64,000 nt of DNA from positions 1 through 64,000 of the forward strand of contig NZ_ANLA01000010.1 of NCBI RefSeq assembly GCF_000348685.1. Direction: 5' to 3'. Shown here in pieces: positions 1 through 64,000 of the stretch. Under the pieces are notes generated by a model, which worked only from the letters and a program-made list of their open reading frames with translations, had not been told where the DNA came from and did not search any database. The translations under genes were made by a program, and so were the position numbers. Within the stretch, counting starts at the first letter, position 1. Each line of letters begins with the position of its first letter. The stretch comes from Xanthomarina gelatinilytica. Lineage in GTDB: Bacteria; Bacteroidota; Bacteroidia; Flavobacteriales; Flavobacteriaceae.

Positions 1-20
1 TGTTTTTATAAAATCATGGG

Positions 21-53
21 GTTGTGCAACGGTTACCATTGTTGTGCAAAGTG
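21..53 (+). repeat. Left inverted repeat of the retron module, two copies of GTTGTGCAA
   Basis: GTTGTGCAA occurs at 21-29 and again at 41-49. The inner copy, extended to GTTGTGCAAAGTG (41-53), is matched at 12 of 13 positions by the minus strand of 2511-2499 (GTTGTGCAAAATG). Both copies read inward and enclose the retron genes almost exactly: the RT stop is at 57 and the first effector ATG at 2492. This resembles terminal inverted repeats or cassette ends. No transposase is present in the window, so the meaning is inferred. Confidence 0.55.
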
Positions 54-56
54 TTT

Positions 57-1097
57 TTAACTATCAAGTTGTATTGAATAGTCTTTTAGTTTTTTTAATG
101 ACTCCTTTACATACTTATTATTTGGTTCAACCGAATGCCAAAAATGTAAATAGCCAATCATTCTTTCTGTATAAATAGGGTCATTGATTCTATTATGTTC
201 TAAATGTTTAGATAATCCATTTTTCAATAAATAATGAACATTCTTTCTCAATTCCCTTTTAGTTTTTCTAGGTATTGTCATTTTACCTGAAGAAATTGAA
301 ATACCTGTAACTATTTTTTGACGCTTACTGCCTATCATTTTAGTTTTACTATCTTTTATTTTAAATCCTTCATTAGAAACAATGGATTTAATATAATCTA
401 TAATCTTAATAGGTAGATATTCACCTGAGAATGTAAAATCGTCAGCATATCTGGTGTATTTTAAATCAAATTTTGATGCCAAACCATTTAATCTGTAATC
501 TAAACGTTTAGTTATAATATTACTTAGACTTGGACTTGTTACTCCACCTTGGGGAAGTGCTCCTTTGTAGCAACATATTGAAGCTAGATAATAGGATATT
601 TTCTTAGTATAACCCAACACGCGGAAAACTGAAATTACTCTGTTTAATTTTATTGAAGGGAAAAAATCTTCAATATCCATTTTAAGCAATATTTTTTGAT
701 TTAAATGAACTTTTGCATTGTCGACAATAGATGTATTTTTTTTGAATCCTTTTGAACAGTCATGAATAGGTTGCTTACTTAGAATATTTTTGTAAATCCA
801 TCTTTGAGATTGCAATAGAACAGGATATGGTGCTGAAATATTTCTTGATTTACCATCACGTTTTGGTATTTCAAAGTCATAATAAAATGACTCTGAATGA
901 GATGTTATTCTTGCCAAAACGTCCACTTCAATTCCTAGCAAAAGTGCCAAATGGTTAAAGTCTAGAATTACAACAGTATTATTGCTAATTAATTTATTGA
1001 CATAGGTCTTGACAGCAATTTGAGTTTTAGCACCTCTTATATTCTCGGATATAAAGGCATCCCATTCTTTGACCAGTATGTTTTTATTATCGTTCAT
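57..1097 (-). CDS. Retron-type reverse transcriptase
   Basis: RNA-directed DNA polymerase of 346 residues that should copy the msd part of the adjacent RNA into multicopy single-stranded DNA. Visible RT motifs are the motif A aspartate D141 (MDIEDFF), LPQGGVTSP at 181-189 and the catalytic YADD at 217-220. Two retron hallmarks are present: NAKVH at 127-131 (the NAxxH motif between RT blocks) and VTG at 263-265. There is no maturase or endonuclease domain as in group II introns, and the length is normal for a retron RT. It is the last gene of a minus-strand module, directly after the structured RNA at 1112-1293. The function is firm at family level; the exact subtype is inferred from the neighbours. 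Confidence 0.95.
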   Translation of the reverse strand: MNDNKNILVKEWDAFISENIRGAKTQIAVKTYVNKLISNNTVVILDFNHLALLLGIEVDVLARITSHSESFYYDFEIPKRDGKSRNISAPYPVLLQSQRWIYKNILSKQPIHDCSKGFKKNTSIVDNAKVHLNQKILLKMDIEDFFPSIKLNRVISVFRVLGYTKKISYYLASICCYKGALPQGGVTSPSLSNIITKRLDYRLNGLASKFDLKYTRYADDFTFSGEYLPIKIIDYIKSIVSNEGFKIKDSKTKMIGSKRQKIVTGISISSGKMTIPRKTKRELRKNVHYLLKNGLSKHLEHNRINDPIYTERMIGYLHFWHSVEPNNKYVKESLKKLKDYSIQLDS

Positions 1098-1111
1098 TAA
1101 GTAATAAAAAA

Positions 1112-1293
1112 GAGGATGGGAAAACTACTTTCATTGTAATTTATTCTAACTGCTAAATACTACGAAGTAGATTTAGTAGTATAGTTCCGTTAGGAACTAT
1201 ACTAGTGCCTTTTAAGGCACTAGTATGGTTAACGCCAGCGTTAATCTAAGAGGCGAATACACCTCCAACGTGCTAGTTTCATTCCCCATCCTC
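1112..1293 (-). ncRNA. Predicted retron msr-msd RNA
   Basis: The 182-nt region between the winged-helix gene and the RT is flanked by complementary ends. Minus-strand a1 GAGGATGGGGAA (1293-1282) pairs with a2 TTCCCATCCTC (1122-1112), with one bulged G. Just inside a1, minus-strand TAGC at 1275-1272 offers a candidate branching G at 1273. Between the arms lie consecutive hairpins: 1250-1265 (4 bp), 1229-1244 (7 bp), 1199-1226 (13-bp near-perfect arms), 1177-1204 (12 bp, overlapping its neighbour) and 1149-1180. This is the expected order for a retron: a1, branch G, short msr stems, long msd stems, a2, then RT. The exact msd boundaries cannot be set from sequence alone. Confidence 0.85.
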
Positions 1294-1635
1294 AAATATT
1301 TCAAATAATTCTGAATCTAAATTTTTTCTAATAGGTTTGTATACTTCATTTATTTCAAGAGGTTCTTGCTGCATATATTCAGGAACTTGTTTCCAATATT
1401 TGTTAGATTTCATGAATATTTTCTTCCTATTTCCAATTATCCAAGATTCACCTGTTTTCGTCAAGACAGCCTCATCATCATTAAATTCAATTACTTCTAA
1501 ATTCAAAAATTTTCTTAGCGTCCTAGCCATTTGCGCAGGTGACAGCAAATACTTTTGGTGAAAATGATATGGTGATATCTTTTTTACCTCAAATATCTCT
1601 CGTAAGAATTCTATGTCTTCACTAAAAAAAATCAT
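1279..1635 (-). CDS. Retron-associated winged helix-turn-helix protein
   Basis: A 118-residue protein whose first half reads as a winged helix-turn-helix: helices around residues 5-40 (with SPAQMARTLRKF as the likely recognition helix) and a short beta wing (VIEFNDDEAVLTKTG). The C-terminal third is charged and ends in an acidic tail. Its ATG overlaps the TAA of the PRTase-like gene in TAATG, so the two are probably translationally coupled. Its last codons (E-D-G-E-stop) are the a1 repeat of the retron RNA. Small DNA-binding partners of this kind accompany PRTase-type retrons. A role in binding msDNA or holding the effector inactive is inference; plain transcriptional autoregulation is the alternative. 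Confidence 0.8.
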   Translation of the reverse strand: MIFFSEDIEFLREIFEVKKISPYHFHQKYLLSPAQMARTLRKFLNLEVIEFNDDEAVLTKTGESWIIGNRKKIFMKSNKYWKQVPEYMQQEPLEINEVYKPIRKNLDSELFEIFEDGE

Positions 1636-2492
1636 TACACTCGTTTAAAAATAGTTTTTCGTGGAATTCCTCCTTTTAAAAATGGCCACCAGAAAATCGG
1701 GAATACATTGTTAGGAACGTTGTATGATTCTAGTGCAAACAAACTTTCTGATTTTTGATAACCAAATTTTGGCAGGTATTTTCCGTGATACTTTCTTTTG
1801 AGTTTTTTTTCAAGGGCTTCCATCGATTTTACGGCATCATCTCTATTTTCTTCAGGATGCGATTCACTGATACCTTTTTTTAACCAGTATACACTAAAAT
1901 ACTCAACATTTAATTTGTCAAGAGCCTCTTTTGCAAAAAGCATGGAAGCCAAACTGACTATCTTTATGTCTATGTTTTTTAACTTTCTTTCAGTGATAAC
2001 TTTATTGACATAATTAAGCTTACGATTTATTGTATTCCCTGTTCCTATAAAGTCATCAACAAGAATAATAGTTGAATCATCAGGTACTTCATGGACACCA
2101 GTGGGAAGAGAATTGTAAAAATTCGATGCTTTCCATTCCACTGAAAATTTATTCTTTAAATTCTGAATTAGACTTTGTGAACCATCGGGTTCTTTGTCAT
2201 CGCAAGTCGCTAATAAAAATGAATTTTTAGAGCTTAATTTCCATTCATTTTGAATGTGCTCAGAAATAGTTTGGCAACCTTTTGTTAGTTTCTTTGAATC
2301 TATATATTCATAATTGTTAATCAAGAATTCAATAAGCTGTTTTTGATTTTCCTCGTCACTAAGACACCACAACTCAAATAAAGCATCTGGTTCATATGTC
2401 AACCATTCATGGTCTAAATGTAGGCTGGTCAGTCGCCTGAAGTCATCTACATCTATTGTTGAATCAGCTCTATTTAAAATTTTTTCATTCAT
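1635..2492 (-). CDS. Retron-associated phosphoribosyltransferase-like effector
   Basis: A 285-residue protein with a type I phosphoribosyltransferase PRPP-binding loop at 141-155 (TIILVDDFIGTGNTI). It is preceded by a helical N-terminal region and followed by a basic stretch around 235-250. It is not close to a known purine, pyrimidine or salvage PRTase. It heads a three-gene-plus-RNA minus-strand unit with the winged-helix protein and the retron RT. By position it is the likely toxic effector that the RT/msDNA complex restrains until phage attack. PRTase-like effectors are known among retron types (I recall type III with a winged-helix partner, not checked here). Its substrate is unknown. 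Confidence 0.85.
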   Translation of the reverse strand: MNEKILNRADSTIDVDDFRRLTSLHLDHEWLTYEPDALFELWCLSDEENQKQLIEFLINNYEYIDSKKLTKGCQTISEHIQNEWKLSSKNSFLLATCDDKEPDGSQSLIQNLKNKFSVEWKASNFYNSLPTGVHEVPDDSTIILVDDFIGTGNTINRKLNYVNKVITERKLKNIDIKIVSLASMLFAKEALDKLNVEYFSVYWLKKGISESHPEENRDDAVKSMEALEKKLKRKYHGKYLPKFGYQKSESLFALESYNVPNNVFPIFWWPFLKGGIPRKTIFKRV

Positions 2493-2498
2493 TTTTTA

Positions 2499-2511
2499 CA
2501 TTTTGCACAAC
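2499..2511 (-). repeat. Right inverted repeat of the retron module
   Basis: The minus strand reads GTTGTGCAAAATG, the inward-facing partner of 41-53 (one mismatch in 13). It lies in the 5' leader of the PRTase-like gene, 7 bases before its ATG. A second shared word, AACGGTTA, is found at 28-35 and at 2541-2548, so both flanks carry related sequence. Confidence 0.5.
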
Positions 2512-2525
2512 TCCTTATACCTTCT

Positions 2526-2533
2526 CAAATATA
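2526..2533 (-). promoter_or_regulatory. Candidate -7 element of the retron operon
   Basis: The minus strand reads TATATTTG, an exact match to the Bacteroidota -7 consensus TAnnTTTG, placed 33 bases upstream of the first effector ATG. No clear -33 TTG lies at the usual distance, so this is a moderate call. Confidence 0.45.
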
Positions 2534-2925
2534 ATTATATAACGGTTAAAATTCCTGGATAACAACAGGTTTTTATTGCTTTTATCCTTTGCGTTAAGTT
2601 TCAAACCTAGCTATTTTTTAGCAGCTTTGCAATACGTGGTACTACGTATATCTACTAACTCCTGCCCTTTTGTTTGCGGGTTTGTTTTGTAAAGAAAAGC
2701 AAACTTTTGGTGGCATCCTTACGGCTTTCCGTAAAACCCAACTAGCTTATAAAAAAAACCCATAAAAAATGTTTCTTCACTTCACACCTGTTTCAATAAA
2801 ATGAAGCTCATAATAACAAAACGTCTTAAAAAAACAAGTCAAATGTAGTACATTACTTACGAAAAAACGCACCTCAAACCTAATTTCCCATAGGGTCTCC
2901 TTCGGGTCTAGTTCGGGTTTCCTTC
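2534..2925. other. Intergenic junction region, no gene seen
   Basis: About 390 bases with no convincing reading frame. It contains a near-perfect 18-base palindrome at 2632-2649 (ATACGTGGT/ACTACGTAT), a perfect 6-bp hairpin TTACGG-CTTT-CCGTAA at 2719-2734, and a run of CCTTCGG/CTTCGGG words around 2897-2926 just before a gene fragment. The texture suggests a rearrangement scar beside the retron. Confidence 0.4.
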
Positions 2926-3048
2926 GGTGTTTTACCTGCAAGTACTAGTATCTTTGTCGGAATTGGTATTGTGTTTTACCAGGATGCTAATGGCGAATTG
3001 TATGAGTTGGCACAAGGTAATACCATGATTATTCCTGTTACCGGTTAA
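2926..3048 (+). pseudogene. C-terminal fragment of an unidentified protein
   Basis: An open frame without a start codon ends at TAA 3046-3048 and encodes about 40 residues containing ...FYQDANGELYELAQG... It is followed directly by a good terminator at 3069-3116. The protein-like composition, plus a correctly placed terminator and no start, suggests the 3' end of a gene whose 5' part has been lost or replaced. The frame stays open upstream to about 2890 through CTTCGG-rich sequence. I do not recognise the family. Confidence 0.4.
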
Positions 3049-3068
3049 ACTGGTATTACATAAGCATA

Positions 3069-3116
3069 AAACCCTACTCTGGTTTCTTGGGAGAATGTCT
3101 GGAGTAGGGTTTTTTC
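3069..3116 (+). terminator. Rho-independent terminator
   Basis: AAACCCTACTC (3069-3079) pairs perfectly with GAGTAGGGTTT (3102-3112), followed by a T run. It terminates the truncated frame ending at 3048, which suggests that frame is the tail of a once-intact transcription unit. Confidence 0.75.
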
Positions 3117-3160
3117 TTTAGTGTTGTTTCCCTCTATGGCTCCTGCACGGAGGAAAAAGC

Positions 3161-3550
3161 CGTATTACCTGGGTTATCAAGCAGGCACCCGACATTTTTT
3201 TATTGGAACTGGGTGCAAATGATGGTCTAAGAGGTGTGCCTTTAACCGAAACCCGAGCTAACCTTCAAGCCATTATTGATGAGGTACGGGAACAAAGCCC
3301 CAAGACCCTTATAGTTTTGGCTGGAATGGAATTGCCTCCAAATATGGGCGAGGATTATACCACAGAGTTCAGACAACTTTATGCTGATTTAGCAGAAATA
3401 AACAAGTTGGCTTTTATCCCTTTTATCTTAAAGGATGTTGGTGGTATCCAATCCTTAAACCTCAAAGATGGCATTCACCCCAACAAAGCAGGACATAAAA
3501 TCGTGGCAGACAATGTTTGGGAGGTGATTGGCCCTTTAATCAAATCCTAA
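3161..3550 (+). pseudogene. N-terminally truncated SGNH/GDSL esterase (TesA-like arylesterase)
   Basis: The frame encodes the C-terminal two thirds of a lipase/arylesterase of the TesA type. Block III is present (LELGANDGLRG; the GxND asparagine), as is the catalytic block V D-x-x-H (DGIHPNKAGH). The N-terminal GDSL block with the nucleophilic serine is missing. Family resemblance reaches upstream through ITWVIKQAPDIFLLELG to about 3161, and an in-frame TAG at 3119-3121 closes the frame. The first usable start is TTG at 3203, which gives a 115-residue product without the nucleophile. This is best read as a broken gene left by the rearrangement that also left the fragment at 2926-3048. A terminator follows. 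Confidence 0.8.
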
Positions 3551-3596
3551 TTTGCCACATCAAATAAAACCTGATATCCCTAACAAATATTAATAA

Positions 3597-3628
3597 AAAA
3601 ACCATCCGTGTTAGGATGGTTTTTTTTC
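3597..3628 (+). terminator. Rho-independent terminator, possibly bidirectional
   Basis: AAACCATCC-GTGTTA-GGATGGTTT followed by a T run on the plus strand and preceded by an A run, so it can also serve the cold shock gene ending at 3644 on the minus strand. Confidence 0.8.
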
Positions 3629-3643
3629 AAAGTAGCCTATAAC

Positions 3644-3835
3644 TTAGAGCAAACTAACCCTTACGGCATTAAAGCCTTTGTCCCCTTTTTCCACGTCAAA
3701 TGTTACAAGGTCATTTTCCTTGATGTTATCTATCAGATTTGTGGAATGCACAAAAATCTCTTCTTCAGAATCCTTTACGGTAATAAAACCAAATCCTTTG
3801 GCATTGTTAAAAAACTTTACGGTACCTTCTTTCAT
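3644..3835 (-). CDS. Cold shock domain protein
   Basis: A small single-domain OB-fold RNA/DNA-binding protein of 63 residues from the ATG at 3835. RNP1 (KGFGFI) and RNP2 (EIFVHST) are both present, and it opens with the usual MKEGTVKFFN. Longer in-frame starts to 3889 exist, but the extension has no family counterpart. It lies 86 bases downstream of the desaturase gene on the same strand. The two may form a cold-adaptation transcript, the desaturase fluidising membranes and this protein melting RNA structure. A second, longer cold shock protein is at 29947-30408. Confidence 0.93.
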   Translation of the reverse strand: MKEGTVKFFNNAKGFGFITVKDSEEEIFVHSTNLIDNIKENDLVTFDVEKGDKGFNAVRVSLL

Positions 3836-3921
3836 GTTATTTACTTTATTAGTGTTCATTAATTTATCAATCATTCTTTTTATCATCATTTCTATGGTTT
3901 TATAGGTTGTAATATTATTGG

Positions 3922-5019
3922 TTATACTCTGCTTAGGTTTTGTTGTTTGCCCAATGCTTTAAGCATTTTCATATGATCCTTAATGGCATGCAGGATGCTT
4001 TTTTTTACATGATAGGGCATGCCAAACTCTTTGGCTGTTGCAACTACTATACTGTTTATTTTTTTATAATGCACATGGCACACATCTGGTAGGACATGAT
4101 GTTCCACTTGATAGTTCAACCCTCCAATCAACCAAAACAGGAGTTTGCTTTTGGGCGCAAAATTACTGGTAGTAGCCAACTGGTGTTTGTACCATTCGTT
4201 GTCCATAACACCCTGTTTATTGGGTAATGGGAAATCGGTTTCAGGCATGATGTGTGCAATTTGAAAAACCACACTAACCAATAAGCCTGTAATAAGATGC
4301 ATGCACAAAAACCCCAATAAAACTATCCACCAAGCCAGTGGCACCATGATCATGGGAAGTACCAATGCATAAGAATAATAAAAAAGCTTCCAGCTGGTCA
4401 TGCTAAGCAATACGCGTTTAAATTCATTTTTTTTGGATAGGAAACCCATGTCCCGATAACGTTTTAAATTCACGAAATCCTTGACTGTAATCCATAGTAA
4501 GGTTGAAATACCATAAAAAAACCAAATGTATATATGCTGGAATTTTTGAGACCAATGGTGTTTGGCATGAGGGGAAAAACGCAAAAAAAATGGCGTGTTT
4601 ATGTCATCGTCTGCATGCTCAATATTGGTATAGGTATGATGTAAAATGTTGTGCTGTATGTTCCAGATTTTTGCATTGGCCCCAATAAGGTTGAAAGTAT
4701 AACCCAATAAGGTATTGACCCTTTTGTTTTTAGAATATGCGCCATGTATGGCATCGTGCATAACACCCATTCCTATACCAGACATGCCTAAACCACAAAT
4801 CACATACAAGGTGAAAAGCAGCCAAACACTGGTAACCAAACCTGTGGAAAGTAACATTAAAGGACCAAAAAACAGCGTAAGCATGACAATGGTTTTAACA
4901 ACCATTGTGGCATTGGCTTTTTTACTAATGTTATTTTCTTTAAAGTAACTGTTTACCCGACGTCTTAAAGTTTTGGAAAAATCCTTATCAGTTGCTCTTG
5001 AAAATCTAAGATGCTCCAT
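3922..5019 (-). CDS. Membrane fatty acid desaturase (acyl-CoA/linoleoyl-CoA desaturase-like)
   Basis: A 365-residue integral membrane di-iron desaturase. The three histidine boxes are visible: HDAIHG near residue 88, HNILHH near 123 and QVEHH near 305, where the Q-x-x-HH form is typical of front-end or acyl-lipid desaturases. Hydrophobic segments near 45-85 and 165-245 flank the boxes. There is no N-terminal cytochrome b5 domain, so an external ferredoxin or cytochrome must supply electrons. It is upstream of, and co-directional with, a cold shock gene. The position of the introduced double bond cannot be told from the sequence. Confidence 0.92.
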   Translation of the reverse strand: MEHLRFSRATDKDFSKTLRRRVNSYFKENNISKKANATMVVKTIVMLTLFFGPLMLLSTGLVTSVWLLFTLYVICGLGMSGIGMGVMHDAIHGAYSKNKRVNTLLGYTFNLIGANAKIWNIQHNILHHTYTNIEHADDDINTPFFLRFSPHAKHHWSQKFQHIYIWFFYGISTLLWITVKDFVNLKRYRDMGFLSKKNEFKRVLLSMTSWKLFYYSYALVLPMIMVPLAWWIVLLGFLCMHLITGLLVSVVFQIAHIMPETDFPLPNKQGVMDNEWYKHQLATTSNFAPKSKLLFWLIGGLNYQVEHHVLPDVCHVHYKKINSIVVATAKEFGMPYHVKKSILHAIKDHMKMLKALGKQQNLSRV

Positions 5020-5380
5020 AGTGTGCTATTATTGAAATTATAAACTTACTGCACATGACATCTATTTTTTTAAATTTTATGTAACCAAAAGATGCGTGGC
5101 AATCCTGTTTGAGCATAAGCCTGATATTTTTAAAGTATCACAAGGAATGGTTGGGGTTTTATTTCCTTAGTACACTTTGACAAATAGTCTGTGATTATAC
5201 TACAGTTTTAAAGTATTGAAGAGAGCAAAGAATTAATTAAGATTGAAAGGAAAATTAAAAAAAGAAAAGCAGTCCAAATAATTTATCATAAAGATAAGCT
5301 AATTAAAACCAAGCAAGCACAATTTAGTGTTAAAGTATGGAAAACATAAACACTTTATAACATATGCATCATCGGGCTTA
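5020..5380. other. 361-bp intergenic region, no clear gene
   Basis: Lies between the desaturase start and the end of the regulator gene at 5381. It contains three direct copies of TTAAAGTAT (5130-5138, 5208-5216, 5330-5338) and a 44-codon Lys/Ile-rich open stretch (5215-5349) lacking an ATG, GTG or TTG start. Nothing else is recognisable. Confidence 0.4.
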
Positions 5381-6250
5381 TTAAGTATTTATTTCTAGCT
5401 TATACCCTACGCCATGTACATTGATGATTTTAATAGAGCTATCTGCTTCCAGTTTTTTACGTAATTTAGAAATGTACGTATCCAAACTCCTACCTACAAT
5501 GACACCATGGTCTTCCCACACTTTTTTAGTGAGTTCGTCACGTTTAATGACTTGGTTGGGTTTGGCTGCAAAAATTTCCAGAAGCTCACATTCTTTTTTG
5601 GAAAGACTGATTTCTTCAGCCTGTTTCACCAATTTATTTTGTTCAGGATAAAACCGGAAACTGCCTATGGTTTCAAAAGCAGGAGTATCCAAGGCCTTAG
5701 ACTTTTCATCTTGCGTTTTCTGTTTAAAACCCAGTAACAACAAAACAAAACCACATAGCATTAAAGCATAAGAAATATATTCTTTGTTTATGGATTTTGT
5801 ACCTAAAGGTTTAAAACTTAAATGAATGGCATAACAGTTTTCCGGAAGGATCCTGCCTGCACAAGGCACAATATTATTTTCCACTTGATTGACTATCTGA
5901 TAACTGTAAGCTACCTCCTGGGCTTCACAGGCAAGCGTTTCCACCAAATAATCTTTAGGCAATTCTGCTTTTTGAAATACCGAATCGATAACAACTACCA
6001 AAGCGCTTGGATCCAAACTTAAGGGTTTTTGAAAAGAAAGTTGGTAGGTGTTTTCGGTTAAGGATGTAACAGGCATGACCAAGGATGTAGAGTCGCCATG
6101 TGCCAATAACAATTGATGACCCACAGCCCGTAAAGCCACTTTCACCTTTTGTGAAAACAGCTGGTTTGGTTCTTCTGACGACATCAAAAACCAAAAAGAA
6201 AACGCCAGCACACTTAAGCCACTTAATATAAAAAAGATTCGTTTTTTCAT
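5381..6250 (-). CDS. Membrane-anchored OmpR/ToxR-type winged-helix regulator
   Basis: A 289-residue protein with a hydrophobic N-terminal segment (residues 4-24), an approximately 135-residue extracytoplasmic region containing Cys residues (LACEAQ, VPCAGR, ENCYA), a second membrane segment near 160-177 (YALMLCGFVLLLLGF), and a C-terminal Trans_reg_C winged helix (about 195-289, including KRDELTKKVWEDHG and the SLDTYISKLRKKL recognition helix). There is no receiver domain, so the signal probably passes directly through the membrane, as in ToxR/CadC, but with the DNA-binding domain at the C terminus. It is divergent from the lipoprotein at 6382 and shares a short upstream region with it. The signal sensed is unknown. 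Confidence 0.85.
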   Translation of the reverse strand: MKKRIFFILSGLSVLAFSFWFLMSSEEPNQLFSQKVKVALRAVGHQLLLAHGDSTSLVMPVTSLTENTYQLSFQKPLSLDPSALVVVIDSVFQKAELPKDYLVETLACEAQEVAYSYQIVNQVENNIVPCAGRILPENCYAIHLSFKPLGTKSINKEYISYALMLCGFVLLLLGFKQKTQDEKSKALDTPAFETIGSFRFYPEQNKLVKQAEEISLSKKECELLEIFAAKPNQVIKRDELTKKVWEDHGVIVGRSLDTYISKLRKKLEADSSIKIINVHGVGYKLEINT

Positions 6251-6293
6251 TCCAAGTGTAAAGAACTCAATTTTTCATGACTTTTTACAGGAG

Positions 6294-6329
6294 TTGACAC
6301 TTCTTTTGCATTTTTTTGACATTCTTTAA
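6294..6329 (+). promoter_or_regulatory. Two direct repeats, candidate operator for the wHTH regulator
   Basis: TTGACACTTCTTTT (6294-6307) and TTGACATTCTTTAA (6316-6329) begin 22 bases apart, two helical turns, between the divergent regulator (start 6250) and the lipoprotein gene (start 6382). OmpR-family winged helices commonly bind tandem direct repeats. That this regulator uses these repeats is inference. Confidence 0.4.
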
Positions 6330-6381
6330 ACATGTTTCATCTAATTTTATCCTTGCTAATAATTTTAAAATCAATTACATA

Positions 6382-6954
6382 ATGAACAAAATCGTTTTAA
6401 GTTGCTTCTTGCTCTTATGCTTGAACTGTTCCACCAACAGTCAGCAAGCAATGAAGGACACAGCCGTCCCTGAAGTTATGTTACCATTAAATCCTTTTGA
6501 AACCATCTCATACAAAGAACCTTATAATCCCCACAGTCCATATCATTTAGACTTAAAGATGGAAACCACGGAAACAGGCACCAAACAGCTTAACTTATTC
6601 ATCACCTTAAAAGATAATGCTTATTTTGTGTCTCCACATGCCAAAAAGGATTTTAAAGGAAAATTCAGCATGACCATAGAAGACTCCAACAAACTAAGCA
6701 TGACCGATGATATTATTGAAATACCCCGTTCGGTGGAAGAAATGGACACCCATCCGTTTGTAGATGGCAAGGTGAATTGGGTAAGGGAAAATACCTTATA
6801 TAAACAAAATTTAAACATATTGACAAAAGATGACTTTGAAGTCACAGGCTTTATTAGGTTTACCATAGAACCCCGTTGCACTTATGAGGAAATTCCTTTT
6901 AAAGTCACACAAAACTCTGGTGTGTTACAGGTAACACTTGCTGCAGGCTGCTAA
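6382..6954 (+). CDS. Putative lipoprotein, possibly DsbD alpha-domain-like
   Basis: 190 residues from ATG 6382; in-frame codons upstream to 6316 give a hydrophilic extension and are unlikely. The N terminus is a lipoprotein signal with a Cys after LLLCLN. The remainder looks beta-rich, with a late Cys pair (EPRCTYEEIPF and a terminal Cys), loosely recalling the N-terminal domain of DsbD (thiol-disulfide carriers) in which a late Cys sits before a Pro-rich stretch. That assignment is weak. It is divergent from the membrane-bound regulator and separated from it by direct repeats, so it may be that regulator's target. Otherwise it is an uncharacterised envelope lipoprotein. Confidence 0.7.
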   Translation: MNKIVLSCFLLLCLNCSTNSQQAMKDTAVPEVMLPLNPFETISYKEPYNPHSPYHLDLKMETTETGTKQLNLFITLKDNAYFVSPHAKKDFKGKFSMTIEDSNKLSMTDDIIEIPRSVEEMDTHPFVDGKVNWVRENTLYKQNLNILTKDDFEVTGFIRFTIEPRCTYEEIPFKVTQNSGVLQVTLAAGC

Positions 6955-7203
6955 GTGTTTTCCTTAATTAAAAATTGTCAGCAAGCAACTGTAAAAATTT
7001 CAGTTTTAAAATGTCAATTTGACATTATAAAAAGTATTTGACCTTTTTTTAGACAGGGTTTTTAACGAAAAAGCCAACAAATCTTTAAAGATTCGTTAAA
7101 AATATTCCCATATTTTTATTTGGTATTTTATTTGCAATATAACTATCAGAATCGTTAAGATTGAAACTTTTGATTTATTGTTTAACTTAAAATTTTTATT
7201 ATT

Positions 7204-7680
7204 ATGAGCACTTTAGTAACTGTTCCTAAAAATGGAAGTTTAGCAAGCACTAATTCAAATACAAACTTCCCAAGTTGGTCCAATTGGATTGAAGACCTAT
7301 TCAATAGAGATTTACCAAGTGTATTTACCTCAAACTTCAACACAGGCATGTCTTTGCCAAAGGTAAACATTAAAGAAACCACAGATGCATTTGTGGTGGA
7401 AATGGCCATACCAGGTCTTAAAAAATCCGATTTACAAATAGACCTAGATAATGACACCCTTTCCATTTCAACAGAAATGAAAGAGGAAAAAGAAGAAAAA
7501 GAAGCGAATTATACCCGAAGAGAGTTTGGTTATTCTTCTTTTAAAAGAACCTTTACACTTCCAGAAAGTGTAGACGACAACAAGATTGACGCCAGCTATC
7601 AAGATGGCATACTTAACATCCTGTTGCCTAAAAAAGAAGAAGCCAAGAAAAAGCCTATCCGATCCATTAAAATCTCTTAA
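7204..7680 (+). CDS. Small heat shock protein, Hsp20/alpha-crystallin family
   Basis: An ATP-independent holdase of 158 residues. The alpha-crystallin domain spans about 50-145 (VNIKETTDAFVVEMAIPGLKK through DGILNILLP). It includes the conserved G-x-L-like strand DGILNILLPK and a following I-x-I-type tail (IRSIKIS) used for oligomer assembly. The usual length for the family is 140-160. It is monocistronic, with a 250-base AT-rich leader region upstream and a terminator at 7714-7740. The charged insert EEKEEKEANYTRREFGY is typical for bacterial members. Likely stress-induced, though no known heat-shock operator is apparent. Confidence 0.95.
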   Translation: MSTLVTVPKNGSLASTNSNTNFPSWSNWIEDLFNRDLPSVFTSNFNTGMSLPKVNIKETTDAFVVEMAIPGLKKSDLQIDLDNDTLSISTEMKEEKEEKEANYTRREFGYSSFKRTFTLPESVDDNKIDASYQDGILNILLPKKEEAKKKPIRSIKIS

Positions 7681-7713
7681 TTTTTGTAGGCTAAATAGTT
7701 GAAGATAAAAGTT

Positions 7714-7740
7714 GAGGCTGTACTTACAGCCTCTGCTTTT
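7714..7740 (+). terminator. Rho-independent terminator after hsp20
   Basis: GAGGCTGT (7714-7721) - ACTT - ACAGCCTC (7726-7733), followed by TGCTTTT. It lies 33 bases after the hsp20 stop. Confidence 0.75.
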
Positions 7741-7792
7741 CATTGTTTGTTTGCTGTTTAAACCAATGTTTCACCTAAAAAATTATTTTACC

Positions 7793-8026
7793 ATGATGTC
7801 TAGAAAATTTAAACCTGGAGATTGGGTAAAAGTTAAAGGGACACCCAACAACCAGAAAATGGAAGTTTTAAAATACATAGTTAAAAAAGATCCCTTTTTT
7901 GGAACTACAAACAACCATAGCTACTTAGAATGTGTTTGGTATAAAAATGGCGAACGCCTGTCCGGTATTTATCACCAAAACAAGTTGTTGAAACTAAAGG
8001 ATACTGGAGGCATTTACAAAGCCTAA
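7793..8026 (+). CDS. Small YodC-like (DUF2158-type) protein
   Basis: About 77 residues from the ATG at 7793 (or 7796). The opening FKPGDWVKVKG, a central M-x-V-x-x-Y and a late VWYKNGERLSGIYHQNKLL follow the pattern of the DUF2158 family: FK-x-GD, then a C/V-W-x-x-G, then L near the end. The family forms a small beta-barrel and its role is not known. A longer in-frame start at 7712 would begin inside the hsp20 terminator and is rejected. It sits in a run of small stress or envelope genes on the plus strand. Confidence 0.75.
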   Translation: MMSRKFKPGDWVKVKGTPNNQKMEVLKYIVKKDPFFGTTNNHSYLECVWYKNGERLSGIYHQNKLLKLKDTGGIYKA

Positions 8027-8070
8027 AACAATAGGAATTTATTAATAAAACCCTTAAAAAATGAAATGTT

Positions 8071-8562
8071 ATGAAAGCTTATCTATTTTTAATGTTGCTG
8101 TGTTTGTTACACACAGGTTGTCGTGGTCAAAATAACGATTCCAACACAACAGATAGTCAAGAAAAGATAGCACAGAACAACAAGCAACCCAAAGGCTCCT
8201 GGACCGTAAATAAAGCGTTTGACGAAAACGGAAACCTTATTCAATACGACAGCATCTATTCCTGGTCTTCCAACGAAACATACAAAGATTTAAGTGCCGA
8301 AGACATGGACAGTGTGCTGGAATCGTTTAAATCGAAATTCTTTAAACACTACTCGCATTTTGAAGACGAAGGTTTTGATGATGTATTTAGCAAAGATTCC
8401 TTATTTAGCAAACGCTTTTTTAATGATGATTTTTTTAACAGTGACTTTGGGCAGGACTTTATGGACATTGACAAACTGACCCAACAAATGCTTGCCAGAC
8501 AAAAAGCACTTTTGGAAAAGTATCAACCAAAACTTATAGAACCTGTGGAACCACAGGAATAA
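8071..8562 (+). CDS. Putative lipoprotein, uncharacterised
   Basis: 163 residues with a lipoprotein signal peptide (MKAYLFLMLLCLLHTGC; lipobox LHTGC, mature Cys17). The mature part is hydrophilic and acidic, rich in Asp, Phe and Ser (repeated F-x-D-D-F/FFND-type words at about 95-130), with no recognisable enzyme motif. It ends in a short Pro/Glu tail. It follows the DUF2158-like gene by 44 bases and is followed by a bidirectional terminator. I do not recognise the family; such proteins are common in flavobacterial envelopes. Confidence 0.75.
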   Translation: MKAYLFLMLLCLLHTGCRGQNNDSNTTDSQEKIAQNNKQPKGSWTVNKAFDENGNLIQYDSIYSWSSNETYKDLSAEDMDSVLESFKSKFFKHYSHFEDEGFDDVFSKDSLFSKRFFNDDFFNSDFGQDFMDIDKLTQQMLARQKALLEKYQPKLIEPVEPQE

Positions 8563-8590
8563 CAAATTTATGATGTACTTGAGTTAAAAA

Positions 8591-8622
8591 AAAAAGACCA
8601 GATAATGGTCTTTCTTTTTTAT
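8591..8622. terminator. Bidirectional rho-independent terminator
   Basis: AAAGACCA (8593-8600) - GATAA - TGGTCTTT (8606-8613), with an A run before and a T run after. It separates the convergent lipoprotein (end 8562) and dioxygenase-like (end 8619) genes. Confidence 0.8.
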
Positions 8623-9224
8623 TTTAAAACAATATTGTAGTTGGCCACATACATATCTTCCTTTTTCAAGGTCGTAAGGATGCTGTCTATCCCTTTTTTC
8701 TTGAGTTTCTTTCTACAGGCTTTGGTTAAAAATGGATCGTCTTCAAACATCAAGGAATTTAATTTGTATTCTGGTTTTCCAGCCTCTTTCACCACTGGAT
8801 GAATATGTCTCAATTCTTTACTGTGCCTGTATGAACCAGGAATAAAGGTATAGAAGGTATATTGACCCTGTTCGTTGGTTTTAACCCAAGCCCTATGTGT
8901 AACAAATCGTTTGTTGTTTTCAAACTGCAAATCGTATTCGCCATCTTCATTGGGCTGTTCTATAAACAAAATAACACCTTTAGCAGGAGTGACACCATCA
9001 CTAAGATAGATGGTTCCTGTAAGTTTTAATTTGTTTTCCTGGGTTTCAAAACCAGGAATAGTATCAGTAGCGTTTAGGTTTTTTTCAGTAAAATCGTAAA
9101 GAGGGCTTCTGGTCAAGTAATCAAAAGGGATTTCTTCTAAAACATCGGCAGAATCCTGTGCTTTTAAAGAGTCACTAAAACCAAAAACGGTTATCAAACA
9201 ACTAATAAAAAAGAGCTTTTTCAT
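8619..9224 (-). CDS. Secreted intradiol dioxygenase-like protein
   Basis: 201 residues with an N-terminal signal peptide ending near SDSLKAQDS. The fold signature of intradiol ring-cleavage dioxygenases is readable: a carboxypeptidase-like start (GTIYLSDGVTPAKGVILFI), then WVKTNEQGQYTFYTFIPGSY, with the Tyr after PG and HIH (RHIHPVV) as iron ligands, then a late FEDDPF. The second ligand Tyr of classical enzymes is not obvious. Bacteroidota encode many such secreted proteins with unknown substrates, so a catechol or protocatechuate activity should not be assumed. It is monocistronic on the minus strand. Confidence 0.75.
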   Translation of the reverse strand: MKKLFFISCLITVFGFSDSLKAQDSADVLEEIPFDYLTRSPLYDFTEKNLNATDTIPGFETQENKLKLTGTIYLSDGVTPAKGVILFIEQPNEDGEYDLQFENNKRFVTHRAWVKTNEQGQYTFYTFIPGSYRHSKELRHIHPVVKEAGKPEYKLNSLMFEDDPFLTKACRKKLKKKGIDSILTTLKKEDMYVANYNIVLK

Positions 9225-9400
9225 AAGGCTTTACATATATAATTTGCTTAAAACTATATATTTAGCCCTATTGCTTCATAAAAAATCTTATGAACTATAA
9301 AATTTTACGATAAACTGAAAAAAAAATGCAAAAGCATCGATGTAATGCACTCTTAAATTGTGAGTTGCGAAGTTTGAAATGAATTTATGAAATAAACTTT

Positions 9401-9883
9401 TTAAAGAAGACGTATTTGTGCTATTTCCAATTTAAAATCCTGTGCTTTCTTATTGGCAATCATAAAACCTAATTCTTCCATTTGCTCACCCGGAAAATTT
9501 GGGAGTTCCAAACGTCTGCCACGATACGTTGGATAGAAATCAGCAAATAGAAACTCAAGTTCTTGCCATAAACCAGAGGTTTCGAAGTAAGTTATGTAAC
9601 TATGCGCATCCAATTTATTGGTTTTTAAGCGCAATTGATACCTTTTGTTGTCTCCTTTAATTTTTATAACCAGTTTGTTAAAGTTAGTGATATCTATTGG
9701 GCTTAATGGATATTTTACACTGGAAAAACCACCATTGTTTTCCAAGGACACGTGACCAGAAAACTCAGCAAACCCCTGATTGTTAACACCAAAATTGGCT
9801 TGAGAGCGACCTCCCATCACCACATCGTTAAGTACTTGCCATTGGGATAGATTGCTGTTGTTTTGAGAATGAAATAGAACCAT
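9401..9883 (-). CDS. CIA30 family protein
   Basis: 160 residues forming a single CIA30 (complex I intermediate-associated protein 30) domain. The diagnostic stretch is near the N terminus: WQVLNDVVMGGRSQANF, followed by FSGHVSLENNGGFSSVK. Bacterial members are soluble or peripheral galactose-binding-like beta-sandwich proteins of uncertain role and are not known to assemble complex I. It is the fourth gene of a minus-strand run with glutathione peroxidase, TspO and an SRPBCC protein. That association suggests redox stress or membrane maintenance, an inference from context only. Confidence 0.85.
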   Translation of the reverse strand: MVLFHSQNNSNLSQWQVLNDVVMGGRSQANFGVNNQGFAEFSGHVSLENNGGFSSVKYPLSPIDITNFNKLVIKIKGDNKRYQLRLKTNKLDAHSYITYFETSGLWQELEFLFADFYPTYRGRRLELPNFPGEQMEELGFMIANKKAQDFKLEIAQIRLL

Positions 9884-9897
9884 GACACATTAAGGGT

Positions 9898-10380
9898 TTA
9901 CAGGAATTGACCAAACAGTTCGGAAAGTTTTTGTCTGCGATAATTAAAAATTTCGGTCAGCTTGGGTTTCACTAAAATAGGATGCAACCACCTACCTAGA
10001 AAACCAAACGGAAGTTTGTAGTCGATTACATCTTCCATTTCCACACCACCTTCCACTTCCCTAAGAAAATGTTTGTGGTGCCACAAAGCATAAGGGCCAA
10101 AACGTTGTTCGTCCACAAAATAGGTCTTATCAACCACATGTGTAATTTCGGTTACCCAATGGGTTTTAATACCAAAAACCGGTGTCACGATGTATTGAAT
10201 GATTTGTCCTGCAAACATGGGTTTCTCTGCTCCTGAAAGAATATGAAATCCCATATAATCTGGCGTGATGGTTTTCAGGTTTTTGGGACTTGACAAAAAT
10301 TGCCAAGCCTCTTCCAAGCTGATGGGTAACTTTTGTTTGGACGATAAGGTATAGACCATGCCTTTTGTGGAGAAATTCAT
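9898..10380 (-). CDS. SRPBCC (START-like) ligand-binding protein
   Basis: 160 residues with the helix-grip pattern of the SRPBCC superfamily: an N-terminal strand, then PISLEEAWQFLSSPKNL (the helix after strand 1), a long beta-sheet, and a C-terminal amphipathic helix. Similar proteins are annotated as cell-division-inhibitor-like or cyclase/dehydrase family members and bind hydrophobic ligands. It sits 14 bases before CIA30 and 19 bases after tspO on the minus strand. With TspO, a porphyrin/lipid-binding membrane protein, a hydrophobic-ligand function is plausible. The ligand is unknown. Confidence 0.8.
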   Translation of the reverse strand: MNFSTKGMVYTLSSKQKLPISLEEAWQFLSSPKNLKTITPDYMGFHILSGAEKPMFAGQIIQYIVTPVFGIKTHWVTEITHVVDKTYFVDEQRFGPYALWHHKHFLREVEGGVEMEDVIDYKLPFGFLGRWLHPILVKPKLTEIFNYRRQKLSELFGQFL

Positions 10381-10399
10381 TGGAAACTAAAATTAATAT

Positions 10400-10861
10400 T
10401 TAATTGTTAAAAAGGATGTAGGCATTTAAACTGGTAGCGATTAAAAGCCAAACTGCATACGGAACAAGCAGCCAGGTTTTGGTTTTTAAAGCGTCTTTGA
10501 ACCTAAACAGAACATAAGTGACCACTAGTGTTAACAATACAATGTTTATTAAGCCCAATGCCACTAAATGCTGATTGAAAAAAACATAATTCCAAGACAC
10601 ATTTAAAAGAAACTGAACTGTAAAAAGACTGAGTACCAAGGTCTGCTTTTTCAATTGTAGCAAATGAGCCATGTAAAAGGAAAAACAAATCATAATGGTT
10701 GTCCAAGCTGCACCAAAAACCCAGCCTGGAGGAGTCCATGGGGCTTTGTTTTGCTCCAAATACCATGACGAACTTGGACCATTGCCCATGAACCAACTTC
10801 CAATTCCCAAAGCTGCAAAGTTTATGACCAAGAACAGAATGACCAGTTGGTACTTTTTCAT
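10400..10861 (-). CDS. tspO: TspO/MBR family protein (tryptophan-rich sensory protein)
   Basis: 153 residues with five hydrophobic helices, the normal length and topology for TspO/peripheral benzodiazepine receptor homologues. The typical first loop is present (SSWYLEQNKAPWTPPGWVFG), with the Trp/Pro residues that line the porphyrin/sterol pocket; W and N residues recur in later helices (NVSWNYVFF). Bacterial TspO binds or degrades tetrapyrroles and modulates stress responses. Its ATG overlaps the glutathione peroxidase stop by 4 bases (10858-10861), so translation is coupled. Confidence 0.93.
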   Translation of the reverse strand: MKKYQLVILFLVINFAALGIGSWFMGNGPSSSWYLEQNKAPWTPPGWVFGAAWTTIMICFSFYMAHLLQLKKQTLVLSLFTVQFLLNVSWNYVFFNQHLVALGLINIVLLTLVVTYVLFRFKDALKTKTWLLVPYAVWLLIATSLNAYILFNN

Positions 10862-11406
10862 TTTAAATGTTTTGTTATTTTAGTACTGGTTGGACTGGTT
10901 ATGGAATAATAATAATCTATAAGATTCCCTTTTTCATCAATGAGGTATTTTTGAAAATTCCATTTTACGGAAGAACTGCTTACTCCATTTAATTCTTTAG
11001 ATGTTAACCATTTATACAATGGATGTTGATTCTCTCCTTTAACATCCACTTTTTCTGTCATTAAGAAAGTAACCCCATAATTCTGTTTGCAAAACGATTG
11101 AATTTCGGTAGCTGTTCCTGGTTCCTGACCACCAAACTGATTGCAAGGCACGCCAATAACCACCAACTTATCTTTGTAGGTGTTATACAGTTCCTGTAAA
11201 CCTTCGTATTGTCCTGTAAAGCCACATTCGGAAGCTGTGTTTACAATTAGGATTTTTTTCCCTTTAAAAGAACTTAAATCAATAGGTTCGCCTGTTAGAC
11301 TATTGATGGATATGTCATAAAGAGAAGCTGACGCTTGCATAGACTTATTGGTTTTAAGATTGTTAAAAAATATCAGGCTAATCATAATCAATACTATTTT
11401 ATACAT
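10858..11406 (-). CDS. Glutathione peroxidase-family thiol peroxidase
   Basis: 182 residues including a 20-odd-residue hydrophobic N-terminal segment, suggesting export or a membrane anchor. Peroxidatic Cys61 lies in NTASECGFTGQYEGL. The catalytic tetrad partners are visible: Gln in PCNQFGGQEPG (near 90) and Trp149-Asn150 in VKWNFQKYL. It uses Cys rather than selenocysteine. Bacterial members generally take electrons from thioredoxin, not glutathione. First gene of the GPx-tspO-SRPBCC-CIA30 operon, with a good promoter at 11453-11486. Its role is reduction of H2O2 or lipid peroxides. Confidence 0.95.
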   Translation of the reverse strand: MYKIVLIMISLIFFNNLKTNKSMQASASLYDISINSLTGEPIDLSSFKGKKILIVNTASECGFTGQYEGLQELYNTYKDKLVVIGVPCNQFGGQEPGTATEIQSFCKQNYGVTFLMTEKVDVKGENQHPLYKWLTSKELNGVSSSSVKWNFQKYLIDEKGNLIDYYYSITSPTSTKITKHLK

Positions 11407-11452
11407 TATTCAAGTTTTAAGTAAAGAAATTTTTGTTCAACTTATAATGTTG

Positions 11453-11486
11453 CAAAGTTAGACAAAATAAATGTTTTAAACTACAA
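11453..11486 (-). promoter_or_regulatory. Promoter of the glutathione peroxidase operon
   Basis: Minus-strand TAACTTTG (11460-11453) matches TAnnTTTG exactly, with TTG (11486-11484) 23 bases upstream. It lies 47 bases before the ATG of the first gene. Confidence 0.65.
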
Positions 11487-11728
11487 GTTCTAAATAAAGT
11501 TTAGACTAAAAAAGCAAAATCCATAAAAACCAAGTTCCTAGGAACGAAATAGGCATTTAAAAAGTAGCCATTAACATTAAAAATGTTAAAGTTTAGCAAA
11601 AAACAACATTGAGTTGCAATACACAATCCATTTAATCGTTGTTTTTATTATTTTCGACGACAAGAAAAGTTTAACCCTAAGACAAATCATTCAAAAATAT
11701 CAAATAATGATTTGACAATGAATAATTT
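11487..11728. other. Remaining intergenic sequence before the M23 peptidase
   Basis: AT-rich sequence between divergent genes. It includes an imperfect palindrome AAGTTCCTAGGAAC around 11532-11545, with CCTAGG at its centre. No gene or clear promoter for the M23 gene was found. Confidence 0.3.
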
Positions 11729-12628
11729 ATGAAGTTAGTTTTTGCCCTATTATTTTTGTGTGTAACCTACAGTTCCATCGCACAAAATAAATCACCTGAA
11801 GTCTACTCACCAGAATCAACCCAATTTATAGATGATTTGGAGGCCTATTTAACCTCCATCCACACTGAAACGGAAACTATGGATATTACTTCTGAGTTTT
11901 GGGATACCAGTAAAATAAAAATAGATTATGATACTGAGGTTGCATATCCCATACATATCCAATTTAAAGACACAAATTATGTGTCCCCTATTCCAAGGAA
12001 CAAAGTAATTACCTCTAGATATGGTTGGCGCAAAGGCAGAGCCCATAAAGGTATTGATATCGATTTGATTACAGGAGACAGTTTATACGCCATGTTTGAT
12101 GGTGTGGTTAGGTTTGCCAATTACAGTTCAGGACATGGAAGGACTGTTGTGGTTAGACATTTTAATGGCTTGGAAACCGTTTATGCACATTTATCCAGAT
12201 ATGGTGTTAAGGAAAACGATACGGTTGTCGCTGGGTCTTATTTAGGTAAAGGTGGCACATCTGGAAACGCAAGGGGAAGTCATTTACATTTGGAAATGAA
12301 TTATAAGGGCATCCCTGTAAACCCAGAGTATCTTTTAGATTTCAATGAAAATAATGAGATCAGGGCAAAAGATATTTGGATTACCAAAACCTGGACACGT
12401 CCTGAACTGCACAGTAGCAAACGCCAAAGCAAACTGGAGATATTTTCTACTGAAGAAGAAGCCATAGCAAGCATGAATAGAGAGCCTAAGGTTTATATTG
12501 TAAAAAAAGGGGATACATTATCCAAAATCTCTTTAAGAAACAATACCAGTATTACTGCCATTTGCAAAAGCAACCACATGAAACGCAATAGCACTTTGCG
12601 TATAGGACAAAAATTGATAATAGAATAA
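11729..12628 (+). CDS. M23 family metallopeptidase with C-terminal LysM domain
   Basis: 299 residues with a signal peptide (cleavage near SSIAQNK). An M23 lysostaphin-type peptidase domain spans about 90-205, with zinc ligands in H-K-G-I-D-I-D (HxxxD) and in H-L-H-L-E. A C-terminal LysM (about 253-299, YIVKKGDTLSKISLRNN to LRIGQKLIIE) binds peptidoglycan. The order is reversed relative to NlpD/EnvC-like proteins, whose LysM or coils precede M23. All catalytic ligands appear intact, so it should cleave peptide cross-links in the periplasm. It is convergent with the arsenite transporter gene, with a 6-base gap. Confidence 0.93.
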   Translation: MKLVFALLFLCVTYSSIAQNKSPEVYSPESTQFIDDLEAYLTSIHTETETMDITSEFWDTSKIKIDYDTEVAYPIHIQFKDTNYVSPIPRNKVITSRYGWRKGRAHKGIDIDLITGDSLYAMFDGVVRFANYSSGHGRTVVVRHFNGLETVYAHLSRYGVKENDTVVAGSYLGKGGTSGNARGSHLHLEMNYKGIPVNPEYLLDFNENNEIRAKDIWITKTWTRPELHSSKRQSKLEIFSTEEEAIASMNREPKVYIVKKGDTLSKISLRNNTSITAICKSNHMKRNSTLRIGQKLIIE

Positions 12629-12634
12629 CATGTA

Positions 12635-13672
12635 TCAAGCGTAGTATTTTTTACGCAACCAAAAAGCAACACGAACCAACAGAATTAAAGCTGGTACTTC
12701 TACCAAGGGACCAATAACACCTGCAAAGGCTTGACCTGAATTCAAACCAAACACCGCAATAGCTACAGCTATGGCTAATTCGAAGTTATTTCCTGCTGCT
12801 GTAAAGGCAATGGCTGCATTTTTATCGTAAGTTGCTCCCATGGCTTTACTAACAAAAAAGCCAATTACAAACATCAAGGTGAAGTAAATTAACAATGGAA
12901 TTGCAATAATGACAACATCCATAGGGATTTCAACTATTAATTCACCTTTCAAAGAAAACATGACTACAATTGTGAACAATAAGGCTATCAAAGTTATTGG
13001 TGAAATTCTAGGAATAAACACTTCGTTGTACCATAATTCTCCTTTTAATTTCACTAAAATTTTTCTACTTAAGTATCCTAATAAAAATGGAATTCCTAAA
13101 TAAATAGCTACACTTTCAGCGATGGTAGCTATAGAAATATCAACAATGGCTCCTTCAAAACCAAAATAAGGTGGCAATATTGTAATAAAAATCCAGGCAT
13201 AAAAACTATAAGCAAATACTTGAAAAATACTATTTAAAGCTACTAAACCAGCTCCATATTCGCTGTTACCTTCAGCTAAATCGTTCCATACTAAAACCAT
13301 AGCAATACATCTGGCTAGACCAATCAATATCAAACCTACCATATATTCTGGATAATCCTGAAGAAATGTAATGGCCAAAATAAACATTAAAACAGGTCCA
13401 ACAATCCAGTTTAAAACCAAGGAAATAGATAAGATTTTTATATCCTTAAAAATCTTTGGTAATAAAGCATAATTCACTTTTGCTAAAGGTGGATACATCA
13501 TTAAAATGAGTCCAATAGCAATTGGAATATTGGTTGTTCCACTACTAAAAGAATTGATATAATCTGGAATAGATGGCATTAAATAGCCAAGTCCTACTCC
13601 AATTCCCATGGCAATAAAAATCCAAAGGGTTAAATAACTATCTAGAAAACTTAATTTTTTGGTTGATGACAT
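12635..13672 (-). CDS. acr3: ACR3-family arsenite efflux transporter
   Basis: 345 residues with about ten hydrophobic segments, the size of ACR3 permeases. The functionally essential Cys lies in the conserved [16 protein letters not shown] segment, and a second family signature, [18 protein letters not shown], is near the C terminus. It exports arsenite (and antimonite) from the cytoplasm using the proton gradient. The gene is last in the arsR operon and begins 1 base after the arsenate reductase stop, so reduction and efflux are made together. No ArsA ATPase gene is present. Confidence 0.95.
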
Positions 13673-13673
13673 C

Positions 13674-14285
13674 TTATTTTTTTATTTGAGAAAAAACATA
13701 AAACATTTCTGTTGCAATTTGCAAACTTCTGTTTGAATAAACTTCTTTTTGGCCTGGTGAACCATCTGATACTTTAGGATCTTCATAAGTTATAGGAATG
13801 CGTTTTTCAGCTCCTGCAATAAATGGACATCCAGCATCTGCCTGAGAACAAGTCATAATGGCTACAAATTGTGTTTCCGGATTAAAAACATCATCAAATT
13901 TTTTAGAAAAGCCAATAATTGGATGTTCATTTTCTGAAAACTTCATGCTATAAACCGGATTATTCCCTTCTGATAATTTCTGAATCTGAAACCCTGTTTC
14001 CTCCAAAGTTGTTGCAACTACAGGATATAAAGCTGTTGCTTCTGTGCCTCCTGAATAACAGGTTACTTGTTTAATTTGAAAATAATACGCCATAACCTGA
14101 GCCCAAACCTGTGTTAAATGACTGCGTCTTGAATTATGCGTACAAATACAATTTATGCGAATGGCTTCTTTGTTAGAAACTTTTCCTTGAATGAAATCGG
14201 TTAGACTATTAAGAACCTCTTGACGCTCTTTAGGAATACTTGAAACATCTATGGTTTCTATAAAATTTACTAAAGTTTTATACAT
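13674..14285 (-). CDS. arsC: Low-molecular-weight phosphatase-type arsenate reductase
   Basis: 203 residues. The phosphatase loop C-x5-R is readable as CTHNSRRS near residue 47, and a later FDDVFNP and [11 protein letters not shown] supply the further cysteines used in the thioredoxin-coupled disulfide cascade. The protein is longer than the Staphylococcus enzyme (about 131 residues), with an N-terminal helical extension, as is common in Bacteroidota. It converts arsenate to arsenite for Acr3. It sits between the DUF6428 gene and acr3 in a tight operon. Confidence 0.9.
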
Positions 14286-14311
14286 CTGAATATATTATTA
14301 TCGTTTAAAAA

Positions 14312-14779
14312 TTAACAACAACCAGATTCTGGTGTACAACAAGATGCGTTTTGCAGTTCTGCAAGTTTTACTTTTGGTTTTTCTGCAGGAATCCCACATT
14401 TATCTTTAGCTAAACAGTCTGTTTGCTTATTCGTTAATAAAAAATGTTTGCCATCAAAGTCTAAATTGAATTTCCCAATAGTTTCTCCTTGATATTCTAC
14501 TTCTATTTCCAAATCTTCAAGTCCTAAAACTTTTTCAGATAATTCTATAATATGAACCAATTTTTCTGGATGCAATCTGTGGTCGTAATCGTTTTCTTCC
14601 CATAATTGGAAATTAATTACAGACTCTTTTCTAACGGTTCCTCCACAATCGATGAAGTGTTTGTCTATTTTCCCAACTTCTGTTACATGAAAATGACTTG
14701 GAACCAATGTTCCGTTTGGTAATTTAAAAGCAATGGTTTCTAAAGTACTTAAATGTTGTTTAATTTCTGAAAGTTTCAT
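14312..14779 (-). CDS. DUF6428-type protein of arsenic operons
   Basis: 155 residues, soluble, with no signal peptide. It has an alpha/beta N-terminal body including the conserved LVPSHFHVTEVGKID and HRLHPEKLVHIIEL. A flexible C-terminal tail holds clustered cysteines (SCCTPESGCC) that could bind As(III). The family recurs in flavobacterial arsenic operons and has no established activity. The tail suggests an arsenite chaperone or scavenger between ArsC and Acr3, which is inference. It lies 44 bases downstream of arsR. Confidence 0.75.
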   Translation of the reverse strand: MKLSEIKQHLSTLETIAFKLPNGTLVPSHFHVTEVGKIDKHFIDCGGTVRKESVINFQLWEENDYDHRLHPEKLVHIIELSEKVLGLEDLEIEVEYQGETIGKFNLDFDGKHFLLTNKQTDCLAKDKCGIPAEKPKVKLAELQNASCCTPESGCC

Positions 14780-14823
14780 AATATCAATGAATTATTGAAT
14801 AAATGTTATAATGATTTATTGCT

Positions 14824-15156
14824 TTAACAACAGGTTCCATCGTCAATTAGTTCTTGATCTAAAAACTGGGAGAACATGTGTTTTATGTTTTGCCATTCCT
14901 CTTGATTGATGCAATAACAAACACTGGTTCCTGAAATATCTCCTTTTATAATTCCTAAGTTTTTTAGTTCTTTTAAATGCTGGGAAATGGTTGGCTGTGC
15001 CAATCCTATCTCATTTACCAAATCGCCACAAACACAGCTATTCAGTTTAAACAAATGTTGCAAAATAGCTATTCTAGCAGGATGTCCAAAAGCTTTGGCC
15101 ACTAAGGCTAGCTTGTTTTGTTCTTCAGTAAATATTTCAGATTTTGTGAGTCCCAT
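14824..15156 (-). CDS. arsR: ArsR/SmtB family arsenic-responsive repressor
   Basis: 110 residues with a winged helix-turn-helix (about 20-90; recognition helix in AQPTISQHLKELKNLG). The metalloid site is readable as CVCGDLV in the third helix, as in E. coli ArsR (ELCVCDL). An extra CC pair ends the protein and Cys residues occur in the wing (VCYC). It should release the operator on binding As(III) and so induce the arsR-DUF6428-arsC-acr3 operon. It is divergent from topB across 147 bases. Confidence 0.94.
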   Translation of the reverse strand: MGLTKSEIFTEEQNKLALVAKAFGHPARIAILQHLFKLNSCVCGDLVNEIGLAQPTISQHLKELKNLGIIKGDISGTSVCYCINQEEWQNIKHMFSQFLDQELIDDGTCC

Positions 15157-15180
15157 AATATGTTATTGATTTGTTTATTG

Positions 15181-15211
15181 CAATATTACGATTAAGTAAA
15201 TTATCATACAA
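15181..15211 (-). promoter_or_regulatory. Promoter of the arsenic operon
   Basis: Minus-strand TTG (15211-15209), a 20-base spacer, then TAATATTG (15188-15181; one mismatch to TAnnTTTG). It lies 25 bases before the arsR ATG. TAATAT...ATATTA inverted words overlap the transcription start region and could form part of the ArsR operator. Confidence 0.65.
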
Positions 15212-15303
15212 GGATTATTTAAAAATAATTCATAATTGATTAGAATTATAGGTCATCCTTTTTATAAAAAAATGTATTTTGCATCACTCTAAAAAAGTAA
15301 TAA

Positions 15304-17613
15304 ATGAAAGTATGCATTGCCGAAAAACCTAGTGTTGCCAGAGAAATTGCTTCCGTTCTTGGAGCAAATAATAAACATGATGGTTACTATGAAGGCAATG
15401 GTTATGCAGTAACTTATACATTTGGACATTTGTGCACACTCCTGGAGCCAAACGATTACAAACCACACTGGAAAAGCTGGGATTTAAACAATTTACCCAT
15501 GCTTCCAGAAAAATTTAAAACCAAGGTAGTTAGCAATTCGGGAATACAGAAACAATTTAAAATTGTTAAGAGCCTTTTTGATAAAGCTGAAGTCGTTATA
15601 AATTGTGGTGATGCTGGCCAGGAAGGTGAACTTATACAACGTTGGGTTTTAGATCAGGCCAACTATAAAGGCAAAGTACAGCGTTTGTGGATTTCTTCAC
15701 TAACTACCGAAGCCATTAAAGAAGGTTTTGAAAATTTAAAACCATCTGAAAAGTATGATAACCTGTATTATGCCGGTTTTTCCAGAGCTATTGGAGATTG
15801 GTTGTTAGGTATGAATGCTACCAGACTTTATACAGTAAAACATGGTGGCTACAAACAAGTGCTTTCTGTTGGGCGTGTGCAAACGCCTACGCTTGCTATG
15901 GTTGTCAACCGTTTTAAAGAGATAGAAAACTTTAAGCCACAACCTTATTGGGAATTACAGACCATGTATCGTAACACCTTGTTTGCTTATGAAGAAGGTC
16001 GTTTTACCAAGATGGAAGATGGCGAAGTTTTGGCTAACAAAGTCAAAGAACACGACTTTGAAATTGTTTCAATAGAAAAAAAGAAAGGAAAAGAATATGC
16101 ACCAAAACTCTTTGATTTAACGGGTTTACAAGTGTATTGTAATACGAAGTTTGGTTTCTCTGCAGATGATACTTTAAAAATAGTTCAGAAGTTATATGAA
16201 ATGAAAGTGGTTACCTATCCAAGAGTTGACACCACCTTTTTACCAAATGATGTGTATCCTAAAGTAGCTGGAATTCTTCAAAAACTGACTAATTATGCGA
16301 CTTTAACACAACCACTTTTAGGAAAGAAAATTAAAAAATCGGCTAAAGTATTTAACGATAAGAAGGTAACAGATCACCATGCCATTATTCCAACAGGTAT
16401 TCAAACCAATTTACAATACAATCAGCAACAGGTTTACGATATAATTGTAAAGCGTTTTATTGCTGTATTCTATCCAGATTGTGAGGTTTCAAACACAACT
16501 GTTATAGGTCAAGCAGCTGATGTTAACTTTAAAACCACAGGAAAAGAAATTCTGAAAAAAGGATGGCGAGAAGTTTTTGACACTTCGACTGCGCTCAGTG
16601 TGACAGAAAAAGAGAAGAAAGAAGCTGACATACTACCAACCTTTGTTAAAGGAGAAAAAGGACCACATGAACCAAGTTTTTTAGAAAAACAAACCAAACC
16701 ACCTAATCAATTTACTGAAGCTTCCCTCCTACGTGCTATGGAAACAGCAGGAAAACAGGTAGATGATGATGAACTACGCGATTTAATGAAGGAAAATGGT
16801 ATTGGAAGACCTTCCACAAGGGCCAACATTATTGAAACGCTTTTTAAGCGTCAGTATATCAAACGGAATAAAAAACAAATTCTACCAACAGTAACTGGCA
16901 TAGCATTAATAGATATCATACAAAACGATCTATTGAAATCGGCAGAATTAACCGGTTTGTGGGAAAAACAATTAAAGGACATAGAAAAAGGGGAATTCAG
17001 TGCCAGTCAGTTTATCATTAATATGAAAAAAATGGTGGATGACTTGGTGTATGAAGTACGAAGCGAAACCACCAGAGCGAACATTTCACAGGTAGCCATA
17101 GTGAAACACCGACAAGCTAAAAAAGAGCAAAAAAAGAAAGCTGGTTTGACAGCAGAAACCTGTCCCAAATGTCAAAAGGGAACCCTTTTAAAAGGAAAAT
17201 CGGCTTATGGTTGCAGTGCATACAAGGAAGGCTGTACGTTTATACTTCCGTTTAAGGTTTATGAAAAAAAAGTATCTGACAAGCAATTTTTAAGATTGCT
17301 CCAAAAAGGATCTACTGTCAATTTAAAAGGATTTAAAAAAGATGGTCAAGAAGTTGAAGGTTTGTTGAGATTTAACGACCTGTTCCAACTTGTTTTGGAA
17401 CCTAAGAAAACAAAGCTTAAAACTATTCCAGACACATTGGCTTGTCCTAAGTGCCAAAAAGGTACTGTAATTAAAGGTAAAACAGCTTATGGATGTTCAG
17501 CCTATAAAGATGGTTGCGATTTTAGGTTTTCATTCGATGATTTAAGAAAAAAAACTGGAGATAAAAAGTTAACCAAAGAGTTGGTTTATACCATTTTAAA
17601 ACAAGGTTTGTAA
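15304..17613 (+). CDS. topB: DNA topoisomerase III (type IA)
   Basis: 769 residues, larger than E. coli TopB (653). The N-terminal Toprim domain begins MKVCIAEKPSVAREIASVLG with acidic metal ligands (NCGDAGQEGE near 100). RVQTPTLAMVV follows, and the active-site Tyr is in TYPRVDTTFL (near 307). The C terminus carries two tandem four-Cys zinc-ribbon-like repeats (CPKCQKGT...YGCSAYKEGC near 616 and CPKCQKGT...YGCSAYKDGC near 715). It relaxes or decatenates single-stranded segments. Plus strand and monocistronic; it may equally be a chromosomal or a mobile-element type TopB, and nothing around it suggests mobility. Confidence 0.95.
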   Translation: MKVCIAEKPSVAREIASVLGANNKHDGYYEGNGYAVTYTFGHLCTLLEPNDYKPHWKSWDLNNLPMLPEKFKTKVVSNSGIQKQFKIVKSLFDKAEVVINCGDAGQEGELIQRWVLDQANYKGKVQRLWISSLTTEAIKEGFENLKPSEKYDNLYYAGFSRAIGDWLLGMNATRLYTVKHGGYKQVLSVGRVQTPTLAMVVNRFKEIENFKPQPYWELQTMYRNTLFAYEEGRFTKMEDGEVLANKVKEHDFEIVSIEKKKGKEYAPKLFDLTGLQVYCNTKFGFSADDTLKIVQKLYEMKVVTYPRVDTTFLPNDVYPKVAGILQKLTNYATLTQPLLGKKIKKSAKVFNDKKVTDHHAIIPTGIQTNLQYNQQQVYDIIVKRFIAVFYPDCEVSNTTVIGQAADVNFKTTGKEILKKGWREVFDTSTALSVTEKEKKEADILPTFVKGEKGPHEPSFLEKQTKPPNQFTEASLLRAMETAGKQVDDDELRDLMKENGIGRPSTRANIIETLFKRQYIKRNKKQILPTVTGIALIDIIQNDLLKSAELTGLWEKQLKDIEKGEFSASQFIINMKKMVDDLVYEVRSETTRANISQVAIVKHRQAKKEQKKKAGLTAETCPKCQKGTLLKGKSAYGCSAYKEGCTFILPFKVYEKKVSDKQFLRLLQKGSTVNLKGFKKDGQEVEGLLRFNDLFQLVLEPKKTKLKTIPDTLACPKCQKGTVIKGKTAYGCSAYKDGCDFRFSFDDLRKKTGDKKLTKELVYTILKQGL

Positions 17614-17644
17614 TTTGTTTTAAAAAACACAACAACCTCACCAT

Positions 17645-18814
17645 TTAAAAGGAAATATCCCATTGTAAGCGAAATCGCCATTCACTTGGGTTTTGCCCAT
17701 CAGCTCCTTGAAACGTAAAGTTGGTACATTCCATAGACAATTTGTTTCTATGTTCCTTAAAAAACCAATTAAAAACCATACCCAATTCTCTTTGGTAATT
17801 ATTGCCTATATCAACATCTGGTCTGTATTTTGTATAAATACCAGCAATTTCAAGAGGTTCTGGAACAAAACTCCACAAATTAGAAAAGAAATAACCTGCT
17901 TGAAAATAATGTCCAGAGAGCTTTCTTGTATTATCATTTACATTATCTTCTATAGTTTTTACATGAAACTCATTTTGCCAAGAAAAGCCTTTATATTTAA
18001 AAGCAGTTTCCACCAATGCCTGTTTTACATGATATTGTCCTGGAATACCTTGCTCATAGCCAAATAATTCTCCACCTCCAGATTGAGAAAAACGCGTGTA
18101 AGGGCTTCTATTGGTAGCTGCTGCCAAAGCAAGCAAGCCAGTAGGTTTGGTGTGATATTTTAAATCAGATCCAGTCATTTCCAATTCCCTACCAAACATG
18201 TTCCACTGTAAACGTCCCACATACATTAAATGTCCATCATCATTTTCTGTGGCACCTCTTCCAGCTCCAGTCAATATGGATATATGGTATGTAAAATCTG
18301 CCAAGGTTTGAGGAAACACTCGACCATAGAATTCAATACCTTGCTGTCTATCTAAAGTAAAAGGCCTATTAATAATAGATCGATCCACCATTTGTTGCTT
18401 TCCAGAAGAAATTACACGTTCTCGGTTATAGTACGTTTTCCATTGACCAACCTTGATTTTAAAAAAATCCCAACGTTCAATCATAATTCGAAAATCCAAT
18501 AAGTTACCTTGTGAAAGTTCGTATTCAAAAAAATATTTTAACCAAGGTTTATAGGCATGACCACCAATTTTTAAACGCGCTCTATTAATCTTGAACGTAG
18601 TTTGTTTTCCTTCATGAAAATCATCAATCGTTACTGGATTTTGGTCATTAGGTGTTGCAAACCTAAATTGTAATCTAGACTCTATATGTAGCAAATACTT
18701 ATTGTCTGCAGTACTAAATGCAAAGCCTTTATCTGTATACTTCACATTGATTTTACTTTCAGATATCGTGTCGTTTTGCGCTTTGGTTTGATTACTACCA
18801 AAAAATAACATCAA
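17645..18814 (-). CDS. Phosphate-selective porin O/P-like outer membrane protein
   Basis: About 389 residues; an OprO/OprP-type beta-barrel rich in aromatic alternating strands, starting after a signal region ending near SNQTKAQ and closing with an aromatic last strand (FRLQWDISF). The barrel pattern (KINRARLKIGGHAYKPWLKY, YHISILTGAGRG) is typical of the family. The first Met codons (TTG 18814, ATG 18811) leave a short hydrophobic segment. The same frame continues upstream with a perfect signal-peptide pattern (KKNSFIKTSILYITLLML) but no ATG/GTG/TTG, so the true start may be a rare codon near 18865. Substrate unknown. Confidence 0.85.
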   Translation of the reverse strand: MMLFFGSNQTKAQNDTISESKINVKYTDKGFAFSTADNKYLLHIESRLQFRFATPNDQNPVTIDDFHEGKQTTFKINRARLKIGGHAYKPWLKYFFEYELSQGNLLDFRIMIERWDFFKIKVGQWKTYYNRERVISSGKQQMVDRSIINRPFTLDRQQGIEFYGRVFPQTLADFTYHISILTGAGRGATENDDGHLMYVGRLQWNMFGRELEMTGSDLKYHTKPTGLLALAAATNRSPYTRFSQSGGGELFGYEQGIPGQYHVKQALVETAFKYKGFSWQNEFHVKTIEDNVNDNTRKLSGHYFQAGYFFSNLWSFVPEPLEIAGIYTKYRPDVDIGNNYQRELGMVFNWFFKEHRNKLSMECTNFTFQGADGQNPSEWRFRLQWDISF

Positions 18815-19013
18815 AAGTGTTATATATAATATACTTGTTTTAATAAAGCTGTTTTTTTTGCTAATATAATAATAACTCTTTTTTAAAACTTTTTAAATAC
18901 TATTTATTGATGTTAACTGAAATAAGGTCTTTAATGTAATTCCAAACAGCTTAAATCCCTTTATTTAATGCATGTATTCATAGAGTAAATAAAAATTAAT
19001 CTCATAACCCTGT

Positions 19014-19056
19014 TTGCGATTGAAATAATTTGCTATCTTTGCTAACCAAATGGTTA
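19014..19056 (+). promoter_or_regulatory. Promoter and palindromic operator of the TetR/efflux operon
   Basis: TTG (19014-19016), a 17-base spacer, then TATCTTTG (19034-19041), an exact -7 match. Immediately downstream, TAACCA-AA-TGGTTA (19043-19056) forms an inverted repeat over the expected start of transcription, 17 bases before the tetR ATG. This is a good candidate for autorepression. Confidence 0.7.
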
Positions 19057-19072
19057 AACTTTATAGTTAATT

Positions 19073-19687
19073 ATGACAAAGACTAAAGATAAAAACACTG
19101 AGGAACAGATATTAATGGCTGCTAAAGACGTCTTTCAAACCAAAGGAATGGATGGTGCCAGAATGCAGGAAATTGCAGATAAGGCTGGAATTAACAAAGC
19201 CATGCTACATTATTATTACCGAAGCAAACAATTGCTTTTTGAAGCTGTGTTTAAAAATGCCTTTTCTTTATTGGCTCCACAGCTCAATAAAATTTTGAAC
19301 GACAACTCTTCCATTGAAGATAAAGTGAAAAACTTTAGCTCCAATTACATTTCATTCATCATTAAGCATCCCTATTTGCCAAATTTCATCATTCAGGAAC
19401 TTAACAGAAATCCAGATTTCATTAAAAACATTCAGGAAAACAATAGCATCCTGAACATAGATAAGTTTAAGGCACAAGTAGCGCTGGAGGTTGAACAAGG
19501 AATCTTGAAACCAACCAAAGGCGATCAGTTGTTTATCAACATCCTGGCCTTGAACATATTTCCATTTGTTGCAAAACCTTTGGTTAAAGCATTTGTTAAA
19601 ACAGACGATCAAGGGTTTAAAAAACTTATGGAGCAACGTAAAACAGAAGTTTCAGAATTTATTATTCATTCCATAAAACAACATTAA
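19073..19687 (+). CDS. TetR/AcrR family repressor of the downstream efflux operon
   Basis: 204 residues. The N-terminal helix-turn-helix is clear (residues 10-55: EEQILMAAKDVFQTKG, then INKAMLHYYYRSKQLLF). The C-terminal helical ligand domain is similar in extent to that of E. coli CecR/YbiH. First gene of an operon continuing without gaps into tolC-, hlyD- and ABC-type genes, matching the cecR-ybhGFSR architecture of E. coli. It probably represses this operon through the palindrome at 19043-19056 and is released by a small hydrophobic or drug-like ligand. The ligand is unknown. Confidence 0.92.
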   Translation: MTKTKDKNTEEQILMAAKDVFQTKGMDGARMQEIADKAGINKAMLHYYYRSKQLLFEAVFKNAFSLLAPQLNKILNDNSSIEDKVKNFSSNYISFIIKHPYLPNFIIQELNRNPDFIKNIQENNSILNIDKFKAQVALEVEQGILKPTKGDQLFINILALNIFPFVAKPLVKAFVKTDDQGFKKLMEQRKTEVSEFIIHSIKQH

Positions 19688-19688
19688 G

Positions 19689-20942
19689 ATGAAAACAACA
19701 TGTAGCATCTTGATTTTCTTTTTAATAAGCACAATGGGCTGGTCTCAACAGCAAATAACGCTTGAACGCTGTTATGATTTGGTAACAGAAAATTACCCTT
19801 TGGCAAAACAAAAAGCCTTATTGGAAAATAAGAACGATTTGGAAATTGACGCTATAGAAACTGCCAAGTTACCACAGTTGCATCTGGATGCGCAGGCCTC
19901 ATACCTATCGGATGTAACACAGGTACCAATACCAAATAGCGGTATTGAGCCTCCAAACAACGATCAATATCGAGCAACCTTATCGGTTAATCAATTAATT
20001 TATCATGGTGGTTCCATAGAGGCTTCTTCCAAAGCAAAACAAGCACAGTTAAAAACACAGCAAAAAGAACTGGAAGTCACCTTGTATCAATTAAAACAAC
20101 AGGTAAACCAGCTCTATTTTTCCATTTTGCTTAACAATGAATCTTTTGATTTGCTCAAAGCAAAACAAACCCAATTGGAAAGTAAGTTACAGGAAGTGAA
20201 ATCTGGCATTAAACATGGTTCCATGCTTCCTTCTTCCGATAAAATACTTGAAGCCGAGTTGTTAAAAATCCAACAACAATTTTCTGAAATAAACAACAAC
20301 AAAACTGTATTGGTAGAAACCTTAGCTACATTAATAGGCAAACCCTTGGATGTTTCCACAGAGTTTCAAAAACCAGAAATTGCCATCAGTCTCACGCCTA
20401 CTGTACAGCGTCCGGAAATGGCCTTGTTTCAGTTAAAAAAAGAAGAAATAGAAAGTCAGGAACAACTTTTGCACAAAGAAAACATTCCCAAAGTACTTGG
20501 TTTTGCAACAGGAGGCATTGGAAATCCGGGATTGAACATGTTGGACAATTCCTTCGAGCCCTTTTATACCGTTGGCATTAAATTGAATTGGAATGTGTTT
20601 GATTGGAATTCAAACAAAAAGAAACGGGAGTCTTTGCTAATCAATAAAGATATTGTAGATAACGAAACCGAGATTTTTCAGCTAAACAACAACATACAAC
20701 TCAATCAGCATCAAAAGGAAATAGACAAGATTGCAGAACATATTGTTATAGACACAGAAATCATCACACTCCGTAAAGATGTGCTGTTGGCAACCGAGTC
20801 TCAATTAAGGCATGGTGTAATTACAGCATCTACTTACATTACCGAATTAACCAATTTATACGAAGCAGAAAACATGCTTATCACACACAACATTCAATTG
20901 GAATTAGCTAAAGCAAATTACAATATAACTCAAGGACATTAA
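19689..20942 (+). CDS. TolC-family outer membrane efflux protein
   Basis: 417 residues with a signal peptide (cleavage after MGWSQ). Two long helical repeats with heptad character (about 25-210 and 225-415) and the family's LxxQVNQLYFSILL and KLNWNVFDWNSNKK strand segments are visible. It forms the outer membrane channel and periplasmic tunnel for export. It starts 1 base after tetR stops and ends 2 bases before the HlyD-like gene, so the partners are likely translated together. Length is normal for the family. Confidence 0.93.
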   Translation: MKTTCSILIFFLISTMGWSQQQITLERCYDLVTENYPLAKQKALLENKNDLEIDAIETAKLPQLHLDAQASYLSDVTQVPIPNSGIEPPNNDQYRATLSVNQLIYHGGSIEASSKAKQAQLKTQQKELEVTLYQLKQQVNQLYFSILLNNESFDLLKAKQTQLESKLQEVKSGIKHGSMLPSSDKILEAELLKIQQQFSEINNNKTVLVETLATLIGKPLDVSTEFQKPEIAISLTPTVQRPEMALFQLKKEEIESQEQLLHKENIPKVLGFATGGIGNPGLNMLDNSFEPFYTVGIKLNWNVFDWNSNKKKRESLLINKDIVDNETEIFQLNNNIQLNQHQKEIDKIAEHIVIDTEIITLRKDVLLATESQLRHGVITASTYITELTNLYEAENMLITHNIQLELAKANYNITQGH

Positions 20943-20944
20943 AA

Positions 20945-21832
20945 ATGAAATATACACACAGCTATATATTAGGTTTTGCCATATTGACACTTATTTCCTG
21001 TGGTCAATCCAACGGAAAAGCAGATGGATATGGTAATTTTGAAGCAACAGAAATTACGGTTTCAGCAGAAAACAACGGCAAACTCATGCAGTTTGATGTT
21101 CAAGAAGGCAACAAACTGCAACAAAACACTTTTGTTGGTTATATAGATACTATTCCTTTAGCTTTAAAACGCGAACAGTTATTGGTCTCCAAGGATGTAG
21201 TTAGCAGCAAATCCAAAGGTGTGTTGTCTCAAATTGCTGTTTTAAAGGCAAAATTGAAGACAGCAAACACCAATAAAGAGCGAACAGAAAACCTGATTCG
21301 TGACCATGCTGGAACCCAAAAACAATTGGACGATATATTAGGTGAAATAGATGTGATAAATCAACAAATAAGAAGTGTTGAAATCCAAAATGCGCCTGTT
21401 GTAAATGAACTAAAAAGCATTGATGTTCAATTAAAGCAAATAGAAGACCAGATAGAAAAATGTAAAATCGTAAATCCAATTACAGGAACAGTACTAACAA
21501 AATATACCGAACCTAATGAAATTACAGCGTTTGGGAAACCTCTTTACAAAATAGCCGATTTAGAACATATGGAATTGCGTGTGTATGTTAGCGAAACCCA
21601 ATTGGCCAACTTAAAGATTGGTGAAGAAGTAACAGTAAAAATAGATGATAAGGATGATATGAAAGATTATCCTGGAACCATTACCTGGATTGCTTCGGAA
21701 GCTGAATTCACACCTAAAATCATTCAAACCAAAGAAGAGCGCGTTGCATTGGTATATGCCGTAAAAGTGACCGTTAAGAACGATGGTAGCCTTAAAATAG
21801 GCATGCCTGCCGAAATGTGGCTCAACAATTAA
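20945..21832 (+). CDS. HlyD-family periplasmic adaptor (YbhG-like)
   Basis: 295 residues with a lipoprotein signal (LTLISCGQ). The biotinyl-lipoyl-like hairpin halves are at about 35-70 (NGKLMQFDVQEGNKLQ) and 150-190 (KCKIVNPITGTVLTKY), separated by a coiled coil at about 80-150. A beta-barrel domain follows to the end. It bridges the inner-membrane ABC transporter and the TolC channel. Its position just after tolC and before the ABC genes corresponds to ybhG. The lipobox suggests it is lipid-anchored rather than held by a transmembrane helix. Confidence 0.92.
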   Translation: MKYTHSYILGFAILTLISCGQSNGKADGYGNFEATEITVSAENNGKLMQFDVQEGNKLQQNTFVGYIDTIPLALKREQLLVSKDVVSSKSKGVLSQIAVLKAKLKTANTNKERTENLIRDHAGTQKQLDDILGEIDVINQQIRSVEIQNAPVVNELKSIDVQLKQIEDQIEKCKIVNPITGTVLTKYTEPNEITAFGKPLYKIADLEHMELRVYVSETQLANLKIGEEVTVKIDDKDDMKDYPGTITWIASEAEFTPKIIQTKEERVALVYAVKVTVKNDGSLKIGMPAEMWLNN

Positions 21833-21858
21833 AAATCAACCCTTTAAATATTCATATT

Positions 21859-22371
21859 ATGAAAAAATCAATTTTATCTATTGCCATCTTGGCATTGCTT
21901 TTTACAAGTTGTAACAACAGTAAAAAAGAAACACAAAACACAGAACAAAACAATACAGAAGAAGTAGAGACTGTATCGCATGACAATCATGAGTCACATG
22001 AGACGCATGATGCACATTCTGCAATTAGCAACAACTGGATGGAAGAAATACAGTTGGACAATGGCAATAAATGGGTAGCCAATGAGGAAACCAATATAGG
22101 TGTTGAAAAAATGAAAGATATCCTAAAGACCCAACAAACAACCACCTTGGAGGGTTATCACCAATTAGCAAAAGAACTTACAGAAGCCAAAAACTATGTT
22201 ATAAAAGAATGTACCATGAAAGGACCATCTCACGACAATTTACATGTGTGGTTACTTCCATTGATGGAAAAAATTGATGCCCTTTCAGAAGTTGACAACC
22301 TGGAGGAAGCTTCAAAAATAAAAAACAGTATTCAGGAAAATGTAGAAGCTTACAATAGGTATTTTAAATAA
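21859..22371 (+). CDS. Histidine-rich lipoprotein within the efflux operon
   Basis: 170 residues from ATG 21859; a longer frame starting at 21817 overlaps the hlyD end and would bury the signal peptide. The lipobox is LLFTSCNN. After it comes an acidic/His-rich segment with HDNHESHETHDAHS (about residues 42-56), a likely Zn/Cu/Ni-binding tract. The helical C-terminal part contains further His (THLEGYHQ-like spacing, SHDNLHVW). Not a standard member of ybh-type operons. It could buffer a metal or a substrate in the periplasm for the transporter; function unproven. Confidence 0.82.
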   Translation: MKKSILSIAILALLFTSCNNSKKETQNTEQNNTEEVETVSHDNHESHETHDAHSAISNNWMEEIQLDNGNKWVANEETNIGVEKMKDILKTQQTTTLEGYHQLAKELTEAKNYVIKECTMKGPSHDNLHVWLLPLMEKIDALSEVDNLEEASKIKNSIQENVEAYNRYFK

Positions 22372-22387
22372 TTTAACAAAGCACACC

Positions 22388-22846
22388 ATGGAAAAACATG
22401 AATATCAAGTAGATATCACTTGGACACAAGACCGAAAAGGCACCATGTGTTCACCGGAATTGTACAACAAAGAAACTCAGGAATCCAACTGTTTGGAAGT
22501 AGCAACTCCACCAGAGTTCCCAAATGGCATGCCCCATATTTGGTCGCCAGAGCACTTGTTTACAGCAGCTGTTAGCAGTTGCTTAATGACCACTTTTTTA
22601 GCCATTGCTGAATATTCAAAATTGGAATTTATCAGTTTTAAGTGTCCATCAAAAGGTGTTTTGGAAAAAGTAGATGGCAAATTTGTAATGAGTGAAATTC
22701 ATGTATTTCCAGAGGTTGTTGTTTCAGACGAAAAGCAACGCGATCGTGCAGAACGTATTATCGAGAAATCTGAAAAAGCCTGTCTTATCTCAAATTCCAT
22801 TACCTCTAAGGTTGTTTTAGAATCTAAAGTCATTGTACAAAATTAA
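22388..22846 (+). CDS. OsmC/Ohr family protein
   Basis: 152 residues. The two cysteines of the OsmC fold are present: one in AVSSCLMTTFLA (near 62) and one in KACLISNSI (near 131), the usual spacing for thiol-dependent peroxidases of this family. It acts as a cytoplasmic organic hydroperoxide reductase or related thiol enzyme. It lies in the middle of the efflux operon between the His-rich lipoprotein and the first ABC ATPase, which suggests that the exported compound, or the stress that induces the operon, is oxidative. Some family members are not peroxidases. Confidence 0.9.
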   Translation: MEKHEYQVDITWTQDRKGTMCSPELYNKETQESNCLEVATPPEFPNGMPHIWSPEHLFTAAVSSCLMTTFLAIAEYSKLEFISFKCPSKGVLEKVDGKFVMSEIHVFPEVVVSDEKQRDRAERIIEKSEKACLISNSITSKVVLESKVIVQN

Positions 22847-22852
22847 AAGGCT

Positions 22853-23788
22853 TTGGGAATAACAGTTTCAAACATATCAAAATCTTATAAAGGAGTAAAA
22901 GCCTTACAGGATATTTCCTTTGAAGTAAAACCCAATGAGCTTTTTGGGCTCATTGGTCCAGATGGAGCAGGAAAAACAACGCTTTTTAGAATCCTCACTA
23001 CCTTATTGATAGCCGATAAAGGCCAAGCAAGTGTTGCTGGTTTTGATGTGTTGAAAGATTTTAAAGACATTAGGAAACATGTTGGGTATATGCCTGGAAG
23101 GTTCTCTTTATATCAAGATTTAACCGTTGAAGAAAACTTGGAATTCTTTGCGACCATTTTTGGGACTACCATAGAGGAAAACTACGATTTAATTAAAGAC
23201 ATTTACGTACAGATAGAACCGTTTAAAGACAGAAGAGCCGGAAAACTCTCTGGAGGCATGAAACAAAAACTGGCTTTGAGTTGTGCTTTAATACACAAAC
23301 CCAAAGTATTGTTTCTGGATGAACCTACAACTGGTGTGGATCCCGTTTCCAGAAAAGAATTTTGGGACATGTTAAAACGCTTGCAGCAAAAAAACATTAC
23401 CATATTGGTGTCTACACCATACATGGATGAAGCTGCCTTGTGCGATAGAATAGCTTTGATTCAAGATGGACAGATATTACAAATTGACACACCAGAGGCT
23501 ATTGTAAAACAATATCCTAAAACCATTTATAATGTAAGTGCCAACAACATGTATCAATTAATTAACAGTCTAAAGGACTATCAATATCAACATAGTGTGT
23601 ATCCTTTTGGAGAATTTGTGCATTACACAGATGTACGAAATGATTTTAAAATCAACGATTTAAAAATGTATTTGGAAGCTGAAAAACTTTTAAATATTAA
23701 AATAGAAAAAACCCAGGCTACCATTGAAGACAGTTTTATGGAATTGGCAAAATATCCAAACAGAACCTGCAAGCTTTCAAAAACCTAG
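22853..23788 (+). CDS. ABC transporter ATP-binding protein 1 (YbhF N-half-like)
   Basis: 311 residues with a full nucleotide-binding domain: Walker A GPDGAGKTT near 37, signature LSGGMKQKL near 138 and Walker B VLFLDEPTTGVD near 158. A C-terminal extension of about 90 residues follows. The start is TTG at 22853, preceded by AAAAGG; no ATG fits the conserved N terminus. E. coli YbhF fuses two such domains; here they are separate genes. It energises export with the second ATPase and the two permeases. Confidence 0.92.
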   Translation: MGITVSNISKSYKGVKALQDISFEVKPNELFGLIGPDGAGKTTLFRILTTLLIADKGQASVAGFDVLKDFKDIRKHVGYMPGRFSLYQDLTVEENLEFFATIFGTTIEENYDLIKDIYVQIEPFKDRRAGKLSGGMKQKLALSCALIHKPKVLFLDEPTTGVDPVSRKEFWDMLKRLQQKNITILVSTPYMDEAALCDRIALIQDGQILQIDTPEAIVKQYPKTIYNVSANNMYQLINSLKDYQYQHSVYPFGEFVHYTDVRNDFKINDLKMYLEAEKLLNIKIEKTQATIEDSFMELAKYPNRTCKLSKT

Positions 23789-23801
23789 TAGGGTTACAAC
23801 A

Positions 23802-24530
23802 ATGAAAAAAACCAACGTCATACAAGTAGAAGACTTAACCAAAATGTTTGGCGATTTTAAAGCTGTAAACGGCATTACTTTCGAAGTTAAAAAAGGAGAG
23901 ATTTTTGGTTTCCTTGGTGCCAATGGTGCCGGAAAAACCACTGCCATGAAAATGCTTATTGGTATTTCCATTCCAACTTCTGGAAAAGCACACGTAGCCG
24001 GTTTTGATGTGTTTACACAAGCTGAAGACATTAAAAAGAACATTGGTTACATGAGTCAGAAATTTGCGTTATACGACGATTTAACGGTTAAAGAAAACAT
24101 TAGCTTTTTTGGTGGCATTTATGGGTTAACAAAAGCTAGGATTAAAGAAAAAACCAAGGAACTTATTGAAGATTTGGGTTTGCAAGAGGTATCCAATCAA
24201 TTGGTTGGATCCTTGCCTTTGGGTTGGAAACAAAAAATATCCTTTTCCGTGGCTTTGTTGCACGAACCTAAAATTGTGTTTTTAGATGAGCCAACAGGTG
24301 GCGTGGATCCCATTACCAGAAGACAGTTTTGGGAAATGATTTACAAAGCAGCCCATGATGGCACAACCATTTTTGTTACCACACATTATATGGATGAAGC
24401 CGAGTATTGCGATAGGGTTTCCATTATGGTAAATGGAAAAATAGAAGCTTTAAATACCCCAAAAAAATTAAAAGAACAATTTCAGGTTGATAATATGAAC
24501 GATGTGTTTCTAAAATTAGCTAGAGGATGA
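23802..24530 (+). CDS. ABC transporter ATP-binding protein 2 (YbhF C-half-like)
   Basis: 242 residues from ATG 23802; upstream codons to 23724 overlap the previous gene and are not conserved-looking. Walker A is GANGAGKTT and Walker B is IVFLDEPTGGVD. The signature loop reads LPLGWKQ instead of LSGGQ, the same replacement seen in the second half of YbhF-type proteins, so the pair probably forms an asymmetric heterodimer with one degenerate site. It starts 13 bases after the first ATPase gene and overlaps the permease by 4 bases. Confidence 0.93.
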   Translation: MKKTNVIQVEDLTKMFGDFKAVNGITFEVKKGEIFGFLGANGAGKTTAMKMLIGISIPTSGKAHVAGFDVFTQAEDIKKNIGYMSQKFALYDDLTVKENISFFGGIYGLTKARIKEKTKELIEDLGLQEVSNQLVGSLPLGWKQKISFSVALLHEPKIVFLDEPTGGVDPITRRQFWEMIYKAAHDGTTIFVTTHYMDEAEYCDRVSIMVNGKIEALNTPKKLKEQFQVDNMNDVFLKLARG

Positions 24531-25633
24531 AACGTTTTGTAGGCTTCATTAAAAAAGAATTTTACCATATTTTTAGGGATACACGCTCGTTGTTTATCCT
24601 ATTTGGCATGCCCATCGTTCAAATTTTACTGTTTGGTTTTGCCATCACCAACGAAATCAACAATGTGGACATGGCCATTCTAGATCATTCCAAAGATGCT
24701 ACAACCAAAGAAATCATTAATAAAATTTCGGCTTCAAAATATTTTAGCATCAAGCAAATATTGGAACGTGAAACAGATATAGAAGCTGTTTTTAAAAAGG
24801 GAAAAGTAAAAGCTGTATTGAACTTTGAAACAGATTTTGGCAAGAACCTTATCAAAAACCATCAGGCAACGGTTCAAATCATTACAGATGCCACAGACCC
24901 AAATACAGCCAATACCATTAGCAATTATATAAATTCCATTTTACAGAATCATCAACAGGAGCAAAATAAGGCCATCCATATTGATTATGTGATTGTGCCA
25001 GAACCACGAATGGTTTACAATCCAGAATTAAAAAGCGTGTATATGTTTGTGCCTGGAGTTATGACCATTATTTTAATGTTGGTTTCGGCCATGATGACCT
25101 CTATTTCCATCACCAGGGAAAAAGAACTTGGAACCATGGAAATTTTATTGGTATCTCCCATAAAACCCTTTCAGGTGATTATTGGCAAGGTGTTCCCATA
25201 TATTTTTCTGTCTGTAATAAATGCTGTAGTTATAGTTTTATTAAGCATCTTCATCTTTAAAATGCCAGTACAAGGGAGTTTGTTTTTATTGGCGCTGGAA
25301 AGTGTGCTCTTTATTATTTCGGCATTGGCTTTGGGGATTTTAATCTCAACCATATCTGCAACGCAGCAAACAGCAATGATGATTTCGTTAATGGGACTCA
25401 TGCTTCCTGTTATCTTATTATCTGGTTTCATTTTTCCAATATCCAGTATGCCATTGCCTCTTCAGGTTTTAAGCAACATTATTCCGGCCAAATGGTTTAT
25501 CATCATATTAAAAGGAATTATGTTAAAAGGTGTTGGATTGGAATTTATATGGAAAGAAACCTTGATTTTACTTGGAATGACCATCCTGTTTATAGGATTG
25601 AGCGTAAAGAAATATAAAATTAGGTTGGAGTAA
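24527..25633 (+). CDS. ABC-2 type permease (YbhS-like)
   Basis: 368 residues: one N-terminal membrane segment (about 20-42), a large periplasmic domain (about 43-175), then five hydrophobic segments of the ABC2_membrane_3 type with the conserved REKELGTMEILLVSPI after the second segment and SGFIFPISSMP in the penultimate loop. With the following permease it forms the translocation pathway. Its ATG overlaps the stop of the ATPase gene (ATGA), indicating coupling. The substrate is not predictable; E. coli YbhFSR has been linked to drug and cation export. Confidence 0.92.
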   Translation: MKRFVGFIKKEFYHIFRDTRSLFILFGMPIVQILLFGFAITNEINNVDMAILDHSKDATTKEIINKISASKYFSIKQILERETDIEAVFKKGKVKAVLNFETDFGKNLIKNHQATVQIITDATDPNTANTISNYINSILQNHQQEQNKAIHIDYVIVPEPRMVYNPELKSVYMFVPGVMTIILMLVSAMMTSISITREKELGTMEILLVSPIKPFQVIIGKVFPYIFLSVINAVVIVLLSIFIFKMPVQGSLFLLALESVLFIISALALGILISTISATQQTAMMISLMGLMLPVILLSGFIFPISSMPLPLQVLSNIIPAKWFIIILKGIMLKGVGLEFIWKETLILLGMTILFIGLSVKKYKIRLE

Positions 25634-25704
25634 TTATAGACTAGAGAACTTTATCCTGCACAGGTTTTTTAAAATCTTGTAGGTTTCAGGAATTAAAAAA
25701 GAAG

Positions 25705-25721
25705 TTTCCACTTTGTGGAAA
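25705..25721 (+). promoter_or_regulatory. Hairpin just before the second permease
   Basis: TTTCCAC-TTT-GTGGAAA (25705-25721) ends 4 bases before the ATG at 25726, within the only long gap (92 bases) of the operon. It could hide the ribosome site or set the permease ratio. It is not followed by a T run, so it is not a terminator. Confidence 0.4.
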
Positions 25722-25725
25722 ATAT

Positions 25726-26847
25726 ATGAAAACAATAAGATACATTATACAGAAGGAGTTTAAGCAAATCTTTAGAAATAAAGGCATGTTACCTATTATT
25801 TTTGTGTTACCACTACTCCAACTCATCATATTGTCCAATGCAGCAACCTTTGAAGTTAAAAACATCAAATTTGCCTATATAGACAATGACCATAGCGCGT
25901 CTTCCAGGGCTTTGATAGATAAATTTGAAGCATCCACCTATTTTGATGTACTTACTGTATTTCCATCAGAAACTCAAGCAAGTTCTGCTATGCTGAAAGG
26001 AGAAGTGGATGTTTTCCTGGAAATCCCATCACATTTTGAACGCGATTTACAAAAAAACAAAACAGCAAGTTTAGGGGTTACCATCAATGCCATTGATGGA
26101 GCTGCAGCTGGTGTTGAAAACGTATATGTTACACAAATCGTACAGAGTTACAACAAACAAATTAAAACAGATTTAATGCAGGTTTCAGATGCCCAAATCC
26201 AACCTGTAACCATTACCAGCATTCCACTGTTTTGGTATAATGAAACCCTTAACTACAAAACGTTTATGGTTCCCGGAATTTTAGTGTTACTGGTTACCAT
26301 GATTACTTTGTTCCTTTCTGGAATGAATATCGTAAGAGAGAAAGAAATTGGCACTTTAGAGCAGATAAATGTTACTCCTATCAAAAAAAGTCAGTTTATT
26401 ATAGGAAAACTTTTTCCATTTTGGGTAATTGGAATGGGATTGTTGACCATAGGTTTAATTATTGCAAAACTTATTTTTAATGTTCCCATGATTGGGGATT
26501 TGTTGCTCATGTATTTTTATACTTCCATTTATATTTTAGTGATACTTGGTATGGGCTTGTTTATCTCCAATTTTACAGATACACAACAACAAGCCATGTT
26601 CATAGCTTGGTTCTTTACGGTTATTTTTATTTTAATGAGTGGTTTGTTCACACCTATTGAAAGCATGCCAGGATGGGCACAAACCCTAACGGAATTCAAT
26701 CCTATTAAGTATTTTGTTGAAGTGATGCGTATGGTTATGCTAAAAGGTTCTGGGTTTGTGGACATACTTCCCCAACTTGTTAAAACCCTTGTTTATGCAA
26801 TTATAATGAATGGCCTGGCTGTTTGGAGCTATAAAAAAACCACTTAA
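25726..26847 (+). CDS. ABC-2 type permease (YbhR-like)
   Basis: 373 residues with the same architecture as the preceding permease: a membrane segment at about 20-42, a periplasmic domain, then five membrane segments with REKEIGTLEQINVTPI and MSGLFTPIESMP as the conserved loops. The two proteins are clearly paralogous and should form a heterodimer with the two ATPases. The gene follows its partner after 92 bases containing a hairpin, unlike the other tight junctions in the operon. Corresponds to ybhR by order. Confidence 0.92.
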   Translation: MKTIRYIIQKEFKQIFRNKGMLPIIFVLPLLQLIILSNAATFEVKNIKFAYIDNDHSASSRALIDKFEASTYFDVLTVFPSETQASSAMLKGEVDVFLEIPSHFERDLQKNKTASLGVTINAIDGAAAGVENVYVTQIVQSYNKQIKTDLMQVSDAQIQPVTITSIPLFWYNETLNYKTFMVPGILVLLVTMITLFLSGMNIVREKEIGTLEQINVTPIKKSQFIIGKLFPFWVIGMGLLTIGLIIAKLIFNVPMIGDLLLMYFYTSIYILVILGMGLFISNFTDTQQQAMFIAWFFTVIFILMSGLFTPIESMPGWAQTLTEFNPIKYFVEVMRMVMLKGSGFVDILPQLVKTLVYAIIMNGLAVWSYKKTT

Positions 26848-26857
26848 ACTTACTATC

Positions 26858-27607
26858 ATGAAACGCCAAAAAAACTTTAAACTTGCAACAGACGAATCCT
26901 TGTTTGTAAGAGGGCCTTTATCGCGATTCAAAGAACTGACCTTTGCTTTTAAGGTGTTTTTCAATTTTATAAATGCTTTTAGAAAAATGCACTTTATTGG
27001 GCCTTGTGTTACCGTTTTTGGTTCTGCACGATTTACCAAAGAATCTGAACATTATAAACATGCTGAAAAAATTGGGGCAGAATTGTCCAAACTGGGATTT
27101 ACTGTGATGACAGGTGGTGGTCCTGGCATTATGGAAGCTGCAAATAAAGGTGCTTTTGAAGCTGGTGGCTATTCGGTTGGTTGCAACATCATTTTACCCT
27201 TTGAGCAAAAACCAAACCCGTATCTTCATAAATGGATAAATATTCCTTACTTCTTTATACGTAAAGTTATAATGGTAAAGTATTCTTATGCTTTTGTAAT
27301 CATGCCTGGAGGAATTGGTACGTTAGATGAGCTTTTTGAGGCGTTAACCCTAATCCAAACCAAAGTTATTCAAAATTTCCCTGTGGTTATTTTCGATTCA
27401 GAATATCACAAGGAATTATGTGAACACATTGAATTAATGGCAAAAAATGAGAGCATCAGCCCTGAAGATATGGAGTTGTTGTTTGTTACGGATTCTGTTG
27501 CTGAAGTGATAACACATATTGAATCTCACGCCATTAAAAAATTTGGGTTGATCAACCAAAAGGACAGACCAAAATGGTGGTTGGGAGAACGTAAAACAAA
27601 AACATAA
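26858..27607 (+). CDS. LOG family protein (TIGR00730-type Rossmann fold)
   Basis: 249 residues from ATG 26858 (in-frame codons further upstream overlap the permease). The lysine-decarboxylase-like motifs of LOG proteins are readable: GGGPGIMEAANKGAFEAGG near 85 and PGGIGTLDELFEALTLIQ near 150 (PGGxGTxxE). Family members hydrolyse nucleoside 5'-monophosphates such as cytokinin ribotides or AMP. It has a roughly 45-residue N-terminal extension typical of the larger bacterial subgroup. Follows the permease by 10 bases, so probably in the same transcript; a functional link to efflux is not evident. Confidence 0.9.
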   Translation: MKRQKNFKLATDESLFVRGPLSRFKELTFAFKVFFNFINAFRKMHFIGPCVTVFGSARFTKESEHYKHAEKIGAELSKLGFTVMTGGGPGIMEAANKGAFEAGGYSVGCNIILPFEQKPNPYLHKWINIPYFFIRKVIMVKYSYAFVIMPGGIGTLDELFEALTLIQTKVIQNFPVVIFDSEYHKELCEHIELMAKNESISPEDMELLFVTDSVAEVITHIESHAIKKFGLINQKDRPKWWLGERKTKT

Positions 27608-27612
27608 CTTTT

Positions 27613-28026
27613 ATGAAAAAAAACATGATTACAGTTTCTATGCTAAGCGCCATCATATTGCTCATATTTGCTTTACTTACATTGTTCATGAGCAGTTCGG
27701 TTATTTTCGATTGGTTTAATATAAGAGCCAAAGAAGGCAATTATGTGCTTTTTATTGTTTGGATCAATTTTATTTGTAGCTTTTTATATCTCTTGGCTGT
27801 TTACGGATTTGTTAAAAGTAAAACATGGACCTTTTATGTGTTGCTATCAGCTTTGGTCCTTTTAATACTTGGGTTTGTGGTTTTACTGTTTCACATTAAA
27901 AATGGAGGCATTTATGAAACAAAAACCATAACTGCAATGCTATTTAGAATGATGTTCACCCTTACTTTTTCAATTATAGCTTATTTTAAACTCAATAAAT
28001 CCCAATGGAAAAAACGGTCGTCATAA
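27613..28026 (+). CDS. Four-helix membrane protein, uncharacterised
   Basis: 137 residues with four strongly hydrophobic segments (about 8-32, 47-68, 73-93 and 107-127) and a basic C terminus (SQWKKRSS), implying both ends in the cytoplasm. No charged or polar motif suggests a transport or enzyme function. It starts 5 bases after the LOG gene and is the last gene of the long tetR-led operon. I do not recognise the family beyond small integral membrane proteins of flavobacteria. Confidence 0.75.
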   Translation: MKKNMITVSMLSAIILLIFALLTLFMSSSVIFDWFNIRAKEGNYVLFIVWINFICSFLYLLAVYGFVKSKTWTFYVLLSALVLLILGFVVLLFHIKNGGIYETKTITAMLFRMMFTLTFSIIAYFKLNKSQWKKRSS

Positions 28027-28134
28027 GTTTCGTTTTAATGACAAACCTATTTGTTATTGTCCAACAGAACAAGCATAATTTAACCTTAACATCGAAAAAG
28101 ATACCAGCATAACAATTAAAGCAATTTATAAATA

Positions 28135-29034
28135 GTGATGTTGTATAGAATCCTTATATTGATATCTGTTACCATAACCCCTTTCCATTTCATGGCACAG
28201 GAAACCGATTCCCTTTTGCCCAAACTTACCCTGGAAAAGGTAGCCTTAATCAATCAAAGTGACAGTTATATAACCTTGCCCACAGATATAGGGAATATAG
28301 AACCTTTGTTGTTCGAAGCCAATATCAACCCTTCGTTTGTTATCAGGAAACGAAAAGATTCCAAATTGATGGCTGTTTTAACGCCACAGATAATTTTAAG
28401 AATGTACAACGAAGAATCTTTTCCCATAAGAACCCCAAGTTACATCCCTCAAATTTCGGCGTTTTATCTTTTAAACAAGAAAAACATACTAGAATATACA
28501 GTGTTGTTTGGCCGACTTGCGCATCATTCCAATGGACAGGATGGCGATTTTTACAGGGACGATGGTTCCATAAATTTAGAGTCCGGGAATTTTTCAACCA
28601 ATTTTATAGAATTGGGCCTCATTCAAACAGGTTACAGTAAAAAATTAAAAGCCCTTAAGTCCTTTAAAAGTTCTTTTGAAATTCACCCAAAATATTGGAT
28701 GCAGAAAGAACTGCAAGGGCTGTATAGTGGTTTAAGGTGGCACAATGCCTTTACCTCCCTTAAATTTCCCATCAACAGAGCTGCCAATCAGGACAGGGCC
28801 AAATTTTCCTTGAAGGCAGAAACCGTATTTATGCTGGATAATTACAACGATTTAAAGATGTTTGATTTAGATAGGATCAACGCCAAGCTTACTTTTTATT
28901 ACCATCCCAAGTTTTTTGAAGATATTGGGTTTTTCATTCAGTTTTATCATGGTATGGATTATTACAACATCTATTTTCAACATCAGGTCTCTGTGATCAG
29001 GCTTGGTATAATGACAGAGATTTTAAGATTTTAA
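28135..29034 (+). CDS. Outer membrane phospholipase A-like protein
   Basis: 299 residues with a signal peptide (cleavage near FHFMAQET). The key stretch GRLAHHSNGQDG (near 126-135) has the H-x-S-N-G catalytic signature of OMPLA (PldA), and the later IQFYHGMDYYNIYFQ resembles the Gly/Tyr-rich strand that follows it in OMPLA (QYFNGYGESLIDYN). The rest reads as alternating beta strands ending in a final aromatic-rich strand, expected for a 12-strand barrel. It would hydrolyse phospholipids in the outer leaflet after membrane damage. The sequence is divergent, so activity needs testing. Confidence 0.75.
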   Translation: MMLYRILILISVTITPFHFMAQETDSLLPKLTLEKVALINQSDSYITLPTDIGNIEPLLFEANINPSFVIRKRKDSKLMAVLTPQIILRMYNEESFPIRTPSYIPQISAFYLLNKKNILEYTVLFGRLAHHSNGQDGDFYRDDGSINLESGNFSTNFIELGLIQTGYSKKLKALKSFKSSFEIHPKYWMQKELQGLYSGLRWHNAFTSLKFPINRAANQDRAKFSLKAETVFMLDNYNDLKMFDLDRINAKLTFYYHPKFFEDIGFFIQFYHGMDYYNIYFQHQVSVIRLGIMTEILRF

Positions 29035-29046
29035 AAACAGTACCTT

Positions 29047-29886
29047 ATGGAAAGACAAATTTTTATTCAAAAAAGCAATGGTGAAACAGAGCTGTTTAAA
29101 TTTGAAAAATTACGCCAATCGCTGCTCTCTTCTGGAGCAAACAAAGACACCGTTGATACCATAGTGGCGAAAATACAAAAGGAGGTCTATGATGGCATGT
29201 CGTCCAACAGCATCTATAAAAAAGCCTTTGCATTATTAAAAAAACACAATAAAATATCTGCTTCCCGATACAGTTTAAAGCGTGCCATTTTCGATTTGGG
29301 ACCTACAGGTTACCCTTTTGAGAGACTGGTAGGAGCTTTGCTAAAGGAAAAAGGCTTTCAAACCCAAGTGAGCGTGATTTTAAATGGGGAATGTGTTACC
29401 CATGAGATAGATGTTTTGGCAGAAAAAGAGGGCTTTGTGTATGCCATAGAATGTAAATTTCATTCAGATCCCAAAGGCAGCAGTAACGTAAAAGTACCTT
29501 TGTACATAAATTCCAGGTTTCTGGACATACAAAAGCAATGGAACAGCAATCCAAATAACAAGACCCACTTAAAACAAGGTTGGTTGGTTACCAACACCAG
29601 GTTTACCGAAGATGCCATAAACTATGGCAGGTGCATTGGGTTGACTTTGTTAAGTTGGGACTATCCGAAAAACAATGGCTTAAAAGCGAATATAGATAGC
29701 TTGGCACTTTACCCTGTAACAGCTTTAACAACCTTGACCAAGAAGGAAAAGCATCTGTTAATGGACGAAAACATAATTTTAGTAAAAGAATTAAAACACG
29801 GAAAAAAAACCATGCAAAAAATTGGGATTTCAGAGCTTAGAATGCAACGTGTTTTAAATGAGGTTGAAAAGCTATGCCATTTATAA
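29047..29886 (+). CDS. ATP-cone / PD-(D/E)xK nuclease-like fusion protein
   Basis: 279 residues. The N-terminal ~85 residues form an ATP-cone domain (IQKSNGETELFKFEKLRQSL..., typical of NrdR and ribonucleotide reductases). The centre reads as a restriction-endonuclease-like fold: GYPFERLVGALLKEKGF, then HEIDVLAEKEG and AIECKFH, which supply the D and ExK of a Mrr/Holliday-resolvase-type active site. The C-terminal 80 residues are helical and may bind DNA. The combination suggests a nuclease gated by nucleotide (ATP/dATP) levels. No methylase or R-M partner is nearby. Its biological role is not established. Confidence 0.85.
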   Translation: MERQIFIQKSNGETELFKFEKLRQSLLSSGANKDTVDTIVAKIQKEVYDGMSSNSIYKKAFALLKKHNKISASRYSLKRAIFDLGPTGYPFERLVGALLKEKGFQTQVSVILNGECVTHEIDVLAEKEGFVYAIECKFHSDPKGSSNVKVPLYINSRFLDIQKQWNSNPNNKTHLKQGWLVTNTRFTEDAINYGRCIGLTLLSWDYPKNNGLKANIDSLALYPVTALTTLTKKEKHLLMDENIILVKELKHGKKTMQKIGISELRMQRVLNEVEKLCHL

Positions 29887-29889
29887 TTA

Positions 29890-29925
29890 AAAAATCCCAT
29901 CAAAAAATAAATTGATGGGATTTAC
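29890..29925. terminator. Bidirectional rho-independent terminator
   Basis: AAATCCCATC (29892-29901) pairs with GATGGGATTT (29914-29923), with A-rich flank on the left and T-rich on the right. It lies between the convergent nuclease-fusion and cold shock genes. Confidence 0.75.
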
Positions 29926-29946
29926 ACATGCAAATTGAAATTCTGT

Positions 29947-30408
29947 TTATTCCACTAGTTTCACTCGAACGGCATTCATGCCTTTCATGCCCTTTTCAAG
30001 CTCAAAAGAAACTTTATCGTTTTCTTGTATATCATCTATCAAACCACTGACGTGACAGAAGTATTTTTCTTGATTTTCTGAATCCAAAATAAACCCAAAT
30101 CCCTTAGAGTTATCAAAAAACGAAACTTTACCTTGTCTTACAGGATCAAAAGCTTCAACTTCGCTGTCGTCGCGCTTTGGGATGGACACCTCAATACTTT
30201 CGGCATCTACTTTTACTTTCATGGATGGGTCTGGAGGAGTATCGGTTAGGTTCCCATTGTAATCCACATAAGCAAACTGGATACCTTCGTTCCCTCCTTC
30301 TTCTTTTTCAAGTTTACGGGCTTCCATTTTCTTACGCTTATCTTCACGTTTTTTTAAACGCTTTTTTTCTTTTTCACTTTTATTAAATGTTTGTTGTGAT
30401 TTTGCCAT
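29947..30408 (-). CDS. Cold shock domain protein with charged N-terminal extension
   Basis: 153 residues: a highly basic, coiled-coil-like Lys/Glu/Arg N terminus (residues 1-40), a linker, and a C-terminal cold shock domain (about 90-153) with RNP1 KGFGFI and RNP2 KYFCHVSG. It resembles the small protein at 3644-3835 in its domain but the extension should add RNA affinity or ribosome contacts. A long leader of about 150 bases with complementary repeats (30436-30445 vs 30518-30527) precedes the ATG, recalling the thermosensing leader of cspA. Monocistronic. Confidence 0.92.
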   Translation of the reverse strand: MAKSQQTFNKSEKEKKRLKKREDKRKKMEARKLEKEEGGNEGIQFAYVDYNGNLTDTPPDPSMKVKVDAESIEVSIPKRDDSEVEAFDPVRQGKVSFFDNSKGFGFILDSENQEKYFCHVSGLIDDIQENDKVSFELEKGMKGMNAVRVKLVE

Positions 30409-30435
30409 TCGTTGTTTTAAAAATTAATTGATAAT

Positions 30436-30541
30436 GTATTGCATAAGAAGAAGTTAAAATACTAAACGAATGTTTCGATAAGAACCATGTAAATTATTAA
30501 AGAACCTAAAGATATGATATGCAATACCTGTGTTATGCAAT
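30436..30541 (-). promoter_or_regulatory. Complementary repeats in the cold shock leader
   Basis: In the minus-strand leader, TATGCAATAC (30445-30436), 27 bases before the ATG, is complementary to GTATTGCATA (30527-30518) and to a third, slightly shorter copy ATTGCATAA (30541-30533). Two upstream copies thus compete for one RBS-proximal copy, a layout that could make translation temperature-dependent. The pairing is visible; the function is inferred. Confidence 0.4.
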
Positions 30542-30565
30542 TAGGTATATCTTCTCTAACTCCTA

Positions 30566-30573
30566 CAAAGATA
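30566..30573 (-). promoter_or_regulatory. Candidate -7 element of the cold shock gene
   Basis: The minus strand reads TATCTTTG, exact to TAnnTTTG, giving an untranslated leader of about 150 bases. No TTG at the normal -33 distance. The rest of the 30409-30710 gap holds an AAAGCTAC/GTAGCTTT inverted repeat (30649-30656, 30681-30688) downstream of the leucine-rich repeat gene, without a T run. Confidence 0.45.
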
Positions 30574-30710
30574 AGGCTTTCATTTTAATTTATTTAAAGA
30601 ATGGCCTGTCTTTTTTGGAAGCCTCAAAATAATCTCTCTGTTCATTGTAAAGCTACGCAGTGGTATAGAAACATTTTACAGTAGCTTTCCTGTAAATTTA
30701 AGCGACAGAT

Positions 30711-32057
30711 TTAATTAAGCAGAAGTTTTTTGGTCTCTGATGTACTTTCAGTCATTATTTTAACCAAATACAACCCAGAGCTTAATTTATTTAATGGTAC
30801 GTAATTGGTACCAAAACTTAATTTTTGGCTATGAATCAATTGTCCTTTAATGGAGTATAACTCGAAAGTGGCATTTTTGGTTTTAATGGAAACAGTAATT
30901 TGTTCTGTGGCTGGATTTGGAAACATTTGAAAAGTAAATTCATTTGCTTCATAAACCGATAATGCTTCACAATCCGATTCGTTCTCCACAAATGCACTTA
31001 CATCGTCTATGATCCAATTATCGAGAAAGCTTGCTTCGGCATCATCCACATAAATACAACTTAAATTGTTGTTTTGTGACATTACAAATTCTGAAATATG
31101 GCTATTATTGCCATTTCTAAAATCGACCATGGATAAGTTATTGCCTTCACATTTTATCCATTGTAAATAGGAATTGTTTGAAATGTCCAAGGAAACTAAA
31201 TTATTGAATCTGGCATAAAACAACAATAATCCTGGAGCATTGGAGAGGTCTATTTCACTGATATTGTTATCACTAATAAACAATCTTTTTAAATCGGTAT
31301 TGGTAACAATATCCAAGTTGGTAAGATTGTTGTTTCTACAGTCCAAATAGCTAAGTTCTGTATTTGGTGCAATAGGTAAGTTGTTTAAATTGTTGTTACT
31401 GCAAGACAGTGTTTTTAAATTAAAATTTTGTGATACATCCAGTTCATCCAATGCATTAAAATCCACATGTAAATATTTTAATTGTGAATTGTTTAAAAGA
31501 TCCAAAGTTTCTAATTGATTTGCATAACATCCTAAAAACTCCAAACTTGAATTGCCTGACACATCCAAAGCAGTTAAATTGTTTAAGCTAACCGATAATT
31601 CTTCCAAACTAAAATTAGCAGAAACATCTATGGCAGTTAATTGGTTTGCACTTATTTGTACTTTATGTAATTTGGTATTCTGACTTAAATCTATGGAATT
31701 GATATTATTGTCATTGGCATTGAGTTCTTCCAAGTGGCTATTTTGGGAAATATTCAAGCTACTTAAAAGGTTGTAAGAACAATTTAATTTTTTCAAACTT
31801 GTAAACGCTTCAATACCTGATAAATCTTGAATATACTGATTGCTTACGTTTAGATAGTAAATACCTACTGCATCGCTATTCAAGATAGTTCCATTTAGAC
31901 CATTGGTATCTATGTTCAGGTTAATCAAGGCCTGTTCAAAATTCGTATCTGGAACAGCTGTTGTAGCTTGGGCAAAGCTATTAACCTGACCAAAAAATAA
32001 AAGTAAGATAAAAGATGGTATAACCTGTTTGTATATGCCTTTAATGGTAGGTTGCAT
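30711..32057 (-). CDS. T9SS-secreted leucine-rich repeat protein
   Basis: 448 residues. A signal peptide (through GQVNSFAQA) is followed by a run of about eleven internalin-like leucine-rich repeats of 21 residues (residues about 60-330; consensus L-x-x-L-x-x-x-x-N-x-L-x-x-L-D-V/I-S-x-N). A C-terminal type A sorting domain (about 375-448; FQMFPNPATEQITVSI, ending KKLLLN) directs export by the type IX secretion system and attachment to the surface. The LRR face could bind other proteins. No enzymatic domain is seen. Promoter at 32105-32133. Confidence 0.92.
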   Translation of the reverse strand: MQPTIKGIYKQVIPSFILLLFFGQVNSFAQATTAVPDTNFEQALINLNIDTNGLNGTILNSDAVGIYYLNVSNQYIQDLSGIEAFTSLKKLNCSYNLLSSLNISQNSHLEELNANDNNINSIDLSQNTKLHKVQISANQLTAIDVSANFSLEELSVSLNNLTALDVSGNSSLEFLGCYANQLETLDLLNNSQLKYLHVDFNALDELDVSQNFNLKTLSCSNNNLNNLPIAPNTELSYLDCRNNNLTNLDIVTNTDLKRLFISDNNISEIDLSNAPGLLLFYARFNNLVSLDISNNSYLQWIKCEGNNLSMVDFRNGNNSHISEFVMSQNNNLSCIYVDDAEASFLDNWIIDDVSAFVENESDCEALSVYEANEFTFQMFPNPATEQITVSIKTKNATFELYSIKGQLIHSQKLSFGTNYVPLNKLSSGLYLVKIMTESTSETKKLLLN

Positions 32058-32104
32058 ATTTTAGTGTTTAGTTTTTAATATTGGTTGCTTACATAATTAT
32101 GATA

Positions 32105-32133
32105 TAAAGGTATTACAATAATAAAATGAGCAA
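32105..32133 (-). promoter_or_regulatory. Promoter of the leucine-rich repeat protein
   Basis: Minus-strand TTG (32133-32131), 18-base spacer, TACCTTTA (32112-32105; last base differs from TAnnTTTG). It lies 48 bases upstream of the ATG. Confidence 0.55.
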
Positions 32134-32247
32134 TCATTTTATCGTTATGATTTAAATTTTTCCGATAACTTACTGTTTTTTACTTCTATAAGTATTTTTT
32201 TAAGCTAAAATTCCATTCGTTAAAAACATTTTAAAAATGCTATAATT

Positions 32248-32269
32248 TATCTTTGGTATTGTATTTTTG
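32248..32269 (+). promoter_or_regulatory. Two candidate -7 elements before the DUF3817 gene
   Basis: TATCTTTG (32248-32255) and TATTTTTG (32262-32269) both match TAnnTTTG exactly and lie 35 and 21 bases before the ATG at 32290. Neither has a good -33 TTG at standard spacing. Confidence 0.45.
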
Positions 32270-32289
32270 CCAATTAAAATAATAAGCAT

Positions 32290-32580
32290 ATGTTTTCATT
32301 ATTAAACATTTTTAGACTAGTGGCGCTTTTAGAAGGGATTTCCTATATATTATTGTTGTTTATAGCAGTGCCAATTAAATATTTTGGCAACGATCCACAA
32401 TATGTAAAAATGCTGGGCATGCCACATGGACTTTTGTTTGTGGCCTATATTATTTTGGCCATTGTTTTAGGTTCAAAATTAAAATGGAAATCTAAATCTT
32501 TGTTGTTTGTTTTGGCAGCATCCATAATACCTTTTGGAACTTTTTATATAGATAAAGTTTATTTAAAACAAGTATCCTAA
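32290..32580 (+). CDS. DUF3817 domain membrane protein
   Basis: 96 residues with three hydrophobic segments. The family pattern FRLVALLEGISYILLLFIAVPIKYF at the start, then MPHGLLFVAYI (the conserved HGxLF) in the middle, is clear. The family is a small integral membrane protein of unknown function widely found in Bacteroidota and Actinobacteria. Its stop shares a base with the mscS ATG (TAATG at 32578-32582), implying translational coupling and possibly a shared role in membrane tension or osmotic response. The latter is inference from position. Confidence 0.88.
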   Translation: MFSLLNIFRLVALLEGISYILLLFIAVPIKYFGNDPQYVKMLGMPHGLLFVAYIILAIVLGSKLKWKSKSLLFVLAASIIPFGTFYIDKVYLKQVS

Positions 32581-33827
32581 TGAACGAATTGCAATGTTTT
32601 TTTTACGATTATTTTGTTTCGCTTCAGGTTTCTGAAACAGCAGCAAAGTATCTAAACATGCTATGTTTGGTACTTATTTTGGCTGTTGTTATTTACATTA
32701 CAGATTATGTTGCACGCAGGATATTGGTAAATGCGTTCACTAAATTCTCAGCTAAATCCAAAACCAATTTCGACGACTTATTGGTGAACCATAAAGCACC
32801 AAGGAACATTGCTCATATAGTTCCCTTAATTATTACCATTAAGATTTTTCCTGTTGTATTTTACGATTTTCCACATTTTGAAAGCTACATAGTAACCATT
32901 TTAAAGGTTTATGGAGTATTCTTAACCATTTGGATCATTAAAAGTCTTTTAAAAACCTTTGAATCCTATTTTAAAACCTTACCACGATTAAAGGATAAAC
33001 CCATAGACAGTTACATACAGGTAGCCATGTTGTTTGTATGGATTATAGGTATTGCTTCCTGTCTTGCCATTTTAATAGATCTGTCCTTTATCAAGTTTTT
33101 TACAACTCTTGGTGCTGCATCTGCTGTTTTATTGTTAATCTTTAAAGACACCATTCTGGGTTTTGTAGCCAGTATTCAGCTATCCATAAACGATTCGGTT
33201 AGAATTGGGGATTGGATTACCATGGAAAAGTTTGGTGCAGATGGAGATGTTATTGAAATTAACCTGTCTACCATTCAGGTTCAAAATTTCGATATGACCA
33301 TTACACACATTCCTACCTATGCTATTTTAACAGATTCCTTTAAAAACTGGAGAGGCATGCAATCTTCTGGAGGAAGACGTATTAAACGTGCGTTGGTTTT
33401 AAAAGCGAAAAGTGTACACTATTTAAAGGATGAACAAATAGAAGCGCTTAAAAAAATAGAGTTGATTTCTGATTATTTAACCCAGAGACAAAAAGACATT
33501 ACAAGTTATAATGACACTCACAATGTAGATAAATCCACCTTGATAAACGGGAGAAACATGACCAATTTAGGAGTGTTTAGAAAGTATTTGTTAAGTTACA
33601 TTCAAAATCATTCAGCCATTAACAAAGACATGTCCATCATGGTTAGGCAATTGGAGCCTACACCTCATGGGTTGCCTTTGGAAATTTATGCTTTTAGTAG
33701 CGATAAACGTTGGGAAAACTACGAGTACATCATGTCTGATATTTTTGATCATGCCATTTCTGCTGTGCCGTATTTTGAATTGGAGCTATTTGAATACCCA
33801 ACCGATTTCCCAAAGTTCACTACGTAG
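32580..33827 (+). CDS. MscS-family mechanosensitive channel (YbdG-like)
   Basis: 415 residues with four to five N-terminal membrane segments (to about 185), a pore-lining TM3-type helix with Gly/Ala (FTTLGAASAVLLLIFKDTILGFVASIQ), then the soluble MscS beta domain (SINDSVRIGDWITMEKFGADGDVIEINL...). A ~50-residue insert in the C-terminal part recalls E. coli YbdG/YnaI-like larger members. It opens on membrane tension to release solutes. Coupled to DUF3817 upstream. Its 3' end overlaps the convergent thioesterase gene by 8 bases. Confidence 0.92.
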   Translation: MNELQCFFYDYFVSLQVSETAAKYLNMLCLVLILAVVIYITDYVARRILVNAFTKFSAKSKTNFDDLLVNHKAPRNIAHIVPLIITIKIFPVVFYDFPHFESYIVTILKVYGVFLTIWIIKSLLKTFESYFKTLPRLKDKPIDSYIQVAMLFVWIIGIASCLAILIDLSFIKFFTTLGAASAVLLLIFKDTILGFVASIQLSINDSVRIGDWITMEKFGADGDVIEINLSTIQVQNFDMTITHIPTYAILTDSFKNWRGMQSSGGRRIKRALVLKAKSVHYLKDEQIEALKKIELISDYLTQRQKDITSYNDTHNVDKSTLINGRNMTNLGVFRKYLLSYIQNHSAINKDMSIMVRQLEPTPHGLPLEIYAFSSDKRWENYEYIMSDIFDHAISAVPYFELELFEYPTDFPKFTT

Positions 33828-34215
33828 TTTTTTTCAACCTGTCTTTAACATATTCCAACCTCTTTTTTCCATGAGGTGTTGGTTTGCCTTCTTCATCTAG
33901 ATTTACCATCACAATATTATCTACTGTTAAAATGGTTTCTCGGGTCATTTTGTTTCGTGCCTCACAATTTAATGTAATGGATGTTTTTCCAAATTTCACA
34001 ACGCTCATTCCCAATTCAACAATATCCCCTTGTTTTGCAGAGCTATTGAAGTTAATTTCAGAAATATACTTTGTCACAATTTTAGAATTTTCCAATTGAA
34101 TGTTTGTGTATAAAGCAGCTTCTTCGTCTATCCAAGCCAACAAACGGCCACCAAACAAAGTGCCGTTTGGGTTTAAATCTTCGGGTTTTACCCATTTTCT
34201 TGTATGGAATCTCAT
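33820..34215 (-). CDS. Acyl-CoA thioesterase, YciA-like hotdog fold
   Basis: 131 residues of the hotdog-fold thioesterase family (YciA/acyl-CoA hydrolase). The family signature NPNGTLFGGRLLAWIDEEAAL places the catalytic Asp in the central helix, and KTSITLNCEARN follows in the strand region. It hydrolyses acyl-CoA esters to free acid and CoA in the cytoplasm, probably as a hexamer. Its stop overlaps the convergent mscS gene by 8 bases; it has no operon partners. Confidence 0.92.
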   Translation of the reverse strand: MRFHTRKWVKPEDLNPNGTLFGGRLLAWIDEEAALYTNIQLENSKIVTKYISEINFNSSAKQGDIVELGMSVVKFGKTSITLNCEARNKMTRETILTVDNIVMVNLDEEGKPTPHGKKRLEYVKDRLKKTT

Positions 34216-34398
34216 ATTAAATCTGTTTTTTAGGGTCTTTCAAAGATACCTAATAATAGCATGATAACTGCAAAAAGGACATTATTTACTTCTATGTGCA
34301 TATGCTTTTTCTCTATTTGTTAATAACCCTGTTAATATTGAAAATGGGTTCCATGAAATTTCCATGTCAATATTTATAAATTTAAGAAAACTTATAAA

Positions 34399-34800
34399 AT
34401 GAACAGATCTACAGACCTATTAGAGTGTCGTCCTCAAATCTCTTCAGCTTTGTTTTCAGATTCCATGAGCGATGACGAGCGTTTTCAAAACGCTACTTTA
34501 AGACCCATAATAAAACTTCAAGGAGATTTATTTGTTGAAGTTTTTAAAAATTATGTCAACAAGCATAAAAATGTATTTTTTGGTTTATCGGTTGAAAAAC
34601 AAATAGATTACATAGAAAATGCCATCCAAAAAGACATGAAATTCCGAAACTCCTTAAAAGGGATGGTTATTGGGCAGTTTACGGTCGAGGAATATCGGTT
34701 TTACATTACCAATTCTTCAGCTTTAAACAAACGTATGATGCATTTGGTTAAAGAAAAATTAATTAGCAATATTCAAGTTTTTCATCCTATCTTTGTGTAA
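34399..34800 (+). CDS. Small conserved flavobacterial protein, uncharacterised
   Basis: 133 residues, soluble, mostly helical in appearance, with no signal peptide. The patterns LLECRPQIS, ERFQNATLRPIIKLQGDLFVEVFKNYV and KNVFFGLSVEKQIDYIENAIQKD look conserved-type, and similar proteins in flavobacteria are often labelled glyoxalase in public annotation, a name I cannot justify from this sequence (no metal-ligand pattern). Followed after 3 bases by the GreA-like gene, so the two form a unit. Confidence 0.75.
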   Translation: MNRSTDLLECRPQISSALFSDSMSDDERFQNATLRPIIKLQGDLFVEVFKNYVNKHKNVFFGLSVEKQIDYIENAIQKDMKFRNSLKGMVIGQFTVEEYRFYITNSSALNKRMMHLVKEKLISNIQVFHPIFV

Positions 34801-34803
34801 GAT

Positions 34804-35250
34804 ATGAAGGTAAAAGAACAATTATTACAAGCGTGTTACAGCTATGTAAACAAGCGTATTGCTAGTTATAAAGACGAAATAGAAACCATAAAGGAATCTA
34901 TTGAGAGCAATGATAAAGCAAATGATGAAGGTGACGATTCTGGCAACGGAAAACTGTTTAATGACTTAGAGTTGAATTTGCAGTATTTAAACGATGCCAA
35001 AAAAATGCTGGACACCTTACATGTAATCAACCCAAAAACAATGAATACCAATGTGGTTTTAGGAAGTTTGGTAAAAACCACCTCCAATCATTTTTTTATT
35101 GCCATAAGTATGGGCAAAATTGAACTTGATGATTCAGACTATTTTAGTATTTCTCTAGGTTCTCCCATTGGGCAACTGCTTAAAAACAAAGTTGTGGGAG
35201 ATGTTATTGTTTTTAACAACAATACGTTTACCATTACAGATATTAAATAA
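34804..35250 (+). CDS. GreA/GreB-like protein
   Basis: 148 residues in two halves: a helical, coiled-coil-like N-terminal part (residues 1-75) including the acidic tip SNDKANDEGDDSGNG, and a C-terminal FKBP-like GreA domain (about 85-148) with the family's SLGSPIGQLLKNKVVGDVIVF. The architecture is that of transcript cleavage factors, which insert the acidic coiled-coil tip into the RNA polymerase secondary channel. The tip here is rich in Asp/Glu but differs from canonical GreA, so it may be a Gfh-like or Rnk-like modulator instead. Overlaps the convergent DUF2461 gene by 8 bases. Confidence 0.8.
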   Translation: MKVKEQLLQACYSYVNKRIASYKDEIETIKESIESNDKANDEGDDSGNGKLFNDLELNLQYLNDAKKMLDTLHVINPKTMNTNVVLGSLVKTTSNHFFIAISMGKIELDDSDYFSISLGSPIGQLLKNKVVGDVIVFNNNTFTITDIK

Positions 35251-35920
35251 GCAATTCGCCATTTAAGTTGGTTGTAAGCACGTCACTCATATAATCAAAA
35301 TAAGGTCTTACCGCTTTAAAGGATGTATTGACCTCTTCAAGGAACGTTGAAGAAAGCACTTCTTGGTCTGTGAACTTTTTAGTGAAAATATATTGTTTTT
35401 TACGAATCAAATCTATTGCAGGATGGTCTTTATCAAAATTCCTTGGAGCTGTTTTCAATTCATCTCCCACAAGATCTCCCCAAACATTTTTAAACGATTT
35501 ATTTGAAATTATCTGTCTTATTTCCGTATCGTCCATCTCAAATTCCTTCCTAATCCTAAGCAAGTCCGCTTTATTGGGTTCCCAAAAACCAGTAGCAATA
35601 AACGATTGATTGTTGGGAGCCAAATGCAAATAGTAACCACCTCTCAATTCTGGTTTTCTTCTGTGGAACGACCCTCCAAAATGGGTTTTGTAAGGTTGTT
35701 TGTTTTTAGAAAAGCGCACATCTCTATAAATTCTAAATAATTTAAGTTTATCTATGTCGTCGTGGGTTCTCAAGGCATCCAACACCAAGTTATAAAAGGC
35801 TTTGGTTTGCTTTTCAACTTGTTTGAATTCCTGTTTATGTGCATGAAACCAATCGCGATTGTTATTTTTCTCGAGTTTGTTTAAAAAACTGAACAAGTCT
35901 TCAAAAATAATGGGCTTCAT
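35243..35920 (-). CDS. DUF2461 family protein
   Basis: 225 residues, a single DUF2461 domain. The family's start FLNKLEKNNNRDWFHAHKQEF, the middle RIYRDVRFSKNKQPYKTHFGGSFHRR and GGYYLHLAPNNQSFIATGFWEP are readable. Function is unknown; the fold is a soluble alpha/beta domain without recognised catalytic residues. Monocistronic on the minus strand, upstream of a terminator-bearing gap. Confidence 0.88.
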   Translation of the reverse strand: MKPIIFEDLFSFLNKLEKNNNRDWFHAHKQEFKQVEKQTKAFYNLVLDALRTHDDIDKLKLFRIYRDVRFSKNKQPYKTHFGGSFHRRKPELRGGYYLHLAPNNQSFIATGFWEPNKADLLRIRKEFEMDDTEIRQIISNKSFKNVWGDLVGDELKTAPRNFDKDHPAIDLIRKKQYIFTKKFTDQEVLSSTFLEEVNTSFKAVRPYFDYMSDVLTTNLNGELLI

Positions 35921-35948
35921 GCTTTAATGTATTTTAAGTTAAAGGTAC

Positions 35949-35980
35949 AAAAAAGTCCTGCTATATTGCAGGACTTTTCT
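35949..35980 (-). terminator. Rho-independent terminator
   Basis: AAAAGTCCTGC (35951-35961) pairs with GCAGGACTTTT (35968-35978); on the minus strand it is followed by a T run. It terminates the gene at 35999-36547, and on the plus strand also has T-rich sequence after it. Confidence 0.8.
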
Positions 35981-35998
35981 TTAGTGTTTTAAAAAGTA

Positions 35999-36547
35999 TT
36001 ATCTGGTCATTTTAAATACTTTCTTAACAATGGCATTGCTATCAGCATCGTAATACTCAACTATAAAATTGTTGTTGGCATCAAAATACCCAATACCATT
36101 ATAGTCTTTAGAGCTGAACACATAGTTGTTGGCTCTGCTGGTACTCATTCCATGACCATATTTCATTCCAGCATCTGCTCCTACTTCCGATACGATAAAT
36201 CCGTTATCATTTCTTTTAAAGATATAGTTATCGTCGTTATAGGTGTAATAAACAGACTTGGTTTTGGAATCGTAAAAGGGATCCATGTCGTTGTCCACCT
36301 CAATGGTTTGTGTCACTTTTGAAGGGGAATCCACAACATCTTGATTTACTTTGTGTTTATCACTTTCAGCCAATTTAATTTGTTGTTCTTCCCGTGTTGT
36401 TACTTTTACTTTTTTCTCTACCACTTCCCTTCCATCATCTACTGTAACGGTTTTGGTTGTGGTTTCTTCAGATACATTTGTAGGCTTTTCCTGTGCAAAA
36501 AACACGGTAGGCACTAGAAATGTAGCTATATATATTAAATGTTTCAT
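35999..36547 (-). CDS. Secreted protein of unknown function
   Basis: 182 residues with a signal peptide (cleavage after VFFAQE). A Thr/Val/Lys-rich charged region (25-85) is followed by a Tyr/Asp/Asn-rich C-terminal part (YYTYNDDNYIFKRNDNGF, YGHGMSTSRANNYVFSS), probably beta-structured. No sorting domain or lipobox, so it is likely periplasmic. I do not recognise the family. It precedes its own terminator at 35949-35980 and is preceded by the small acidic lipoprotein gene, 45 bases away on the same strand. Confidence 0.75.
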   Translation of the reverse strand: MKHLIYIATFLVPTVFFAQEKPTNVSEETTTKTVTVDDGREVVEKKVKVTTREEQQIKLAESDKHKVNQDVVDSPSKVTQTIEVDNDMDPFYDSKTKSVYYTYNDDNYIFKRNDNGFIVSEVGADAGMKYGHGMSTSRANNYVFSSKDYNGIGYFDANNNFIVEYYDADSNAIVKKVFKMTR

Positions 36548-36592
36548 TTTCTTATGGTTTTAAAGGTTACTAAATCTTTACTGGACTTGGGT

Positions 36593-36796
36593 TTAGTTGC
36601 CATCTACTGCATCTTCAACTTCGTCTGCAGCGTCTTCTATGCCGTCGCCAACCTCATCTGCAGCTTCTTCAACATCATCTCCTACTTCGTCCATTGTTTC
36701 TTCAATTTGTTCGTCTACTTTTTTTTTGTCTCTACAACTGGTAAACACGGTTGCAAATGAAAATAAAAGGGCAAATATCAATAAGATTCTTTTCAT
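36593..36796 (-). CDS. Small acidic lipoprotein with helical repeats
   Basis: 67 residues from ATG 36796; an in-frame extension to 36838 would precede the signal peptide and is rejected. The lipobox is TVFTSC. The mature part is a string of acidic heptad-like units (E-E-T-M-D-E-V-G-D-D-V-E-E-A-A-D-E-V...), a strongly charged amphipathic helix that could sit on the membrane or form a coiled coil. This kind of small lipoprotein is common in Bacteroidota; its function is unknown. Confidence 0.8.
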   Translation of the reverse strand: MKRILLIFALLFSFATVFTSCRDKKKVDEQIEETMDEVGDDVEEAADEVGDGIEDAADEVEDAVDGN

Positions 36797-36936
36797 GATT
36801 ATAAATTTTATGGTTATACTTAAAAAATTGATTATCAAATTTCTATATACAAATATGATATAAAATATGCATTTGGATTAGCTTTAAAGAAAAACATCTT
36901 AACTCAAATAACACATTTTAAGTTTTTTGAAGTGGT

Positions 36937-37443
36937 TTAAGAGGCTTCCATAACATTTTCCTTAAGGGTATCTGTGGATTCCTTACTCCAAGCATCCAAC
37001 ATCCAACTGGATTTTTCAAGTTCGCGAATGTAAGCTCCAATCAAATCTATGGTACCTTCATCGGTTACTGCATCTGCTTTTTCTATAACCAAATTCATTT
37101 GTTTTAAAAGTATTTTATGATCGTTTATAATATCCAAAACCATTTCTTTATCAGTTTGTAGAGCTGAGGCTTCTTTAATGGAGGAAACTTTAAGATAATC
37201 GCTATACTTGCTCATAGGATGGTATCTTAAGGTAAGAATGCGTTCTGCAATTTCATCAATCTTCACTCTTGCATCTGTATAAAGTTCTTCAAACTTATTG
37301 TGTAAATCGAAGAAATTTTTACCCAAAATATTCCAATGATTACTTCTTAATTTTTGATAGTATAAATGGTAATCTGCCAGTAGGTTGTTTAGTTCCATTA
37401 CTACTGGTAATAATTTTTCGTCTTGCATGTTTAAATAGCTCAT
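36937..37443 (-). CDS. dps: Dps family ferritin-like DNA-protection protein
   Basis: 168 residues of the Dps four-helix bundle. The inter-subunit ferroxidase ligands are visible in HLYYQKLRSNHWNILGK (His), FFDLHNKFEELYTDARVKIDE (His/Glu/Asp). It oxidises Fe(II) with H2O2 and stores iron in a dodecamer; the basic N-terminal tail for DNA binding seen in E. coli Dps is short here. Downstream of truA, with 160 bases between, in which the near-perfect palindrome ATTTAAGTT...AACTTAAAT (37521-37544) may be a regulator site. Confidence 0.93.
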   Translation of the reverse strand: MSYLNMQDEKLLPVVMELNNLLADYHLYYQKLRSNHWNILGKNFFDLHNKFEELYTDARVKIDEIAERILTLRYHPMSKYSDYLKVSSIKEASALQTDKEMVLDIINDHKILLKQMNLVIEKADAVTDEGTIDLIGAYIRELEKSSWMLDAWSKESTDTLKENVMEAS

Positions 37444-37520
37444 GTGTTATATTTTTTTGGTTCACTATATAAACTATGGCTTAGAAGCACATTACCAAGT
37501 TGTTTAACAAGGTTTAACGG

Positions 37521-37544
37521 ATTTAAGTTTTAATTAACTTAAAT
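37521..37544. repeat. Inverted repeat upstream of dps
   Basis: ATTTAAGTT (37521-37529) and AACTTAAAT (37536-37544) are perfect 9-base arms around TTAATT, about 80 bases before the dps ATG. A possible binding site for a stress or iron regulator; AT-rich chance cannot be excluded. Confidence 0.35.
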
Positions 37545-37603
37545 TATGTTAAAGAAATTTTGAAGTGTTAAAATTATTAGGGATTCCAGAGGTGCGATGT
37601 AGC

Positions 37604-38386
37604 TTATTGAAATTCGATGTCGTTTAAAATCAAACCGGAAGCTGGAGCAATATAATCCATAACTTCGGTGCTTTCTGGTTTTAAAGTTGCTTTTATATAT
37701 TCTAAAGAAATATCGCCTCTACCAAGTTTTATTAAAGCTCCCATCATGAGCCTAATTTGATTTCTCATAAAACCTTGTCCCCTAACACGCAACATGTAAG
37801 ATGTTTCCGGAAAGAAATTGGCAGTAAACAAGGTATTTTCAACAATTTCGCAAGTAAGGATCTCTCTATCGTATATACCATTATTGGTTGCTTTATAACA
37901 ATAGGTTTTGTAATTATGACAACCCTCGAACAATTTGGCACCTTGTTTCATAAGTTCAACATCCAACTCTTCCAGAATGGTTGTCATGATTGGGGCACAA
38001 AATGGATGGTATTTTCCTCCATGGGCAAACACATATAGATATTCTTTAATTTTGGCATGATTGATAATATTAAAATTTTCATCTACTTCCCGAACCGAAA
38101 GAGCCCGAATATCTTGTGGTAAATTATGGTTAAACAAAGCCAAAAAACCTTTCAAATCTTCTAAGGGTTCATAAACAAACAGCTCAAAAGCAGCTTCCTG
38201 CGCCGAAACCATGGCGTCTGTTCTTCCAGATCCCAAAGTTTTAAAACGTTTACCCTCAAAAATAAAATTTAAGGTCCTGTCTATCATTAAATGAACCGTT
38301 TTAATTTTTGGCTGTTTTTGCCAACCATGAAAACGGTACCCTAAATATTGAACTTTTATTAAGTAATAATATTTTTTATTGAACAC
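37604..38386 (-). CDS. truA: tRNA pseudouridine synthase A
   Basis: 260 residues. The catalytic Asp lies in GSGRTDAMVSA (family GRTDxGVHA; the VHA is changed to VSA here). FHGWQKQP near the start, RVRGQGFMRNQIRLMMGAL near 195 and the C-terminal ASGLILNDI are typical of TruA. It isomerises uridines 38-40 of the tRNA anticodon stem in the cytoplasm. Divergent from the membrane protein gene at 38485. The altered VSA motif is seen in part of the Bacteroidota family and does not remove the Asp. Confidence 0.93.
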   Translation of the reverse strand: MFNKKYYYLIKVQYLGYRFHGWQKQPKIKTVHLMIDRTLNFIFEGKRFKTLGSGRTDAMVSAQEAAFELFVYEPLEDLKGFLALFNHNLPQDIRALSVREVDENFNIINHAKIKEYLYVFAHGGKYHPFCAPIMTTILEELDVELMKQGAKLFEGCHNYKTYCYKATNNGIYDREILTCEIVENTLFTANFFPETSYMLRVRGQGFMRNQIRLMMGALIKLGRGDISLEYIKATLKPESTEVMDYIAPASGLILNDIEFQ

Positions 38387-38484
38387 GGCTTTGCTTGATT
38401 TGATTGTCGAAAATAATCCATTTTAAACAACTGCCAAATTTTTTATACCTTGTAATTCTATTAACCACTAATTCAAACCAATTT

Positions 38485-38922
38485 ATGACAGACATTTCAA
38501 CAAACAAACCACCATTATGGTTTTGGATAGTAAGTATTGTTGCTTTAATCTGGAACCTTATGGGTGTTATGGCTTACCTAGGACAAGCCTACATGACAGA
38601 TGCTGACCTGGCAGCCTTACCAGAAACCGAACAAGCGCTATATGCCAATGTGCCTGCATGGGTTACTGCTGCTTTTGCCATTGCTGTATTTGGAGGTGCA
38701 TTGGCATCCATCACCTTGCTACTGAGAAAAAAAATAGCTAAAACCCTTTTTATTATTTCTTTAATTGGAATCGTGGTACAAATGAGCTATAACTTATTTA
38801 TGAGCGACGTTATGGAAGTATATGGTCCTGGAGGTATGATCATGCCAATAATGGTACTTATTATTGGAGTGTACCTAATTATGTTTTCCAACAAAAGTAT
38901 TACCAGAAACTGGATTTCCTAA
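38485..38922 (+). CDS. Four-helix membrane protein, uncharacterised
   Basis: 145 residues from ATG 38485; the frame runs upstream to TTG 38404 but that region overlaps the truA promoter region and adds a hydrophobic stretch without RBS. Four hydrophobic segments (about 10-33, 60-83, 90-110 and 120-138) with a long loop at 35-60 (MTDADLAALPETEQALYA) and a basic tail are visible. I recognise no function; similar small proteins are labelled as sugar transporter-like in some genomes. A hairpin at 38941-38970 ends it and the his operon. Confidence 0.75.
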   Translation: MTDISTNKPPLWFWIVSIVALIWNLMGVMAYLGQAYMTDADLAALPETEQALYANVPAWVTAAFAIAVFGGALASITLLLRKKIAKTLFIISLIGIVVQMSYNLFMSDVMEVYGPGGMIMPIMVLIIGVYLIMFSNKSITRNWIS

Positions 38923-38940
38923 TGCAACATGAAATTTTCA

Positions 38941-38970
38941 CAAAGGCATTGGATCATTCTAATGCCTTTG
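38941..38970. terminator. Weak hairpin at the end of the his operon
   Basis: CAAAGGCATT (38941-38950) pairs with AATGCCTTTG (38961-38970), overlapping the last codons of hisIE. Flanks are only moderately T-rich on the plus strand (TTTCAATTTG), so termination of either neighbour is plausible but not strong. Confidence 0.5.
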
Positions 38971-39555
38971 TTTCAATTTGTTTATCACATCTTGTAATTG
39001 AAATCCCTTGGCCTGCAATAAAATTAGATAATGAAACAGTAAATCGGCACTTTCGTTTAAAAACAAATTATCATTGATATCTTTAGCTTCTATCACGACT
39101 TCTATTGCCTCCTCTCCTACTTTTTGGGCTATTTTATTGATACCTTTATCAAATAAGGAAGCTACATAAGAATCCTCAGGCTTCCCATTTTCTTTTCTGT
39201 GTTTGATTATATCTTCAAGTTGAGAAATAAACCCGAAGGACTCTGTGTTTTTTTCTTGCCAACAGGTATCTGTTCCCTTATGACAGGTAGGTCCAGAGGG
39301 GTTCACCTTTACAAGTAAAGCATCATTGTCACAATCCAACAGCATGCTCACTAAGTTCAAATAATTCCCACTTTCTTCCCCTTTGGTCCATAAACGCTGT
39401 TTGCTCCTGCTATAAAAGGTCACTTTTCCCAACTTATTGGTTTTGTTTATAGCCTCTTGATTCATAAATCCCAACATCAACACCTTGTTGGTGGAAGCAT
39501 CTTGAACAATGGCTGGCACCAAGCCATCTTTATATTTATCAAAATCAATTTTCAT
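38959..39555 (-). CDS. hisIE: Phosphoribosyl-AMP cyclohydrolase / phosphoribosyl-ATP pyrophosphatase
   Basis: 198 residues from ATG 39555; the longer frame to 39618 overlaps hisF and is not used. The HisI domain (1-115) holds the Zn/Mg site, with the metal-binding stretch DCDNDALLVKV and later the Cys motif PTCHKGTDTCW. The HisE domain (about 115-198) has the HAD-like EVG EEAIEV (GEEAIEVVIEAK) signature. It catalyses the second and third steps of histidine synthesis. Last gene of the his operon. Confidence 0.95.
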   Translation of the reverse strand: MKIDFDKYKDGLVPAIVQDASTNKVLMLGFMNQEAINKTNKLGKVTFYSRSKQRLWTKGEESGNYLNLVSMLLDCDNDALLVKVNPSGPTCHKGTDTCWQEKNTESFGFISQLEDIIKHRKENGKPEDSYVASLFDKGINKIAQKVGEEAIEVVIEAKDINDNLFLNESADLLFHYLILLQAKGFQLQDVINKLKQRH

Positions 39556-39617
39556 GTCTATATTCTGTAAAGCTGAAATATGTTGTCTCCCAATAAGACT
39601 GAATATCTTAAAGGGCA

Positions 39618-40373
39618 CTAAAGTCTTACTTCAATATTGTTTTTTTTCAATTCTTTTTTTAAATCTAAAATATCTATTTCACCAAAATGAAATACACTGG
39701 CAGCCAAAGCTGCATCTGCTTTTCCTTTTTGAAAGGCATCAATAAAATGTTGAGGGTTTCCTGCTCCACCAGATGCTATGATGGGAATATTCAATTCTTC
39801 GGAAAGTTTTTTTAAAGCGTTATTGGCAAAGCCTTTTTTGGTTCCATCGTTGTTCATGGAGGTGAACAAGATTTCACCTGCACCTCTATTTTCTGCTTCT
39901 TTTGCCCAATGGAACAAATTCCATTTGGTAGGAATACGTCCTCCAGCAAGATGAACCATCCATTGTCCATCAATTAGTTTTGCATCTATTGCAACTACAA
40001 TACATTGACTGCCAAATTTAGCAGCTAATTCGTTGATTAAATCTGGACGCTTTATTACCGAGGAGTTCAATGATACTTTATCGGCTCCACATTTTAATAG
40101 CTTAGCCACATCATCAATGGAAGTAATGCCTCCACCAACAGTAAAAGGAATATTAATTTGTTCGGCTACTTGTAATACCAGTTCAAAAATGGTTTTTCTG
40201 CCTTCCACTGTTGCAGAAATATCAAGAAAAACAAGTTCATCGGCACCATTTTCTGCATACAATTTCGCTAAGGCCACTGGGTCTCCAGCATCTTTTAAAT
40301 CAATAAAATTGACACCTTTAACTGTTCGTCCATTTTTAATATCCAAACACGGAATAATTCTTTTTGTAAGCAT
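39618..40373 (-). CDS. hisF: Imidazole glycerol phosphate synthase, cyclase subunit
   Basis: 251 residues, a TIM barrel. It starts [20 protein letters not shown] and the catalytic Asp residues D11 (in CLDIKNG) and D130 (in IVVAIDAK) are present. FTVGGGITS and ASGGAGNP supply the phosphate-binding loops. It converts PRFAR to IGP plus AICAR using ammonia from HisH. It starts 1 base before hisA ends... the two are separated by only a base, so they are probably translated together. Confidence 0.95.
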
Positions 40374-40374
40374 T

Positions 40375-41106
40375 TTAAACGTGGGTTTCTAAATCTTTAA
40401 GTCTGATTTTTCCTTCGTAGAGGGCTTTCCCGATGATAACTGCCTCACAGCCAATATCTTCCAGCAAATTAATGTCTTCTATACAGGAAACTCCTCCAGA
40501 AGCTATTAGTTTTATGGCTTGACCGTTACTATTGGAACAGGAATTAATAATGTTTTTATATAAATCTATAGAAGGCCCTTCCAACATGCCATCTTTGGAT
40601 ATATCTGTACAAATAACATATTGGATGCTTTTTTTCTGATAGTTTTTAATAAAAGGAATTACTTCCAAAGTGCTTTCTTCTTGCCAACCACTGATGGCTA
40701 TTTTTTCATTTTTACAATCTGCCCCAAGAATAATTTTTGTGCCTCCATATTTTTCCAGCCAACCCTCGAAAGTTTTGGAATCGTTAACTGCGATACTTCC
40801 TCCTGTAATCTGTTTTGCTCCAGAATTAAAGGCTATATGTAAATCTTCATTGGCTCTAATACCTCCTCCAAAATCTATTTTTAAGTTGGTTTTGGATGCA
40901 ATTTGCTCCAAAACCTTATAATTGACGATATGTTGAGCTTTAGCTCCATCCAAATCCACTAAGTGCAAGTATTCTATGCCTGCAGCTTCAAACTGTTTGG
41001 CCACTTCCAAAGGGTTTTCGTTATATATTTTTTTGGTGTCGTAATCCCCTTTTGTGAGTCTTACGCACTTTCCATCTATAATATCAATTGCTGGTATGAT
41101 TCTCAT
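40375..41106 (-). CDS. hisA: ProFAR isomerase
   Basis: 243 residues from ATG 41106 (the TTG at 41118 adds four residues not found in the family). A TIM barrel starting [17 protein letters not shown], with catalytic Asp8 (in PAIDI) and a second Asp in the [14 protein letters not shown] loop, plus the DFGGGIR and IASGGV phosphate loops. It converts ProFAR to PRFAR. Directly after hisH (1-base gap) and before hisF. Confidence 0.95.
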
Positions 41107-41107
41107 A

Positions 41108-41704
41108 TTATAATTCAATAAAATTCTTTAATATTTTTTCTCCTGCGAGACTGCTTTTTTCTGGGTGGAATTGGACACCATAAAAATTGTTTTTTTGCAA
41201 TGCTGAAGCATAAACCAAACTGTATTGCGTTAAAGCAATGGCATCTTTGCAATTTTCAGCATAATAACTATGTACAAGATACATATATTCATTTTCAGAA
41301 ATACCATTAAAAAGCTTAGATTTTAAATTAGTTATGGTATTCCAGCCCATTTGTGGCACTTTTACTTGATTTGAAAAGCGTTTTATTGAAACATCAAAAA
41401 CGCCCAACCCTTTGGTATTGCCTTCTTCGGTGTGGTTACATAATAATTGCATGCCCAAACAAATGCCTAAAACAGGTTGCTTAAGCTGAGGCAGCAACAG
41501 ATCCAAACCTTTTTTCTTAAGCATATTCATGGCACTACTGGCTTCTCCAACACCTGGAAATATAATTTTGTCTGCTGTTAAAATTTCGGTTGGTTTATTG
41601 GAAAGCAATGCCTCTACACCTAACCGTTTTAACGCAAATTGTATGCTTTTAATGTTTCCTGCGCCATAATCAATTATTACGAGTTTTAAAGTTTTTTTGT
41701 TCAT
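41108..41704 (-). CDS. hisH: Imidazole glycerol phosphate synthase, glutaminase subunit
   Basis: 198 residues, class I glutamine amidotransferase. The nucleophile Cys is in GICLGMQLL (near 83), with the His/Glu partners in [10 protein letters not shown] near 180. It releases ammonia for HisF. Separated from hisB by 104 bases that carry no obvious gene; otherwise the operon is tight. The protein matches family length. Confidence 0.95.
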
Positions 41705-41808
41705 TTACTTTTTCTTTTGCTTGAAATTTGTTGTTACAAATTCCAAAAATTCTAAAGACATCTTCCAAAAATCAGCCTTTTGGAATTTACCATATTTTTT
41801 ATAGGATA

Positions 41809-42942
41809 TTACAAAACACCTTTTGTTGAAGGCAAAATCATTTTATTTACATCTCTTTTTACAGCCATTTTTATAGCTTTTGCAAAAGCTTTGAAAATAG
41901 CTTCTATTTTATGATGCTCGTTTGTCCCTTCTGCTTTAATGTTTAGGTTGCATTTAGCTCCATCTGTAAAAGACTTAAAAAAGTGCATAAACATTTCTGT
42001 TGGCATATGGCCTATCATTTCACGTTTAAATTGTGCTTCCCAAACCAACCAATTTCTACCTCCAAAATCTATAGCTACTTGTGCCAAACAGTCGTCCATG
42101 GGCAGACAGAAACCATATCGTTCCATCCCTAATTTATTCCCTAAAGCTTTTTCAAACAAGTTGCCCAGCGCAATAGCAGTATCTTCTATGGTATGGTGTT
42201 CATCTACTTCCAAATCTCCTGATACCTGAATGTTTAAATCCAATTGACCATGTTTTGCAATTTGGTCTAGCATGTGATCAAAAAAAGGAATCCCTGTTTG
42301 AATATTGCTTTGTCCCGTACCATCAAGGTTCAATGCCATTTTAATTTGAGTCTCCTGCGTAGTTAGCTCTAAATATCCAGTACGATCCCTTGTTTTTAAA
42401 AATGTATATATTTGTTCCCAACTATTGGTTTCCAGAGCTATATACGCATTTAAATCTTCTTGGTTTACCGAGATTTCATTAGTTCCAAGATAAGTTTCAT
42501 CGTTGATAAATATTCCTTTGCAACCTAAATTTTTAGCAAGTTCCATATCTGTCAATCGGTCTCCAATTACAAAAGAATTTGCCAAATCATATTCCGATGT
42601 AATATAGGAAGTCAACATTCCCGTATTTGGTTTTCTTGTTGACGCATTGTCTTTCGCAAAAGTTCTATCGATACATTGTTCTTTAAAGATGATGCCTTCA
42701 GCCTGAAAGGTTTTAATGATGAAATCATGGACTGGCCAAAAGGTGTTTTCTGGAAATGCCTCTGTACCCAGACCATCTTGATTGGTAACCATCACCAATT
42801 CAAAATCCAATTCCTTGGCAATTTTACTTAAATACTGAAATATATTTGGGTAAAAATCCAATTTGTCAAAAGCATCTATCTGCTCATCTTTGGTTTCTTT
42901 TATAAGGGTTCCATCCCTATCTATAAAAAGTACTTTTTTCAT
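41809..42942 (-). CDS. hisB: Bifunctional histidinol-phosphatase / imidazoleglycerol-phosphate dehydratase
   Basis: 377 residues with two domains. The N-terminal HAD phosphatase (1-165) has the nucleophile and acid D8/D10 in FIDRDGT and Cys/His Zn ligands of the loop, though the usual four-Cys zinc loop is not complete here. The C-terminal IGPD domain (about 185-377) has the metal-binding [12 protein letters not shown] and later [12 protein letters not shown]. It catalyses steps seven and nine of the pathway. Its ATG overlaps hisC by 4 bases. Confidence 0.95.
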
Positions 42943-43970
42943 TGTAAGTCTTTTAAGGTGTTAATTAAATTTTGGTTTTCTTTTGGTGTGCCAACGGTCA
43001 ATCGTAAACAATTTTCACATCCAAATTGAGTGCTTCTATTTCTTACAACTATGCCCTTCTCAACCAATTGTTTGTATCGCATTTGGGCATCATCCATTTT
43101 TACTAATAAAAAATTAGCCTGAGAAGGATAGACCTTTGAAATGAATTGTATGGTCTTTAATGTTGAAGTTAAAAGTGCTCTCTCAGATTTAATCAGCTCT
43201 ATTTCAGAAGCAATTTCAGTTAGGTTTTTCAGTCTTTTTAAAGCTGCTGATTGCGTCAAGGTATTTATGTTGTAAGGTGGTTTGATGTTATTTAATATGG
43301 ACACAATATCTTTTGAAGCATAGCAAATTCCCAATCTAATTCCTGCCAAACCAAAGGCTTTGGAAAATGTTTGAGTGATTACCAGGTTGGGAAATTCCTC
43401 CAGTCTTTGCAACCAGCTTTTTTGTTCAGAAAAATCTATATAAGCTTCATCCAAAACCACGATTCCCTGAAATGCCCTTAGCAACCTTTCCATGTCCAAT
43501 GGATTAAAACTGTTACCTGTTGGGTTGTTTGGAGAACACAAAAACAAGACCTTTGCATTGCTTATCTTGAGAATCTTGGATACTTGAAGGTTAAAAGAGG
43601 CTGTTAAAGGCACTTCAACAACTTCCAACGCATTTATGTTTGCCAACACTTGATACATGCCATAAGTTGGAGGTAAAGTAATGACTTTGTCTTTGTTGGG
43701 TTCACAAAAAGCTCTCAAAATCAAATCCAATGCTTCATCGCTACCATTTCCCAAAAGAATGTTTTCTGGAGCCACTTGCTTAATTTTTGAAAGTTCTGCT
43801 TTTAGAAGTTCTTGTTTTGGATCTGGATAACGGTTCATACCATTGTTAAAAGGGTTTTCATTGGCATCCAAAAATACCATCTCACCATTAATTTGCTGAT
43901 ACTCATCCCTTGCAGAAGTATAGGGTTTTAAGGCTTTTATATTGTCTCTAACTAAATTTAAAATATTCAT
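42939..43970 (-). CDS. hisC: Histidinol-phosphate aminotransferase
   Basis: 343 residues, class II PLP aminotransferase. The PLP lysine lies in [14 protein letters not shown] (near 208), and the phosphate-binding [16 protein letters not shown] and SPNNPTG motifs are present. It converts imidazole acetol-phosphate to histidinol phosphate. It overlaps hisD and hisB by 4 bases each. Confidence 0.95.
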
Positions 43971-45250
43971 GATATGTCCTTTAATCTTATGGAAACAGCA
44001 TTTTTATGAGCTTGCAAGCCTTCGGCCTCAGCCATTAATTCAATGGCTGGCCCAATATTTTTCAAGCCTTGTTTTGAGATGTTCTGAAACGTGATACTTT
44101 TTGTAAAGCTATCTAAATTCACTCCTGAATACACATTACTGAATCCGTTTGTTGGTAAGGTATGGTTGGTACCAGAGGCATAATCTCCTGCACTTTCGGG
44201 TGTGTAATTACCAATAAAAACCGAGCCTGCATTAAGAATATTGTCAACAAAGTAATCATTGTTTTTTGTAGCAATAATCAAATGCTCTGGCGCATAGGCA
44301 TTAATTAAATCCAATGCATCGGTCTCTTGCTGCATATATATAAATTTGGAATTGGATATGGCTTTTTCCGCAATCGCTTTTCTTGGCAAGTCCAAAAGTT
44401 GCTTGGATATTTCGTTTTGTACTCTTTTAATGAATGCTTCGGAAGAGGAAACCAAAACAACCTGACTATCCACTCCATGTTCTGCCTGACTTAACAAATC
44501 GGATGCCACATAAGCTGCCTGAGCCGATTGATCTGCCACCACAAGCAGTTCACTTGGTCCAGCAGGCATATCTATTGCAACACCATATTTTGTGGCCAAC
44601 TGTTTGGCAACGGTTACAAACTGGTTGCCTGGTCCAAATATCTTAAATATTCGAGGCATGGTTTTGGTTCCAAAGGTCATGCCTGCAATAGCCTGAATGC
44701 CACCTACTTTATAGATTTTATCAATGCCACAAAGTTTTGCTGTATATAAAATTTCATTGGCAACCTTACCTTCTTTATTTGGAGGTGTGCACAGCACAAT
44801 GTCCTTACATCCTGCTATTGTTGCAGGAATAGCCAACATTAAAACCGTGGAAAACAATGGAGCGGTACCTCCAGGAATGTACAAGCCTATCTTTTCTATT
44901 GGTCTTTTTTCCTGCCAACAAACCACACCTGGAGTGGTTTCAACTTCCAATTTATCGGTTTTTTGCGCTTGGTGAAATTTCTCAATATTGGATTTTGCAA
45001 GTTTGATGGCTCTTTTCAGTTCCTCTAAAACCAAATTGGAAGCCAATTCCATTTCTTCTTCAGTTACCATGTTGCATTGCTGTGAAGCACCATCAAAAAG
45101 TTCGGTGTATTTTTTTATGGCTGCATCTCCATGACGCTTAACATCATCAAAAATCTGATTGACGGTAAGCTCTATGTTTTCCATGTTTTGTGTGGGTCTT
45201 TTTAAAATTGAAGCCCAAATTTTTCTATTTGGATTTATTATTGTTTTCAT
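43967..45250 (-). CDS. hisD: Histidinol dehydrogenase
   Basis: 427 residues. The zinc/NAD-binding motifs include IDMPAGPSELLVVAD, the conserved QAEHGVDSQVVLV with catalytic histidine, and YAPEHLII near 330. ASGTNHTLPT near the C terminus is also typical. It oxidises histidinol to histidine in two steps in the cytoplasm. Starts 1 base after hisG stops. Confidence 0.95.
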   Translation of the reverse strand: MKTIINPNRKIWASILKRPTQNMENIELTVNQIFDDVKRHGDAAIKKYTELFDGASQQCNMVTEEEMELASNLVLEELKRAIKLAKSNIEKFHQAQKTDKLEVETTPGVVCWQEKRPIEKIGLYIPGGTAPLFSTVLMLAIPATIAGCKDIVLCTPPNKEGKVANEILYTAKLCGIDKIYKVGGIQAIAGMTFGTKTMPRIFKIFGPGNQFVTVAKQLATKYGVAIDMPAGPSELLVVADQSAQAAYVASDLLSQAEHGVDSQVVLVSSSEAFIKRVQNEISKQLLDLPRKAIAEKAISNSKFIYMQQETDALDLINAYAPEHLIIATKNNDYFVDNILNAGSVFIGNYTPESAGDYASGTNHTLPTNGFSNVYSGVNLDSFTKSITFQNISKQGLKNIGPAIELMAEAEGLQAHKNAVSIRLKDIS

Positions 45251-45251
45251 A

Positions 45252-46109
45252 TTAAATTACCATATTTTCTATAGGACAAACCAAAATACCTTCAGCTCCT
45301 TGAGCCTTTAGTTTGTCTATAATTTGCCAAAAATCATTTTTATTAATTACTGAATGTAAGGAGCTCCATCCTGCTTCTGCCAAAGGCAAAATGGTTGGGC
45401 TTTTCATTCCTGGAAGGATTTCAATGATGTCTGGAATCTTATTGTTAGGTGCATTTAAAAGCACATATTTGTTTTGTCTTCCTTTTAAAACAGATTGAAA
45501 CCGAAATTTTAACTTGTTTAAAATATTTTTACTTTCATTGGAAATCAATGGAGATTCTGCCAAAACAGCTTCAGACTGTAAAAGCACATCAACTTCCTTT
45601 AAATTGTTTTTAAATAAGGTGCTACCACTGGAAACAATGTCCACAATGGCATCTGCAAGACCAATATTTGGCGTAATTTCAACAGAACCATTAATGATAT
45701 GCAGATTGGCTTTAATTTGATTTTTGTTTAAAAAAGCTTGAACCGTATTGGGATATGAAGTTGCAATACGCTTGCCTTGCAAATCCTTTAAGGATTTGAA
45801 CTGGATGTTTTTGGGAACGGCCAAAGACAGCCTACATGAGGAAAATCCTAATTTTTCAATAATTGGAATGTCTTGTCCCTTTTCAATCAACACATTTTCA
45901 CCTATAATGGCTGCATCTACAATGCCATCCCTTAAATACTGAGGGATATCGCCATTGCGCAAATAAAACACTTCTAAGGGAAAATTTTTAGCTGAGGCTT
46001 TTAATTGGTCTCTGCCATTGTCTATGGAAATCCCAACATCTTTCAGGATTTTCATGGAGTCGTCGTGTAAACGACCCGATTTTTGAACTGCAATTTTTAA
46101 TTTACTCAT
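45252..46109 (-). CDS. hisG: ATP phosphoribosyltransferase, long form
   Basis: 285 residues from ATG 46109; a TTG four codons upstream is less likely. It is the long form with a C-terminal ACT-like regulatory domain (about 215-285), so feedback inhibition by histidine is expected without HisZ. The PRPP loop DIVSSGSTLFKNN is readable near 165. It catalyses the committed step. First structural gene after the leader peptide and attenuator at 46203-46321. Confidence 0.95.
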   Translation of the reverse strand: MSKLKIAVQKSGRLHDDSMKILKDVGISIDNGRDQLKASAKNFPLEVFYLRNGDIPQYLRDGIVDAAIIGENVLIEKGQDIPIIEKLGFSSCRLSLAVPKNIQFKSLKDLQGKRIATSYPNTVQAFLNKNQIKANLHIINGSVEITPNIGLADAIVDIVSSGSTLFKNNLKEVDVLLQSEAVLAESPLISNESKNILNKLKFRFQSVLKGRQNKYVLLNAPNNKIPDIIEILPGMKSPTILPLAEAGWSSLHSVINKNDFWQIIDKLKAQGAEGILVCPIENMVI

Positions 46110-46202
46110 AATTATTCCCAACTAAATGGGCATTTGTTTAATTAGTAATCTAATTGTTTGAGTAAACCTTTTTGGGAAGACATTTTCAATGTCATGAAAA
46201 AC

Positions 46203-46233
46203 AAAACCCGTTTGATTTACTCAAACGGGTTTT
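46203..46233 (-). terminator. his operon attenuator: terminator hairpin
   Basis: On the minus strand AAAACCCGTTTGA (46233-46221), loop GTAAA, TCAAACGGGTTTT (46215-46203), then GTTTTT. It lies 32 bases after the leader-peptide stop and 93 bases before hisG. Its 5' part CGTTTGAGT (46227-46219) can pair instead with the upstream ACTCAAGCG (46279-46271; 9 bp with one G-U), forming an antiterminator. Confidence 0.85.
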
Positions 46234-46264
46234 TTTAAATATCTTGATTTTATTCAATACATTT

Positions 46265-46321
46265 TCAGCTCGCTTGAGTGCCAGAATGAAAATGATGATG
46301 ATGTAATTGAATAAATGTCAT
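46265..46321 (-). CDS. hisL: his operon leader peptide
   Basis: An 18-residue reading frame, ATG at 46321 to TGA at 46265, encoding MTFIQLHHHHFHSGTQAS: five His codons within six positions. The codons for Thr-Gln-Ala (46279-46271) form the antiterminator arm. Ribosomes stalling at the His codons for lack of charged tRNA-His would leave that arm free and prevent the terminator; ribosomes reaching the stop would cover it. This is the classical hisL attenuation logic, not previously annotated here and too short for ordinary gene calling. Confidence 0.85.
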   Translation of the reverse strand: MTFIQLHHHHFHSGTQAS

Positions 46322-46340
46322 GTTTCTTTTTTTGTGAATA

Positions 46341-46365
46341 CAAAGATTGTAAATAAAAATTTACA
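46341..46365 (-). promoter_or_regulatory. Promoter region of the his operon
   Basis: Minus-strand AATCTTTG (46348-46341) is one mismatch from TAnnTTTG and 20 bases before the leader ATG. A perfect inverted repeat TGTAAAT-AAAA-ATTTACA (46348-46365) overlaps the spacer and could be an operator or the end of the upstream SPFH transcript. No well-spaced TTG. Confidence 0.45.
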
Positions 46366-46388
46366 AATCCTAAACAAATTGAAAATTT

Positions 46389-47204
46389 TTATTGATTTCC
46401 AAGTATAATAGGCATTCCAGAGTCTCCTGAACCAATTACAATAACTTTACTGTTAGTAGATTCTGATAGTTTAATGGTGGCTTCAATACCTTTATCCTGT
46501 AAAATTTTATCGGTTAAAGAGGCGCTTAAAATTCTATTGGCATCTGCTTTACCTTGGGCTTCAATAATTTGTTTTTCTGCTTCTTTGGCTGCCGTAACCA
46601 ATCTAAATTCGTATTCCAACGACTCTTGTTCCTGTTTTAATTTACGCTCAATGGCATCTTTTATAGTTGGAGGCAAAGTAACATCGCGAACCAAAACTTC
46701 GTTTAATTGAATGTATTGATCTTCCACAATTTTTTTGGTTTCCTCAAAAATTTCTTGTTGTATGGCATCACGTTTGCTGGAATATAATTGTTCTGGTGTA
46801 TAACGACCTACAACACTTCTGGCTGCTGAACGTATGGCTGGCAATAAAACACGTTCTTTATACATTTCACTTTTTTCTTGGTGCAGTTTCCCCAAATTTG
46901 CATAATCTGGCTGAAACCATACAGAAGCTTCCAGTTTAATATCCAGACCATTGGAGGACAGCACATTCATTTTTTCCAAAATCTCTTGCTGGCGCACTTC
47001 ATAAACAAAAACCTTGTTCCAAGGCGCTACAATATGAAAGCCTTCACCTAAGGGAGCTTCGTCTGTAACAACTCCTCCCCCAAATGTTTTATAGAGCACA
47101 CCTGCTTCTCCAGACCCGATGGTTATGGCAGATTTAGCAAGTACAATAATTAAAACAATAGCAATAATAATAGTTGGCAAAGCCACTTTAGGTAATTTTT
47201 CCAT
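46389..47204 (-). CDS. SPFH/prohibitin-family membrane protein
   Basis: 271 residues: one N-terminal membrane segment (about 8-27), an SPFH (band 7) domain (about 30-200), and a coiled-coil tail rich in Ala/Glu/Lys (about 180-240, EYEFRLVTAAKEAEKQIIEAQGKADANR). Prohibitin-type members assemble into rings or cages in the inner membrane and modulate proteases such as FtsH. The last gene of the fabG-VWA-SPFH run, with 14 bases to the VWA gene. Confidence 0.92.
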   Translation of the reverse strand: MEKLPKVALPTIIIAIVLIIVLAKSAITIGSGEAGVLYKTFGGGVVTDEAPLGEGFHIVAPWNKVFVYEVRQQEILEKMNVLSSNGLDIKLEASVWFQPDYANLGKLHQEKSEMYKERVLLPAIRSAARSVVGRYTPEQLYSSKRDAIQQEIFEETKKIVEDQYIQLNEVLVRDVTLPPTIKDAIERKLKQEQESLEYEFRLVTAAKEAEKQIIEAQGKADANRILSASLTDKILQDKGIEATIKLSESTNSKVIVIGSGDSGMPIILGNQ

Positions 47205-47218
47205 ATATCAATTAAAAT

Positions 47219-49252
47219 TTAAATTAATCCGTTATATTTTCTAATAAACCATTCGGCCGAAAGGCTCAAAACAATCAATATCAGAAGATATTTCCAATCT
47301 ATCAAAGGTACAACATTTTTATGGCTCTTTTGGATTGCTTTATATCTTTCGTCATTTAATAAGTCAGATATCAACTCATTGCTATTGGCAACAAAATAGC
47401 TCTTGCCATTGCTGTTGTTTGCAATTTGATGAAGTTTATAATGGTTTGCATTTAAGAATTGTTGCTCAATGTTGTAATCCAAGATTTTAAAAGTACCTGA
47501 CTTGGATATTTTTTCGTTGGTGGCACTTACCACAAACTCGTACTCTGAAGCAGGTAAATTGCTTAAATCCACTTGATAATAGTTATTTTTTAAGATGAAT
47601 GGAAACGTTTTACTTTCTTCTGATATTTTATCTGTAACTTTAATTGAAAGGGATTCTTTAGAATCAAACTCATAATTTTTATTGAAAAATTGCGCTTTGA
47701 TCAATACACTGGAGTTTCCTTCATAAAAAGAGTTATAATCTAAACTGAGTCTGGTTTTTCTTTCTGTGGATGCCAGATACTGAACAAGTTTTCCAATAAA
47801 ATTATCAAAATTGTTGAAAGATTTATCCATTAAATAACTTTGGGCACGCCATTGCCAGATGTTTTCACCAAACAATATAGCTTCCCTTCTTCCTTGATGT
47901 TCTAAAGTTGCCAGTAAGCTTTCTTGTGTGGCAATATTTCCAACTTTTTTAAACAAAACAGTTTGGAAAGGGACTTTAAACTGTGGTTCCCCAAAACTGG
48001 ATTTTAGAGGTGGAAACGATTCAAATTCCAAATCTTCTACAATAAAGTTTGAAAACCCTGTGTTTAAAACAGCTTGATAATCTTCAGTTTGGTTTGTGAT
48101 TTCAAGAGCAACATTCAAATTCAAACTGTTAAGATATCTCCAATTGGTTTTGGTTCCTGAAATTAAAAAATAATTATTGTTTGAATTCTTTAAAAAATCA
48201 AAAACCTGATTAAAGTTATTGTTTGGCTGATACAATATAACCAATTGAAATTCATTACTTTTTAAAATATATTCTTTCGGGTTTAATATATTGACCTGGC
48301 GCTGTTCGTTGGCTTCTATGCTCTTTTTTAACGCACCTAAATCTGGATGCAAAATATCTGAAACTATGGCCACATTTGTTTTTTGGTCTATTATTTCAAC
48401 AGCAAATTCCTTTTGGTTGTTTACTTTGTTTTTCTCGTTTTCAAGCGGTTCCAAAACTGCTGTATAGCTTTGTACACCCACTTGATTTGCCGGTAAGTAA
48501 AAGTTTAAGATTTTGGAATTGTTTTCCTTTGAAAAACTTACTGTTTCGGAATACACTATGGCAGCACCTTGTTGTACTATAAAATTGGTGTTCAATGCAG
48601 CTTCACCATGATATACCAAAATCACTTCCACAGGAAATTTATTTTTTAAATAGGCATACTTATTGACATTTAACTGCTGAATCTTTAAATCTGAATATAC
48701 AGTTGAATCACCCAAAACGACCGAGTAAATGGGCTGTTTGTATTTTTGAGCCGAAAAAACATAATCGTTACCAATGGTTTGGTTCCCATCTGTGATTAAA
48801 ACTGTTGGCGAGATGCTTTGCTTATATATTTGATTGAATTCCTTGAACACCACATCCAGGTTGGATTGTTTTTGTTTAAAGTTTATAGAATCCGTTAAAC
48901 TTACTTGATCGCCAAAAGCATATACTTGCACATCAAATTTTTCTTGCACTTGAGGGTGGGATATTATTTTATCCAACAAATTCAAGGCATTGTCATCTTG
49001 TTTTAAATAAGTTATGGAACTGGAATTATCTACAGCTAAAACCAGGTTTGGTTTTTCAAGATATACATTTTTGCTTTCAAATTTTGGGTTGATGAGCAAT
49101 ACCAACAACGAGAAAACAGAAACAAACCTCAATGCAGCGAGAACCATTTGCCTGTTGGACAATTGTTTCACTTTGTATTTATACTGAAAAAGCGCTACAA
49201 GTAGCGCTATGATTACAGATATAATAATATATATAATTGTTTCTGTTTGCAT
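47219..49252 (-). CDS. Large membrane protein with VWA-like domain
   Basis: 677 residues: two N-terminal membrane segments (about 5-22 and 37-57), then a von Willebrand factor A-like domain starting LVLAVDNSSSI near 75 (MIDAS-type D-x-S-x-S), a long extracytoplasmic region and a final membrane segment near 655. The layout resembles BatA/BatB-associated proteins of Bacteroidota without a full Bat operon around it. It may scaffold proteins in the periplasm. Function not established. Starts 5 bases after fabG. Confidence 0.82.
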   Translation of the reverse strand: MQTETIIYIIISVIIALLVALFQYKYKVKQLSNRQMVLAALRFVSVFSLLVLLINPKFESKNVYLEKPNLVLAVDNSSSITYLKQDDNALNLLDKIISHPQVQEKFDVQVYAFGDQVSLTDSINFKQKQSNLDVVFKEFNQIYKQSISPTVLITDGNQTIGNDYVFSAQKYKQPIYSVVLGDSTVYSDLKIQQLNVNKYAYLKNKFPVEVILVYHGEAALNTNFIVQQGAAIVYSETVSFSKENNSKILNFYLPANQVGVQSYTAVLEPLENEKNKVNNQKEFAVEIIDQKTNVAIVSDILHPDLGALKKSIEANEQRQVNILNPKEYILKSNEFQLVILYQPNNNFNQVFDFLKNSNNNYFLISGTKTNWRYLNSLNLNVALEITNQTEDYQAVLNTGFSNFIVEDLEFESFPPLKSSFGEPQFKVPFQTVLFKKVGNIATQESLLATLEHQGRREAILFGENIWQWRAQSYLMDKSFNNFDNFIGKLVQYLASTERKTRLSLDYNSFYEGNSSVLIKAQFFNKNYEFDSKESLSIKVTDKISEESKTFPFILKNNYYQVDLSNLPASEYEFVVSATNEKISKSGTFKILDYNIEQQFLNANHYKLHQIANNSNGKSYFVANSNELISDLLNDERYKAIQKSHKNVVPLIDWKYLLILIVLSLSAEWFIRKYNGLI

Positions 49253-49257
49253 GTATA

Positions 49258-50004
49258 TTACGTTAGCATACCACCATCCACATGAATGGTTTGTCCTGTA
49301 ATGTAAGAACTCATATCACTAGCAAGGAACACGCACACATTGGCAATATCTTCAGGGGTTCCTCCACGTTTTAATGGGATACCATCTCTCCATCCTTTTA
49401 CGGTTGCTTCGTCTAATTTGGCTGTCATTTCGGTTTCTATAAATCCAGGAGCGATCACGTTGCTTCTTATGTTTCTGGAACCCAATTCCAAAGCCACAGA
49501 CTTAGAGAATCCAATAATTCCAGCTTTTGAGGCTGCATAGTTGGTTTGACCAGCATTTCCTTTAACACCAACCACAGAACTCATGTTAATGATAGAGCCA
49601 CTACGTTGTTTTAACATGGTACGTTGTACAGCTTTTGTCATGTTAAACACAGATTTTAAATTGACTTCAATCACTTTATCAAAGTCTTCTTCTGTGATAC
49701 GCATTAAAAGGTTATCCTTTGTAATCCCAGCATTATTGACCAAAATATCTATGGTTCCAAATTCTGCCACCACAGCATCTGCCAATTCCTGAGCCTCCTT
49801 AAAGTCCGCAGCATTGCTTTTATAGCCTTTGGCTTTAATACCAAGCGCATTCAATTCGTTTTCAAGTTCGTTGGCAGCTTCTACAGATGAACTGTATGTA
49901 AAAGCCACATTGGCACCTTGTTGAGCAAAAACTTGAGCAATCCCTTTACCTATTCCACGACTTGCTCCAGTAATTATGGCTGTTTTTCCTTCTAATAATT
50001 TCAT
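49258..50004 (-). CDS. fabG: 3-oxoacyl-ACP reductase
   Basis: 248 residues, short-chain dehydrogenase. The cofactor motif TGASRGIGKG (NADPH-type, with Arg after Ser), catalytic Ser in INMSSVVGVKGNAGQ, and Y-x-x-x-K in TNYAASKAG are all present. It reduces 3-oxoacyl-ACP in fatty acid elongation. First gene of a run with the VWA and SPFH proteins; a candidate promoter lies at 50095-50102. Confidence 0.95.
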   Translation of the reverse strand: MKLLEGKTAIITGASRGIGKGIAQVFAQQGANVAFTYSSSVEAANELENELNALGIKAKGYKSNAADFKEAQELADAVVAEFGTIDILVNNAGITKDNLLMRITEEDFDKVIEVNLKSVFNMTKAVQRTMLKQRSGSIINMSSVVGVKGNAGQTNYAASKAGIIGFSKSVALELGSRNIRSNVIAPGFIETEMTAKLDEATVKGWRDGIPLKRGGTPEDIANVCVFLASDMSSYITGQTIHVDGGMLT

Positions 50005-50094
50005 TCTAAATAATTTTTGGCTACGAATCCGTTTGTTTTAAACAAGAAACACGAATGTTTATTTAGGTTGATTCGTTTGGTTGATTTCTATTTT

Positions 50095-50102
50095 CAAATA
50101 TA
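50095..50102 (-). promoter_or_regulatory. Candidate -7 element upstream of fabG
   Basis: The minus strand reads TATATTTG, exact to TAnnTTTG, 91 bases before the fabG ATG. The leader in between contains repeated ACGAAT/ATTCGT words (about 50023, 50051 and 50071). No well-spaced TTG. Confidence 0.4.
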
Positions 50103-50126
50103 ACGATAAGAAGTTATAAGAAATAA

Positions 50127-50164
50127 AAAACCTCATAAAATTAAGATGAATTTATGAGGTTTTA
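50127..50164 (-). terminator. Rho-independent terminator after sucD
   Basis: AAAACCTCATAAA (50127-50139) pairs with TTTATGAGGTTTT (50151-50163). On the minus strand it ends the sucD transcript, with a T-rich tract following. It separates the lpx/sucD group from fabG. Confidence 0.75.
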
Positions 50165-50182
50165 TGATGCATTATAAGGATA

Positions 50183-51055
50183 TTATCCTAAAACTTCCTT
50201 TACTTTTTTTCCTATTTCGGCTGGAGAATCTACCACATGAATCCCACAAGCTCTCATAATTTTCTTTTTTGCTTGCGCTGTATCATCACTTCCACCAACA
50301 ATGGCACCAGCATGACCCATGGTTCTACCTGCAGGAGCAGTTTCACCGGCTATAAATCCTACAATAGGTTTTTTACTTCCACTCGCTTTGTACCAATTGG
50401 CAGCATCGGCTTCCAACTGTCCTCCAATTTCACCAATCATCACAACTGCTTCAGTTTCTGGGTCGTTAATCAGTAATTCAACAGCTTCTTTGGTTGTGGT
50501 TCCAATAATTGGGTCTCCACCAATTCCAATAGCAGTTGTTATACCCAAACCTTGTTTTACCACTTGGTCTGCTGCTTCGTAGGTTAAAGTACCTGATTTA
50601 GAAACAATTCCTACTTTTCCTTTTTTGAAAACAAATCCTGGCATGATACCTACTTTGGCCTCTCCTGGAGTAATCACTCCTGGACAGTTAGGGCCAATTA
50701 ACCTGCAATCTCTATTTTTAATATAGTTGGCAGCTTTTATCATATCTCCAACAGGAATACCTTCTGTAATGGTAATAATAACTTTTATTCCAGCATCGGC
50801 AGCTTCCATGATGGCATCTGCAGCAAAAGCTGGTGGCACAAAAATAATTGTGGTATCAGCACCTGCTTGTTCTACAGCATCCTGAACTGTATTGAAAACT
50901 GGCCTGTCCAGATGGGTTTGCCCACCTTTTCCTGGAGTTACACCACCTACCACATTGGTTCCATATTCAATCATTTGTCCTGCATGAAATGTTCCTTCGC
51001 TTCCTGTGAAACCCTGTACTATTATTTTTGAATTTTTATTAACTAAAACGCTCAT
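50183..51055 (-). CDS. sucD: Succinyl-CoA synthetase alpha subunit
   Basis: 290 residues. The CoA-binding Rossmann domain begins [19 protein letters not shown], and the active-site His is in [13 protein letters not shown] (near 247) of the ligase domain. [10 protein letters not shown] is also typical. It makes succinate and ATP/GTP from succinyl-CoA in the TCA cycle with SucC, which is not in this window. Candidate -7 at 51090-51097. Confidence 0.95.
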
Positions 51056-51089
51056 TATTGATTAATTTTTTTATGTTTTTTAAACGTTG

Positions 51090-51097
51090 CAAAAGTA
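51090..51097 (-). promoter_or_regulatory. Candidate -7 element of sucD
   Basis: The minus strand reads TACTTTTG, an exact TAnnTTTG match, 35 bases before the sucD ATG. The nearest TTG (51112-51110) is only 12 bases further up, short of the usual spacing. Confidence 0.45.
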
Positions 51098-51125
51098 TGT
51101 TTTTAAGTGCAATTTATAAAGTGTT

Positions 51126-51533
51126 TTAAACTTTAATTTCTGAAAAAGAATTGGACTGTATGGCTTTATCGTTAGTCAGCTGACTCATTTGATATCCTCT
51201 ATAGAGCTTATTGTCCTTTACTTCCCAAATACTTATGTAATGTGCCAAAGGGGTTTCTTCGTCATCATTTTCAATGGTTCTGGCATAAACAGTATGTCTT
51301 GACGTTACATATGAACCTTCTTCCAAAAGGTGACTGACCTCGTATCGCAAAGACACGTAACTGTTGTTTATGTTCTTAAAAAAATCCAATATATCTTTAT
51401 ACTTCAAAATCTTAAAATCTTTACTGCTGTTCCAATGCAGTTCACAATCTTTATGATAAAACTGCTCGACAAGATCTAAATTGTTTACAATATCGGACTC
51501 ATAAAACTGGATTAACAACTCTTTAGGGCTCAT
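51126..51533 (-). CDS. NTF2/SnoaL-like protein
   Basis: 135 residues with the cone-shaped alpha+beta fold pattern of SnoaL-like/NTF2 proteins: an N-terminal helix (PKELLIQFYESDIVNNLDLV), the FYHKDCELHW strand and four later strands (SLRYEVSHLLEEGSYVTSRHTVYAR, HYISIWEVKDNKLYRGYQ). Such folds bind small hydrophobic ligands or act as isomerases or cyclases; residues at the pocket cannot be assigned here. It starts 1 base after the LpxD-like gene stops. Confidence 0.85.
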   Translation of the reverse strand: MSPKELLIQFYESDIVNNLDLVEQFYHKDCELHWNSSKDFKILKYKDILDFFKNINNSYVSLRYEVSHLLEEGSYVTSRHTVYARTIENDDEETPLAHYISIWEVKDNKLYRGYQMSQLTNDKAIQSNSFSEIKV

Positions 51534-52469
51534 TTATTTTATTTTTAGTTTTTCCAAAATTTCAGGTATCATTCTAATGGATGCAATTTCTTTATATTTG
51601 GACCTAAAGTCATCTGCAGGCGTTCCAAAATAGCTTTTGTTTCCTTCCAGGGATTTACTGACACCAGATTGTGCCGAAATAACTGCTTTTTTTCCAATGG
51701 TAATGCCACTGGTTATGCCTACTTGACCCCAAATGGTCACTTCGTCTTCAACAACTACACAACCAGCAATACCAACTTGAGAGGCTATCAAGCACTTTTT
51801 GCCAATAACCGTATCGTGACCCACTTGAATTTGATTGTCCAATTTAGAACCTTCACCAATAATGGTGTCGCCTGTTACCCCTTTATCTATGGTACACAAG
51901 GCTCCAATATCCACATGGTCTTTTATAATTACCCGACCACCAGATTTTAATTGGTCGAAACCTTCTGGCCTGTTTTTATAGTAAAAAGCACTGGCTCCCA
52001 AAACCGTTCCAGCATGTATGGTTACATGGTTACCAATAACAGCATCGTCATAAATACTAACATTGGAATGAATGAGGCAATGGTCTCCAATGGTTACATT
52101 ATTTCCTATAAAACAATTGGGTTGAATAATGGTGTTTTTCCCAATTTTAGCTGAAGGGGAAATGGAAGCGCTTGAGGATACAAAAGGTTTAAAATGTTGT
52201 GTTAATTTGTTGAAATCCCTAAACGGATCATCGCTAATAAGTAAGGCTTTACCTTCTGGGCAAGTGACTTCTTTATTGATTAGGACAATAGTAGCAGCAG
52301 ATTCCAAGGCCTTATCGTAATACTTGGGATGATCTACAAAAACAATATCTCCAGCTTCAACCACATGTATTTCATTCATCCCCAAAACAGGGAAATTTTC
52401 GTCACCAACAAATTGACACTCGAGAAGGTCTGATATTTGCTTTAAAGTATGTGGTTTTGGGAATTTCAT
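51534..52469 (-). CDS. LpxD-like acyltransferase paralogue
   Basis: 311 residues with the LpxD architecture: an N-terminal uridine-binding domain (1-90) and a left-handed beta-helix of hexapeptide repeats (about 95-275). It is shorter than the canonical LpxD at 55387-56415 (342 residues). The catalytic loop reads [15 protein letters not shown], keeping the His but with Gly/Asp around it where the canonical protein has AHN. It may acylate a different sugar nucleotide. Sits between efp and the NTF2-like gene. Confidence 0.85.
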
Positions 52470-52557
52470 AAATATGTTTAAATATATATAGCAAAGTAGT
52501 TAAGGAAAGACATTGTGGTTTTTAAAAATTCCCACAACGCAAAACGAAATACTGCAA

Positions 52558-53124
52558 TTAGTCCTTAATGCGTTCTTTGTAAGTTCCTTTTTCTGTTTCA
52601 ATTTTTATTTTGTCTCCTTCGTTTATAAATAAAGGGACATTTACTTCGGCTCCTGTTTCCACAGTAGCAGGTTTTGTAGCATTTGTAGCAGTATTCCCTT
52701 TAACACCAGGTTCTGTATGGGTTACTTCAAGAATAACACTAGCAGGCATTTCAACAGATAATGGCATGTTATCTTCTGTGTTGATGATAACCGTAACCAC
52801 TTCGCCTTCTTTCATTAAATCCGGTCTGTCCAAAGCTGCTTCCAGCAATCGAATTTGTGTGTAATCTTCGGTATTCATGAAATGATAAAATTCCCCATCG
52901 TTATACAAGAACTGAAACTTGTGTGTTTCCACACGTACATCTTCTAGTTTATGTCCAGCCGAAAAGGTGTTATCCAATACTTTCCCAGTTGTAACGCTTT
53001 TTAATTTGGTTCTAACAAAAGCTGGTCCTTTACCTGGTTTTACGTGTAAAAATTCTATGATTTTATAAATATCGTTATTATACCTGATGCATAATCCGTT
53101 TCTAATATCGCTTGTTGTTGCCAT
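52558..53124 (-). CDS. efp: Translation elongation factor P
   Basis: 188 residues in three beta-barrel domains, the normal EF-P size. The tip loop HVKPGKGPAFVRTKLK carries Lys32, the position modified in enterobacteria (the Bacteroidota modification, if any, is not known to me). The C-terminal KIKIETEKGTYKERIKD ends the domain. It relieves ribosome stalling at polyproline. Located between lpxA and the LpxD-like paralogue, 89 bases away from the latter. Confidence 0.95.
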   Translation of the reverse strand: MATTSDIRNGLCIRYNNDIYKIIEFLHVKPGKGPAFVRTKLKSVTTGKVLDNTFSAGHKLEDVRVETHKFQFLYNDGEFYHFMNTEDYTQIRLLEAALDRPDLMKEGEVVTVIINTEDNMPLSVEMPASVILEVTHTEPGVKGNTATNATKPATVETGAEVNVPLFINEGDKIKIETEKGTYKERIKD

Positions 53125-53181
53125 TTATTCTTTATCGTTTGTTGTTTGTTAAGATATTTTTTATTTAAGTTTTATTTGAAA

Positions 53182-53967
53182 TCAATTCGATTTAAAATAA
53201 CCTTTCATGATACCACGATGGGAATTCTTGATAAATTGCAAGATTTCATCCCTTTCTGGAGTTGCTTCCATTTCTGCCTCAATAATCTCTGAGGCTTGGG
53301 TATTGTTGTAGTTTTTTTGATATAAGATTCTATAGATGTCTTGTACTTCCCTAATTTTTTCGGTTGAAAAACCTCTTCTTCTCAAGCCAACAGAATTGAT
53401 TCCTACATAAGACAGAGGTTCACGGGCTGCTTTTACAAATGGAGGGACATCTTTTCTTACCAATGAACCACCAGTAACAAAAGCATGGTTTCCAATGGAA
53501 CAAAACTGATGAACAGCAGTCATACCTGCCAACACCACATAGTCTCCCACAGTAATGTGTCCTGCCAATGTACTGTTGTTTGAAAAAATACAGTTGTTAC
53601 CAACAATACAATCGTGTGCAATATGGCAGTAAGCCATGATAAGACAATTGTTACCAATTACGGTTTTCATTTTATCTGTGGTACCTCTATTGATAGTTAC
53701 ACATTCCCTTATGGTTACATTATCCCCTATAATAGTAAGCGTGTCTTCATCATTGAATTTTAAATCCTGTGGTACAGCAGAAATAACAGCTCCTGGAAAA
53801 ATATTGCAATTTTTGCCAATTCGAGCCCCTTCCATGATGGTAACGTTGCTCCCAATCCATGTTCCTTCTCCAATGATAACATTGTTATGGATGGTAGTAA
53901 AAGGATCTATAACAACATTTTTTGCTATTTTGGCTCCTGGATGCACATAAGCTAGTGGTTGATTCAT
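53182..53967 (-). CDS. lpxA: UDP-N-acetylglucosamine acyltransferase
   Basis: 261 residues: a left-handed beta-helix of hexapeptide repeats (I/V-G-x-x-x-x) followed by a helical C-terminal region. The catalytic His is in MAYCHIAHDC (near 124) and the family's GLRRRGFS is near 200. It puts the first 3-hydroxyacyl chain on UDP-GlcNAc to start lipid A synthesis. Positioned 26 bases after lpxC-fabZ in the operon. Confidence 0.95.
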   Translation of the reverse strand: MNQPLAYVHPGAKIAKNVVIDPFTTIHNNVIIGEGTWIGSNVTIMEGARIGKNCNIFPGAVISAVPQDLKFNDEDTLTIIGDNVTIRECVTINRGTTDKMKTVIGNNCLIMAYCHIAHDCIVGNNCIFSNNSTLAGHITVGDYVVLAGMTAVHQFCSIGNHAFVTGGSLVRKDVPPFVKAAREPLSYVGINSVGLRRRGFSTEKIREVQDIYRILYQKNYNNTQASEIIEAEMEATPERDEILQFIKNSHRGIMKGYFKSN

Positions 53968-53993
53968 TTTATATTAAGTTTTATTACTTACTT

Positions 53994-55400
53994 TTATTTT
54001 ACTTTTGAAATTTGAGCCATTAGCTCGGCTTCTGCACATAATTTCCCATTGGCGTAAGCATAGCCTTGCATGTGGCAAATACCACGACGGATTGGGGAAA
54101 TTAAATCGCATTTAAAAATTAAGGTATCTCCAGGAACTACTTTTTGTTTAAATTTCACATTGTCTATTTTCATGAAGAAAGTCAAGTAATTTTCTGGGTC
54201 TGGAACAGTACTTAGCACAAGGATACCTCCTGTTTGGGCCATGGCTTCCACAATTAAAACCCCAGGCATTACAGGAGCTCCAGGGAAATGGCCAGCGAAG
54301 AACGGCTCGTTCATGGTTACGTTTTTCATTCCAATAACATGACTGTCGGACAATTCAAAAATTTTGTCAATCAACAAAAAAGGCTGTCTATGAGGCAGCA
54401 TGCTCATTATTTGATTCACGTCCATTAATGGCTCTTGGTTTAAATCTATTTTTGGAACATGGTTGCGTCTTTCGTTCTTAATAAGTTTAGACATTTTTTT
54501 TGCAAACTGTGTGTTTACAAAATGTCCTGGTTTGTTTGCTATCACCTTTCCTCTTAAACGCACACCAATTAGAGCCAAATCTCCAACTACGTCCAACAAT
54601 TTATGTCTTGCAGCCTCGTTGGGATAATGCAAGGTTAAATTATCCAAAATGCCATTTGGTTTAACTGCAATGGCATCTTTTTTAAAAGCTACCTTTAACT
54701 TTTCTATGGTATTTGGTGAAATCTCTTTGTCTACATAAACTATGGCGTTGTTTAAATCGCCTCCCTTTATCAAACCATGTTCCAGCAGCATTTCCAGTTC
54801 ATGTAAAAAACTAAAGGTTCTGGAAGATGCGATCTCCTCTTTAAAATCTGAAATATTCTTAAGGGTGGCATTTTGTGTTCCCAAAACTTTTGTGCCAAAA
54901 TCCACCATGGTGGTTACCTGATATTCGTTGGAAGGCATCACTAGAATTTCACTTCCAGATTCTTCATCTGTATAAGAAATAACATCGGTTACAACATATT
55001 CTTCCCTAAATGCATCTTGTTCTACAACGCCGGATTTTTCTAAAACTTCAACAAAATATTTTGAAGATCCATCCATTATTGGTGGTTCGGAAGCATTTAG
55101 TTCAATTATAACATTGTCCAGATCCAATCCAACCAAAGCAGCCAATACATGCTCCGATGTTTGAATGGTAACGCCATTTTTCTCCAAACAGGTACCTCTT
55201 TGGGTATTGGTGACGTAATTTGCATTTGCTTCAATAACAGGTGTCCCCTCCAAATCAATACGCTTAAATGCAAATCCTGTGTTTACAGGAGCTGGTTTAA
55301 AAGTTAAGGTCACATTTTTTCCTGTATGTAGGCCAACACCATTTAAAGACACCTCGTCCTTTATGGTTTTTTGTTTAACTTCTGTATTAATTATTCCCAT
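53994..55400 (-). CDS. lpxC-fabZ: LpxC-FabZ fusion (deacetylase / hydroxyacyl-ACP dehydratase)
   Basis: 468 residues, two enzymes in one chain. LpxC (1-310) keeps the zinc ligands in [13 protein letters not shown] and H-K-L-L-D-V-V-G-D (HxxxD). FabZ (about 325-468) has [10 protein letters not shown], the catalytic His in [14 protein letters not shown] and Glu in [10 protein letters not shown]. LpxC commits flux to lipid A; FabZ dehydrates hydroxyacyl-ACP for fatty acids; fusing them ties competing uses of 3-hydroxyacyl-ACP. The fusion is usual in Bacteroidota. Overlaps lpxD by 14 bases. Confidence 0.95.
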
Positions 55401-56415
55401 CTACTTTTTTTTCTAAATCGGTTATATTTTTAACAATTTTCGGTAAGTTCTTAAAATACACATAGGATTTGTTCCAGTCCCCATAGCTAAAAGCTGGAGA
55501 CCCTTGCAAGGTTTCGTTGTCCTTGATACTTCTACCTATTCCGGATTGTGCTTGAATTTTAACATTATTACCTATGGTAATATGTCCTGCAAAGCCAACC
55601 TGCCCTCCTATTTGACAATTCTCGCCAATCTTGGTGGAACCTGCTATTCCTGTTTGGGCAGCTATAACTGTATTCTTGCCAATTTCAACATTATGGGCAA
55701 TTTGAATTTGGTTATCCAGTTTAACACCTCTTCGTATAATGGTAGAACCCAATGTAGCCCTATCTATTGTAGTAGCTGCTCCAATATCTACAAAATCCTC
55801 TATAATAACGTTTCCTGTTTGTGGAACCTTATTATATTCCCCTTTTTCATTTGGAACAAAACCAAAACCATCTGCACCAATGATAACCCCTGAGTTAATG
55901 ACACAATTGTTGCCAATGGAAGTTTCGGAATAAATTTTTACTCCTGCAAAAACAACCGTATCGTTACCTATAACCACATTATCTCCAATGTAACAATTTG
56001 GGAAAATTTTTACGTTGTTGCCAATTTTTACATTCTCGCCTATATAAGTAAAGGCACCAACATAAATTTGAGACCCATAAGTAGCAGAGTCTGAAATAAA
56101 CGAGGGATTTTCTATCCCTTGTTTGTTAAGCTTTACCATATTATAATATTCCAACAACTTAGAAAATGACTTATAGGCATCTTCAACCTTTATAAGCGTG
56201 GTTTCTAAATGGTTTTCCGGAACAAAGGTTTTATTAACTATGGTAATGGATGCTTTTGTAGAATATATATAGGATTGATATTTAGGATTAGCCAAAAAGG
56301 TTAATGACCCTTTGGTCCCTTCTTCTATTTTGGAAAGTTTAGAAACTTCAACATCTGGATTGCCTACAATGTCGCCTTCTAATATTCCTGCTATTTGTTG
56401 TGCTGTAAATTTCAT
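55387..56415 (-). CDS. lpxD: UDP-3-O-(3-hydroxyacyl)glucosamine N-acyltransferase
   Basis: 342 residues: an N-terminal uridine-binding domain (1-100), hexapeptide beta-helix (about 105-300) and C-terminal helix. The active-site His is in [14 protein letters not shown] (near 243), as in the family. It adds the second acyl chain in lipid A synthesis. Second gene of the HD-lpxD-lpxC/fabZ-lpxA-efp run; a related 311-residue paralogue lies at 51534. Confidence 0.95.
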
Positions 56416-56439
56416 TCCAGCAAAAATAGGAAAAAAGTG

Positions 56440-57663
56440 CTAAAGTTTTTCTTTAGGATAACAGATATAATATTTTGTGACTGTTTTTGAGAGTGCTTTT
56501 AAGTTCAATTGGTCTGAAGCCTTAATAATATCCTGTATTTTACCGTTTTTATACAATATATTAATATGTTGCTTTTTAATTTGATAAGCTTGATTTGAAA
56601 TCTCCCCAGTAAAGACAAAATAATTCGCTTCTTCGTTACTAATACCATAGGTCTCCATGAGCTTTTGAGCATGAACTTGAAGTTTTTCCTTTTTTATTTT
56701 TTTATTTTTAAGCTTTACTTTAAGCAAATCGCGATTAATGAGCATGTCGCAAAGGTTTTTTAGAACAAAATCCTCATGAAACTGCCATTCTTTCATGGCT
56801 GCAATAATATCGTAATCGTCCAATCTGGCAAACACGTCTAGCGTTTCCCTGTTAAAATTCTCACTGGTTATTTCCTGTTTTAAAAAGAATTGCAAGGCAG
56901 CACTTGCTTTCAAATCCACTCCCAAACTGGTTAGTTCCTTAGCTCGTTTTAACACCCTAATCAACAATTGTTCTGCTGCCAAACTGGTTTTGTGCAAATA
57001 CACTTGCCAGTACATAAGTCTTCTTGCTACCAGAAACTTTTCTACACTATAAATGCCTTTTTCTTCAACTACCAATTCATTGTCCACAACATTAAGCATG
57101 GTAATTAAGCGCTCACTATTAATGTTTCCTTCAGCAACACCTGTATAAAAACTATCCCGTTTTAAATAATCGGCTCGGTCCATGTCCAGTTGTCCCGAAA
57201 TTAACTGGCAAAGAAACTTTCTTGGGTGTTCGCCTTTAAAAATCTGGATGGCCAGCGTTAAACTTAAGTTAAAGTCTTTATTGAGCTGTTCCATAAAAAG
57301 CAGTGAAATTTCCTCATGGGAAACCCCATTTACTATACTATGTTCCATGGCATGGGAAAAAGGACCATGACCAATATCATGCAATAAAATGGCCATATAA
57401 AGGGCCTGTTCCTCATCGGCAGAGATGTCAATCCCCTTAAAACGCAACACATTAACAGCTTTTTGCATTAAGTGCATACAACCCAAGGCATGATGAAATC
57501 TGGTATGGTGTGCTCCTGGATATACTAAATAAGACATACCCATTTGCGAAATACGTCTTAAGCGTTGAAAGTATTTATGTTCAATTAAATCGAAAATTAA
57601 CGAATTTGGAATGGTAATAAATCCGTAAATTGGGTCGTTAAATATTTTAAGTTTGTTTTGCAC
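56440..57663 (-). CDS. HD-domain phosphohydrolase
   Basis: 407 residues with the HD metal site: H in HTRFHHALGCMHLM, the H-D pair in LLHDIGHGPFSHAMEH and a later Asp in MDRADYLKRD. The relatives are dGTPase-like proteins often annotated as HD family phosphohydrolase; the substrate may be dNTP or another nucleotide. It opens the lpx operon on the minus strand, 24 bases before lpxD, and is divergent from porX across 43 bases with overlapping promoters. Confidence 0.9.
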   Translation of the reverse strand: MQNKLKIFNDPIYGFITIPNSLIFDLIEHKYFQRLRRISQMGMSYLVYPGAHHTRFHHALGCMHLMQKAVNVLRFKGIDISADEEQALYMAILLHDIGHGPFSHAMEHSIVNGVSHEEISLLFMEQLNKDFNLSLTLAIQIFKGEHPRKFLCQLISGQLDMDRADYLKRDSFYTGVAEGNINSERLITMLNVVDNELVVEEKGIYSVEKFLVARRLMYWQVYLHKTSLAAEQLLIRVLKRAKELTSLGVDLKASAALQFFLKQEITSENFNRETLDVFARLDDYDIIAAMKEWQFHEDFVLKNLCDMLINRDLLKVKLKNKKIKKEKLQVHAQKLMETYGISNEEANYFVFTGEISNQAYQIKKQHINILYKNGKIQDIIKASDQLNLKALSKTVTKYYICYPKEKL

Positions 57664-57681
57664 AATCAGGCTTAATCTTTG
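57653..57681 (+). promoter_or_regulatory. Promoter of porX
   Basis: TTG (57653-57655), 18-base spacer, AATCTTTG (57674-57681; one mismatch to TAnnTTTG), 25 bases before the porX ATG. The -33 part lies inside the start of the divergent HD gene. Confidence 0.55.
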
Positions 57682-57697
57682 ATATTAAAAATTTAAA

Positions 57698-57705
57698 CAA
57701 ATATA
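57698..57705 (-). promoter_or_regulatory. Candidate -7 element of the HD/lpx operon
   Basis: The minus strand reads TATATTTG, exact to TAnnTTTG, immediately before the porX ATG and 35 bases before the HD gene ATG. It faces the porX promoter, so the two transcripts should interfere. No clear -33 TTG. Confidence 0.45.
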
Positions 57706-57706
57706 C

Positions 57707-59260
57707 ATGAACCATATAAATATTCTTTGGGTTGACGATGAAATTGATTTGCTAAAACCCCATATCCTTTTTCTTGAAAAGAAAAACTACCAAGTTACCA
57801 CCTGCCAAAGTGGTACAGAAGCTCTTGAGATTTTAGACGACAAAAATTTTGACATTGTGTTTCTAGACGAAAACATGCCAGGATTAACAGGTCTGGAAAC
57901 CTTAAATGAAATCAAGGAAAAACGCGATACGCTTCCTGTAGTAATGATTACCAAAAGTGAAGAGGAATATATTATGGAAGAAGCCATTGGCAACAAAATT
58001 GCCGATTACCTTATAAAACCGGTAAACCCCAACCAAATTTTACTGAGCATCAAGAAAAATTTGGATCATTCCCGATTGGTGTCAGAAAAAACCACATCCA
58101 ATTACCAGCAGGAATTTAGAAAAATTGCCATGGACCTAAGCATGGTAAATACCTTTGAGGAATGGGCCAATCTATATCAAAAACTTATTTATTGGGAACT
58201 TCAACTAGAAAATATTGAAGATGCTGGCATGTTTGAAATTTTGGAATCTCAAAAAAGCGAAGCCAATACCCAATTTGGGAAATTTATAGACAAGCATTAC
58301 CCAAGCTGGTTTGAACCACATACAGAAGCCCCAACCTTATCGCATACCTTATTTAAAAACAAAATTGTCCCAGAATTAAGCAAGGAACAGCCTACCCTTT
58401 TAGTAGTTATTGATAATTTAAGATATGACCAATGGAAAGCTTTTGAGCCCATAGTGAACAATTATTATAAAAAAGTGACAGAAACCCCTTTTTATAGCAT
58501 TCTTCCAACAGCAACCCAATACGCTAGAAATGCCATATTTTCCGGATTGATGCCTAGCGATATGGAAAAACTGCATCCAGATTTATGGAAAAATGATACA
58601 GACGAAGGAGGCAAAAACCTGCATGAAGACGAATTTTTAAAAGCACAATTAAAACGCTTAGGCTTATCTCATTTAAAGACCGAATATCATAAAATTACCA
58701 ATTTAAAAACCGGAAAAAAACTGGTTGACAACTTTAAATCCTTAAAAGATAACGATTTAACTGTGGTAGTTTATAATTTTGTAGACATGCTTTCCCATTC
58801 CAAAACCGAAATGGATGTGGTTAAAGAACTGGCTTCAAACGACAAGGCCTATCGTTCGTTAACACAAAGTTGGTTTAAAAACTCCCCACTTTTGGAAATG
58901 ATTCAGCAAGCCCAACAACTAGGTTTCAAGCTGATATTAACCACAGATCATGGAACCATAAACGTAAAAAACCCTTCAAAAGTAATTGGAGATAAAGACA
59001 CCAGTTTAAACTTACGTTATAAAACCGGTCGTAGCTTGACTTATGAAGACAAGGACGTATTGGTTGCCAAAGACCCAAAAAACATCCACTTGCCGTCCAT
59101 AACCATGAGCAGTTCGTTTATTTTTGCAAAAGGGGATTTGTTTTTTGCTTATCCAAACAACTATAATCATTATGTAAGTTACTATAGAAATACCTATCAA
59201 CATGGTGGTGTTTCTTTGGAAGAAATGATTATACCTTTTGTGGTGTTGAGCCCGAAATAA
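57707..59260 (+). CDS. porX: PorX-type response regulator with PglZ/alkaline phosphatase-like domain
   Basis: 517 residues: a receiver domain (1-120) with phospho-acceptor Asp54 (VFLDENMPG) and acidic pair D10/D11, then a helical linker and a C-terminal PglZ (alkaline-phosphatase superfamily) domain from about 210 with VVIDNLRYDQW and TTDHGTI metal-ligand stretches. PorX regulates and may interact with the type IX secretion system, with sensor PorY elsewhere. It fits the T9SS cargo at 30711-32057 and 62339-63847. Confidence 0.95.
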   Translation: MNHINILWVDDEIDLLKPHILFLEKKNYQVTTCQSGTEALEILDDKNFDIVFLDENMPGLTGLETLNEIKEKRDTLPVVMITKSEEEYIMEEAIGNKIADYLIKPVNPNQILLSIKKNLDHSRLVSEKTTSNYQQEFRKIAMDLSMVNTFEEWANLYQKLIYWELQLENIEDAGMFEILESQKSEANTQFGKFIDKHYPSWFEPHTEAPTLSHTLFKNKIVPELSKEQPTLLVVIDNLRYDQWKAFEPIVNNYYKKVTETPFYSILPTATQYARNAIFSGLMPSDMEKLHPDLWKNDTDEGGKNLHEDEFLKAQLKRLGLSHLKTEYHKITNLKTGKKLVDNFKSLKDNDLTVVVYNFVDMLSHSKTEMDVVKELASNDKAYRSLTQSWFKNSPLLEMIQQAQQLGFKLILTTDHGTINVKNPSKVIGDKDTSLNLRYKTGRSLTYEDKDVLVAKDPKNIHLPSITMSSSFIFAKGDLFFAYPNNYNHYVSYYRNTYQHGGVSLEEMIIPFVVLSPK

Positions 59261-59334
59261 ATCTGTGTAATGCAAAAAAATCCGTTGAAATACACAAATT
59301 ATTAGTTTTTCTAAATTTTTATTCCTATCATTGT

Positions 59335-59757
59335 ATGCAAAAATCAAACAATTTGAATGTTGATTATCGTATTGATGAGTTACAAACTGTTGCCAATCAA
59401 CTCCTAAAAAACCTAAAAAGTAAAACCATTTTGCTTTACGGAAACATGGGAGTTGGCAAAACAACCTTAATAAAAGCGCTTGTTAAAGCCTTGGGAAGTA
59501 TGGATGATGTTAGTAGCCCAACCTATTCCATAGTGAATGAATACGAATTAAAAGATGATAACATATATCATTTTGACTTATATAGAATAAAAGATCTTGA
59601 TGAAGCCTATAATTTTGGCCTGGAAGATTATTTGAATTCTACCCACTGGCTCATTATTGAATGGCCAGAATTGATTGAAGATATAATAACCGATGATTTT
59701 GATTGTGTGACATTAACAATGAATGACAATCTCACTCGAAATCTCATATTAAAATAA
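59335..59757 (+). CDS. tsaE: tRNA threonylcarbamoyladenosine biosynthesis ATPase TsaE
   Basis: 140 residues, a P-loop ATPase. Walker A is GNMGVGKTTLIKALVKALG near 40, followed by the family's SSPTYSIVNEYE and HFDLYRI. It is an essential partner of TsaB/TsaD in making t6A37 of tRNAs. Follows porX by 74 bases. Length is normal for the family. Confidence 0.95.
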   Translation: MQKSNNLNVDYRIDELQTVANQLLKNLKSKTILLYGNMGVGKTTLIKALVKALGSMDDVSSPTYSIVNEYELKDDNIYHFDLYRIKDLDEAYNFGLEDYLNSTHWLIIEWPELIEDIITDDFDCVTLTMNDNLTRNLILK

Positions 59758-59814
59758 TTGTTTAACGAGCTAAAAAACCAAATAACCACCAAAATCTACC
59801 AAAAAAAAAGGTGA

Positions 59815-59831
59815 TTACGGAAAAACCGTAA
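59815..59831. other. Hairpin in the tsaE-peptide gap
   Basis: TTACGG-AAAAA-CCGTAA, with an A run upstream that becomes a T run on the minus strand. No minus-strand gene precedes it, so if it terminates anything, it is weakly. A similar TTACGG/CCGTAA hairpin is at 2719-2734. Confidence 0.35.
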
Positions 59832-59903
59832 CGAAAAAATGAAAAAAACGTGTTTTTAACACAATTTTAACATTTAAGCCTTTTAGCGTACTAAGTTCTC
59901 ATA

Positions 59904-59911
59904 TACATTTG
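59904..59911 (+). promoter_or_regulatory. Candidate -7 element of the small-peptide gene
   Basis: TACATTTG, an exact TAnnTTTG match, 31 bases before the ATG at 59942. No well-placed TTG. Confidence 0.5.
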
Positions 59912-59941
59912 GAGTATTAATTAATTAAATCCCTTAAGATT

Positions 59942-60094
59942 ATGAAAACTAAAAAGTATGTAATTGCAATAGCAATTTTCGGTGGCATGTTGTTCACAGC
60001 TCAAGCAGCTAATTTATTCCAAACCAATGAAGACGCGCCAAAAATTGAAAGAAGTAAAATTAAAATTCCAGGACAAGGACAAGGACCTCAATAA
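59942..60094 (+). CDS. 50-residue secreted peptide
   Basis: ATG 59942 to TAA 60094: a signal peptide (MKTKKYVIAIAIFGGMLFTA, cleavage near AQA-A) and a 27-residue mature part rich in charged residues, ending in a Gly/Gln/Pro motif (KIPGQGQGPQ). The frame is too short for ordinary gene calling but has a good promoter element and a normal signal peptide. Function unknown; it may be exported as a signal or structural peptide. It is followed at once by a membrane-protein gene, probably in the same transcript. Confidence 0.75.
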   Translation: MKTKKYVIAIAIFGGMLFTAQAANLFQTNEDAPKIERSKIKIPGQGQGPQ

Positions 60095-60593
60095 TATTGT
60101 CGCTAAAAAACAATTGTTTATAGGAACAATTATAGCTATAATAATTTCATTGACTCCTTATTTTTTTAATTTATACGAAAGTGTTCCAGACACTAAAGTT
60201 TGGGACACTTTTTTGTTTTCTTATGACAGTAAGTACTATGAAAGCATCTCTACATTAGCTTGGACTCTAATGAATAAATTAATTCCATTGATGTTATTGT
60301 TTATTTGGTTTTTTACTTGCAGACATTGGTGGTATCATACGCTTTTGGTCCCTATTGCCATGTATATTTATCAAGTAATAATAATATTAAATGATGACTT
60401 AAGTTTTACAGACAATACAAATCAAATTTTCTATCTATTGCCAATCATGGCATTTATAGTCCCATCTATTTATTTAATAAGGGCCCAAATGTTTAATAAG
60501 CTCAATACAGCCAACAAATCGTTGGAAGAGCTAGAGCAAGAGTTTATGATAAAGCCTACAACATTCTGGGAGAAAATAAAGCAGTATTTTTAA
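60027..60593 (+). CDS. Membrane protein with four hydrophobic segments, start uncertain
   Basis: 188 residues if started at ATG 60027, but that ATG lies inside the preceding peptide gene in another frame. The convincing part starts near 60096-60114 (VAKKQLFIGTIIAI). Four to five hydrophobic segments and a charged C-terminal tail (LEELEQEFMIKPTTFWEKIKQYF) are visible. The real start may be an ATT at 60096 or TTG at 60114, coupled to the peptide stop at 60094. I do not recognise a function. Confidence 0.7.
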   Translation: MKTRQKLKEVKLKFQDKDKDLNNIVAKKQLFIGTIIAIIISLTPYFFNLYESVPDTKVWDTFLFSYDSKYYESISTLAWTLMNKLIPLMLLFIWFFTCRHWWYHTLLVPIAMYIYQVIIILNDDLSFTDNTNQIFYLLPIMAFIVPSIYLIRAQMFNKLNTANKSLEELEQEFMIKPTTFWEKIKQYF

Positions 60594-60656
60594 ATTCCTA
60601 TTTAACCATTCAAAAATTTATTCGTAATTTGACTCCTTATATAATGTGTGTCAACT

Positions 60657-61856
60657 ATGTCTAAAGCTTTATCGCCATTTACCAAGCAACAATTACTTCC
60701 TCAAGAAGAAAAACTGGAAATTTTTAGTCGTAAGGGCAATCTATTTATTGGTATTCCCAAAGAAACAGCTTATCAGGAAAAACGGGTGTGTTTAACACCA
60801 GATGCTGTTTCGGCATTGGTTAATAACGGACACAGGGTATTATTGGAATCTGGTGCAGGTATTGGCGCCCATTTTACCGACAAGGAATACAGCGAAGCTG
60901 GAGCCGAAATCACAAAAGACACTGCCAAAGTATATGCCTGTCCCATGATTTTAAAGGTGGAACCTCCTACCCTTGAGCAAATAAACCTGATTAATCCGCA
61001 AACTATACTTATCTCTGCAGTCCAATTAAAAACCCAAACAAAAAAATATTTTGAAACCTTGGCTGCAAAACGAATCACAGCCTTGGCATTCGAGTTTATT
61101 AGGGACGAAACTGGCGCTTTTCCTGCTGTACGCTCGTTAAGCGAAATTGCCGGAACAGCTTCCGTACTTATTGCTTCAGAACTATTAAGCAATGTTAACG
61201 ATGGAAATGGGCTCATGTTTGGCAATGTATGTGGTGTTCCTCCTATTGAAGTGGTTATTCTAGGCGCTGGAACGGTTGGGGAATTTGCTGCCAGAAGTGC
61301 TATTGGACTTGGAGCCAATGTTAAGGTTTTTGATAATTCCATTACCAAATTAAGACGTATACAGGTAAATTTAGGCAAGACCTTATTTACATCCACCTTA
61401 CAACCAAAAAATTTAAGTAAAGCTTTAAAACGTTGCGATGTGGTAATTGCTGCTGTTAGAGGCAAAAACAGGTCGCCCATTTTGGTTACGGAATCCATGG
61501 TGGCCAACATGAAAAATGGTTCGGTTGTTATAGATGTCAGCATTGATATGGGAGGTTGTTTTGAAACCAGTGAAGTAACCTCACACAAAACACCAACCTT
61601 TACCAAACATGGCGTTATTCATTATTGTGTACCAAATATTCCTGCTCGATATTCCAGAACAGCTTCAATTTCAATAAGTAACATTTTTACGCCTTATCTT
61701 TTGAAAATTGCCGAGGATGGTGGCCTGGAAAATTCTTTGCGTTTTGACAGAGGTTTAAAGAATGGATTGTATTTTTACCACGGAATTTTAACCAGCAAAC
61801 CTGTTGGGGAATGGTTCGATTTAAAACATAGCGATATCAATTTGCTTATTTTTTAA
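60657..61856 (+). CDS. ald: Alanine dehydrogenase
   Basis: 399 residues from ATG 60657 (GTG 60648 would add three residues). The N-terminal domain contains GIPKETAYQEKRVCLTPDAV with the substrate Arg, and the central NAD-binding Rossmann has VVILGAGTVGEFAA (GxGxxG). Catalytic His/Asp-type residues (FDRGLKNGLYFYHG) follow. It interconverts alanine with pyruvate and ammonia. Slightly longer than the classical 371-residue enzyme at the N terminus, as usual in Bacteroidota. Confidence 0.93.
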   Translation: MSKALSPFTKQQLLPQEEKLEIFSRKGNLFIGIPKETAYQEKRVCLTPDAVSALVNNGHRVLLESGAGIGAHFTDKEYSEAGAEITKDTAKVYACPMILKVEPPTLEQINLINPQTILISAVQLKTQTKKYFETLAAKRITALAFEFIRDETGAFPAVRSLSEIAGTASVLIASELLSNVNDGNGLMFGNVCGVPPIEVVILGAGTVGEFAARSAIGLGANVKVFDNSITKLRRIQVNLGKTLFTSTLQPKNLSKALKRCDVVIAAVRGKNRSPILVTESMVANMKNGSVVIDVSIDMGGCFETSEVTSHKTPTFTKHGVIHYCVPNIPARYSRTASISISNIFTPYLLKIAEDGGLENSLRFDRGLKNGLYFYHGILTSKPVGEWFDLKHSDINLLIF

Positions 61857-61910
61857 ATTCCCAATAACAGCAAACCATTTTAATTCCTTGAAATTTTTAA
61901 GATAACATAC

Positions 61911-62282
61911 ATGAAATTACTACATCGAGTTGGGTATTATTTAGGTGGATTTGCCCTTGGATTGATTGTGCTGGCCTTTTTTTTAAATGGCAAAAAAGTG
62001 TCTTGCGATTATGGCCCTGAAGCCAGGGTTTTAAAAAACATCAATTTAAAACAGATTCAATATTCTGAAATCATTGAGTCTGCCATTTCCAATAAAAAAA
62101 TAGATTCCGTAGCCATTAGGGACATTTTAAAGCATGGTGACATAGATTTTTCCAAAAGCGACACCAGAAAGAAACCTTGTGGTATTTATGCTGTTGAAGG
62201 AAACATAAATAAAACCGAAGTTTTGTTAACGGTTGAAAACTGCGACAGTATCGCTACCATAAAAACCATTGATTGGCCATAA
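61911..62282 (+). CDS. DUF4258 family protein
   Basis: 123 residues with one N-terminal membrane segment (RVGYYLGGFALGLIVLAFFL) and a soluble part containing the family's conserved GPEARVLKNINLKQIQYSE and a late CGIYAVEGNINKTEVLLTVENC. Function is unknown; the fold is a small alpha/beta domain probably facing the periplasm. It follows ald by 54 bases and is convergent with a T9SS gene across a terminator. Confidence 0.8.
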   Translation: MKLLHRVGYYLGGFALGLIVLAFFLNGKKVSCDYGPEARVLKNINLKQIQYSEIIESAISNKKIDSVAIRDILKHGDIDFSKSDTRKKPCGIYAVEGNINKTEVLLTVENCDSIATIKTIDWP

Positions 62283-62312
62283 AAAAAGCCTGAAAAATAA
62301 ATTTCAGGCTCT
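62281..62312 (-). terminator. Rho-independent terminator of the T9SS gene
   Basis: On the minus strand AGCCTGAAA...TTTCAGGCT (arms at 62302-62310 and 62287-62295) is followed by TTTTTTT. It ends the transcript of the gene at 62339-63847 and also follows the convergent DUF4258 gene. Confidence 0.8.
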
Positions 62313-62338
62313 GCTATTAAAAATTGATTGAATTTTCC

Positions 62339-63847
62339 CTAATTCAAAACGATCCGTTTGGTTACCGAACCATTATTTTCTGTTTGAAAAGACAACAAAT
62401 AAACGCCTTCTGGCAAATGTGACAAATTCAAACTTTTCTCGTTAGAAACCATTTCTTCTGTTCTAATGGTTCTTCCAAGCATATCGTATAATTGTATAGA
62501 TTTTACAGCAATGTTACCATTTAATTTAATGTGAACCATTCCATCTCTAGATGGATTTGGATACACCTTAATATGGTTGGTAGCAACAGCTTCATTTTCT
62601 TCTATACCCAAGGTTGCTGGAGCTTCTACCACAAAAGATGGTGGATGAGCTTCCGTAAATTGGTTATTCCAGTTACTGGCAAACATCACTTTACTTCCAT
62701 CCCTATTGGGAACAGCATGGGCTTGATGCGCATAACCTGTATTTTCATTGGTATGGTGATAAGCAAATCTTTGGATCATGTCTGAACCATCCAATTTAAT
62801 TGCAAATACCTCTTTTCTTCCAACAGTTTGACAGCAGCCTTCGTTTACATATGCCCAACCTGGTCTAGAGGTGTTTCTGCAACTAATATGTCCATTCCAC
62901 ACACCATAATCTGAGGTATAATGAAATAGAGGTGTTTGAACTCCATCAGAAAGTCTAATCATTTTCATATAATAGTCGTTGCCTCTTGTTACAGGGTCAC
63001 CAAAAGTTACATATACATCATTTCCGTTGGCGTCAATACCTAAATCACCATGTTTGGTGTAATCGTCTAAATGTCTTCTGTTTGTAAGATCTATATTGAA
63101 CACTTTCATACCTTGATCGTCAGCACTTCCATCGGCTAAATAGCAAGACACGGCATATTGTCCAGACTGACTGACAGAAAACCAACCAATGGCAGCAGTT
63201 CCAATATTTCGGGTGGCCACAACCACATCGTTTTCAACATCATATACAATTAAAGTACGGTTACTTCCATTTCTTCCAATAAGACCTACATATTTATCGT
63301 CTATGGACATGTTTCCTTTTGAACCTCCATATTCAATTACCGAGTAATCACTAAAAGTACGTATGGTCTGTCTGTTGTTTGTGGTAACATCGTAACTCAC
63401 AAATCTATTTCCAGAGATGCCATACATGATGTTAGGCTCGGAATAAGACCAAGTGGCTGAACTAGGGATTCCAGCCCAATATAAAAACTCATAAGTGTCT
63501 GCATCTAAAATGGCAGCTGGATAGCCTGCCAACTTAATTAAAGAACCATCAGAATTCCATGGTTCATCAAGTGAATAGTGATGTCTTACATTAAAGTCTG
63601 TTGTGCCAAAAACAGCAGCATCACTGATTCTAGTTAATTTATTACCAAATTCATTGGTGGTTTCCTGCAGATATCCTGGTTTAGGACCTGTAGGGGTTTG
63701 ATAGGATTCGTATTGCACATTATTTAATTGAACCGTTTCTGGGTAGGTTTGGGCAGTTATAATGATGCTGAAAAATAAAAAATAAATAAAAAATACTCTT
63801 TGAAAACCCTCACGATGTGAGAATTTTCCAACATATAAATGTTTCAT
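62339..63847 (-). CDS. T9SS-secreted beta-propeller-like protein
   Basis: 502 residues. A signal peptide (hydrophobic FFIYFLFFSIIITAQ) is followed by a body with repeated beta-strand/Asp-turn units (SDGSLIKLAG, DVENDVVVATRNIG, RDGSKVMFASNW) suggesting a TolB/WD-type propeller of about six blades to residue 415. A type A sorting domain (about 425-502; KVYPNPSRDGMVHIKL, ending KRIVLN) then directs T9SS export. The Cys and His clusters (NEGCCQT, HHYS, HHTNEN) could be metal sites. Activity is unknown; resemblance to oligogalacturonate-lyase-like propellers is possible but not proven. Confidence 0.88.
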   Translation of the reverse strand: MKHLYVGKFSHREGFQRVFFIYFLFFSIIITAQTYPETVQLNNVQYESYQTPTGPKPGYLQETTNEFGNKLTRISDAAVFGTTDFNVRHHYSLDEPWNSDGSLIKLAGYPAAILDADTYEFLYWAGIPSSATWSYSEPNIMYGISGNRFVSYDVTTNNRQTIRTFSDYSVIEYGGSKGNMSIDDKYVGLIGRNGSNRTLIVYDVENDVVVATRNIGTAAIGWFSVSQSGQYAVSCYLADGSADDQGMKVFNIDLTNRRHLDDYTKHGDLGIDANGNDVYVTFGDPVTRGNDYYMKMIRLSDGVQTPLFHYTSDYGVWNGHISCRNTSRPGWAYVNEGCCQTVGRKEVFAIKLDGSDMIQRFAYHHTNENTGYAHQAHAVPNRDGSKVMFASNWNNQFTEAHPPSFVVEAPATLGIEENEAVATNHIKVYPNPSRDGMVHIKLNGNIAVKSIQLYDMLGRTIRTEEMVSNEKSLNLSHLPEGVYLLSFQTENNGSVTKRIVLN

Positions 63848-64000
63848 AATTAGGGGTTTTGCTATTAATCTTTTGCTAATCTATTAAAATACAGTTCATA
63901 TTTAGGTCAAAAAAATTATAAATTCGATAAAATACATCATTTTTGTAAGTGTAATATTACTTTAAATGTATTTTGTAGTATTTATGTTACTTTTTAACGG
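63848..64000. other. Window end, intergenic sequence
   Basis: AT-rich sequence upstream of the T9SS gene at 63847. No gene and no exact promoter element seen within the window. Confidence 0.4.

Follow-up and report, generated by a model that had tools for sequence, protein, structure and literature searches.

A predicted histidine attenuator ahead of hisG in Flavobacteriaceae, and a conserved element beyond its terminator that may gate the hisG start codon

What decides whether the histidine operon of a flavobacterium is transcribed, and whether a transcript that slips past the control point is also translated? The question is raised by the region upstream of hisG in the 64,000-nucleotide stretch of Xanthomarina gelatinilytica DNA analysed here (the whole of it is called the window throughout), where a complete operon, hisG-D-C-B-H-A-F-IE, lies behind a His-rich leader on the minus strand. 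Histidine attenuation has been worked out in enterobacteria and only hinted at in this phylum so far; a 2004 survey of attenuators is said to have included Bacteroidetes/Chlorobi. The best explanation of the whole, to which we assign a probability of roughly 0.55, is a his attenuator with a second, translational output that would run through a single decision strand, element 3. The operon, whose hisG ATG lies at 46109, is made up as follows.

45252 to 46109, minus strand: hisG, ATP phosphoribosyltransferase, 285 aa, with a HisG C-terminal domain (NCBIfam TIGR00070 and TIGR03455)
38959 to 45250, minus strand: hisD, hisC, hisB, hisH, hisA, hisF and hisIE (NCBIfam)

The gene directly upstream of the leader, on the same strand (46389-47204), encodes a 271-aa protein that resembles the SPFH/prohibitin family by eye and had no NCBIfam match at E 1e-20. 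Between this gene and hisG, the following features make up the attenuator.

46341 to 46367, minus strand: probable promoter with Bacteroidetes-type boxes, TTTG (46367-46364) and AATCTTTG (46348-46341)
46321 (ATG) to 46265 (TGA), minus strand: leader peptide MTFIQLHHHHFHSGTQAS, 18 codons, five of them His codons
46306 to 46315, minus strand: stem 1, 5' arm TTTATTCAAT, in the leader codons ahead of the His run; partner 46258-46249
46249 to 46258, minus strand: stem 1, 3' arm ATTGAATAAA, directly past the leader stop
46271 to 46279, minus strand: element 2, the antiterminator 5' arm ACTCAAGCG, inside the leader codons T-Q-A
46279-46271 with 46227-46219, minus strand: antiterminator, ACTCAAGCG with CGTTTGAGT, 9 bp including one G-U (G46273-T46225)
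46214 to 46227, minus strand: element 3, CGTTTGAGTAAATC, the terminator 5' arm and loop; common partner of elements 2, 4 and 5
46203 to 46233, minus strand: intrinsic terminator hairpin (46233-46221 with 46215-46203), with 13 bp and a GTAAA loop; element 4 is its 3' arm
46197 to 46206, minus strand: U-tract TTTTGTTTTT, whose first four bases double as the closure of the terminator stem

A sequence-only reading of this region had described an 18-residue leader that contains five His codons, together with an antiterminator of 9 bp and a terminator of 13 bp, ahead of hisG. The leader agrees with that description to the base, and both hairpins lie where it had placed them, the terminator being U-tailed. 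The five His codons are all CAT (46303-46292 and 46288-46286, minus strand), and an inner helix (46294-46287/46267-46260) extends stem 1. The leader fold of the window has a z-score of -5.9, a value equalled by 0 of 200 shuffles. An Rfam scan of the 64-kb window at gathering score gave no matches, His_leader (RF00514) and the T-box models included, and a T-box or other known riboswitch is rejected on this ground. A promoter function of the two boxes is probable from their sequence; an AnnTTTG motif lies 8-40 nt 5' of the leader ATG in 114 of 130 genomes, at a median of 18 nt. Past the terminator, the start of the leader (46322-46314) recurs as CATGACATT (46196-46188), and the region around this repeat (46196-46179) forms a small GACATT...AATGTC hairpin, which is not kept in relatives of the same genus.

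We were interested in how far this arrangement extends among relatives, and compared 133 oriented hisG upstream regions from the genus and the family. The search of other flavobacteria for His-codon leaders and covarying stems, which the sequence-only reading had proposed, found both. An ATG-started His-rich leader (a short ORF with at least 3 His) precedes hisG in 130 of the 133 regions, and the remaining three carry the same leader sequence without the ATG. These leaders mostly have 17-18 residues with 3-6 His, encoded across the family by 520 CAT and 32 CAC codons, and they nearly always end in codons for Q-A-x, where CAAGCG is the antiterminator arm. A strong terminator occupies the same place in every region of the family but one, L123, where it is degenerate; in L090 the automatic scan took another hairpin, and the expected terminator is nonetheless present. 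Covariation was assessed on a MAFFT alignment made without fitting to a structure, with the partner slid by 1-3 columns as control. Among 130 genomes, 98.8% of cells are paired in the terminator (slid controls at most 58%); for the antiterminator, element 2 with element 3 (2:3), the value is 94.5% (at most 50%), and for stem 1 it is 78.3% (at most 52%), with both sides changed in 82 cells. RNAalifold on 80 leaders recovered the terminator alone; variation in stem 1 and the competition of 2:3 with the terminator are the probable cause. Among named Flavobacteriaceae loci, the leader was found in 79 of 80 (Winogradskyella, Lacinutrix, Polaribacter, Tenacibaculum, Zobellia and others), and a covariance model built from 80 leaders also matched strongly ahead of hisG in further families of the class.

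Other leaders of comparable build were encountered as well. In other families of the class there is a second, apparently distinct type of his attenuator (e.g. L266, L276, L281, L284 and L294), which has a His-rich leader before hisG and a different terminator (GGCTTGCC...GGTAAGCC), without element 5. Besides, the genus has a Phe-rich leader (e.g. MKATLNFAYYNWNYFFFNRRNETLYM) with a terminator 5' of pheA (L314-L320, the window's genome being L315), and a Trp leader (MKTILNHTWWWNFRNSNFVK in the window's genome, L325) with a terminator 5' of trpE across the genus (L321-L327).

For the attenuation logic, we folded the nascent leader as far as element 3, with nucleotides masked by a virtual ribosome. 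When the A-site was placed at His 1-3, 2:3 formation over 130 genomes was 0.97; it fell to 0.79 for later His codons and to 0.00 for the stop codon. The window gave 1.00, 0.75 and 0.00 for the same three positions, and again 0.00 without a ribosome, because stem 1 (12 pairs) keeps element 2 in its loop. Absence of leader translation would thus also favour termination in the window's genome, while across the family 2:3 formation without a ribosome is mixed (mean 0.41). Anatomy, conservation and covariation establish the leader, the terminator, the antiterminator and stem 1, and with the folding results they mark the region as almost certainly a ribosome-mediated, histidine-dependent transcription attenuator of the his operon. 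The earlier statement that this is complete His-dependent attenuation therefore stands as regards attenuation and fails as regards completeness: the protector stem 1 and element 5 had been missed. We gave very little credence to the reading that the hairpins sense a protein or metabolite and that the His-rich ORF is incidental, with no sensing of translation. That Rfam finds no known family would suit it; against it stand the His run, encoded by both CAT and CAC and retained in at least 130 of 133 genomes, the antiterminator arm within leader codons, the dependence of 2:3 on ribosome position alone in folding, and the comparable Phe and Trp leaders that the genus has 5' of pheA and trpE. The attenuator part is ordinary in kind, and such attenuators are known in principle.

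A further element lies between the terminator and hisG.

46156 to 46168, minus strand: element 5, GGTTTACTCAAAC, 3' of the terminator and 5' of hisG; its first ten bases also complement the hisG start

Element 5 is complementary over 13 positions to GTTTGAGTAAATC, that is, to element 3 with its terminator 5' arm and loop. When the complement of each genome's own element 3 was sought beyond the terminator, with a cut-off of at most 1 in 100 dinucleotide shuffles as good, element 5 was detected in 90 of the 133 family genomes; in about a third of them the same search did not detect it. In the unfitted MAFFT alignment, 90.9% of aligned cells of the 3:5 pairing are paired (slid controls at most 56.5%), with both sides changed in 112 cells, and one loop position is seen as A-T, T-A and C-G. 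Parsimony on a HisG protein tree of 86 loci, other families included, counted 32 double compensatory changes in 3:5 against 1-5 for pairings shifted by 1-2, and 71 one-sided, pair-keeping changes against 16-23, these compensatory counts being somewhat inflated since the segment taken as element 5 was picked by best complementarity. By eye, element 5 is seen in about ten families besides Flavobacteriaceae, and many of the covariance-model matches retain it through compensatory changes; outside the family, for instance, the arm GTTTGAG becomes GTCTGAG, and element 5 changes from CTCAAAC to CTCAGAC or CTCAGGC. On this comparative evidence the 3:5 pairing is very probably real. Chance as the origin of element 5 is rejected by the shuffles, the slid controls and the tree counts. 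Likewise, element 5 is not a second terminator, as no U-run follows it by eye, and it is not a general feature of attenuators in the genus, since the pheA and trpE leaders have no such complement by eye. Genomes without element 5 (L034, L043, L053, L075, L094) often have an inverted repeat of the TTCCCG...CGGGAA type past the terminator, which looks as if it were an insertion that replaced element 5. No report of a downstream partner of the terminator arm in a his attenuator was found in the open-access literature searched.

The position of element 5 drew our attention to the start codon of hisG. The distance from the end of element 5 to the hisG ATG has an interquartile range of 15-18 nt and is about 16 nt in most relatives, and the distance from terminator to element 5 is more variable (16-24). 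In the window, element 5 lies 46 nt from the hisG ATG with a small hairpin in between (46130-46117), as in some relatives; this hairpin is G+C-rich (also in L002, L003, L012, L016 and L023) and stretches the otherwise near-fixed spacing.

46117 to 46130, minus strand: small hairpin CCCATTTAGTTGGG, in the stretch from element 5 to the hisG ATG; only some relatives have it
46099 to 46108, minus strand: element 6, TGAGTAAATT, the start region of hisG counted from the U of AUG; pairs with element 5 through 8 Watson-Crick and 2 G-U pairs

Complementarity of element 5 to element 6 (5:6) beats shuffles at p<=0.05 in 35 of the 40 genomes of the window's lineage. Complementarity to the hisG start reaches the same level in 8% of the 38 genomes that lack element 5 and, among other groups with element 5, in 1 of 35 genomes of the ACAA lineage and 4 of 15 'other' genomes. 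In four loci, element 3, element 5 and the hisG start have changed together: hisG begins with ATGAACAAATTA in L054, where element 5 and element 3 have become GATTTAGTTC and GAACTAATC; with ATGAGTACTTTA or ATGAGTACATTA in L138 and L142, where they read TGTACTCA and GAGTACATC; and with ATGAGTATTTTA in L151, where they read GATATACTCAT and GAGTATATC. In L152, hisG lacks codons 2-3, and CTGAGC just 5' of the ATG matches GCTCAG of element 5. The wobble base of hisG codon 4 is associated with the facing base of element 5, at 36/4 versus 9/9 (Fisher p = 0.0016, kinship not corrected for). In the ACAA lineage, element 5 tracks element 3 while hisG stays ATGAGTAAA, and for this reason a match to the hisG start as the sole explanation of element 5 is rejected. 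In the 23 ACAA genomes with element 5, an ACTCAT after it can pair with ATGAGT, a shorter helix in place of 5:6 and one that is not significant genome by genome. Moreover, the hisG start is constrained by coding, so that part of the 5:6 complementarity could be shared ancestry. The pairing of element 5 with the hisG start is partly shown by sequence comparison, in the window's lineage and several others.

We then considered what the alternative pairings would mean for access to the start codon, with state energies computed at 25 C by folding with soft constraints. In the window, with the terminator formed, element 5 is predicted to pair with the hisG start over about 10 pairs, leaving the AUG 0.36 unpaired; excluding the terminator lets 3:5 form, and the unpaired fraction of the AUG is then 0.74. 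When the terminator state (3:4) and the 3:5 state were compared directly in the window's lineage (39 genomes), the mean unpaired AUG fraction rose from 0.36 to 0.53, the AUG being more open in 27 genomes and less open in 7. With the terminator alone excluded and a ribosome stalled on His, 3:5 (0.60) prevails over 2:3 (0.36) in this lineage, and the mean for the AUG is only 0.41. In the ACAA lineage, 3:5 scarcely opens the AUG (0.13 to 0.20). At equilibrium the terminator hairpin is favoured over 3:5, by a median of +6.4 kcal/mol for genomes of the window's lineage and of +3.3 for those of the ACAA lineage, so that the proposed switch must be kinetic. It is plausible that element 5, starting at the free 3' end of element 3, would invade 2:3 with no need of a pseudoknot.

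Taken as a whole, the regulatory steps that we infer, the hand-over of element 3 from element 2 to element 5 and the fail-safe role among them, would run as follows. When histidine runs short, a ribosome that stalls at the His codons would open stem 1 and free element 2; 2:3 would form in place of the terminator and RNA polymerase would continue, whereupon the emerging element 5 would capture element 3 and leave the hisG start codon unpaired, so that hisG could be translated. With histidine plentiful, a ribosome at the leader stop would cover element 2, 3:4 would form, and most transcripts would terminate. In transcripts that leak through, element 3 would be tied up in the terminator hairpin, which would leave element 5 to pair with the hisG start codon and so keep such mRNA silent. 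If the leader is not translated at all, stem 1 would hold element 2, making termination the default in the window's genome. The lock of element 5 on the hisG start with its fail-safe logic, as suggested by sequence comparison and folding, is put forward tentatively, at chances somewhat short of even.

The same evidence might be accommodated by a plain transcription attenuator, in which 3:5 only stabilises or insulates the 5' end of the read-through mRNA, with no histidine control of translation; for example, 3:5 could prevent the terminator hairpin from forming again, or shield the A-rich hisG initiation region from the U-tract. This reading we regard as unlikely, though far from negligible. 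It would explain why conservation is stronger and covariation wider for 3:5 than for 5:6, and why some lineages retain 3:5 with a weak lock or none. The near-fixed distance from element 5 to the hisG ATG, however, points to the start codon, as do the joint changes of element 3, element 5 and the hisG start and, in the window's lineage, the significant complementarity to that start. Another possibility is that the pairing acts in trans, the terminated leader RNA with its exposed element-3 loop binding element 5 of the full-length his mRNA and repressing it. Trans repression of this kind has reportedly been proposed for the attenuator RNA rnTrpL of Sinorhizobium, and element 5 does complement the loop and arm that a terminated RNA presents; yet 13 bp would need to displace a hairpin of 12-14 bp, and the same strands lie only a few tens of bases apart in cis, where cis pairing already explains the complementarity. 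We consider action in trans very improbable.

With the enterobacterial hisL (Rfam RF00514, His_leader), the flavobacterial switch shares a leader with a run of His codons, an alternative antiterminator and terminator, and a full his operon downstream; it differs in having no Rfam match and in the extra element 5 past the terminator. The antiterminator 5' arm, moreover, lies here in the loop of a long protector stem, whereas in hisL it pairs directly in a 1:2 hairpin. Closer to the window, the sequence-only reading had known of no worked example in Flavobacteriaceae and had allowed that reports may exist; the 2021 transcriptome of F. psychrophilum indeed points that way, with a structured hisG 5' element, conserved across Flavobacteriaceae genera and without an Rfam hit, and with 'strong clues' of leader-peptide attenuation for amino acid operons (PMC9723704). 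That element is very likely the same as the one in the window, although the main text of that report gives no His-specific anatomy, and we found in it no mention of an element past the terminator. In Firmicutes, candidate his attenuators share the His-rich leader, the terminator, the antiterminator and the comparative-genomics basis; they belong to another phylum, and the accessible text on them describes no downstream anti-start element (PMC9413887). A likeness to the proposed double output is known from B. subtilis tlrB (yxjB), in which stalling on a leader peptide governs both a terminator and a start-hiding hairpin and leaked transcripts are silent (PMC6851288). There, the signal is tylosin, the Shine-Dalgarno sequence is sequestered and no antiterminator was identified (PMC6851288), whereas here the signal would be His-tRNA, an antiterminator is present and the site hidden would be the AUG, in hosts without Shine-Dalgarno sites. 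The B. subtilis trp leader, with its trpE hairpin, likewise combines transcription attenuation with translational repression of the first gene, but its sensor is the protein TRAP and not ribosome position (PMC12288461). In F. johnsoniae, where Shine-Dalgarno sites are lacking, initiation is partly tuned by structure near the start codon (PMC6847099).

Element 5 distinguishes this switch from the his attenuators met with in the literature searched; its pairing is well supported, and a role as translational gate is the explanation that we favour for it, with slightly less than even confidence. More tentatively still, we surmise a ribosome-sensed switch conserved across the class, in which element 3 picks among three partners and one histidine decision sets both termination and access to the hisG start, leaks being silenced without a protein or a Shine-Dalgarno sequence. 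The class-wide anatomy would permit a curated RNA family to be built, and the his switch would offer a direct test of transcription-translation coupling where ribosomes work without Shine-Dalgarno sequences. Should the second gate prove real, these bacteria would have a start codon controlled by structure alone, and an attenuator that suppresses its own leak.
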